Assembly (NCBI GenBank): GCA_002923195.1
Contig: BDTH01000069.1
Location: 1-38,526, forward strand
DNA length: 38,526 nt
Source: a bacterium BMS3Abin15
GTDB lineage: Bacteria; Patescibacteriota; Minisyncoccia; Moranbacterales; 2-12-FULL-40-10
Reading direction: 5' to 3'
Part shown: positions 1 through 38,526 of the stretch, in pieces
Numbering within the stretch: the first letter of the stretch is position 1
Layout of the letters: every line of letters begins with the position of its first letter
Program-made: the position numbers and the translations under genes
The notes under the pieces: generated by a model
Told to the model about the DNA's origin: nothing
The model's input: the letters and a program-made list of their open reading frames with translations, nothing else
Databases searched by the model: none

Positions 1-111
1 AATACGTATTTTTATACTTCCTCTATCCCTCTCCTAAAGAAGTGAAGTCTTGATATTCTACACTAATCGTCGATCGATAACTACTGTAGAATAAGTTTAT
101 AAGAAATTTTT

Positions 112-2388
112 TTATATCTTCTCCAATAGGGCGTGTTCGGTGGAAAGTCTTCTTATTCCCTGTTTTTTAAAAGCCACTATTACGACATCTTCTTCAGTAG
201 AAACGACCATCCCTTCTCCAAAATCAGGATGCTTTACTTTATCGCCATCCTTTAATTCGGTATTATGTATTTTGCCGCGCCCGCCAAAGCTGAGCTTGGG
301 CGATGCGGTCGGGTATGAAGTATTATGTATGTTTTTATTTTGAGATTTGAAATTTGAGATTTGAGATTTCGCATTTTGAACAAGATGCGATGGTATATCA
401 TCCAAAAATCTTGACGGAGGATTCATTTGGGTCGTGCCAAAAATATTCCTCTGTTGGGTAAATAAAAGGAAAACTTTTTCTTTAGCTCGGGTTATTCCCA
501 CATACATCAATCGCCTTTCTTCTTCCATTTCCAGCTGGGAAAGCGTGCTTCGAGAATGAGGCAGAATTCCCTCTTCCAGCCCAGTAATAAAAACAAAGGG
601 GAACTCCAATCCCTTGGCACTGTGAAGAGTCATAAGATGGACGGTATCTTTGTCCTGAGCAATATTGTCCGCATCGGAAGCTAGGGCCACTTCTTCTAGA
701 AATGCGTTTAAGGATGAACCTTGCGCCACCGCTAAAGCTTCAGGCGACACGCGGTCTTCTATGTCGTCATATTTTCTGGCTACTGATAGTAATTCTTGAA
801 CATTCTCCCATCTCGTTTCACCTTCTATTGTTCCGTCAAGAAGCACTTTTTCATATCCGCTTTCTTTGAATACTTTTCCGATGAGATCAGTAAGTTTAAC
901 TCTGTTCCTTGATTCATTCATCCGCTTAATGAAATCGCAAAATTTTGCGATTGCGTCTGATCTTACATTTGTCATTCCGAGTGAAGCCGAGGAATCCCGA
1001 GATCCTTCGACAGGCTCAGGATGACGCTTCGCGCCAATTTTAAGTCCGGCGTTAATTAAATCACTTTCTTTTTCCTTGGCAAGCTTTGTCCATAAAGAAA
1101 GTGTTTTTTCTCCGATCCCTCTGCGTGGTTCATTAATAATCCGCTCCAAGGAAATATAGTCGTTAAAATCATTAATTAGCCGCAGGTAGGCTACGATGTC
1201 TTTTATTTCCTTGCGTAAGTAAAATTTTATTCCACCGACAATTCTATAGGGGATGGATCTTTTTAAAAAAATTTCTTCAATAATTCTTGATTGGGCATTA
1301 GTTCGATAAAGAACTACAAATGAAGAATATAATCTTCCTCCTCTAGTTTTGTCTTTTACCTCGTTGGCAATAAATTCGGCCTCGTCTTTTTCGTCTTCTG
1401 CCTCATAAGAAGTAATGGGATGGCCCTCTTTTTTTTCGGTCCAAAGTTTTTTATCCTTGCGGTTAATATTTTTCGAAATTACGCCGTAAGCAGCATCCAA
1501 AATAACTTGGGTTGATCTATAATTTTGCTCCAGATGAATAACTTTCGCTTCCGGATAATCTTTTTCGAAATCGAGAATATTTTGTATATCAGCTCCCCGC
1601 CACATATAAATTGATTGCCAGTCATCCCCGACAACACAAAGATTGCGATGCCCTCGAGCTAATAGATTAACCAAAACATACTGGGCATGATTGGTATCTT
1701 GATATTCATCCACTAAGATATAGCGGAACAGCTCTTGGTATTTTTTCAAAATATCAGGGAATTTTTGGAAAACCTCCACTGTTAGCATAATAAGGTCGTC
1801 AAAATCCAAAGCATTGTTGATTTTCAATTCTTGTTGATATCTTTTATATACCTTAGCTACTGTTTCTTCAAAATATCCTCCCACTTCTTTTTCAAATCGC
1901 TCAGAATCTATAAGTTCATTCTTGGCCTTACCTACACTTTCCAAAAAAGAGCGCGGGCTAAATTGGTCTGTGTTTATTTCCATCTGCTTGAAAACTTTTT
2001 TCATTAAAGAGAGCTGGTCGTCGGTGTCAAAAATATTGAACGACTTTTTATACCCCAGTTTGTCTATCTCCCTTCTCAATATCCTCACACAAATAGAGTG
2101 GAAAGTTCCAGTTATGGGAAGCTCTGATTTTTTCAATTTTATTTGATCTCTCCTTATGCCCAGCAAATCAACGATTCTTTCTTTCATTTCTCCGGCTGCC
2201 TTATTCGTAAAAGTAACTGCTAGCACGTTTTGGGGATTGATATTTTTATCTTTTATTAAATAGGCCACTCGGTGAGTGAGGGTCCGGGTTTTTCCCGAGC
2301 CAGCTCCGGCAATAATCAAAACGGGGCCGCCTATGCTTTTGACAGCTTCTTGTTGGTTAGGATTAAGGGAAGTTAAAATATTGCTCAT
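112..2388 (-). CDS. uvrD: UvrD/PcrA-type superfamily 1 DNA helicase (contains in-frame repeat insertions)
   Basis: Walker A GGPVLIIAGAGSGKTRTLTHR, VDEYQDTN, LEQNYRST, VHLMTLHSAKGLEFPFVF, RRLMYVGITRAKE motifs. Confidence 0.96.
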   Translation of the reverse strand: MSNILTSLNPNQQEAVKSIGGPVLIIAGAGSGKTRTLTHRVAYLIKDKNINPQNVLAVTFTNKAAGEMKERIVDLLGIRRDQIKLKKSELPITGTFHSICVRILRREIDKLGYKKSFNIFDTDDQLSLMKKVFKQMEINTDQFSPRSFLESVGKAKNELIDSERFEKEVGGYFEETVAKVYKRYQQELKINNALDFDDLIMLTVEVFQKFPDILKKYQELFRYILVDEYQDTNHAQYVLVNLLARGHRNLCVVGDDWQSIYMWRGADIQNILDFEKDYPEAKVIHLEQNYRSTQVILDAAYGVISKNINRKDKKLWTEKKEGHPITSYEAEDEKDEAEFIANEVKDKTRGGRLYSSFVVLYRTNAQSRIIEEIFLKRSIPYRIVGGIKFYLRKEIKDIVAYLRLINDFNDYISLERIINEPRRGIGEKTLSLWTKLAKEKESDLINAGLKIGAKRHPEPVEGSRDSSASLGMTNVRSDAIAKFCDFIKRMNESRNRVKLTDLIGKVFKESGYEKVLLDGTIEGETRWENVQELLSVARKYDDIEDRVSPEALAVAQGSSLNAFLEEVALASDADNIAQDKDTVHLMTLHSAKGLEFPFVFITGLEEGILPHSRSTLSQLEMEEERRLMYVGITRAKEKVFLLFTQQRNIFGTTQMNPPSRFLDDIPSHLVQNAKSQISNFKSQNKNIHNTSYPTASPKLSFGGRGKIHNTELKDGDKVKHPDFGEGMVVSTEEDVVIVAFKKQGIRRLSTEHALLEKI
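971..1025. repeat. GTCATTCCGAG-type MITE-like repeat inside uvrD
   Basis: gtcattccgag ... ctcaggatgac. Confidence 0.9.
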
Positions 2389-2501
2389 AAATTATATTGT
2401 AGCATATTTTTTTCTTTACTCGGTTTTCTCTATGATTGAAATTATTTTTCGTTCCATTATTTGCCTTAATTTACCATAGTCTCTCCATTTTTCCTTCTGT
2501 C

Positions 2502-2537
2502 TGCTTGCATTATTCCCATACGGTAATAATGCAAGCA
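2502..2537. repeat. 36-bp near-perfect palindrome, copy A
   Basis: tgcttgcattattcccatacggtaataatgcaagca; same outer arms as 3346-3381. Confidence 0.95.
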
Positions 2538-2585
2538 CTAAAATCCCACTAACCAGTATACATTATCTGACTAAACATTTAGGAG

Positions 2586-3230
2586 TTATAATTTAAAGGC
2601 TCTTCTGATTTCCTTTTCATGCAACATTTTATCAACTGTAAAAATTTCTACGTATTTAGTTATTCTAAATATTTCAGAAATAAAAAGAATTTCGTCTTCA
2701 CATTCATAAGGAAATATCCAAACGCTTTTTTGCAACTGACGAAATCCTAATTCCTTTATTTTACGACGTAATGCCCCCCTAGCCCTATCCCGATCTATAG
2801 GAATATCAAAAATAACTATTCTCCATTTTCCATCCCAATTTTTTGGCTTACTGATAGTAATATCGTTCAGAATAAATTCTGTTACCCGTTTCTTTCCTTT
2901 ATTAGTCAGCTTGACTCTCGTCTTTCCATTATTTTCTTTAATTATCTTGATAAATTTTCGTTTTTTCAAACTAGACAGTGCATTACTGATTTGCCGTTTA
3001 TTATAGCTTTTTCTTTTTCCGTCATTGCTTTGTTGACCGAGCCCATCTAATGCTTTAAGGGTATTAGCCGCCACTGCACCGATAAAAACCAGTCCTCCCA
3101 TCGCCAAAAGCATTAGTAAAAATTTAGTTGCGGTAGCTGAGACACTATCGGAGTAGCGGAAATTTTCTATCTTTTCCGCCAGAGATATGCCAGTGTTTCT
3201 TATTTTATCCTTTTGGTTTTTCCCAGACAT
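2586..3230 (-). CDS. PaaX-like / Cas2-like-fold transcriptional regulator with N-terminal hydrophobic helix and winged-HTH segment
   Basis: C-terminal KWRIVIFDIPIDRDRARGALRRKIKELGFRQLQKSVWIFPYEC resembles the PaaX C-terminal/Cas2-like domain; hydrophobic stretch FLLMLLAMGGLVFIGAVAA; HTH-like QISNALSSLKKRKFIKI. Confidence 0.8.
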   Translation of the reverse strand: MSGKNQKDKIRNTGISLAEKIENFRYSDSVSATATKFLLMLLAMGGLVFIGAVAANTLKALDGLGQQSNDGKRKSYNKRQISNALSSLKKRKFIKIIKENNGKTRVKLTNKGKKRVTEFILNDITISKPKNWDGKWRIVIFDIPIDRDRARGALRRKIKELGFRQLQKSVWIFPYECEDEILFISEIFRITKYVEIFTVDKMLHEKEIRRAFKL

Positions 3231-3345
3231 ATTTTTTCAATTAATTTTTAGCAACTATTTATATTCCTGTATTTTTTAGCATTTATCACTGACCTAACAC
3301 TTACTATTCTTGGTAGTTGTAGTTGTATTATAACACATAACACAC

Positions 3346-3381
3346 TGCTTGCATTATTTCCATATGGAAATAATGCAAGCA
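3346..3381. repeat. 36-bp perfect palindrome, copy B (candidate operator)
   Basis: tgcttgcattatttccatatggaaataatgcaagca equals its own reverse complement. Confidence 0.97.
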
Positions 3382-3471
3382 AGTTAAATAATACATTAAA
3401 TATATGGCTTTACGTTCTGCATACGTACTATCTTGATTTATCAACTGTTTTAGTGGTAAATTAAAACCACG

Positions 3472-5085
3472 ATGAAAACCTTAGAAAAAGTGATTGCTAA
3501 AATAGAAAATACTCCCACCAGTTTCCTCTTCTGGGTAACTTCTTTTTTGGGCTTGATAGCCGTTAGGCTTCTAATTGAAAATTGGCTAGGCGGTTTTCAG
3601 AATCGCTCAGGCTTATTTCTTTTTTATGAATTTGCTCATACCCTTCTATTTTTTCTCATTGTTTATTTCCTGTTTTTGGGAATTCTCGAGAAATTTCTGA
3701 AAATTGGTATCAAAAAGATATCCAACGTTTTGCTTTGGGGATATTTGATCATTCTCGCTCCTCCAATAATTGACAATATTATTTCAGGTGGAACTGGTTT
3801 TTGGAGTTTCTATGATTTTGGATCAGCCAGAGATCTCATTGGCAATTTTTTTACATTTTTTGACAGCACTCCGGAAATTGGAATAACTTACGGGGTCAGA
3901 GTGGAAGTAGCACTAGCGGTTATTTTCCTGTTAATATATGGCTACCTGAAGTCAAAAAATATTTTGAAATCTTTAACTTTGGCTGTTATCTCCTATACCG
4001 CTTTTTTTGTTCTAGCCACTGCTCCTTCTTGGATCACAATTTTGGCAAAAGGTTTTTTCAAGGGATTCTTAGCGGTGGGAATAGTTGATACGGCTCAAAT
4101 GTTCCTAACGCCCGCTAAAATATTTTCCCACGAAATCGTAGATATTATCAGTTCTTTGAATATTAAGATGAGTCTAATCTATTCACTAGTTATTACTGGA
4201 ATAATTCTAATCGGATTATTTTTTAACTATAAGGAAAAGTTCATATTATTTTTGAAAAACTCGCGACCGCCTCAACTAATCTATCACGGCGGACTCTTGA
4301 TTATAGGCGTCGGGCTAGGGTCAATACTAAACAATGAAGTGTTGGAAATAAATTTTTTCAACATTGTAAGCTTTCTGGTTCTGCTAATTGCAGTTGTCTG
4401 CGCCTGGCTGTCTTCAGTGGTAGTAAATGACCTGCAGGACAAAAAGATTGACGCGAAAACAAATATTGACCGGCCGCTTATCAAAGAAATATTTTCCGTT
4501 GGAGAATATAAAACATTAGGGTGGACACTTTTCTTGATCTCCATATTATTCTCATCCATCGTGAGTTTTAAAGTGGCCCTTTTGTTTATTGCTTACCAAG
4601 CAATAGCTTGGCTTTATTCTTCTTGGCCGCTGAGACTTAAAAGAATTGCCTTCGTTTCGACTTTTACAAGCGCCATGGCGTCACTGATGATACTTTTTTC
4701 CGGATACATTCTGATTTCACCGCTTCAAAATATAAAAAGTTTTCCTTTTGACATCATCGCACTCCTGGTTATTGGCTATACGCTATCTCTTCCCGTTAAA
4801 GATTTTAGGGATGTAGAGGGAGATAGGGAAAATGGAGTATACACAATCCCGGTTGTATTCGGAAATGAATGGGGGAAAATAATTGTCGGAAGCGGGATAT
4901 TTATCTCTTTTATTTTAAGCGTAGTGTTTCTTAATGAGTTCAAGCTTTTTTGGTGGTCAATATTATTCGGCGGAATAGCTTTTTGGACTGTTATAAAACA
5001 CAAAAATCCACGCACTTTGCCATGGTGGATTTTAGGGTTGGTTTTTATTTACGGATTAATTTTGGTAAAAATAATCCTTCTGTAA
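3472..5085 (+). CDS. UbiA-family prenyltransferase-like polytopic membrane protein
   Basis: VNDLQDKKIDAKTNIDRPL and VKDFRDVEGDRENGVYTIPVVFG (paired Asp-rich UbiA-like motifs), many TM segments. Confidence 0.8.
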   Translation: MKTLEKVIAKIENTPTSFLFWVTSFLGLIAVRLLIENWLGGFQNRSGLFLFYEFAHTLLFFLIVYFLFLGILEKFLKIGIKKISNVLLWGYLIILAPPIIDNIISGGTGFWSFYDFGSARDLIGNFFTFFDSTPEIGITYGVRVEVALAVIFLLIYGYLKSKNILKSLTLAVISYTAFFVLATAPSWITILAKGFFKGFLAVGIVDTAQMFLTPAKIFSHEIVDIISSLNIKMSLIYSLVITGIILIGLFFNYKEKFILFLKNSRPPQLIYHGGLLIIGVGLGSILNNEVLEINFFNIVSFLVLLIAVVCAWLSSVVVNDLQDKKIDAKTNIDRPLIKEIFSVGEYKTLGWTLFLISILFSSIVSFKVALLFIAYQAIAWLYSSWPLRLKRIAFVSTFTSAMASLMILFSGYILISPLQNIKSFPFDIIALLVIGYTLSLPVKDFRDVEGDRENGVYTIPVVFGNEWGKIIVGSGIFISFILSVVFLNEFKLFWWSILFGGIAFWTVIKHKNPRTLPWWILGLVFIYGLILVKIILL

Positions 5086-5985
5086 TCAAAACAGCTCAGC
5101 TATTTTTTTCCAGTCGTCCACTGACAATTCCTGTGCTCTTATGGTCGGATCAATTCCGGTCTTTTTTAATTTCCCTTCCACTTCTTTTTTATCCAGATGC
5201 AAACTGTTAGATAAATTATTTACCAGTGTTTTTCTCTTAGCGCAAAATCCCGCTTTCACAATCCGAAAAAAATCTTTCCTTAATTTTGCACTTTGATTTT
5301 TGATATTTGATATCTTTATTACGGCACTATCCACTTTTGGTACTGGATCAAATTTCTCTTTATCAACATAAAATAATATTTCCGGTTTTGCGTAATATTG
5401 AACTGATACAGAAAGAATGCTCATTTTGCCCGGTTTACCCCGTGAAATGCGCTTTGCGCCCCGACTTTCAGTCGGGATTTCACTGGGCGAGGCTACAATC
5501 CTTTCGGCCACTTCCTTTTGCACCATTAAAATCATTTCGCTTGGAGGATTTTGAGTTTCTAGAAACTTTCTGATTATTGGTGAGGTAATATAGTAAGGTA
5601 AATTGGCAACAATTTTGTAGGCACAATGCGTCATCCCGAGCGTAGCCGAGGGATCTAATTTTTTTTTCATTAGATTCTTCGACTCCGCTACGCTTCGCTC
5701 AGAATGACGAGAAAAAAATTGTACTATATTTACTTTAAGTATGTCTTTCTCCACAATCTCTACATTCTTCTGATTTTTAAACTTATTCCTCAACAAATCT
5801 GCCAGCTTATTATCTAATTCCACGGCAATTACTTTCCCCGCATACTTCGCTAGATTTTCCGTTAAAATTCCCTTTCCCGGTCCAATTTCAATAACAACAT
5901 CAGACGGCCTGAGTTTAGCCGCTTTTATAATTTTCTCAACTATATTTTTGTCATTCAAAAAATGTTGTCCTAATTTTTCCGGCAT
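5086..5985 (-). CDS. rsmA: 16S rRNA (adenine1518/1519-N6)-dimethyltransferase; start set at MPEKLGQHFL rather than the ORF start, which lies inside a repeat
   Basis: MPEKLGQHFLNDKNIVEKI, VIEIGPGKGILTENLA, IVANLPYYITSPII, KPGKMSILSVSVQYYA, FCAKRKTLVNNLSN. Confidence 0.95.
   Translation of the reverse strand: MPEKLGQHFLNDKNIVEKIIKAAKLRPSDVVIEIGPGKGILTENLAKYAGKVIAVELDNKLADLLRNKFKNQKNVEIVEKDILKVNIVQFFSRHSERSVAESKNLMKKKLDPSATLGMTHCAYKIVANLPYYITSPIIRKFLETQNPPSEMILMVQKEVAERIVASPSEIPTESRGAKRISRGKPGKMSILSVSVQYYAKPEILFYVDKEKFDPVPKVDSAVIKISNIKNQSAKLRKDFFRIVKAGFCAKRKTLVNNLSNSLHLDKKEVEGKLKKTGIDPTIRAQELSVDDWKKIAELF
5630..5708. repeat. GTCATCCCGAG-type MITE-like repeat inside rsmA
   Basis: gtcatcccgag ... 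ctcagaatgac. Confidence 0.9.
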
Positions 5986-5995
5986 AAGTATCCCT

Positions 5996-6079
5996 GTCAT
6001 TCCGAGTGCCAACGAGGAATCCCGTTACAATATTACTTGCTTATAATATTACGAGATCCTTCGACAAGCTCAGGATGAC
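5996..6079. repeat. GTCATTCCGAG-type MITE-like repeat just upstream of rsmA, with nested 29-nt insert
   Basis: gtcattccgag ... ctcaggatgac; aligns to 971-1025 with one 29-nt gap. Confidence 0.9.
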
Positions 6080-6097
6080 AAAATTAAATAAATTTTA

Positions 6098-7063
6098 TCA
6101 ATTTAACACTTCCTCCACTTTGACATTATGCAATATTCCTTGTCCGGGATCGCCGATTTTAGCAAATGAAGCATAAGCCAAATCAATTATTCTTCCCGAA
6201 CTAAGCGGTCCATAATCATTAATTTTTACGATTATCGACTTGCCGTTGTCTAGGTTCGTCACCTTTGCATATCCGCCTTTGAGAATTGAGCGACTAGCAT
6301 TCATCGTTCCCCAACTGGAAGCATAGTAGCTCGCATCTCCTTTATGAGCTTTTCCCAATTTTACATAAGTCCCTTGGATCACAACTTCATTAATAGGCTC
6401 TTTAATAATGTTACTTTCTAAAATTTCTCTGTTAATTTCTTTTCCGTTATGATAAGTAATCTCATATTTTATTTCCCTGATTCCTTTTTCTCCTTTTTGT
6501 TCAATTTTTTTATCACGCCAACCGAGCTTATTATCTTCTTTAGATATAATTTTAAAATCAATGTCTTTTTTCACGATTTTTTCTTCAATATTTACTCTGG
6601 TAATTTTTATTTCTATTCCGTCATGGACGAGGGAGGATCTTGATGGGTGAACGATATCAACGTCACTAAGAACCAGGCTGTTTTCCAGAATGGCATTTTT
6701 TATAATCTTATGCAGAGTATAGCTTTCAATTTCTTCGCCATCAGCAGTGATAGTTATTTTCTTAGCCCGCAAAATGATTATCCTTGATCCAGAAAATATC
6801 TTCGCCTCCACTGAAGGAGTGATGCTGTCATTATCACTGACGCTTATGCCTTGTTCATTAATAAACTCAGAAACTGTACTGGCTTCAGAATTAATTCTAA
6901 AAATCAATCCGTCGTTATTGAGAATCACCTCATTGATGTTCTTTTCATCTTCTTTAATATCACTATTGGATTCAGAACCGCCCCAAAAAGCAAAAACAGA
7001 AGTGCTTACTAGAAGAACCAGCACAATTAAAAGTATATTTAGAAAACTAAGTTTTAATTTCAT
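6098..7063 (-). CDS. Secreted/anchored G5-domain plus RlpA-like double-psi beta-barrel (3D-type) protein
   Basis: N-terminal TM helix; G5-like GEKGIREIKYEITYHNGKEINREIL; RlpA-like GDASYYASSWGTMNASR...VTNLDNGKSIIVKINDYGPLSSGRIIDLAYASFAKIG. Confidence 0.85.
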   Translation of the reverse strand: MKLKLSFLNILLIVLVLLVSTSVFAFWGGSESNSDIKEDEKNINEVILNNDGLIFRINSEASTVSEFINEQGISVSDNDSITPSVEAKIFSGSRIIILRAKKITITADGEEIESYTLHKIIKNAILENSLVLSDVDIVHPSRSSLVHDGIEIKITRVNIEEKIVKKDIDFKIISKEDNKLGWRDKKIEQKGEKGIREIKYEITYHNGKEINREILESNIIKEPINEVVIQGTYVKLGKAHKGDASYYASSWGTMNASRSILKGGYAKVTNLDNGKSIIVKINDYGPLSSGRIIDLAYASFAKIGDPGQGILHNVKVEEVLN

Positions 7064-7163
7064 TTTACTGGTTACTAGTTACGGGTTACTGATTATCCCG
7101 CCATAGCGGAACCCCGCTTGCCCCGCTAGTAGCGGAGGCCAAGGCGGTGGCGAGTTACTAGAT

Positions 7164-8690
7164 TCAGTCTGTTTTAAACCGATATTGCACCGCCTCAGCA
7201 ATATAGGCTGGTTGAATCTTATCAGTTCCAGTCAAATCAGCAATGGTACGGGCAATTTTAATGATACGATGGTAAGCGCGAGCGCTTAACTGCAATGTTG
7301 AAACTGCGTTGCGCAAAAGCTCTATACACTGGGAATCCAACAGACAAAATTTCTTAATCTGATTGGAGCTCATTTCACTATTAGTCACTATTGATAAATC
7401 CTTAAAACGCTCGGTTTGGATATTTCTGGCTTTTTCCACTCTTTCTCGAATTTGATCGCTAGTCTCACCTGATTTTTCTTCCTCTAACTTTTCAAACTTA
7501 AGTCGGGGAACTTCTACGTGCAAATCTATCCTGTCCAAGATCGGACCGGATATTTTTCTCTGGTATTTAATAATCTGGGCTGGAGTACAGGAACAAATTT
7601 TCTCCGGATCGGTGGCATTTCCACAAGGACAAGGATTCATCGCCGCGATCAGAATAAAGCGGGCGGGAAATTCTAGTGAGCCCTTGGCGCGCGAAACTGT
7701 AATAACTCCGTCTTCCAGCGGTTGCCGCATATTTTCTAAAACATTTCTAGAGAATTCTGCAAACTCATCAAGAAATAAAACTCCTCGGTGAGCCAAGCTT
7801 ATTTCCCCGGGCTTGGGGTACGTTCCGCCTCCCACTAATGATACGGCACTGGCGCTGTGATGGGGAGATCGATAGGGACGAGTCGTCACCAGCGCTTCAT
7901 TTTTAGAAAGCTTTCCGGAAATAGAAAATATTTTAGTTACTTCCAAGGCTTCCGGCAAAGTAAGGCGCGGTAAAATAGAAGGAACTGTTTTAGCTAAAAG
8001 TGTTTTTCCTGATCCTGGCGGTCCGTTAAAAATCACGTTGTGCCCTCCGGCAGCGGCAATTTCTATGGCTCGTTTGGCATGCTCTTGCCCCTTAACGTGA
8101 GCCATGTCCAATGAATACTCGCCATTTTTAAATAATTTTGCAGAATCAACTGCGGGATATAAATCAATTTTTTGTTCACCTATCAAGTGGCTAGCTAAAG
8201 AATAGAGATTATCCATAGGAATAACTTTTAAATTTTCCACAACAGCTGCTTCAGAGGCGTTTTCGCGAGGAACATAAATCTCATCTATTCCTTCGCTTTT
8301 GGCCATAATAGCTATAGGAAGAACTCCTTGAACTGAACGTATTTTACCGTCCAAGGCTAATTCTCCAATGAACAATTTGTTTTTGAAATCAAAATTTACC
8401 TGCCCGGTAACTAAAAGGAATCCCAAGGCCATAGGAACGTCATAGATAGGACTAATTTTAGGAAGATCGGCTGGAGCCAAATTAACGGTAATTCTCCCGC
8501 ACTGATGAGGAGGCTTGAACCCGCTGTTTTTAATGGCTGAGCTTACTCTGTCACGTGATTCCTTAATGGCGGTGTCCGGCAAACCGACAATAGTAAAATT
8601 ATGCAGTCCCTGTCCCAAGACATCGGTTTCCACTTCTACTATTTCACTATTTAATCCTGTAGTCGCTGCAGAAATTATTTTTGAAGGCAT
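7164..8690 (-). CDS. comM: YifB/ComM family Mg-chelatase-like AAA+ ATPase (start set at MPSKIISA)
   Basis: NVIFNGPPGSGKTLLAKTVPSILP, RPYRSPHHSASAVSLVGGG, LFLDEFAEF, LIAAMNPCPCG. Confidence 0.95.
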   Translation of the reverse strand: MPSKIISAATTGLNSEIVEVETDVLGQGLHNFTIVGLPDTAIKESRDRVSSAIKNSGFKPPHQCGRITVNLAPADLPKISPIYDVPMALGFLLVTGQVNFDFKNKLFIGELALDGKIRSVQGVLPIAIMAKSEGIDEIYVPRENASEAAVVENLKVIPMDNLYSLASHLIGEQKIDLYPAVDSAKLFKNGEYSLDMAHVKGQEHAKRAIEIAAAGGHNVIFNGPPGSGKTLLAKTVPSILPRLTLPEALEVTKIFSISGKLSKNEALVTTRPYRSPHHSASAVSLVGGGTYPKPGEISLAHRGVLFLDEFAEFSRNVLENMRQPLEDGVITVSRAKGSLEFPARFILIAAMNPCPCGNATDPEKICSCTPAQIIKYQRKISGPILDRIDLHVEVPRLKFEKLEEEKSGETSDQIRERVEKARNIQTERFKDLSIVTNSEMSSNQIKKFCLLDSQCIELLRNAVSTLQLSARAYHRIIKIARTIADLTGTDKIQPAYIAEAVQYRFKTD

Positions 8691-8767
8691 AGTAAATAAA
8701 TTAAAAATCAAAATGCCTGCCCGACAGTACCAGTCGTTGGCAGGCGGGCAAAAAGCAAAATGATAGA

Positions 8768-9235
8768 TTAAGTTTTTTGTTTTTTATGTTTGATGTTTAA
8801 TATAAGTATTATACCACCAACCACGATAAAGGTATCAGCTAGATTGAAGACTGGCCAATCCCATACCAGTTCGCTATGGGATAAAAATCTTAAGTCAATG
8901 AAATCAATAATGCAGCCAAAATAAAGGCGATCGATTAAGTTGGAAATAGCACCAGCCAAAATTAGAATTATGAATAAGGAATTACCTGCCTCGTCGGCAG
9001 ACGGGTGAATTATGGTCTTTCTATACAGCGTAAATAACAATAACACTATTATCCCTGCCCAAATAATCCAAAATAAAATAGGAGCTATGTTTATTCCAAA
9101 TGCCACATCGGGATTGCAAATATAAAATCCGCCGGAATGGCGGATAATATATTTAGATATCTGATCAACAGCAACTACACTTAAAAAAATTAAAATCAAA
9201 TTTATTCGGGTCATTCGGATAAAAATTCGCATCAT
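8768..9235 (-). CDS. lspA: Lipoprotein signal peptidase (signal peptidase II)
   Basis: VAVDQISKYII, GAISNLIDRLYFGCIIDFIDL, FNLADTFIVVG catalytic Asp regions. Confidence 0.92.
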   Translation of the reverse strand: MMRIFIRMTRINLILIFLSVVAVDQISKYIIRHSGGFYICNPDVAFGINIAPILFWIIWAGIIVLLLFTLYRKTIIHPSADEAGNSLFIILILAGAISNLIDRLYFGCIIDFIDLRFLSHSELVWDWPVFNLADTFIVVGGIILILNIKHKKQKT

Positions 9236-9243
9236 TCGAGTTA

Positions 9244-9597
9244 TTATTTACATTTAATGCAAGTTCTGGCTGCTGGATAAGCGCGCAATCTTTCAATATC
9301 AATTTCCTTGTTACAATTTTTACAAATTCCGTAGGTTTCGTCTTCTGTTTCTTTTAGCGCCTCATCTATTTCTTTAAGCTGCTTCTCAAGAGTATTCTCC
9401 AGAGCTAAGTTGTCAGTATATTCTTCAACTTCGGAAGCGTTTTCATCCACACTTCTTCCTATTTCATTAAATTTCGTTTTGTAGTCCCCTGGGGATCCTG
9501 TCGGCTTGCCTAATCTATTCAATTCATCCTCTATTCGCTTTTTTTCATTTATTAATTTTTCGTTTAATTCGTTTAATACTTTCTTTTCTATACTCAT
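9244..9597 (-). CDS. DksA/TraR-type C4 zinc-finger protein
   Basis: DETYGICKNCNKEIDIERLRAYPAARTCIKCK. Confidence 0.92.
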   Translation of the reverse strand: MSIEKKVLNELNEKLINEKKRIEDELNRLGKPTGSPGDYKTKFNEIGRSVDENASEVEEYTDNLALENTLEKQLKEIDEALKETEDETYGICKNCNKEIDIERLRAYPAARTCIKCK

Positions 9598-9624
9598 GCT
9601 ATTAAAATTAAAAATTATCGTGAG

Positions 9625-9692
9625 CCCCGTTACTAAAAGCCTATATTTTTTATTTTATTTGCATCCATATATTTAAATCTTTAGTAACGGGG
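9625..9692. repeat. Inverted repeat with 13-bp perfect arms upstream of the DksA-like gene
   Basis: ccccgttactaaa (9625-9637) / tttagtaacgggg (9680-9692). Confidence 0.95.
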
Positions 9693-9725
9693 TAAATGTA
9701 TGATAGCAAATAACTAATACAACGT

Positions 9726-10118
9726 CTAGATAAAAATACTTTCAATGTGTTTTATTTTATTAACCTTATAATCATTACTAACCCAGACAGATATGGCATC
9801 AAAACGATACGGGATATCAATAAAATTGTTAAGCTTAATATAGTTGTTAGCGATCTTACTTAATTTGTGAAGTTTTCGTGGAGTAATATTTTCTTCAGGC
9901 AAAGTATCGCTGTATCTTTCCAGCTCTCTAGTTTTTACTTCTACAAAAATAATTTCTTTTTCTTTTTTGGCGACAACGTCAATTTCCCCCAATCGCCTCC
10001 CGGAAGTATTCGCAAAATTTCTTTCTAAAATCTTATATCCATTCTTCTTTAAATATTTAACAGCTAAATCTTCTCCGTATTCTCCCATTGATTTATTTTT
10101 ATTTCTTCTCCAAAACAT
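9726..10118 (-). CDS. yraN: YraN/UPF0102 family endonuclease-like protein
   Basis: GEDLAVKYLKKNGYKILERNF...GEIDVVAKKEKEIIFVEVKTR. Confidence 0.9.
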   Translation of the reverse strand: MFWRRNKNKSMGEYGEDLAVKYLKKNGYKILERNFANTSGRRLGEIDVVAKKEKEIIFVEVKTRELERYSDTLPEENITPRKLHKLSKIANNYIKLNNFIDIPYRFDAISVWVSNDYKVNKIKHIESIFI

Positions 10119-10199
10119 AAATCCTACAAATTACAAATCTAATACAAATATACAGATAATTCGTAAATTCGTAAATGATTCATAATTCGTAGAGTACAA

Positions 10200-10605
10200 A
10201 AAAACACCCTCTCGGGTTTTTTAAAGGAAAACCCGGGCGCACGACGCCCATAAAAATAATTTAGTGGCTGTACGCCCGAGATGTTTGTCATATTAATGCG
10301 ACGACCGGAAACACCTTAGCCCGGGTGTAGGCATCGGGAGTTATAAGTGTCACACACTTTATATATGACTTTGTTGTCTTCTACCATTCTCTGGCTTTAA
10401 GCCTTTTAAAAGAACCAACTTTTTATTTTTGTTTTTGTTTTAAAAAGTTTTTATTTTTGTTTTAAATTATTAGGTTAATAACCTAATAAGAGAGAGAACC
10501 GTAGAAGAATTTCCAATCACAAATAGGGGGAAATTGTGATTGGAAGTTCTTCCACCGTTAAACGCTCAATTTTCAATGTCCAATTTACTAACCATTGCTT
10601 CCATT
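10200..10605 (-). ncRNA. Candidate structured noncoding RNA (unassigned)
   Basis: Minus-strand TTGACT-N17-TATACT promoter at 10612-10640, several strong hairpins, terminator-like hairpin with T tract near 10200; no convincing ORF. Confidence 0.5.
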
Positions 10606-10611
10606 ATAGCA

Positions 10612-10640
10612 AGTATAGCAAGAAAATCATCAATAGTCAA
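10612..10640 (-). promoter_or_regulatory. sigma70-like promoter
   Basis: TTGACT (10640-10635), 17-nt spacer, TATACT (10617-10612) on the minus strand. Confidence 0.6.
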
Positions 10641-10871
10641 TTGTAATACCGTAAAAATGCTTTATCTAAGCCAAAATATCGGAAAATTGGGGGTTTGCAC
10701 ATTTTTTCAGCTTAATCAGAATTTTTCCTATTCTTAGAAAGTAAATTACTTTTTTCGAAAAACTCAGCAAATTCAGCTATTTATTCACTACTTATCCACA
10801 CCTTGTATAGCGAAATACACCAAAATTCTGTTTTTTACAGTATATTCTAATGTTATGTTTTTAGCATATTT

Positions 10872-12068
10872 TTACTCTGAAACCTCAGTGTCTGTATCGT
10901 CCACACTTTCCGCATTTTCTAGATTTTCTTCATCATTTATAACATTACTATCTGAACTATCCTCTAAACTTTCGTCATTTTCCACCTTATCCAGTATGGC
11001 TCGTTCCGTGATCTTACTTGTTCCGATGACCAAATGATTATCAGTAAGCGCATAGTCGAGGGAAATAGTTTCTTGCTCGTCTAAATTAACGTAGCGGATG
11101 GAATAATTTTTATACTTTCCGTCATTAAATGAAATGTTTTCTTTTTCAACATCAGCCCCAAAAAACAAATTAGATAAATTTTTTACAAGGGTCTCCTCTT
11201 CATTCGTCATTCCTGCAGCTATCTTTTCTTTATCTTTAAAATCAATTGTCATTCCTAATTTAACATTTTCGTTATCGTTATAAAGATAAAGGGAGAAATT
11301 TTCTTCTAAGCTACTCAGTGTTTCCGAAGAGAAATTAAGTTGGAAGAGATAAGCAAATCTTGAAAAAGCTATTGGATTATTATTGTCATCAGCTACCAGA
11401 AACTCAACCGGAACTTTGATTTTTGATTCTCTAACTTCTATGGCAGTCTGATTTAATAACTGTGTGATATCATCGGCCGCAACATTTTCCACCTCAACGT
11501 TCAAATAGTTTGGATTTTCAGTAGAAAATCTTTCCGAAGGAACATCTATAACCGGTTCCTCTGGTGGTTCCGGTGGCTGAGGCTGGGCAACTGGCCCTAC
11601 TGAACTCCTGGTTGTCCAGAAATAATAACCACCGGCAACAAAAACAAGGATTATAACAACAGACAGAACCAGAATGAGAATTTTATTCCACTTTAGTGAT
11701 TTGGTTGGTGAATATTTTGGCAATGTCTTTTCTTTTTCCTTCATACTCATTTTGTCTGCTTTAAAATCTTGGTGTTTTTCAGTTTCTGGAATATGAGTCT
11801 CGACTTTAGGAGAAATGTCTGATTGTATTTGGTGGGGCAGGCTGCCTGTAAACGGACTGCCGATTTCAGATTCGTTTTTTCCTTTAGTCGCATCATTTTG
11901 AATACTCTTGGGATCCATTCTTTTTTTTTCTATAATCTTTCCACTTAAAACATCCAGATCATCCTGCATAGTATGAGGAGAAATATTTTCTTTATTGACT
12001 TTGCTTCCTATTTTTGAAGCATTTCCAAAGGGATTGTTTTTGGGGTCTAACATATTTTTATTCAACAA
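10872..12068 (-). CDS. Hypothetical membrane-anchored protein with disordered N-terminus, one TM helix and extracellular region with acidic tail
   Basis: ORF of 398 aa; TM ILILVLSVVIILVFVAGGYYFW; no family recognised. Confidence 0.75.
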   Translation of the reverse strand: MLNKNMLDPKNNPFGNASKIGSKVNKENISPHTMQDDLDVLSGKIIEKKRMDPKSIQNDATKGKNESEIGSPFTGSLPHQIQSDISPKVETHIPETEKHQDFKADKMSMKEKEKTLPKYSPTKSLKWNKILILVLSVVIILVFVAGGYYFWTTRSSVGPVAQPQPPEPPEEPVIDVPSERFSTENPNYLNVEVENVAADDITQLLNQTAIEVRESKIKVPVEFLVADDNNNPIAFSRFAYLFQLNFSSETLSSLEENFSLYLYNDNENVKLGMTIDFKDKEKIAAGMTNEEETLVKNLSNLFFGADVEKENISFNDGKYKNYSIRYVNLDEQETISLDYALTDNHLVIGTSKITERAILDKVENDESLEDSSDSNVINDEENLENAESVDDTDTEVSE

Positions 12069-12102
12069 TAATCCTAGCTATATTTTACAACAAAAGTGAT
12101 TT

Positions 12103-12939
12103 CTAGACAATATTATCATAAATTTCTTGTACATCATCTTGTTCATCCAGGATATGAATGAGCTTTTCATAGTCTAGTTTTGCACTTTCATCAAGTTCGA
12201 TTTTTTGAATAGGCTCGTAAACCAACATGGCATTTTCTATTTTTAATCCCATTTTTTCTAAGTTTTCTTTTACTATCTGCAGATCCTCGGTTTTCGTGTA
12301 GATGGTCAGCCTGCTGTCAGAATTTACCCCCACACCAATATTACTGGAATTTCCGTCTATTTGTGAATTGGTTGCAGAACCATTGGTGTGGGGGTAAATT
12401 GTATCTTCTGCTCCGGCATCAATGGCCCTCATTTCTATTTCATCTAAATTATCAGTGTTATCAACAGGCATACTTATATTGCCCACCTGTTTAAACATGA
12501 ATCTGACTGATCCGCTGGAAACTAATTTGCCGCCTGCCTTGGTTAAAATATTTTTCAATTCGCCAACCGTCCTATTTTTATTATCTGTAGCAGTTTTAAT
12601 CAGCATGGCAACATTGCCTGAACCACCCGCCTGCTCGCCTCGATTCAGCGAAGCGAGCCGGCGAGGTAAGTAGGCTTCATAAATGACTTCCTGTATTTCC
12701 GCTTCTCCTTTAAGCTCACCTGTTCCTTTTTTAATTGCCCGCTCAACATTAGCATTAGGCATATTAGCTGAACGAGCTTGGTCAATTGCCATTTTTAATT
12801 TGAAATTGGTATTTGGATTTCCTCCTTCCTTGGCAGCAATAGCAATGAGCTTACCAAGCTTTGTAAAGATGTTCGCTTTCTTGGCGTCGGTCATCGCTTT
12901 CTTATGTTTGATTGTTGACCACTTAGAATGTCCTGACAT
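12103..12939 (-). CDS. yebC: YebC/TACO1-family regulatory protein with two in-frame insertions
   Basis: MSGHSKWSTIKHKKAMTDAKKANIFTKLGKLI, DNKNRTVGELKNILTKAGG. Confidence 0.95.
   Translation of the reverse strand: MSGHSKWSTIKHKKAMTDAKKANIFTKLGKLIAIAAKEGGNPNTNFKLKMAIDQARSANMPNANVERAIKKGTGELKGEAEIQEVIYEAYLPRRLASLNRGEQAGGSGNVAMLIKTATDNKNRTVGELKNILTKAGGKLVSSGSVRFMFKQVGNISMPVDNTDNLDEIEMRAIDAGAEDTIYPHTNGSATNSQIDGNSSNIGVGVNSDSRLTIYTKTEDLQIVKENLEKMGLKIENAMLVYEPIQKIELDESAKLDYEKLIHILDEQDDVQEIYDNIV
12321..12400. repeat. Inverted-repeat element with 19-bp perfect arms inside yebC
   Basis: aatttacccccacaccaat (12321-12339) / attggtgtgggggtaaatt (12382-12400). Confidence 0.97.
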
Positions 12940-13031
12940 AAACGAGTTATAAAGTTTATAAAGTTATAAAGTAAAAAGTTGGCATGTCCTTGCGCGTGTA
13001 CGTATGTACGTTCGTATGTACATGAAGAATT

Positions 13032-13643
13032 TTAATGACGAGTAAAGAATCCGGAAAGAATTAACGTTCCGATTGCAATGATGACTACTGGCGCCAGAAA
13101 TTCCAAAAAGCTTACTTTTTGGGTAAGCTTGGAAAATTTAGAAGCTAAATACAAAGAAACAGCTGACCCAAGAATAAATCCCAACCCGTAAGAAATTATT
13201 TTTATGAGATCATTATTGGCGATGAAGATTGAAGAAGTGACTACAAAATCGTCAATGCTATTAATTGTATAAAGAAAAAAAGCTAAAGAAAAAAGATAAA
13301 TGCCTTTTTTATTTTTAAAGCTTTTTTTGATTTTCTTTCTTCTTTTTTTTCTGGCCAAAGATTTGATTTCTATTAGGCCAATGCCTATCGGAATGAGTCC
13401 TGGCAACTGAAGCGCCAGGGGATATTGTTTCAGATTTTCGCTAAAGCGCGAAAGATAGCCGGCTAACACAACGATTACAGAGACCGCAGCTAGATTGCCA
13501 AAAAACATAATTACTTTTTGCTTGTGGCTTTTCTCCTTAAAAACCACTGACATAAAAAGCAGGTCGTCCAAGCCTGTCCCATACCAAGTAATAAAGCCGA
13601 TTGCCATAAAAGATATAAATATTTCTAAATTTAGCAGTTCCAT
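13032..13643 (-). CDS. CadD/LysE-like polytopic transporter-like protein
   Basis: Multi-TM protein; AIGFITWYGTGLDDLLFM and NSIDDFVVTSSIFIA resemble the CadD-type arrangement. Confidence 0.55.
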   Translation of the reverse strand: MELLNLEIFISFMAIGFITWYGTGLDDLLFMSVVFKEKSHKQKVIMFFGNLAAVSVIVVLAGYLSRFSENLKQYPLALQLPGLIPIGIGLIEIKSLARKKRRKKIKKSFKNKKGIYLFSLAFFLYTINSIDDFVVTSSIFIANNDLIKIISYGLGFILGSAVSLYLASKFSKLTQKVSFLEFLAPVVIIAIGTLILSGFFTRH

Positions 13644-13833
13644 CAGTTATAATAATAACAAAATGTTGACAAAATGCCTATAATAAGCTAGAGTTATAAT
13701 TGACTATAAGTAATCTTATTAATTTAATGCTCGATTAATTGCTAACAGCTAAAAGGCACACTATTAATCTGGATATTTTTCAAGGTTATTAGCGTGTTTA
13801 TTGGCAGACTAGCACTGATTCGAGCCAATCTTT

Positions 13834-15966
13834 ATGGAACAAAAAAAATGGTCCCTTCAGCTTGGGGGACGAGTTTTAGAAGTTGAAACAGGGCTTCTAG
13901 CTGGACAAGCTAATGGAGCCGTAACTGCGCGCTATGGGGATACGGTTGTTTTGGCTACCGCTGTAATGAGTAAAGAAGCCTCAAAAATAAGTGGTTACTT
14001 TCCTCTAATGGTTGACTATGAAGAGCGTTATTACGCGGCTGGAAAGATTAAAGGATCCCGCTTTGTAAAAAGAGACGGCCGATCATCTGATGAGGGAATT
14101 TTGACTGCCCGAGTTATCGATCGAACAATTCGTCCGCTTTTTAATTCCCGAATGAGAAATGACGTGCAGGTTATAGTCACTGTTCTTTCAATCGACGGCG
14201 AAAATGATCCTGATATTACCGCCATGCTTGCTGCCTCAACTGCTCTAGCTATTTCTGATATACCATGGAATGGTCCAATCGGTGCCGTTAGAATAGGTAA
14301 AGTAGGAAAGGATCTTATCCTAAACCCAGTTAATGGGGAAGTAATAGAGGGTGATCTTGATTTAATTCTTTCTGGAACAAAAGAAAAAATCAACATGATA
14401 GAGGCTGGTATCAAAGAGCTTCCTGAAGAAGAAATAGTTAAGGCTTTTGAATTTGGGCAAGAAGCTATTAAAAAAATTACCGGGTTTATTGAAAGCATTG
14501 TAAAAGAAGTTGGAAAAGAAAAGGCTGAACCGGACCTGCTTCAAGGAGATTCTGATTTTGAATCTAAAATTAAAGAGCTTCTTCTTTCTGAAGGTCTGGC
14601 TAGTGCTCTTTATGAAAAAGATAAAAAGTCAGTGGAAAATAAATTGGAAGAGATTAACAAAAAAATAGGTGAATATATAGAAAAGGAATATTCTGCCGAT
14701 GATACCGATAAATTAAAAGAAATTGCAGAACAGGTCTTTGAAGAAGCTTCCGATGAAATTGTCCATAGCAATATCTTAGAAAAAGACCAGCGACCGGATG
14801 GCAGAAAGTTAGATGAAATACGAACTATTGATTGCCAGGTTGGAATTTTACCCAGAACCCACGGAACTGGGCTATTCACTCGCGGCGAAACACAAGCCCT
14901 GACTGTTACAACACTGGGATCTCCCGGAGACGAACAAATAGTCGATACTATGGAGGAGGACACAAAGAAGAACTATATTCATTATTACAATTTTCCTCCA
15001 TATTCTGTAGGAGAAATTAAACCAATGAGAGGTCCGGGAAGAAGAGACATAGGGCATGGTGCCTTAGCTGAAAAAGCCCTGGTCCCTGTTCTTCCTTCCA
15101 GGGAAGATTTTCCTTATACTATACTTGTAGTATCAGAAGTATTGTCATCCAATGGATCCTCGTCCATGGCTTCAACCTGTGGATCAACTTTGTCACTAAT
15201 GAATGCTGGTGTCCCTATTAAGCGCCCAGTCAGCGGCATTGCTATGGGAATCATAGTAGACCAGCGAACAGCGAATAAGGAACAAGGAACAAAATACAAA
15301 GTATTGACTGATATTCAGGGGTTGGAAGATCATTATGGAGATATGGATTTCAAGGTAGCTGGATCAGAAAAAGGAATTACTGCCCTTCAGATGGATGTTA
15401 AAATTGACGGCGTTGATGTTGATATGCTGAAAGCTGTCCTAGAGCAGTCTAATAAAAACAGAATGGAAATTCTAGAAAAGATAAAAGCTGCTGTTCCAGC
15501 TTCCAGCTCAAAAATGTCCCAATATGCTCCAAGAATTATTACCCTCAAAATTAATCCGGACAAAATCAGGTCTGTCATCGGCCCGGGAGGAAAGGTAATA
15601 AATGAAATTATAGATGAAACCGGAGTTAATATTGATATTGAAGACGATGGATCAGTATTTATCACTTCCGCGGATGAGATAAGCGCTAAGAAGGCTGTTG
15701 AGTGGGTTGAAAACCTTACTCATGAAGTCAAGGCGGGAGAAGACTTTAAAGGTAAAGTAACAAGACTGATGAACTTTGGCGCTTTTGCTGAAATTCTTCC
15801 AGGGCAAGAAGGCTTGATACATATTTCTGAAATGGCCGACCATCGAGTTGAGAAAGTAGAAGACGTTGTTAAAGTTGGTGATATAGTTCCGGTAAAAGTA
15901 AAAGAGATTGACTCCCAAGGAAGAATAAATCTTTCTATGAAAGACGCTGATAAAACAACAAACTAA
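13834..15966 (+). CDS. pnp: Polyribonucleotide nucleotidyltransferase (PNPase)
   Basis: RNase PH repeats, KH (IRSVIGPGGKVINEIIDETGVNIDIEDDG) and S1 (KGKVTRLMNFGAFAEILPGQEGLIHISEM) domains. Confidence 0.98.
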   Translation: MEQKKWSLQLGGRVLEVETGLLAGQANGAVTARYGDTVVLATAVMSKEASKISGYFPLMVDYEERYYAAGKIKGSRFVKRDGRSSDEGILTARVIDRTIRPLFNSRMRNDVQVIVTVLSIDGENDPDITAMLAASTALAISDIPWNGPIGAVRIGKVGKDLILNPVNGEVIEGDLDLILSGTKEKINMIEAGIKELPEEEIVKAFEFGQEAIKKITGFIESIVKEVGKEKAEPDLLQGDSDFESKIKELLLSEGLASALYEKDKKSVENKLEEINKKIGEYIEKEYSADDTDKLKEIAEQVFEEASDEIVHSNILEKDQRPDGRKLDEIRTIDCQVGILPRTHGTGLFTRGETQALTVTTLGSPGDEQIVDTMEEDTKKNYIHYYNFPPYSVGEIKPMRGPGRRDIGHGALAEKALVPVLPSREDFPYTILVVSEVLSSNGSSSMASTCGSTLSLMNAGVPIKRPVSGIAMGIIVDQRTANKEQGTKYKVLTDIQGLEDHYGDMDFKVAGSEKGITALQMDVKIDGVDVDMLKAVLEQSNKNRMEILEKIKAAVPASSSKMSQYAPRIITLKINPDKIRSVIGPGGKVINEIIDETGVNIDIEDDGSVFITSADEISAKKAVEWVENLTHEVKAGEDFKGKVTRLMNFGAFAEILPGQEGLIHISEMADHRVEKVEDVVKVGDIVPVKVKEIDSQGRINLSMKDADKTTN

Positions 15967-15980
15967 CGAACGTAACCGCG

Positions 15981-16020
15981 GAAATATAAAAAACCCGGCT
16001 AGCCGGGTTTTTTATATTTC
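15981..16020. terminator. Bidirectional intrinsic terminator between convergent pnp and PBP1A genes
   Basis: gaaatataaaaaacccggctagccgggttttttatatttc, perfect 40-nt palindrome with A/T tracts. Confidence 0.95.
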
Positions 16021-16059
16021 GTTTATTTAGTGTATATGTTTGGTTGTTTTAATGTTTCT

Positions 16060-18570
16060 CTAAAAGGAAACATTAACATTTTTACTATCACTAGACTTAT
16101 TTCCATTATCATCAGTGACTTCAACCTTAACATCCAGTGTAGAATTATTATCTGCGACTGGAACGCTATAAACTTTCTTATAAGGCTTACTGCTTACTAA
16201 AGCAATTTTATCTCCGTCTACAGAAATTTCAACTTTGTCCACTCCGTAAGGCGCATCGACGCTGGCGGAGATTGTAAATTGAGCTCCGGCATTATTGGGA
16301 GCCGATATGGAAATAGACGGCTTATATTTGGAAAAATCTTCTTCGTCGCATTTGTCTTCCGGCGGGTCGCCGACAATAAACTTGCTGTCTTCATCTTTAT
16401 ACCACTTTTTCACTCCCTTTTCCCATTTCTTAAATTGAGGATCTTTCTTGGGATTTTCAGGATAGTCTCCCCGAGGATCATTTTTGTCCACGAACCACAA
16501 AATCGTGTGGGCCTTAACAAAGTCTTTTTTCTTAACATCATCGTCTAAGCAATATTTATTAGCCAGACAATATTTATCATCCTTGCCAGGAATTTTACAA
16601 ACTTTCACATCTTCTTCCATATCCAAATCTCCTCGTAAAACCGGTTTTTCAATATTCTCTTCCTTTTTATATTTAGGAAACTGCTCAATATTATAATTCC
16701 CCAATACTTGGTCCAGAAAACTCCTCCAGATAGGTGCAGCCACATTAGCTCCAGCCGCACCAGCAGCCATCGGCGAATTATCATTATTTCCTGCCCACAC
16801 TCCTACTGCTAAGGAAGGGGTGTAGCCAACTGTCCAAGCATCTCTAAACTCATTAGTAGTTCCGGTTTTAGCCACTACTGGTCGGTCGTCAAAACGAAGA
16901 GGGCTGTTGGATCCGAAAGCCGGAGCCCGATAGTCATTAGTAGAAAGAATGTGGTCAATTATTGCCACGTATTTTTCCTCTATCATTCTTTCACCCTCAG
17001 TTTGTTGGAATTCTTCCACTATTTTTCCTTTATTATCCTCTATTCTAAGAATGGCGGTTTTGTTGTGGCGAATTCCTCCAGTGGCAAAAGTGGCAAAGGC
17101 ACTCACATGATCCACAAGTTTCACCTCTCCTCCTCCTAACACCAGTGACAATCCGTAGCGATCCGGCTGATTCAGCCCCGTAATCCCCATACGCTTAGCC
17201 GTATCAATAGAGTTTTTTACTCCGGCCAAATAAAGGACCTTAACTGCCGGGACATTAAGAGACATGCCCAGGGCTTCTTTTATTTTCACCGGCCCGCGGA
17301 ATTTTCCATCGTAATTTTGGGGCTTATATTCCTTGCCCGTGCCTGTCTCAAATTCTGTTTCAACGTCATAAAGCATTGTATCGGGAGTATATCCTTTCAT
17401 GAAAGCGGTAACATACACATAGGGCTTAAAAGAAGACCCCGGCTGGCGATCACGGATAGCCACATTAACCTGTCCGTCAATGGTATCGTCAAAATAGTCT
17501 TTTGACCCCACCATAACTAAAATCTGCCCGGTTTTAGGATCGATAGCTACTAAAGAAGCGTTGGTAGCCCCGTAATTTACCATATTTTTCTCCGCTCCTT
17601 CTTTCACGGTCTTTTCCGCGATTTGCTGTTTATCCCAATCTAATGTCGTGTAAACCTTGTAGCCTCCTCTTTCTACCGCTTCATAACCGTATTTGTCCTC
17701 TAGATATTCTTTTACATACATGACCATATGAGGAGCAGAAATATTTTCCCGGTGAACTGTAAGCTTTTCAAAAGTATCGATATTTTTGGATTCCTCTGCT
17801 TGTTCCTGGGTTATATATCCCAAGTCAGCCATTTTTTGGATAGCTATTTTTTGCCTGGCTTCAAGCTCTTCCGGGTGAGATCCATAAGGAGAATAGTAAG
17901 TAGGAGCTTTGGGAAGGGCTGATAATAATGCGGCTTCATCCAAAGTCAGTTCTCTAGCACGCTTCCCAAAAAACGTTTGAGAGGCTGCTTCTATCCCATA
18001 AGCATTAGAACCATAAGGAATCTCATTGAGGTACATTTGCAGAATTTCGTCTTTGGAAAACTTAAGTTCCATTTCAATAGCTAGAATCACTTCTTTAATT
18101 TTTCGCGTCAATGTCCGTTCCGGAGTTAGTATAGAATTCTTAATAAACTGCTGAGTAATTGTAGATCCTCCTTGCCTTACTCCTCTGCCTAAAACATCCT
18201 TGATTGCTGCTCGAATAATAGAAGAGAATTTAATTCCATAATGATGATAAAAATCCTGGTCTTCCAGAACAATTGTGGCATATCTTATGTTTTCTGGCAT
18301 CTCTTCAAAAGAAATCAAAGTTCTTTTTTCTTCGCCGTGAATTTCATACAAAAGATGTTCTCCTGTCCGATCGTAGATTTTAGTCGATTCAATAACCTGA
18401 CGCTTGTTTATCTTGTCCGGACTAGGCAGGTCCTTGGCGAAAAATATAAAAGCACCCAACACCAAAAGTAAAACGCCTCCTCCCGCATAGAGGATTATTC
18501 TTTTTATTTTCTTCTGCTTGCTCTTATTGAGCTTGCCCTTAAATTTTTCTAGGACCAATACTGGTTTCAT
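16060..18570 (-). CDS. Class A penicillin-binding protein (transglycosylase/transpeptidase, PBP1A-like)
   Basis: VLEDQDFYHHYGIKFSSIIRAA, GGSTITQQFIKNS, RQPGSSFKPYVYVTAF, VVAKTGTTNEFRDAWTVGYTP. Confidence 0.96.
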   Translation of the reverse strand: MKPVLVLEKFKGKLNKSKQKKIKRIILYAGGGVLLLVLGAFIFFAKDLPSPDKINKRQVIESTKIYDRTGEHLLYEIHGEEKRTLISFEEMPENIRYATIVLEDQDFYHHYGIKFSSIIRAAIKDVLGRGVRQGGSTITQQFIKNSILTPERTLTRKIKEVILAIEMELKFSKDEILQMYLNEIPYGSNAYGIEAASQTFFGKRARELTLDEAALLSALPKAPTYYSPYGSHPEELEARQKIAIQKMADLGYITQEQAEESKNIDTFEKLTVHRENISAPHMVMYVKEYLEDKYGYEAVERGGYKVYTTLDWDKQQIAEKTVKEGAEKNMVNYGATNASLVAIDPKTGQILVMVGSKDYFDDTIDGQVNVAIRDRQPGSSFKPYVYVTAFMKGYTPDTMLYDVETEFETGTGKEYKPQNYDGKFRGPVKIKEALGMSLNVPAVKVLYLAGVKNSIDTAKRMGITGLNQPDRYGLSLVLGGGEVKLVDHVSAFATFATGGIRHNKTAILRIEDNKGKIVEEFQQTEGERMIEEKYVAIIDHILSTNDYRAPAFGSNSPLRFDDRPVVAKTGTTNEFRDAWTVGYTPSLAVGVWAGNNDNSPMAAGAAGANVAAPIWRSFLDQVLGNYNIEQFPKYKKEENIEKPVLRGDLDMEEDVKVCKIPGKDDKYCLANKYCLDDDVKKKDFVKAHTILWFVDKNDPRGDYPENPKKDPQFKKWEKGVKKWYKDEDSKFIVGDPPEDKCDEEDFSKYKPSISISAPNNAGAQFTISASVDAPYGVDKVEISVDGDKIALVSSKPYKKVYSVPVADNNSTLDVKVEVTDDNGNKSSDSKNVNVSF

Positions 18571-18620
18571 AGCTTGACCATTTTAATGTATCTATCTCCT
18601 TTTCTCAAGTTTTATTATTA

Positions 18621-19667
18621 TCACCCTTGCTTATCCCTGAGGATCTTCTTATAAAGCTTTATATATTTTTCTGCCATTATAGAGCTGTCAAAATACTTTT
18701 CTGCGTATTTTCTGCATTCTTTTCTGTCAAATTGATCTGTATTTTTTGCAGCCCTTACTAAATCTCTTTTTCTGTTTGAAAGAGTAGCTATTTTATTATT
18801 TTTACCTAGCAATTCAGGCAACGGCTGAATAACAGTTCCAATTATTGGTGTTCCACAAGCCAGCGCTTCTGAGACAATCATGGGACATATATCAGGTCTT
18901 CGCAAGGGGAAAAGTAGGGCCTCGGCATCCCTAAGATAATGGTATATTTTTTTATTAGACACTTCGTCCATATATACTATTTGTTTTCCATCTATAAGGG
19001 GTTTAATTTTTTCCTTAAAATAAGTTTGTCTCTCTATTGTAGCACCGATGCGTCCGAATATTAGTAATTTTTTGTTCGCTTCCTTAGCAACTTGGATTGC
19101 TGTGTCTGCTCCTTTATAATCAGTAAGTCTGCCAATAAAAATCAGATGTCGCCCCCTTTTTAATGAATAGGGTGTGTCTTTTGTGGAAATTCCGTTCCAG
19201 ATATTGGCACTCGTTTTAAATTTTCCTTGTTGAGCTTTGGACAATGAAACGGTATAAATTTTTGCTTTTTTAAATTGCTTAAACGCGGAGGTAATAATTT
19301 TATTATGAAGAGAAAGCACACAAGGAATAGTTGCATTGATTCCAATAGCATATGCAAGGCCCTGGCTATTTAGATGAATTATGTCAAAATCTTTTTGATA
19401 GGCAAGAATTTTGACTTGGCTTGAAACAATAAGATTATTTCTAACTCTGCGCGTCTGCTTTTTAAAGTCAGCCATATTCCACAGACTCTGAGATAAGGTT
19501 GGAATATGTTTTGCCTTTGTTTTCCAGTCAGCTGGAGCGAAAAGGGTAACATCCGCACCAATTTTCAGGAGAGCATTTGTAAGTTGTTTAACCAATACTT
19601 CCGGACCCCCTATATCGCCAAAGGGTGGTGCCACCATTGCTACTCTAAGTCTTTTTGATTTTTTCAT
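18621..19667 (-). CDS. GT4-like (group 1) glycosyltransferase
   Basis: MVAPPFGDIGGPEVLVKQL, LIFIGRLTDYKGADTAIQVA, PMIVSEALACGTPIIGT. Confidence 0.92.
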   Translation of the reverse strand: MKKSKRLRVAMVAPPFGDIGGPEVLVKQLTNALLKIGADVTLFAPADWKTKAKHIPTLSQSLWNMADFKKQTRRVRNNLIVSSQVKILAYQKDFDIIHLNSQGLAYAIGINATIPCVLSLHNKIITSAFKQFKKAKIYTVSLSKAQQGKFKTSANIWNGISTKDTPYSLKRGRHLIFIGRLTDYKGADTAIQVAKEANKKLLIFGRIGATIERQTYFKEKIKPLIDGKQIVYMDEVSNKKIYHYLRDAEALLFPLRRPDICPMIVSEALACGTPIIGTVIQPLPELLGKNNKIATLSNRKRDLVRAAKNTDQFDRKECRKYAEKYFDSSIMAEKYIKLYKKILRDKQG

Positions 19668-19672
19668 TGTGC

Positions 19673-20638
19673 CTATTTACTTAACACGCTAATAAATTCC
19701 TTGAAGTTTCTTTCCTTTATTTTTTCGTCTCCTACAATATGAAGCAGGTCAAAGCCCGGAGTGGTGTTCATTTCAACCAACAGTGGTTTTCCCGTATTGG
19801 TAAAGATGAAGTCGAGAGAATAATTAGCTTCGGGGAAAACGCTTAGTTTCCTAACTATTTTCCTAGCCATTTTTTTAACAGATTTTGGAATCTTTTTTTG
19901 TGGCACTAAAACTGCAACTGCTCCTTGATGAAAATTGGTAAACAACGATCCTTTTTTGGCTATTCTTGATAGTGAATATATAAGCTTATGATTCATATAA
20001 ATCATTCTTAGATCAGCCACTTCTCTCTTTTTAGAAAAACCAGGTATCCCTTTCTCGCTCTTTATAAATTCCTGAACAAAAACAGGGTAATTAAACCGGT
20101 ATTTTAAAATATTTTTCTTATTGTCTATCCTAATGCCAAACCCCCCTGATCCATGGAATGGTTTAACGACAACTTTATTGCTCTTAACCTTTTCAATAGC
20201 TCTTTTAAGCTCTTTTTTATCGTTAGCTAAAAATGATTTCGGCATATATTCGCTTAGTATCAGATATTGGGTCAGCTTATTATCAACAGTCACCCTAAAA
20301 AGAGGATTGTTGAAAAACTTTGTTTTCTTTGAAACCTCCACCTTAAAGTCCAGCAACTCGTAGTTGCGCTTGCCCATTATCTTGTCAAAAATCAAATCAG
20401 GCTTTATCGGTTTTTTGATTTTTATCCATTTTTTATCCCTATACGCCCACGCTTTCTTGAATATGTTCTTTTCCTTGTCATACCATTTTATACTTCCCCT
20501 GTACATCTCTATTCCGTGTCTCAGCCCCCTTTCGTGCCAATCCTCAAAGGATTCTCTTGTTGGAGGAGCGCTTTCAAGTGGAGTTTTCTTTTTCCAATCA
20601 TCTCCGTAATACACGGTTACTATGTTTTTTTTTCTCAT
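19673..20638 (-). CDS. ATP-grasp ligase-like protein (RimK/glutathione synthetase-like)
   Basis: KVVVKPFHGSGGFGIRI, PVFVQEFI, KPLLVEMNTTPGFDLLHIVG. Confidence 0.82.
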   Translation of the reverse strand: MRKKNIVTVYYGDDWKKKTPLESAPPTRESFEDWHERGLRHGIEMYRGSIKWYDKEKNIFKKAWAYRDKKWIKIKKPIKPDLIFDKIMGKRNYELLDFKVEVSKKTKFFNNPLFRVTVDNKLTQYLILSEYMPKSFLANDKKELKRAIEKVKSNKVVVKPFHGSGGFGIRIDNKKNILKYRFNYPVFVQEFIKSEKGIPGFSKKREVADLRMIYMNHKLIYSLSRIAKKGSLFTNFHQGAVAVLVPQKKIPKSVKKMARKIVRKLSVFPEANYSLDFIFTNTGKPLLVEMNTTPGFDLLHIVGDEKIKERNFKEFISVLSK

Positions 20639-20656
20639 GATAATTAATCTTGCTAA

Positions 20657-22102
20657 TTATTTCTTACTAATATCTACTAAAAAATTTCCCAGATTTCTTT
20701 TTCCGATAATAATGGGGTTTTTCAAGTTTGAGCGATTTATAACGGAAACTTTGGCAGGAATGCCTATCTTGTCAATAATAATATCTATTTTTACCATCGG
20801 TCGGTAAGTAGTGCCGTGAGATGAATGAATTATTGCAGTGTCAGCAAGATCGGGGATAGTCTTTAATAATTCCTCTTTGGCCTTCTTGTCTAATTCTCTA
20901 GCCTGTTCCCTTGAAAGCCTTTTGGGAAATTCATGCTGTTCAAATTTTTCTAAAACCTCACCGAATCCCAGCTCTCTGGCTATGTCAGAATCAATAGCGG
21001 TAAATCCAGCTCCTGTGTCTATTTTCGCCTCTACTTCTATTTCTTTTCCGCTTTTACCGATTAATTTTATTTTTTCTACTGTGCCAATAACTTTTTTTCC
21101 TGAAATCTCCTCTACTTCCCCTTCAATCTCACCTCCGAAAAGATTCATTCCTACACGAACACCCCTTTCTATTGTTTTAATATTTAACCCCTCTACTCTT
21201 TCCAGTCGTTCTTTAAGCCCGGAAAGATTGGCAATCTGTATAGAAAGTCCGGGGCGAGCGTTAAGCTCTAAGAAAACAGGTCCGCGCTCTTTATCGATAG
21301 CCACATCGGCTCCTAAAAAGCCTAAGCCCGAGACTTCTTGGGCACGTACAGCTAATTTCAAAATGTCCGTCCAGTGGGGGATCTTTATCCCGGAAAGCAA
21401 AAGGCGAGTTCCGGGGACATACTCAATAATTTTACTTTTCCTATAAATAGCTGTGGTAGTAACTCCATTAGCCATATCAACACCAATGCCAATTGCTCCC
21501 TGCTGGAGATTGGCCTTTCCGGTCGATTCTTTGGTCGGGATGCGAAGCATCGCCATCACTGGAACCTTATTATAGACAAGCACTCTTATGTCGGGAATTC
21601 CCCTAAAGGCATATGGTTTAAATAGCTTTAATAACTGCAAACGCTCTTCAAAGAAGGCAACACCTGCAATGCCGGAGAGAGAGAAAGACCCATCAATAAT
21701 ATTCCTGACGTGGTTTTTTAGATCATCAACGGTCACCCTTGATCCGTCGGATTTAATCCAGATATTCTCCCCGCCTGCCTCGCCTTGGCTCGCATGGCGG
21801 GCAGGTTCGTTTTTTTTCTTTCCGTAAACAATTAGAATTCCTTCTCCTCCAAATCCTCTGTTGGGCTTTAGCGCAAAAGAAGTGGGCAATATTCCCCAGT
21901 CAAATTTTTCCAGTGATTCCAGAGATGATATTTTAGCAACTAACACTGGAACAGGAACGCCCCCCTTTTTAAGAATTTTTTTACTTAAAATTTTATCGTC
22001 TGCTAATCGCTTTGCTTTTTTAAGGTTGTGAGGACGGATATATTCAAGGTTGCGGGAACTCATTCCCAGAATTTTCCTGCTTTTTTTAAAAGTTTTCAAC
22101 AT
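20657..22102 (-). CDS. Fusion of alpha-L-glutamate-ligase-like ATP-grasp and RimB-type retropepsin-like aspartic protease domain
   Basis: ALKPNRGFGGEGILIVYG, GPVFLELNARPGLSIQIANLSGL (ATP-grasp); VEAKIDTGAGFTAIDSDIARELGFG...SSHGTTYRPMVKIDIIIDKIGIPAKVSVINRSNLKNPIIIGKRNL (retropepsin-like). Confidence 0.85.
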   Translation of the reverse strand: MLKTFKKSRKILGMSSRNLEYIRPHNLKKAKRLADDKILSKKILKKGGVPVPVLVAKISSLESLEKFDWGILPTSFALKPNRGFGGEGILIVYGKKKNEPARHASQGEAGGENIWIKSDGSRVTVDDLKNHVRNIIDGSFSLSGIAGVAFFEERLQLLKLFKPYAFRGIPDIRVLVYNKVPVMAMLRIPTKESTGKANLQQGAIGIGVDMANGVTTTAIYRKSKIIEYVPGTRLLLSGIKIPHWTDILKLAVRAQEVSGLGFLGADVAIDKERGPVFLELNARPGLSIQIANLSGLKERLERVEGLNIKTIERGVRVGMNLFGGEIEGEVEEISGKKVIGTVEKIKLIGKSGKEIEVEAKIDTGAGFTAIDSDIARELGFGEVLEKFEQHEFPKRLSREQARELDKKAKEELLKTIPDLADTAIIHSSHGTTYRPMVKIDIIIDKIGIPAKVSVINRSNLKNPIIIGKRNLGNFLVDISKK

Positions 22103-22105
22103 AGC

Positions 22106-22753
22106 TTAGGATTTTTTTATTATTTCCCTGAATCTCCAGTATTCGCTTAAACGAAGACCGGTCCATTTTCCCAAAAAGACATTAAAGGGGATTATCAACA
22201 GAACAGCCCATGGATAAGAAACGATGCTGTTGATTAATCCCTCCCAGCTTGCTAAATAATATCCTGCCACTGATATAGCTAGGGTTTCTACAGCCAGCAA
22301 TATAGCAGTACGGTTTCCTTTTTCAATTTGAGCAGCAATAAATTTCTCGACAATGATTACCATGATAAGCAAGGGGAAAATGGAAACTGCAGCCAATCCA
22401 GTCCTTTGAAACGACCCCCCCACAACCAAGACTGCCAACATCGCAAAGGCGACCACGGTCAAAGTAATCGCGACTCTGGGAAGATAGAGCAGCCGCAATC
22501 TTCTAAGAATAAGTCTCATTAACATTCCCACCAAAATGACGCTTATAAACACGACCGCACCATATTTGATTCCTGTTGCTAGAAAAGCGAAAATAACTAG
22601 TAATGGGGTATAAATTCCAAAAGCCTTAATCCCAATAACCTGCCTAACGAGAGCAATAAATGTGGCTACAATTGGCAACACCAAAAGCAATTCCACCGTG
22701 TCTTGTGGAACTCCCTGATTAGTAAAATAGTTAATCCATGGATGGATGTTCAT
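22106..22753 (-). CDS. 7TM membrane protein of the type partnered with inactive transglutaminase/RimK-like systems
   Basis: Starts 4 bp upstream of the ATP-grasp/protease gene; polytopic; GIKAFGIYTPLLVIFAFLATGIKYGAVVF. Confidence 0.65.
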   Translation of the reverse strand: MNIHPWINYFTNQGVPQDTVELLLVLPIVATFIALVRQVIGIKAFGIYTPLLVIFAFLATGIKYGAVVFISVILVGMLMRLILRRLRLLYLPRVAITLTVVAFAMLAVLVVGGSFQRTGLAAVSIFPLLIMVIIVEKFIAAQIEKGNRTAILLAVETLAISVAGYYLASWEGLINSIVSYPWAVLLIIPFNVFLGKWTGLRLSEYWRFREIIKKS

Positions 22754-22776
22754 AATTCTAAATTAATAATTAGTGG

Positions 22777-23262
22777 CTATTTTAAGCTATTTATTTTTCT
22801 GCTGTTTATATGGCAGATGCCTGTGGCTAACGCATCAGCAACATCATCCGGCTTAGGTATTGACTTTAGATTTAAAAACTCTTTAGTCATTATCTGGATC
22901 TGCCTTTTCTCCGCTCTACCATATCCTGTTAGGGCTTGCTTCACCTGGAGCGGAGTATATTCAAATATTTTAACCTTTAATTCTTCCAAGGTCAAGAGTA
23001 TAGCGCCTCGTGACTGACTCACTTTTACTGCCGTCTTGAGGTTTTTAAAGAAAAAAATGTCTTCCACAGCGGCTTCTTCGGGTTTGTATTTTTTAATTAT
23101 TTTTTTTAAGTCATTGGAAGTTTCTTTTAATCGCTGCGCTGTTGATTTTTCTTTGGGGGTACAGATACAGCCATGAGCTAGGGAATTAATTTTACCCAAA
23201 CTTTCCTCTAATATGGCCCACCCTGTAGTGGCTGTGCCGGGATCTATTCCTAATGTCTTCAT
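22777..23262 (-). CDS. ruvC: Holliday junction resolvase RuvC
   Basis: MKTLGIDPGTATTGWAILE, AAVEDIFFFKNLKTAVKVSQSRG, KPDDVADALATGICH. Confidence 0.96.
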   Translation of the reverse strand: MKTLGIDPGTATTGWAILEESLGKINSLAHGCICTPKEKSTAQRLKETSNDLKKIIKKYKPEEAAVEDIFFFKNLKTAVKVSQSRGAILLTLEELKVKIFEYTPLQVKQALTGYGRAEKRQIQIMTKEFLNLKSIPKPDDVADALATGICHINSRKINSLK

Positions 23263-23331
23263 TATAGTTGTAAAATAAAAAATTGCATCTTTCTAATACA
23301 ATTTTATCAAAAAATTGCTTTAAAAACAATC

Positions 23332-23613
23332 TTATTTTATTATCTTAATTCCTTTTACTTCTTTCGTATTAAGCTCTTGATTTATTTTTTTAATAATATC
23401 CTGGCGGTTAACCCATGCCTCACTTGCCCAATTAGAGCTTTGGGTCTTGATAAAAAGTTTTCCGTTTTTATAAAAGTCCGGCACTAGATTTTCTTCGCCT
23501 TTTTTGCCATATTCATGTTTTATAATTTTCTTAAAAATATAAAAGACAGTTTTCTCATCCAAAACTGTCTTTCTAAACTCTTTGTGTTTTAGGAGTTGAT
23601 TTATTTTTTTCAT
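23332..23613 (-). CDS. DUF721/DciA-like protein
   Basis: Size, position next to dnaN, and GKLFIKTQSSNWASEAWVNRQDIIKKINQEL. Confidence 0.65.
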   Translation of the reverse strand: MKKINQLLKHKEFRKTVLDEKTVFYIFKKIIKHEYGKKGEENLVPDFYKNGKLFIKTQSSNWASEAWVNRQDIIKKINQELNTKEVKGIKIIK

Positions 23614-23694
23614 TGCCTAAGTCTTAGCCCGGAAATAATCTCACTTAAGGTGCTTGGGAGCAAGTCCGAATTATTTATATCGCTGTTAGGGTTT

Positions 23695-24846
23695 TTAACT
23701 TTTAATGGGCATTGCCACGTACGTGTACTTTTCTATAACATTTCCGCTTTTTTCATCTACCATTTTAATAACAACGGGTGAAGAATTATTGTTAACTAAA
23801 AAAGCAACCTGAGCCGTGGGGATAGGATTTATTCCATCCAAGACATATCGGGGATTAAAAACTATTTCTTGATCAGGGCCAGTAATATCGGCTGGTAGCT
23901 TGGTTAGATTCTCTCCCGTTTCTTGAGATTGGGACTTTATAACGACTTCCTTATTTTTTGAGTTTATGCTGAAAGTTATCTCTCCTGACTTACTGCTGGT
24001 AAAGGCGCTGGCTATTTTTACAGCTCTCGACATATCTTCTTTTTTCAAAACCGCCCTGGTGTTGAATTTTTGAGGAATTATTTGCTTATATTCAGGATAT
24101 TTCCCATTAACAAGTCTCGAAACTATTAGAACGCCTTCGATTTCAAAAAATATCTGGTTTTCTTCTATCGCTATATTTATCGCATTAGCTTCGGGACTCG
24201 TTATCCTTAAAATTTCAGAAAATGTGCTAGCCGGAATAATTATAGAGGTGGTTTTAGCTATAAATGCCGCGTAATTGTCACCTTTTTCCTTGTTATCAAT
24301 AGTTATAACCTCCTCTGCTAAACGAAAGCTGTCCGTCGCCGCTAGACTTATCTCCTTATCTGAAAACAATACATTTACTCCAGTGAGCTCTGGCCTGGTT
24401 TCATTTAGAGATATACAGACTAATATTTTACTCATAACCTCTTTTAATTCTTGCGCTGGGAGTGAAAATAGGAACCCGTTTTCTAATTTTGGAATTATAG
24501 GAAAATCATGGGCGTCCAATCCTTTAATTTGAGCACTATAGCTGCCACTAGAGATTTTTAGTATTTGGTCTTTTGCTTCTAAAATAATTTTATCTTCTGT
24601 GGGTAAATTAGTGACAAAATTACTTAATAATTTGGATGGAATTGTAATTTTACCCTCCTCTTCTATTTTAGATCCAATTGTGGATACTACCCCCACTTCT
24701 AAATTAGTAGCGGACAACTTTAATCGGCCCTTTTCTGTTTCCAGTAGAATATTTCCTAAAATAGGCAAGGTGATTTGCTTCCCTGTGATTCTTTCTGTAT
24801 TAAAAATAGCTCTTTTAAAATTTTCCTGGGTACAAATTAATTTCAT
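23695..24846 (-). CDS. dnaN: DNA polymerase III beta subunit (sliding clamp)
   Basis: MKLICTQENFKRAIFNTERITGKQITLPILGNILLE; adjacent to dnaA; C-terminal YTYVAMPIKS. Confidence 0.97.
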   Translation of the reverse strand: MKLICTQENFKRAIFNTERITGKQITLPILGNILLETEKGRLKLSATNLEVGVVSTIGSKIEEEGKITIPSKLLSNFVTNLPTEDKIILEAKDQILKISSGSYSAQIKGLDAHDFPIIPKLENGFLFSLPAQELKEVMSKILVCISLNETRPELTGVNVLFSDKEISLAATDSFRLAEEVITIDNKEKGDNYAAFIAKTTSIIIPASTFSEILRITSPEANAINIAIEENQIFFEIEGVLIVSRLVNGKYPEYKQIIPQKFNTRAVLKKEDMSRAVKIASAFTSSKSGEITFSINSKNKEVVIKSQSQETGENLTKLPADITGPDQEIVFNPRYVLDGINPIPTAQVAFLVNNNSSPVVIKMVDEKSGNVIEKYTYVAMPIKS

Positions 24847-25099
24847 AGATTTGTAATATTATAGTATATTTATAATTTATTTATTTATTATAACTATTAG
24901 TAGAATAAGTTAGTGGATAATTACTAAATTATACTTCTATTAAAACAAAAAAATTAAAATTGCGATTGTGTATAATATGTTATTTATTATTTTAACAACC
25001 TAATTAATATACGAAGTTTTTTTACCAAATTAATTCACACAATTTATTAACAGGATTATCCAAGCAGAATACAGAAGCAATTCCCAACTTTTCCACAAC
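24847..25099. other. Candidate oriC (AT-rich dnaA-dnaN intergenic region with DnaA-box-like sites)
   Basis: TTATACACA (minus, 24967-24975), TTATCCACT (minus, 24912-24920), TTTTCCACA (25089-25097), adjacent AT-rich tract. Confidence 0.6.
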
Positions 25100-26485
25100 T
25101 TATAAGCTATACAACTTATCTTTTATAATTACAAGGTCTTCTTTGAGCTTTTCATCCACCTCCAGCTCCCTATTAATTTTTTCGTAAGCATGAAGAGCGG
25201 TTGTGTGATCCCTGCCACCAAGCCATCCCCCAATCCCAGGATAAGAAGCATTTAGCTCGATGCGCATAAGATACATAGCTACTTGCCTAGGACGAACAAT
25301 TTCCTTTCTCCTTCCTTTATTTATAATATCTCTATCACTGATCTCGTAAAAATTAGCAACAGCTTTTATAATGTGTTTGTGGTGTATTCCCTTCCTTTTT
25401 CCGCTAGAAATTAGTTCAGACAAAGTTTGCCCAACATTTTTAATAGAAGGGGGCCTTTTGTTTAACTCACAAGAAGCGATTATTCTATTAAGGGCTCCTT
25501 CTAGTTCACGGACATTACTTTTAATATTTTCAGCAACAAACTTTATAACATCATCTTCCAGATAAAAACCTTTCTCTGCCATTTTTGTCCGCAAAATTGC
25601 CATCCTTGTTTCTAGGTCTGGCTGTCCAATATCAGCAATCATCCCTCCCTCAAATCGCGACCGGAGCCGCTCCTCTATGGTGGGAATTGCCTTAGGAGGA
25701 CGATCGCTACTAAGAACAATTTGCTTATTTATTTGATAGAGAGCATTAAAAATATGGAAGAATTCATGCTGAGTCTTTTCTTTGCCGGACAGAAACTGAA
25801 TATCATCAATAATCAATAAATCTATTTTTTGGTAATCATTTTTAAACTTGTCTATTCTTTGGCTTCTTATAGCATCTATTAACTCACTGGTAAACCTCTC
25901 AGAGGTTATATATTTTATTTCTTTTTCTGGATTTTTTTTAATTACCTCGTTGCCAAGCGACTGTAATAAATGAGTCTTTCCCAGCCCGACTCCTCCGTAA
26001 ATAAACAGGGGATTATAAGCATTGCCCAAGTTCTGAGATACGGCATAACAGGCAGCTCTAGCCAGTTCATTGTTTTCTCCCACAACAAAATTATCAAATG
26101 TATAGCGAGGATTTAAATTAGCTTCATTGGCTGGATTTTCTTTTAATATGGCATTTCCGACCATAGGATAAGCTGTTTTTATCTGACTAGGAGCTTTAGC
26201 TGCGTCTATGTCTTGACTCACAGCATCAGTCTTTTCCAGAATGTTATAAATAGTACAGCTTATTTCCCGTATGTCATCCTGAGAACTTTGGAGAGCTTTA
26301 ATTATATAGGTATTGTATTTGTTTTCTAGCCATTCTTTAGCAAAGCCATTGGGAACACCGATAACAACTCGCCCATCTTCTTTAGAAAGGATAGTGGTAT
26401 TTTTAAACCAAGTAACAAAGTTTGCCTTAGATATAGAAAGCTCTATTTCTCCCAAGGCAGTTTGCCAGAGTTCGTTATTAGTCAT
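25100..26485 (-). CDS. dnaA: Chromosomal replication initiator protein DnaA
   Basis: NPLFIYGGVGLGKTHLLQSLGNEV, LLIIDDIQFLSGKEKTQHEFFHIFN, GGRDHTTALHAYEKI. Confidence 0.98.
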   Translation of the reverse strand: MTNNELWQTALGEIELSISKANFVTWFKNTTILSKEDGRVVIGVPNGFAKEWLENKYNTYIIKALQSSQDDIREISCTIYNILEKTDAVSQDIDAAKAPSQIKTAYPMVGNAILKENPANEANLNPRYTFDNFVVGENNELARAACYAVSQNLGNAYNPLFIYGGVGLGKTHLLQSLGNEVIKKNPEKEIKYITSERFTSELIDAIRSQRIDKFKNDYQKIDLLIIDDIQFLSGKEKTQHEFFHIFNALYQINKQIVLSSDRPPKAIPTIEERLRSRFEGGMIADIGQPDLETRMAILRTKMAEKGFYLEDDVIKFVAENIKSNVRELEGALNRIIASCELNKRPPSIKNVGQTLSELISSGKRKGIHHKHIIKAVANFYEISDRDIINKGRRKEIVRPRQVAMYLMRIELNASYPGIGGWLGGRDHTTALHAYEKINRELEVDEKLKEDLVIIKDKLYSL

Positions 26486-26727
26486 AAGTGGTTAATTATG
26501 TACAGAAAATTATAACACAGTCAAGCGATAGTTACCACGAACGAGTGTTAATAAAGCTGTTCATAAACTGTGAATAAATTTTATCGGTTTAGTTTTAGAT
26601 AGGGTAGTTGCAGAAAACATTTCTGTTTTTAAGATTATCATTGACTTTTCTTGGCTGGCTGGTAAACTTCATAATAGTCGTGGAACAAAAATGTCGTAAA
26701 ATTAAGTAAAATCTAAGTCTAATACAG

Positions 26728-26862
26728 ATGAAAAGAACATATCAACCCAAAAAAAGGAAAAGAAAAAGAAGTCATGGATTCAAAAAAAGAAGTAGCACCA
26801 AAAATGGCAAAGACGTTCTTAAAAGAAGAAGAAGAAAGGGAAGAAAAACGTTAGCAGTTTAA
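26728..26862 (+). CDS. rpmH: 50S ribosomal protein L34 (missing from ORF track because short)
   Basis: Translation [44 protein letters not shown], immediately upstream of rnpA. Confidence 0.97.
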
Positions 26863-26877
26863 TTATAAACACTGTTT

Positions 26878-27240
26878 TTGATGTTGCCTAAAAAAAATCG
26901 CCTAACAAAAAAGAAAGACTTTGAAAAAGCCTATCAAAAAGGAAGAAAATTTTTCTTAAAAAGCGGAGATGTTATCATCAATATTGCCGAAAATGACAAA
27001 CTAGATACTAGAGCAGGATTTTTAGTAGGAAAAAGTTTTTCTGGGAAGGCTGCTTATAGGAATAAAATGAAAAGGACACTAAGGGAAGTTTTTCATCAAC
27101 AGCTAAAAAATATTAAACCAGGATTCGACATCGTCATTTCTTGTAAGAGTAATAATCAAAATAAGGAGCAAATTAATTACACAGAAGCACCAAGGCAGTT
27201 GATGAAGTTATTAGAAAAAAGTAAATTATTAAAAAAATAA
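26878..27240 (+). CDS. rnpA: Ribonuclease P protein component
   Basis: LPKKNRLTKKKDFEKAYQKGRK, AAYRNKMKRTLREVFHQ; rpmH-rnpA-yidC-jag synteny. Confidence 0.95.
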   Translation: MMLPKKNRLTKKKDFEKAYQKGRKFFLKSGDVIINIAENDKLDTRAGFLVGKSFSGKAAYRNKMKRTLREVFHQQLKNIKPGFDIVISCKSNNQNKEQINYTEAPRQLMKLLEKSKLLKK

Positions 27241-27978
27241 ATGGCAGAAATTTTTAATGCAGCGATCTATCAGCCCTTATATAACGTCCTAATTTTTTTG
27301 TACAATGTTATTCCTGGGCAGGACTTTGGGGTAGCTATTATAGCTACCACTATTTTTCTTAAACTTTTATTGATGCCCGTTTCTAGAAAACAAATCGAAT
27401 CTCAAAAAAAACTTCAGGAATTGCAACCGAAAATAAAGGAAATTCAGAACAGATACAAAGACAACAAGGAGAAGCAAACTAAGGAATTAATGGCATTTTA
27501 TAAAGAAAACAAGGCTAATCCTCTCTCAGGGTGCCTTCCTTTAATAGTTCAGTTGATTTTTTTAATAGCTATTTATAGGATCCTGATAAATATTTCTATG
27601 GCAGGATTGGTTGTTGACGTCAGTAATTTATATTCGTTTGTTGCTGATCCAGGAAAGATTAACCACATGTTTATTGGCTTTATAAAACTGACGGAGCCTA
27701 GCAGGGGCTTGGCTATTTTAGCAGCAACAGCGCAATATTTCCAGACGAAGATGATAATGAAGAAAAATAAAAAGGAGGACAAGAGCAAAAAAAAGAGAAC
27801 CTCCAGTAAGCCGGATTTTTCCAGTATGATGAGTAAACAGATGCTTTATTTAGGGCCGGTGCTTACTCTTTTTATTGGATTCAAGTTTGCTGCCGGACTG
27901 GCTCTTTATTGGCTGGTATCAACATTGTTTATGATTGGCCAACAAATGTATATTGCTAAAGATCAAAAACAAGAATAA
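27241..27978 (+). CDS. yidC: YidC/Oxa1 membrane protein insertase
   Basis: VAIIATTIFLKLLLMPVSRKQIESQKKLQELQPKIKEIQNRYKDN; NPLSGCLPLIVQLIFLIAIYRIL. Confidence 0.95.
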   Translation: MAEIFNAAIYQPLYNVLIFLYNVIPGQDFGVAIIATTIFLKLLLMPVSRKQIESQKKLQELQPKIKEIQNRYKDNKEKQTKELMAFYKENKANPLSGCLPLIVQLIFLIAIYRILINISMAGLVVDVSNLYSFVADPGKINHMFIGFIKLTEPSRGLAILAATAQYFQTKMIMKKNKKEDKSKKKRTSSKPDFSSMMSKQMLYLGPVLTLFIGFKFAAGLALYWLVSTLFMIGQQMYIAKDQKQE

Positions 27979-28029
27979 TAATAATCCCGAGTGGACGATT
28001 AAAAAATAAATTTAACGGGACGAGAAAAA

Positions 28030-28530
28030 ATGGAAAAAAAGATCGCGGAAGTTATTAAAAAAATTACCAAAGAACTTCTAAAAAAAATGGGGTTTGATGT
28101 TGAGGTAGAAATTAAAGAAAATATTTCCGAGCAAGGTGCTGTAGAGAAAGAGGGCAGAGAGAACAATCTAGTTTGCAATATAAGCGTCAGTGATAACTCT
28201 AATTTTATTATTGGTCAGCATGGCATTAACTTACAAGCGCTCCAGCATATTATAAGGTTAGTTGTTAGGAAAGAAACGGAGGAAAGAGTTAATTTTATGG
28301 TGGATGTTAATTCTTATCGTCAACAGAAAAGCCAAGCAATCATCGAACAAGCTAATTCTATAGCTAAGCAGGCAATTAATGAAAAAAAAGCAGTTGTAAT
28401 GAGACCGATGTCCGCTTATGAAAGAAGAATTGTCCATATGGAACTAGCCGAAAACGATAAAGTTGTTACCGAAAGTATCGGCGAAGGGGAAGGAAGAAAA
28501 ATTGTAATTAAGCCAGTAAAAATAATTTAA
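28030..28530 (+). CDS. jag: Jag/KhpB-like KH-R3H RNA-binding protein
   Basis: FIIGQHGINLQALQHIIRLVVRKE (KH) and MRPMSAYERRIVHMELAENDKVVTESIGEGEGRKIVIKP (R3H). Confidence 0.95.
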   Translation: MEKKIAEVIKKITKELLKKMGFDVEVEIKENISEQGAVEKEGRENNLVCNISVSDNSNFIIGQHGINLQALQHIIRLVVRKETEERVNFMVDVNSYRQQKSQAIIEQANSIAKQAINEKKAVVMRPMSAYERRIVHMELAENDKVVTESIGEGEGRKIVIKPVKII

Positions 28531-28546
28531 ACAAGAAGTTATTATC

Positions 28547-28639
28547 GTCGCCCCGAGCATTAGCAAGGAACCTGGACCTGCCCGCAGAGTCTGAGCCACG
28601 CGATGGCAGGCGGGGATCTTTCAATAAGCTTAGGATGAC
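28547..28639. repeat. GTCGCCCCGAG-type repeat with nested CCTGCC...GGCAGG hairpin
   Basis: gtcgccccgag ... cttaggatgac enclosing cctgcccgc...ggcaggcgggg. Confidence 0.8.
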
Positions 28640-28651
28640 GACTTAGTCATC

Positions 28652-30070
28652 ATGGCCGTTGCCAGAAAAATAGCATATAATGTTGCTTTTAACTCTGTCG
28701 TCAAAGTATTCTCTACCATTTTGGCGTTAGTGGGGATAGGCTTTATTACTCGCTATCTAGGAAAAGAAGGATTTGGAGATTACGCAATCGTGCTTGCGTT
28801 TTTTTCTTTTTTTACGCAACTAGCAGACCTAGGCTTATATTCCGTTACTACCAGAGAAATATCAAGAATAGATGCAGATGAGAAAAAAATAATAGGCAAC
28901 ATAATATCCCTCAGAGTATTATCATCCCTGGCTGTTTTTTTATTGGCCCTCGTTATTATTAAGTTTCTTCCCTATCCACAAGAAGTTCAAAAAGGAATAT
29001 TAATAGCTGCCGCAGCATTTGTTTTTTCTTCGGGGTACATGGTTCTCAATGGAATTTTCCAGAAAAATTTAGTCATGTATAAGGTGGCTACAGTAGAATT
29101 CGTGGGAAAAATTATCCAAACCGGATTTATAATAATGGCCGTGATAATGGATTGGGGCTTTATGGCAATTATTATAGCCCTCCTTATTTATATGGTATTT
29201 AATTTCGTAATAGTGTTTTTCCTGAGCAGAAGATATGTAAAGTTCAGTCCAGAAATAGACTTTTCCTATTGGAGAAAGTTTCTTAAGGAATCAATGCCTA
29301 TGGGGATATCCGTTTTTATCACCTTTTTATATTTCAAACTGGATACCATTATGCTTTCGGTAATCAAAACTAATGCAGATGTGGGAATTTACAGTGCCGC
29401 CTACAAGATAATAGAAAATATCACTTTTTTCCCGGCGATGATAGCTGGCCTTGTCCTTCCTCTAATATCTCGCCATATTTTTTCTAATAAGGATAAATTT
29501 GAAGATATATCAAACAAAACTTTTAAAGTATTCTTTCTTTTGGTCGTCCCCTTGATTGTAGGAACAATGTTTCTTTCCGAAGGCGTAATAAATTTGATTG
29601 GGGGCGCAGGGTTTGAGGAATCGGCTAATGTTCTTCGGGTTTTAGTTTTCGCGCTAGCTTTTATTTTCTTCGGTCATTTTTTCAACAACATCCTGCTGGT
29701 AGGCAACCTGCAAAAAAAACTAATGGTGGCCCTGGCTTTTTGCGCCGTTTTCAATATAACCGCCAACCTGATATTAATCCCCCGCTATTCTTATGCGGGA
29801 GCAGCAATCACTTCTGTTTTTACGGAGATGCTGGTGGTATCGCTTACATTCTATTTAGTTCTGAAATATTTAAAATACAGGCCAAAAATCCAACATGGGG
29901 TAAGAATCTTATTCTCTGGGCTGGTGATGGCGGCCTTCCTTTTCGTTTTTAAAGATATGAATTTTTTCATACTAGCTTTTGGAAGCGCTGGAGTTTATTC
30001 CTTATTCCTGTGGCTGACGAAAACCATAAGCAGTGAAGAAATTTTGAGCATTGTCGCTCGACGTACATAA
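28652..30070 (+). CDS. Wzx/MATE-like polysaccharide flippase
   Basis: 12-14 TM-type protein; GIGFITRYLGKEGFGDYAIVLAFFSFFTQLADLGLYSVTTREISR. Confidence 0.88.
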   Translation: MAVARKIAYNVAFNSVVKVFSTILALVGIGFITRYLGKEGFGDYAIVLAFFSFFTQLADLGLYSVTTREISRIDADEKKIIGNIISLRVLSSLAVFLLALVIIKFLPYPQEVQKGILIAAAAFVFSSGYMVLNGIFQKNLVMYKVATVEFVGKIIQTGFIIMAVIMDWGFMAIIIALLIYMVFNFVIVFFLSRRYVKFSPEIDFSYWRKFLKESMPMGISVFITFLYFKLDTIMLSVIKTNADVGIYSAAYKIIENITFFPAMIAGLVLPLISRHIFSNKDKFEDISNKTFKVFFLLVVPLIVGTMFLSEGVINLIGGAGFEESANVLRVLVFALAFIFFGHFFNNILLVGNLQKKLMVALAFCAVFNITANLILIPRYSYAGAAITSVFTEMLVVSLTFYLVLKYLKYRPKIQHGVRILFSGLVMAAFLFVFKDMNFFILAFGSAGVYSLFLWLTKTISSEEILSIVARRT

Positions 30071-30089
30071 AACATAAGAACAAAAAATA

Positions 30090-30953
30090 ATGGTTAATAG
30101 CCCAAAAATCTTTATAATTATTCTGAACTACAATGGAGAAAGCACTATCAAACAATGTCTCAATAGTGTTTTTCAAATGGATTACCCTAATTTTGAAGTT
30201 GTAGTGGTAGACAATAATTCTAGTGACGGCTCATTAGAATTAGCTAAAGGATTTTTTCCTAAGGCGCATTTCATTAAAAACGAAAAAAATGTAGGCTTTG
30301 CTGCCGGAAACAATGTTGGTGTAAGATTTGCTTTAGAAAAGATGGCGGACTACGTCTTTCTTTTAAATAACGATGCCCTAATTAAAAAGGATACCCTGTT
30401 AAAGTTGGTGGATGCTGCCGAAAAAGACAAAAACGCAGGAGTAGTGGGGCCAGTAATTTTTAAAGGAAATACCGATGATATTTGGTTTGCGGGAGGAGAA
30501 ATAAAATGGCTAACAATGAGAGCCGTACATGATAACTCCGGAGTTAACTCTAGAGTTAACTCCTTCAAAACCCAATACGTTTCTGGATGCGCTATGTTAA
30601 TTAAAAAAGAAGTCTTAAAAAAAACGGGTTTATTAAGTGAAGATTTTTTTCTTTACTACGAAGATGTTGATTTTTGTGTACAGGCCGAGAAAAATGGATT
30701 TTATTCATTGATTGTTCCAGGCGCTGAAGTTTTTCATTTTGAAAAGAGTGAGCAAAATAAGAAATCGAAAACCTACTGGCTGGTTATTTCAGGATTGATA
30801 TTTTTCAAAAAGAATACTCCCCTTTTTCTAAAGCTCTGGATGTATTTTTATCTGTTTTTGAGGAAACGGAAAAACAAAAAGGATGTTAAAAATAATAATG
30901 AACTGGCTAGGGAAGTCCAGAGAGCTTATAACGATTACAAAAATGCAAAATGA
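30090..30953 (+). CDS. GT2 family glycosyltransferase
   Basis: IFIIILNYNGESTIKQCLNSVFQMDYPNFEVVVVDNNSSDGS, VFLLNNDALI, FFLYYEDVDFCVQAEKNGF. Confidence 0.93.
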   Translation: MVNSPKIFIIILNYNGESTIKQCLNSVFQMDYPNFEVVVVDNNSSDGSLELAKGFFPKAHFIKNEKNVGFAAGNNVGVRFALEKMADYVFLLNNDALIKKDTLLKLVDAAEKDKNAGVVGPVIFKGNTDDIWFAGGEIKWLTMRAVHDNSGVNSRVNSFKTQYVSGCAMLIKKEVLKKTGLLSEDFFLYYEDVDFCVQAEKNGFYSLIVPGAEVFHFEKSEQNKKSKTYWLVISGLIFFKKNTPLFLKLWMYFYLFLRKRKNKKDVKNNNELAREVQRAYNDYKNAK

Positions 30954-31809
30954 AATTACACTTTCCATCATTATAGTAAATTATAAAAGTGAACGATACA
31001 TTGAAAAATGCATTGTTTCTATTCGTGAAAAAATAAAAGACTTAAGCTTTGAAATAATCGTTGTTAATAATGATGAATCGGATATTGAATTTGATAATGT
31101 TAAAATTATTAACTCGGGAGAAAATGTTGGATTTGGCAGAGCCAATAATCTAGGCGCCAAGGAAGCACGAGGAAAATATTTACTATTTTTAAATCCAGAC
31201 ACTCTTTTGCTGACAGAAAATATCAAAAAAGTCGTTGAAGAATTTGAAAATAATGAAAAAATTGGAATGGTCGGACCCAGGCTTTTAACTATAAAAAACG
31301 AAACGCAAAGATGGTGTGCTGGTGCAGAAAGTAGTTTATTAAATTTGATACGTAATAATTTTGGAGCTACAAAAAGTAAAAAAATTTGGGAAAGTAAGGA
31401 AAAAACAAGAGCTGATTGGGTAAGTGGAGCGGCTATGTTTATAAAAAAAGAGCTATTCTACAGACTTAGTGGATTTGATGAAAAGTTTTTTATGTATTTT
31501 GAAGACGAAGATCTTTGTAAAAGGGTCAGAAGTACGGGATATAAAATAATTTATTTTCCGGAAGTGGAAATTAAACACCTGGGAGGAAAAAGTTTTGAAA
31601 ATAAGACCCTTAAAGATTCTAATTTAACATGTAAGACGAAATCCTCCGAAGCCTTCTTGTCCGTCAAAGCTTTAGCATCGGCGGAGGCGAAGGAGGGTAA
31701 AAAGGCGCAGAAGAATTACTTCTACGCCTCTCAAGATTATTACTTTCAAAAACACTTCGGAAAATTAACCAGTTGGATTGTGAAATTTTTACGGAAAGTA
31801 TTTAAATAA
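30943..31809 (+). CDS. GT2 family glycosyltransferase (start set at MQNEITLSI)
   Basis: SIIIVNYKSERYIEKCIVSI, LLFLNPDTLLL, FFMYFEDEDLCKRVRSTGY; overlaps previous stop. Confidence 0.92.
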   Translation: MQNEITLSIIIVNYKSERYIEKCIVSIREKIKDLSFEIIVVNNDESDIEFDNVKIINSGENVGFGRANNLGAKEARGKYLLFLNPDTLLLTENIKKVVEEFENNEKIGMVGPRLLTIKNETQRWCAGAESSLLNLIRNNFGATKSKKIWESKEKTRADWVSGAAMFIKKELFYRLSGFDEKFFMYFEDEDLCKRVRSTGYKIIYFPEVEIKHLGGKSFENKTLKDSNLTCKTKSSEAFLSVKALASAEAKEGKKAQKNYFYASQDYYFQKHFGKLTSWIVKFLRKVFK

Positions 31810-31811
31810 CT

Positions 31812-31886
31812 GTCATCGCGAGTGAAGCGTGGTGATATCATTAAATAATTTAGAGATTGCTTCGTCGTCATACTCCTCGCAATGAC
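31812..31886. repeat. MITE-like repeat with GTCATYGCGAG terminal inverted repeats
   Basis: gtcatcgcgag ... ctcgcaatgac. Confidence 0.85.
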
Positions 31887-31911
31887 ATATAATATAAATT
31901 TTCCCAAATAA

Positions 31912-31939
31912 AAAGGGGCGAAGATTTCTCTTCACCCCC
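31912..31939 (-). terminator. Intrinsic terminator of the 31946-32281 gene
   Basis: Minus strand GGGGTGAAGA-gaaa-TCTTCGCCCC-TTTTTATTT. Confidence 0.88.
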
Positions 31940-31945
31940 TGAGTT

Positions 31946-32281
31946 CTAAAAGTGAGATGTCAGACTATTCTTTTTTTGGGTAGTGCCAGACAGAAGCTTT
32001 ACCGAATTAAGTTCTCCCCTTTCATATGTTATAAGTATTTTTGCTTCGAAGAAGGAAGACCCTTCTTTAGTAATGTCTTCTGGCGTGACCCCCTTGACTA
32101 ATAAACCTTGCTCTTCTTTTTTTAGCTGCTTTTTTGTTTCTAATATCATTATTACCACTCCGACGACACTACCGAGATAGACCATAAACACGTAAGGAAA
32201 ACGGTCACCGTTAGCGTTCAAGGCAAAAACTAATAAAACCATAAGTCCCACTACATACAAAATGCGCCCGATAATTAACAT
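31946..32281 (-). CDS. Hypothetical small two-TM membrane protein (start set at MLIIGR after strong SD)
   Basis: Minus strand aaaggagggggaATG; two hydrophobic helices. Confidence 0.75.
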   Translation of the reverse strand: MLIIGRILYVVGLMVLLVFALNANGDRFPYVFMVYLGSVVGVVIMILETKKQLKKEEQGLLVKGVTPEDITKEGSSFFEAKILITYERGELNSVKLLSGTTQKKNSLTSHF

Positions 32282-32346
32282 TCCCCCTCCTTTAAAAAAG
32301 TCGTTTATGTTTATATGTTTAAATGTTAAGATGCTAAAATGTTTTT

Positions 32347-32575
32347 GCACTAATCTGTAGACAAGTCCTCTAACACAGGGGCCAGAGGGAGAGAACAGTA
32401 TCGAGGTACGAGTCAGCTACACCCCCACACCAATTCTCAATTCTTAATTTCTAAAGCTCACGCTATATTTATTAAGAATTGGTGTGGGGGATTACCAGCT
32501 CGCCCATATCTTGATAAACAGTTCCCGGATTGAGGACAAAAGATAGGAGTCCCCAATTTGCCTACAGTTTACTGC
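32347..32575 (-). ncRNA. Candidate structured RNA with 6S-like long-hairpin architecture, carrying a palindromic element at its apex
   Basis: 12/14 matching closing stem (32347-32360 with 32562-32575), internal helix, apical 16-bp perfect arms; minus-strand TTGACA-N17-TATGCT upstream. Confidence 0.5.
32422..32490. repeat. Inverted-repeat element with 16-bp perfect arms sharing CCCCCACACCAAT with 12321-12400
   Basis: cccccacaccaattct (32422-32437) / agaattggtgtggggg (32475-32490). Confidence 0.97.
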
Positions 32576-32627
32576 TAATCATCCTAAAAACCACTTAAAA
32601 ATAAGAGTTTTTAAAGGATGACCAAGT

Positions 32628-32656
32628 AGCATATCATACCTTTCAAGATTTGTCAA
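32628..32656 (-). promoter_or_regulatory. sigma70-like promoter
   Basis: TTGACA (32656-32651), 17-nt spacer, TATGCT (32633-32628) on the minus strand. Confidence 0.65.
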
Positions 32657-32748
32657 ATAGCGGTATAATACAGTTATATAGGGCAAATCTTGCGAATAAG
32701 TGACAAACCTTGACTAATGTAATACACTTACCAATACACAATATTCAT

Positions 32749-33762
32749 ATGGCAATTATAAATTCTAAAGAACAAGTAGAGGACGCAAAACTGGACAAAA
32801 CTCTTCGTCCACAGAGCTTTTCCGAATACGTGGGGCAAGAAAAAATCAAGAAAAACCTTGATATTTTTATTAAAGCTGCCAAGAAAAGAAAAGAGCCAAT
32901 AGAGCACGTGTTGCTTTATGGTCCTCCCGGGCTGGGCAAGACTACTCTGGCTCATATTATTGCTAAGGAGATGGGAGTTAATATCAGAGTAACTTCCGGT
33001 CCGGCGATTGAACGAGTGGGTGATTTGGGATCAATTCTAACCAATCTTCAAGACGGCGATGTTTTATTTATTGATGAGATCCACCGACTTAATAAAGTTA
33101 TTGAAGAAGTTTTTTATCCGGCTATGGAGGATTATAAACTGGATATTATTATCGGCAAAGGGCCGTCAGCTAGAACTCTCCAGCTTGATCTTCCTAAATT
33201 TACTCTGATAGGAGCTACGACCCGGCTGGGGTCTATTTCCAGTCCCTTGCGCAATCGTTTTGGAGCTATTCATCGTCTGGATTTCTACAATGAGAACGAA
33301 GTAAAAGATATTATAGATCGATCCAGTAATATCTTGGAAATTGACGTTGATGACAGCGGGGCTAAAAAAATAGCTTCTTGCAGCCGCCAGACCCCTCGTG
33401 TGGCTAATCGAATTTTGAAAAGAGTAAGGGACTTTGCCCAAATGAGAAATCATAATAGAATAAATAAAGACGTTGCCGAAGAAGCGCTGAAAATGCTGGA
33501 CGTTGATAAAGTAGGATTGGAACCGACTGACCGGCAAATTTTAGAAACTATAATTAATAAATTTGACGGTGGCCCGGTGGGCATTCAAACCATTGCTGCA
33601 GCTACTTCAGAAGAGGTTCAAACCATAGAAGATGTTTACGAACCGTATTTAATCCAGCTTGGTTTTCTGGCGCGCACTCCCCGGGGGAGGGTTGTTACCA
33701 GGAATGGGTTTAAGCATTTGGGACATAGCATTCCCTCAGAAAAACAGCAGGAATTAATGTAA
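32749..33762 (+). CDS. ruvB: Holliday junction branch migration helicase RuvB (probable start MAIINSKEQ)
   Basis: [87 protein letters not shown]. Confidence 0.98.
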
Positions 33763-33769
33763 AAAACAA

Positions 33770-34042
33770 ATGGATATTTTTAAAATTCTTTATACAGTTT
33801 TTTTCTTCATTTGCATAGCCATAAGTGTGACTATAATTTTTCATATTATTAGGTATTCCTATAATAAAGCGGCAACTGTTTTAATGTTGATTGTTTTCAT
33901 TGTTGTAACCAGCACTCTTCTTTTTGCCAATTCTGTTCTGTTTTCATCTATGAAACTGGAAAAAGTTTTACCCATCGACAGTATTAATAATTTAATTGAT
34001 AGTAAAAACCAAGATGATAAACCTTGGAAAACTCCATTTTAG
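33770..34042 (+). CDS. Hypothetical small membrane protein
   Basis: ORF directly downstream of ruvB, two hydrophobic segments. Confidence 0.55.
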   Translation: MDIFKILYTVFFFICIAISVTIIFHIIRYSYNKAATVLMLIVFIVVTSTLLFANSVLFSSMKLEKVLPIDSINNLIDSKNQDDKPWKTPF

Positions 34043-34607
34043 AGATATAGGGAAACAAGAAAGAGTGATTCGAGTCATTCATCGGCACTGGTTTGATATT
34101 TTTAAACAATTTATAATTATTTTCGCCGGAACGGCTTTTCTTGTCTGGGGATTTTTCTCTCTACCGGATTTAATATCTGATTTTTTGCCCAAGCTGGAGA
34201 ATACAAATACTTATGCAATTGTATTTTTTATAGAAAGCACATTCGCCTTAATTTTATGGCTTTACGCTTCTCTGATTTGGATTGATTATCATTTGGACAT
34301 TTGGGTTATAACCACGGAACGTATAATTAATGTCGAGCAAAAAGGAGTCTTTGTTCGCCAGGTCAGCGAATTAAAACTTTCTAAAATCCAAGATGTTACT
34401 ACTAAAGTCGGAGGAGTGATTCCCACCATTTTGAATTACGGGAATGTGTATGTCCAGACAGCCGGACAGGAAACAAGATTTGTCTTTCGGCATATCCCGG
34501 ACCCTTATCATACAAAGAGCGAAATAATGAAGCTTCAAAAACAGGCTCTTCAAAGAAGTACCCAGCGCTTAGGGGAAATGGTTCGCGAAGGCAGTATGAA
34601 TATGTAG
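34014..34607 (+). CDS. bPH2/PH-domain-like membrane protein
   Basis: Two TM segments followed by DIWVITTERIINVEQKGVFVRQVSELKLSKIQDVTTKVGGVIPTILNYGNVYVQTAG. Confidence 0.82.
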   Translation: MINLGKLHFRDIGKQERVIRVIHRHWFDIFKQFIIIFAGTAFLVWGFFSLPDLISDFLPKLENTNTYAIVFFIESTFALILWLYASLIWIDYHLDIWVITTERIINVEQKGVFVRQVSELKLSKIQDVTTKVGGVIPTILNYGNVYVQTAGQETRFVFRHIPDPYHTKSEIMKLQKQALQRSTQRLGEMVREGSMNM

Positions 34608-34624
34608 TTATAATATGCTAAAGG

Positions 34625-34658
34625 ATGCGGCTAATGCGGCGTGTTAGCCGCATTTTTG
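34625..34658 (+). terminator. Intrinsic terminator
   Basis: atgcggctaa-N9-ttagccgcat-tttt. Confidence 0.85.
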
Positions 34659-34677
34659 ATATAAGCTTGATACAAAA

Positions 34678-37089
34678 ATGAAAATAAAAATCATAATTTT
34701 AACTGTTTTGTTGTTCTTTGTGTTAAGTGGTGAGGGACTAGCTGATATATCTCATGTGGTTATCAGTGAGGTTTATATAGATGGGGCAAATGATTGGATA
34801 GAACTTTATAATCCTACTGATAATGATATAAACTTAGCTGATAATGATTACCGCATAGAAAGAGCAACTGCTTCTGGTGGCAATCCCAGTGTGCTGTTGA
34901 TTTATGGAAAAACTAGTCACAATGCTGAGTATCCTGGAGACACTACCATATTATCTAGGGGATTTTATCTTCATGTACGAAATAAGGCTAAGAAGCAGTT
35001 AAAAAATAGAGCTGACGCGTTGTCTGACTTTACTTTAACGAACAATAATGTCATTTATTTAGCCACAGGGAGCGTTGGGTCTCCAGAAAAAAATCACAAC
35101 AACGACAAAGACATAATTGACTACGTAGGATATGGAAAAGCCTTTCAGTATGAGGGAAATGATCCAGCTCCTAATCCTACTAGCTCCGAAAGTATAATAA
35201 GGAAAGATAATGCGGGTGTTTATCAAGATACTGACAATAATAAAAATGATTTTATTTTAAGTAGTCCTGATCCTCAAAATAGCTCTGGTGACAATAATGA
35301 CGACAACGATGACGATAATGAAAATGATGATAAAAAATATTCTAAAGACATAAGAATTAACGAGCTTTTTCCTAATCCGAAAAAATCACCGGAAAAGAAA
35401 TACGAATTTATCGAACTGTATAATTATGGGGATGAATATATTAATCTAGACGGCTGGCTGATAGAGGATAAGGCAAGAAGAAATAAGAATCCAGTTAAGT
35501 TGTCTGGAACGATCAACCCCGATGATTATATTGTTTTTTACAGCAAGATTGCTCTTAATAATTCAAACGAAGGTGTCTGGCTTCGTGATCCCAATGAAGA
35601 CGAGATTGACTACATTGCTTATAGCACAACACAGGAAGGATATTCCTATAGTTTTGATGGAAATAGCTTCTTATGGACTCGGTATAAAACTCCAGGAGCA
35701 GAAAATAAATTTGATGAGAAAAAAGAATATACTAATAAAATTTATCTTAATGAAATTCTTCCTAATCCATCAGGAGAGGAAGGAGAAGGAGAATATATCG
35801 AAATCTATAATCCCACTGGAGAAAACATTGGCTTAGCCAACTGGACATTAAGAGACGCTTCCAGTACGGGAAAGTATGTTTTACCGGAAAATACGATCGT
35901 AGAATCTAAAAAATACTTAGTTATCTATCGAAAGAATTTTAAATTTGCTCTTAATAATTCAGGGGAAGAAAAGGTTTACCTGATAGATCCTAATGGAAAA
36001 ACTGTGTCGCTTGCGACTTATTCAGGAAGCGATGAAGACGCTTCTTACAACTTCAATGGCAAGAAATGGAGATGGAGCAGGTTTTTAACTCCAGGGGAAA
36101 AGAATAAATTTAATAATCTTCCCCAGGTAAAAATAAAAATAGACAAAAATGTTTATAAGAACGTTTATGCTGATTTTGAAGTTAAAGCCAGTGATCTAGA
36201 CAAGGACGAACTAAAATTTGTCTGGGATTTTGGAGACAACCATAGGAGTTATAAGCAAGGAACAAGACACAAGTATTTAAAGACAGGAAATTACAAGGCC
36301 AGTATCAAGGTTTCTGACGGAAGCGAGGAAGTAATTGGGAAATTTAAAGTTGAAGTAAAAAAGTTTCCTCATCAGGACATAAAAATTGTAGGTCTCTCTC
36401 CCAACCCATCAGGGAAAGATTCTGATTTTGAATGGATTGATATAAAAAATGAATCTGACGGAAAAGTTAATTTAAAAAGCTGGAGCGTGGCTACCGGATG
36501 GAAAATATTATATAACCATCCGATTTACGAAAAGTTAATTATAGAAGCAGGAGAGATAGAGAGACTAACCCGTGATATGTGTCGGTTTACCTTAAATAAC
36601 AAGAGAGCCAAAATAGAACTTCGCTATCCCGACGGAGAAGTAGCTTACGATCTTGAATATGATAAAAAAGATGAAAGCGTCAAGGACGATGAGATTTATG
36701 AAGAAATAGATGGAAAATGGAAATGGACAACGGCGCAGAATAATGCGGAACCTACATTGGCTAACGCGGAAAATACAGGAGATACAAAAGATACAGAAGA
36801 AGAAATTATAAAAATACTAGATGAATTTTTGGGAAAACAGTCCCTAGATCCAGATAAAAAAGACTTTAAGATATTATTAATAAGTTTCATGGGGAACATT
36901 GGGTTGCTTGATAGTATAATAAATAATCAAGAAATAGTTTCAGGAGCTTTAGCAGTGAAACATGATGGACTCACTTATGTTTTTACCAGAAACAACTATT
37001 TGGAAGAACACTATGTAATTAAGTTTTTAAAAAGTCTGGGATTTAAAATAAACTCTTTGGTTAACAAGATTATTTTAATATTTATTTAA
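34678..37089 (+). CDS. Secreted multi-domain protein with about four lamin-tail-domain (LTD) repeats and a PKD-like domain
   Basis: Signal peptide; repeats such as INELFPNPKKSPEKKYEFIELYNYGDEYINLDGWLIED and LNEILPNPSGEEGEGEYIEIYNPTGENIGLANWTLRD; PKD-like KFVWDFGDNHRSYKQGTRHKYLKTGNYKASIKVSDG. Confidence 0.85.
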   Translation: MKIKIIILTVLLFFVLSGEGLADISHVVISEVYIDGANDWIELYNPTDNDINLADNDYRIERATASGGNPSVLLIYGKTSHNAEYPGDTTILSRGFYLHVRNKAKKQLKNRADALSDFTLTNNNVIYLATGSVGSPEKNHNNDKDIIDYVGYGKAFQYEGNDPAPNPTSSESIIRKDNAGVYQDTDNNKNDFILSSPDPQNSSGDNNDDNDDDNENDDKKYSKDIRINELFPNPKKSPEKKYEFIELYNYGDEYINLDGWLIEDKARRNKNPVKLSGTINPDDYIVFYSKIALNNSNEGVWLRDPNEDEIDYIAYSTTQEGYSYSFDGNSFLWTRYKTPGAENKFDEKKEYTNKIYLNEILPNPSGEEGEGEYIEIYNPTGENIGLANWTLRDASSTGKYVLPENTIVESKKYLVIYRKNFKFALNNSGEEKVYLIDPNGKTVSLATYSGSDEDASYNFNGKKWRWSRFLTPGEKNKFNNLPQVKIKIDKNVYKNVYADFEVKASDLDKDELKFVWDFGDNHRSYKQGTRHKYLKTGNYKASIKVSDGSEEVIGKFKVEVKKFPHQDIKIVGLSPNPSGKDSDFEWIDIKNESDGKVNLKSWSVATGWKILYNHPIYEKLIIEAGEIERLTRDMCRFTLNNKRAKIELRYPDGEVAYDLEYDKKDESVKDDEIYEEIDGKWKWTTAQNNAEPTLANAENTGDTKDTEEEIIKILDEFLGKQSLDPDKKDFKILLISFMGNIGLLDSIINNQEIVSGALAVKHDGLTYVFTRNNYLEEHYVIKFLKSLGFKINSLVNKIILIFI

Positions 37090-37100
37090 CTATATAACTA

Positions 37101-37122
37101 GTGCAGGAGCTTGCTCCTGCAC
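37101..37122. terminator. Hairpin, possible terminator or repeat
   Basis: gtgcaggagc-tt-gctcctgcac; no T tract, so weak as a terminator. Confidence 0.5.
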
Positions 37123-37132
37123 AGCGATGAGA

Positions 37133-37161
37133 TTGACAAAAGTGTAGCCTCGTGCTATGCT
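37133..37161 (+). promoter_or_regulatory. sigma70-like promoter
   Basis: TTGACA-N17-TATGCT. Confidence 0.65.
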
Positions 37162-37209
37162 TTTTTGTTGACTTAGTTAATTTAAAAAATAAAAAAGGGA
37201 GGCATTATT

Positions 37210-37503
37210 ATGGACGAAGTTAGAATAGAAGTTCAATGCAATTCTTGTAAGGGAACAGGTGTATATAGAGGTTTTACTGAAAGACCAGGATTTGGAGCAG
37301 TTTGTAATGATTGTAAAGGAAGCGGAAAGGCAATAATCAAATACATACCCTTCACTGGAAGAAAAGAAATAGGCGATATTAAATTTGTCTATTATTCAGG
37401 GGGAATTCCTTATAGTAAAGATGGTGCGGATAATCGCGAAAAAGGAGCTATATCTTATAAGGAGTTTCTTATGGGAAGTATGCCAAGTCATCCCAAAGAA
37501 TAA
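37210..37503 (+). CDS. Small protein with DnaJ-like CxxCxGxG zinc-binding pair
   Basis: CNSCKGTGVYRG...CNDCKGSGKAII; SD aaaagggaggc upstream. Confidence 0.8.
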   Translation: MDEVRIEVQCNSCKGTGVYRGFTERPGFGAVCNDCKGSGKAIIKYIPFTGRKEIGDIKFVYYSGGIPYSKDGADNREKGAISYKEFLMGSMPSHPKE

Positions 37504-37565
37504 TGCTTATTTTCAGTTTTTATGAAGCGGTGAGGTTAAAAACCAATGCCCGCTTTTTATTTTTA

Positions 37566-37594
37566 TTGACATTATAGAAAAATAGTTTTAATAT
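37566..37594 (+). promoter_or_regulatory. sigma70-like promoter
   Basis: TTGACA-N17-TAATAT. Confidence 0.65.
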
Positions 37595-37644
37595 GATATA
37601 CTAAAATAAGTCTATCCAGTACCTTAAAAGGGAGGGATAAAAAA

Positions 37645-37893
37645 ATGGAGATCCTATATGATGTTTATTCCATAGTAGATAATAACGAAAACAACTTATC
37701 AGCAAAAAATGCTAAATCAATTGGAAAAATTAAGATTAGCGGAAAAGTTGCTAAAGGAGAAAATTTTACACTGAGTCACAATTTTACTGGGAGAATAGAT
37801 ACCATGGTGTTTTATAGTATAGTTCGTGTTGAAACAGAGTCTTATCCTAATAAAGTTTTTGTTAAACGGATAGGAAGCGCTAATTTGCAATAA
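37645..37893 (+). CDS. Hypothetical small protein
   Basis: SD aaaagggaggg upstream; own promoter and terminator. Confidence 0.7.
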   Translation: MEILYDVYSIVDNNENNLSAKNAKSIGKIKISGKVAKGENFTLSHNFTGRIDTMVFYSIVRVETESYPNKVFVKRIGSANLQ

Positions 37894-37925
37894 AAAGGCT
37901 AATGTAAAAATACACTAGCCTTTTT
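37892..37925 (+). terminator. Intrinsic terminator
   Basis: aaaaaggcta-N14-tagccttttt. Confidence 0.85.
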
Positions 37926-37948
37926 AATATCTATATAGACATTTTTTA

Positions 37949-37977
37949 TTGACGCTTAGATACCGTTTTGATAATAT
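37949..37977 (+). promoter_or_regulatory. sigma70-like promoter upstream of tRNA region
   Basis: TTGACG-N17-TAATAT. Confidence 0.6.
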
Positions 37978-38162
37978 GGTTGGTACTGGTCACGTGGTGA
38001 AGTAGCTGTATAGGGGTCCTGCCCGCCCGCTTTTGCCAACGTGGTCGCATGGCCGAGTGGGTCGGATGTAAGCAATCATTCGACGGGTTTCAAAAGGAAA
38101 CCCAGGAAGCGCTCAGACATACAGTTTTTTTGACCGAGACTCTGTCGAGAAAATTAGATTAT

Positions 38163-38233
38163 GGTCGCATGGCCGAGTGGTTAGGCAAGGGTCTGCAAAA
38201 CCCTCCACCCCGGTTCAATTCCGGGTGCGACCT
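38163..38233 (+). tRNA. tRNA-Cys (GCA)
   Basis: Acceptor ggtcgca/tgcgacc, anticodon loop ctGCAaa, T-arm cccggttcaattccggg, discriminator U73. Confidence 0.95.
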
Positions 38234-38322
38234 CAAACTCAAGCGTTGGTGGGCGGGCAAAACCACTATTCGTGAGTGCAAATCCCACCGTGACCTCAGG
38301 AAAATTAAAAATATAATAAATC

Positions 38323-38406
38323 GGGCGAGTGGTGGAATCGGTATACACGCAGGACTTAAAATTCTGTGAATTCATTTTCATGAGGGTTCGAGTCCCTCCT
38401 CGCCCA
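38323..38406 (+). tRNA. tRNA-Leu (TAA)
   Basis: Acceptor gggcgag/ctcgccc, anticodon loop ctTAAaa, long variable arm, T-arm gagggttcgagtccctc. Confidence 0.95.
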
Positions 38407-38415
38407 CAATAATAC

Positions 38416-38443
38416 AAAACACCCCACATAAACGGGGTGTTTT
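38416..38443 (+). terminator. Intrinsic terminator after tRNA-Leu
   Basis: aaaacacccc-N8-ggggtgtttt. Confidence 0.85.
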
Positions 38444-38526
38444 GCTATATTAAATTTCAGCCTGCGGCTGACCACCCGTAGGGTGGCGTTTTTAACTTAA
38501 TTAACTACCTCTGCTGTCAGATTTCT

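Follow-up and report, generated by a model that had tools for sequence, protein, structure and literature searches.

Two nearly identical 36-bp palindromes lie on either side of a small Cas2-like gene in the stretch of DNA analysed here (the window, 38,526 nucleotides), and the question is what they are doing there. The original prediction regarded them as possible operators of a small regulon, in which a membrane-anchored PaaX/Cas2-like protein controls itself, the neighbouring uvrD and possibly ubiA, and named as an alternative that they bound a mobile unit of ~880 bp. The locus contains the following features.

2502..3381, minus strand: whole unit of 880 bp, palindrome to palindrome, around one Cas2-like gene; the arrangement recurs at most homologues
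2502..2537, no strand: palindrome copy A, 3' of the Cas2-like gene, three differences from copy B
3346..3381, no strand: palindrome copy B, a perfect 36-bp palindrome, 5' of the Cas2-like gene
2586..3230, minus strand: PaaX/Cas2-like protein P0001, 214 aa (Pfam PaaX_M 3.6e-21, Cas2 0.001; AlphaFold2 model; PDB fold matches PaaX 8a39 and Cas2-type 3exc)
2907..3143, minus strand: winged-helix region, residues 30-108, which varies among homologues
2616..2843, minus strand: Cas2-like ferredoxin fold, residues 130-205, with invariant D142, R151, Q167 and S169
3327..3332, minus strand: TATAAT, possible -10 of the Cas2-like gene, 13 bp from palindrome B, read from the sequence and missing from the output of the consensus promoter scan
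112..2388, minus strand: uvrD, neighbour outside the unit
3472..5085, plus strand: UbiA-family gene, neighbour outside the unit

The window locus and its protein

The perfect palindrome at 3346-3381 and its near-identical copy at 2502-2537 were both confirmed; the two copies differed at three positions, and a similarity of this degree was reached in 0 of 100 shuffles. The predicted offsets of 114 bp (uvrD start) and 116 bp (PaaX/Cas2-like start) were correct, as was the minus-strand TATAAT at 3327-3332. The palindromes were located 48 bp past the stop codon of the Cas2-like gene and 115 bp past its start, on either side of the gene, and therefore bracket it. When up to three mismatches were allowed, no copy was found elsewhere in the genome (1.22 Mb, 114 contigs), leaving the two end copies only. 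The pair is most plausibly seen as marking both ends of a unit that contains the Cas2-like gene. Long palindromes numbered 23 in 609 kb of genome sequence, several of them beside Cas2-like genes, and a Markov simulation of 609 kb yielded none of such quality. An RNA element at the window locus was rejected since the element had no Rfam match. A separate 40-bp perfect palindrome at window positions 15981-16020, located between two convergent genes and containing a GC-rich core with A and T runs, is probably a two-way terminator.

The window protein matched PaaX_M of Pfam (PF20803) with 75.5 bits, above the gathering score of 24, and fell below the Cas2 cut-offs of both Pfam (19.6 vs 23.8 bits) and NCBIfam (20.7 vs 24.5 bits). 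No Pfam Y1_Tnp match was present in it, whereas the real Y1 RAYTs of the same genome did match. The AlphaFold2 model (mean pLDDT 82) predicted a winged helix followed by a Cas2 fold, and the PDB fold search returned PaaX (8a39), a repressor, as the best match and the Cas2-type structure 3exc as the third. The hydrophobic stretch that had been taken for a membrane anchor was modelled, with moderate confidence, as helix 30-45 inside the winged-helix domain, and a membrane-anchored regulator was rejected on this ground. D142, the counterpart of the Cas2 strand-1 aspartate in the alignment, was invariant in 84 sequences, as were W132, D133, R151, Q167, and S169; the conserved aspartate may be kept for structural reasons.

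The order of a winged helix and then a Cas2-like domain is shared with the PaaX repressor family (E. coli PaaX), but the window protein scored far below the cut-off of the NCBIfam PaaX equivalog (TIGR02277, 35 bits vs 264.55), Cas2-like genes sit between palindromes in many paralogues, and the window neighbours checked included no phenylacetate genes. With the Cas2 of CRISPR-Cas the protein shares the predicted ferredoxin fold, the strand-1 aspartate and a Q-S motif; unlike Cas2, it lies below the Cas2 cut-off and carries an extra winged helix, and in the loci read, cas1 was not noticed next to the gene. The repeats of the Cas2-like units also differ from a CRISPR array in being palindromes that occur in pairs, in arrays or alone.

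Matched palindromes at Cas2-like genes

Ten paralogues of the window protein were found in its own genome, homologues were present in 29 of the 57 genomes searched in the order (its own genome among the 57), and the family was detected in 45 of 145 genomes of a phylum-wide sample. Several paralogues of the own genome were flanked by their own long loop-less palindromes, which were specific to the gene yet matched at both ends of it, such as ATTAGTCAAATACTTGCATATGCAAGTATTTGACTAAT on both sides of the contig 39 paralogue and CGCTTCTATTCCTTGCTATAGCAAGGAATAGAAGCG on both sides of the contig 85 paralogue. The same pattern of matched ends was seen at many of 79 homologous reading frames. When 34-bp segments from the two sides of a gene were compared and 28 or more of the 34 positions had to be identical, a repeat pair was found at 74 of 90 homologues, which include orthologues from related species and are thus not fully independent, vs 6 of 150 control ORFs. 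Two of the six positive controls were Y1 RAYT-type genes flanked by their own palindromes, and the test therefore picks up a known system unprompted. When the repeats were also required to be palindromic, the counts were 44/84 for homologues vs 3/147 for controls. A repeat pair was present at 16 of 29 homologues in the phylum-wide sample, the more distant homologues being mostly negative. These results strongly support the tie between palindrome and PaaX/Cas2-like protein, and the bracketing at most homologues likewise strongly supports the alternative of a palindrome-bounded unit of ~880 bp. The search of the genome for the 36-mer, which the original prediction had called for, found it only at the two window sites; the palindrome pairs bracketing homologous genes emerged from reading the flanks of those genes.

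The two copies at the ends of a gene, where asymmetric, were in direct orientation in 41 cases vs inverted in 20, and some pairs were clearly inverted. Both-sided differences between two end copies kept the pairing in both copies in 17 of 27 cases; 101 one-sided differences show that decay of the palindrome is common too. The palindrome cores were common within subfamilies (GCATATGC, GCTATAGC, CACGGCCGTG, GCGACCGC and others), and palindrome similarity tracked protein identity (Mantel r=0.47, 0/2000 permutations). The mean identity among homologues was 26% in the variable winged-helix part and 46% in the conserved Cas2 part. The outer arms of the palindromes correlated with the winged helix, and with the Cas2 part no correlation was left once the winged helix was controlled for (partial correlations of 0.11, which is weak, vs -0.005).

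One palindrome family, ACATTCTCACATTCTNGAGAATGTGAGAATGT, was common to the genome of the window (L251:5555-5590, G000:C38) and genome G020 (L281:6956-6987 and L286:6185-6222). An origin of the Cas2-like family from phages or plasmids was rejected: a scan of phages and viral contigs found no member of it, which for the viral contigs is weak evidence of absence as that scan used a single short motif, and the plasmid search gave one partial match, on a Streptomyces record.

Dispersed copies, empty sites and the uvrD locus

Dispersal was counted in six species genomes from one genus of the same order, copies beside the gene included. The palindrome of one Cas2-like gene had 15, 10, 8, 6, and 4 copies in the five genomes with the gene, which lay at a contig edge in two of them; the sixth genome, without that gene, had two copies only, both degraded with 3 mismatches. 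The reversed-pattern control gave 0 copies. For a second palindrome family, 8 and 2 copies were counted in the two genomes where a gene was detected, and 3, 1, 0, and 0 in the others. The solo copies examined looked mostly intergenic and often adjoined palindromes of other families. In the genome of the window, the palindrome of the contig-16 paralogue had two further copies, one of them beside a NUDIX-like gene. At L110:1200-1500 and 2100-2300 (G020:C40), local tandem copies of ~64-bp units, each with a palindrome, were present on both sides of a Cas2-like gene and resembled the BIME clusters of REP systems. On another contig (G058:C21), two direct copies of a palindromic repeat at 4275-4313 and 5037-5075 had a spacing of 762 bp, and no Cas2-like homologue was detected in the intervening segment, which is perhaps another passenger.

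G020 carries the L101 unit, with ~1.24 kb between its palindromes, and G059 and G058 lack it at the orthologous intergenic position, so that empty sites do exist; the empty site differed by ~110 bp more than the palindrome-bounded unit. Intergenic flanks were too divergent to define exact ends or a target duplication at orthologous sites, and two flank searches for solo copies, hampered by the same divergence, found no base-exact insertion with target duplication. At one locus, genes of different subfamilies were present in two species.

A Cas2-like gene immediately precedes uvrD, on the strand that uvrD occupies, in the window (112-3230) and in G020:C38, G057:C68, and G059:C18, and lies ~1.3 kb upstream of it in G026:C66; these four genomes belong to another family than the genome of the window. 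The gene at the uvrD locus of G020, G057, and G059 had one palindrome family. In G026, a related gene at the same place came with an entirely different palindrome, of which there were at least four copies. Two of these copies enclose a 1.1-kb passenger that carries a methyltransferase gene, lies between the Cas2-like gene and uvrD (L009:150-1500) and is missing from the three congeners G020, G057, and G059. In the tree, the backbone support of which was weak, the window protein was not grouped with the uvrD-locus proteins of the other family. The uvrD adjacency might stem from a common ancestor followed by rapid divergence, from a preferred site or from a functional connection with UvrD.

Competing explanations and relation to REP systems

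The winged helix with a PaaX fold, the TATAAT adjoining palindrome B and the co-variation of protein and palindrome are all consistent with a family of PaaX-like repressors, each autoregulated via its own palindromic operator, with the downstream and solo copies as operators of small regulons. This main rival could be true in addition to a repeat system, and autoregulation by protein binding at the upstream copy B is possible. As the explanation of the palindromes it is unlikely, however, since the gene usually has another copy at its far end, arrays and solo copies lie at varied intergenic places, and whole units are present or absent; moreover, the distance from copy A down to the start codon of uvrD is 114 bp, and the consensus promoter scan found no promoter-like pair on the gene strand at either window palindrome. 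The predicted regulon of the gene itself, uvrD and ubiA was rejected as the main function because the palindromes follow the Cas2-like gene rather than uvrD, bracketing it at unrelated loci phylum-wide with locus-specific sequences and occurring as gene-free intergenic copies.

The excess of direct over inverted end copies (41 and 20) is what would be predicted if the palindromes were target sites, duplicated when an element with the Cas2-like gene inserted by another route (site-specific recombination at the palindrome), host enzymes doing the chemistry, and the G026 passenger with one palindrome looks added at a pre-existing palindrome. Yet some end pairs are clearly inverted, none of the empty sites showed a single intact palindrome, and the palindrome ends belong to the Cas2-like protein because they co-vary with it, which together make this explanation improbable. 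That the palindromes are ordinary terminators or chance repeats, their link to the gene being coincidental, is scarcely credible, for one terminator-like call at palindrome B (minus strand) stands against loop-less cores, ends that are alike within a locus, vary from one locus to the next and follow the protein in their variation, and control genes that rarely carry repeat pairs, a comparison that already contradicts it.

We therefore favour, as the probable explanation, that the window locus belongs to a phylum-wide family of small units in which a Cas2-like gene is enclosed by two copies of its own long palindrome, and that these units form a REP/RAYT-like selfish repeat system with a Cas2-like protein in place of the HUH transposase. 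It draws on the observed association, matched ends, co-variation, dispersal, solo copies in the own genome, gene-dependent copy number and presence/absence polymorphism, on the G026 passenger and the locus with different subfamilies in two species, and on the predicted Cas2 fold with its invariant aspartate. Against it count the confinement of the window's own palindrome to two ends, the lack of a base-exact solo insertion, the ~110 bp discrepancy at the L101 empty site and the distant homologues mostly without repeats; a regulatory role also fits the PaaX-like fold.

We infer that the protein itself binds and cleaves DNA and moves the repeats. A dimer of the winged-helix/Cas2-fold protein would bind the palindrome, the outer arms being read by the winged helices while the Cas2 dimer sits near the core. 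The conserved Cas2 aspartate would nick or cut the palindrome, perhaps as a hairpin extruded at replication forks, and repair or strand transfer would then copy it to intergenic sites elsewhere, at times taking the gene or a passenger along. By analogy, the Cas2-like protein would work like an HUH transposase.

RAYT/REP systems are recognized by palindromes on both sides of the gene, co-evolution, dispersed copies that depend on the gene, clusters close to it, and orthologues that stay in place while the repeats change (PMC2817692, PMC8266576). In anatomy the Cas2-like units match this description. As in the REPtrons of REP and TnpA-REP (RAYT), two palindromes flank the gene, dispersed intergenic copies and clusters near the gene occur, orthologous genes stay put while palindromes change, protein and palindrome co-evolve, and copy number depends on the cognate gene (in two families of one genus, the window palindrome itself being undispersed). 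Compared with those of REPtrons, the palindromes are longer, have no loop and carry a core specific to the subfamily, the dispersed copies number ten or so instead of hundreds, and the protein is a predicted winged helix plus Cas2 fold instead of a Y1 HUH transposase. The protein is not an HUH transposase, and the system is therefore not a member of the REP/RAYT family; we propose a selfish repeat system functionally parallel to REP and TnpA-REP/RAYT with a non-homologous protein. True Y1 RAYT genes exist separately in the window's genome, where two Y1 (IS200-like, RAYT-type) transposase genes at L271:4006-4650 (G000:C58) and L245:1619-2314 (G000:C32) each have matching palindromic repeats, so that classical REP-like systems coexist with the Cas2-like ones. 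The Cas2-like units resemble IS200/IS605 as small single-gene units with palindromic ends, often in the same orientation, but are without a Y1 HUH transposase and show no sign of IS-like recent gene proliferation.

No such system was found in the literature searched on Cas2 or PaaX with palindromes or candidate phyla, and the Cas2-like gene with its palindromes appears to be a selfish DNA-repeat system not described before, with a relative of a CRISPR protein at its centre. To our knowledge, no set of genomic palindromes has been linked to a Cas2-fold protein outside CRISPR until now, and this one would be the first. We hold it an even question whether a Cas2-fold protein acts here as a transposase- or recombinase-like enzyme on dispersed palindromes, which would define a whole class of selfish repeats unrelated to HUH transposases, widespread in a candidate phylum, possibly carrying passengers and bearing on the origin of Cas2 in DNA-end work. 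The many natural protein-palindrome pairs with different specificities offer a test of DNA recognition and processing by Cas2-like proteins. If true, the explanation would mean that the REP/RAYT life style had been invented independently a second time, and would give a function to a large family that models match only as "PaaX" or "Cas2".
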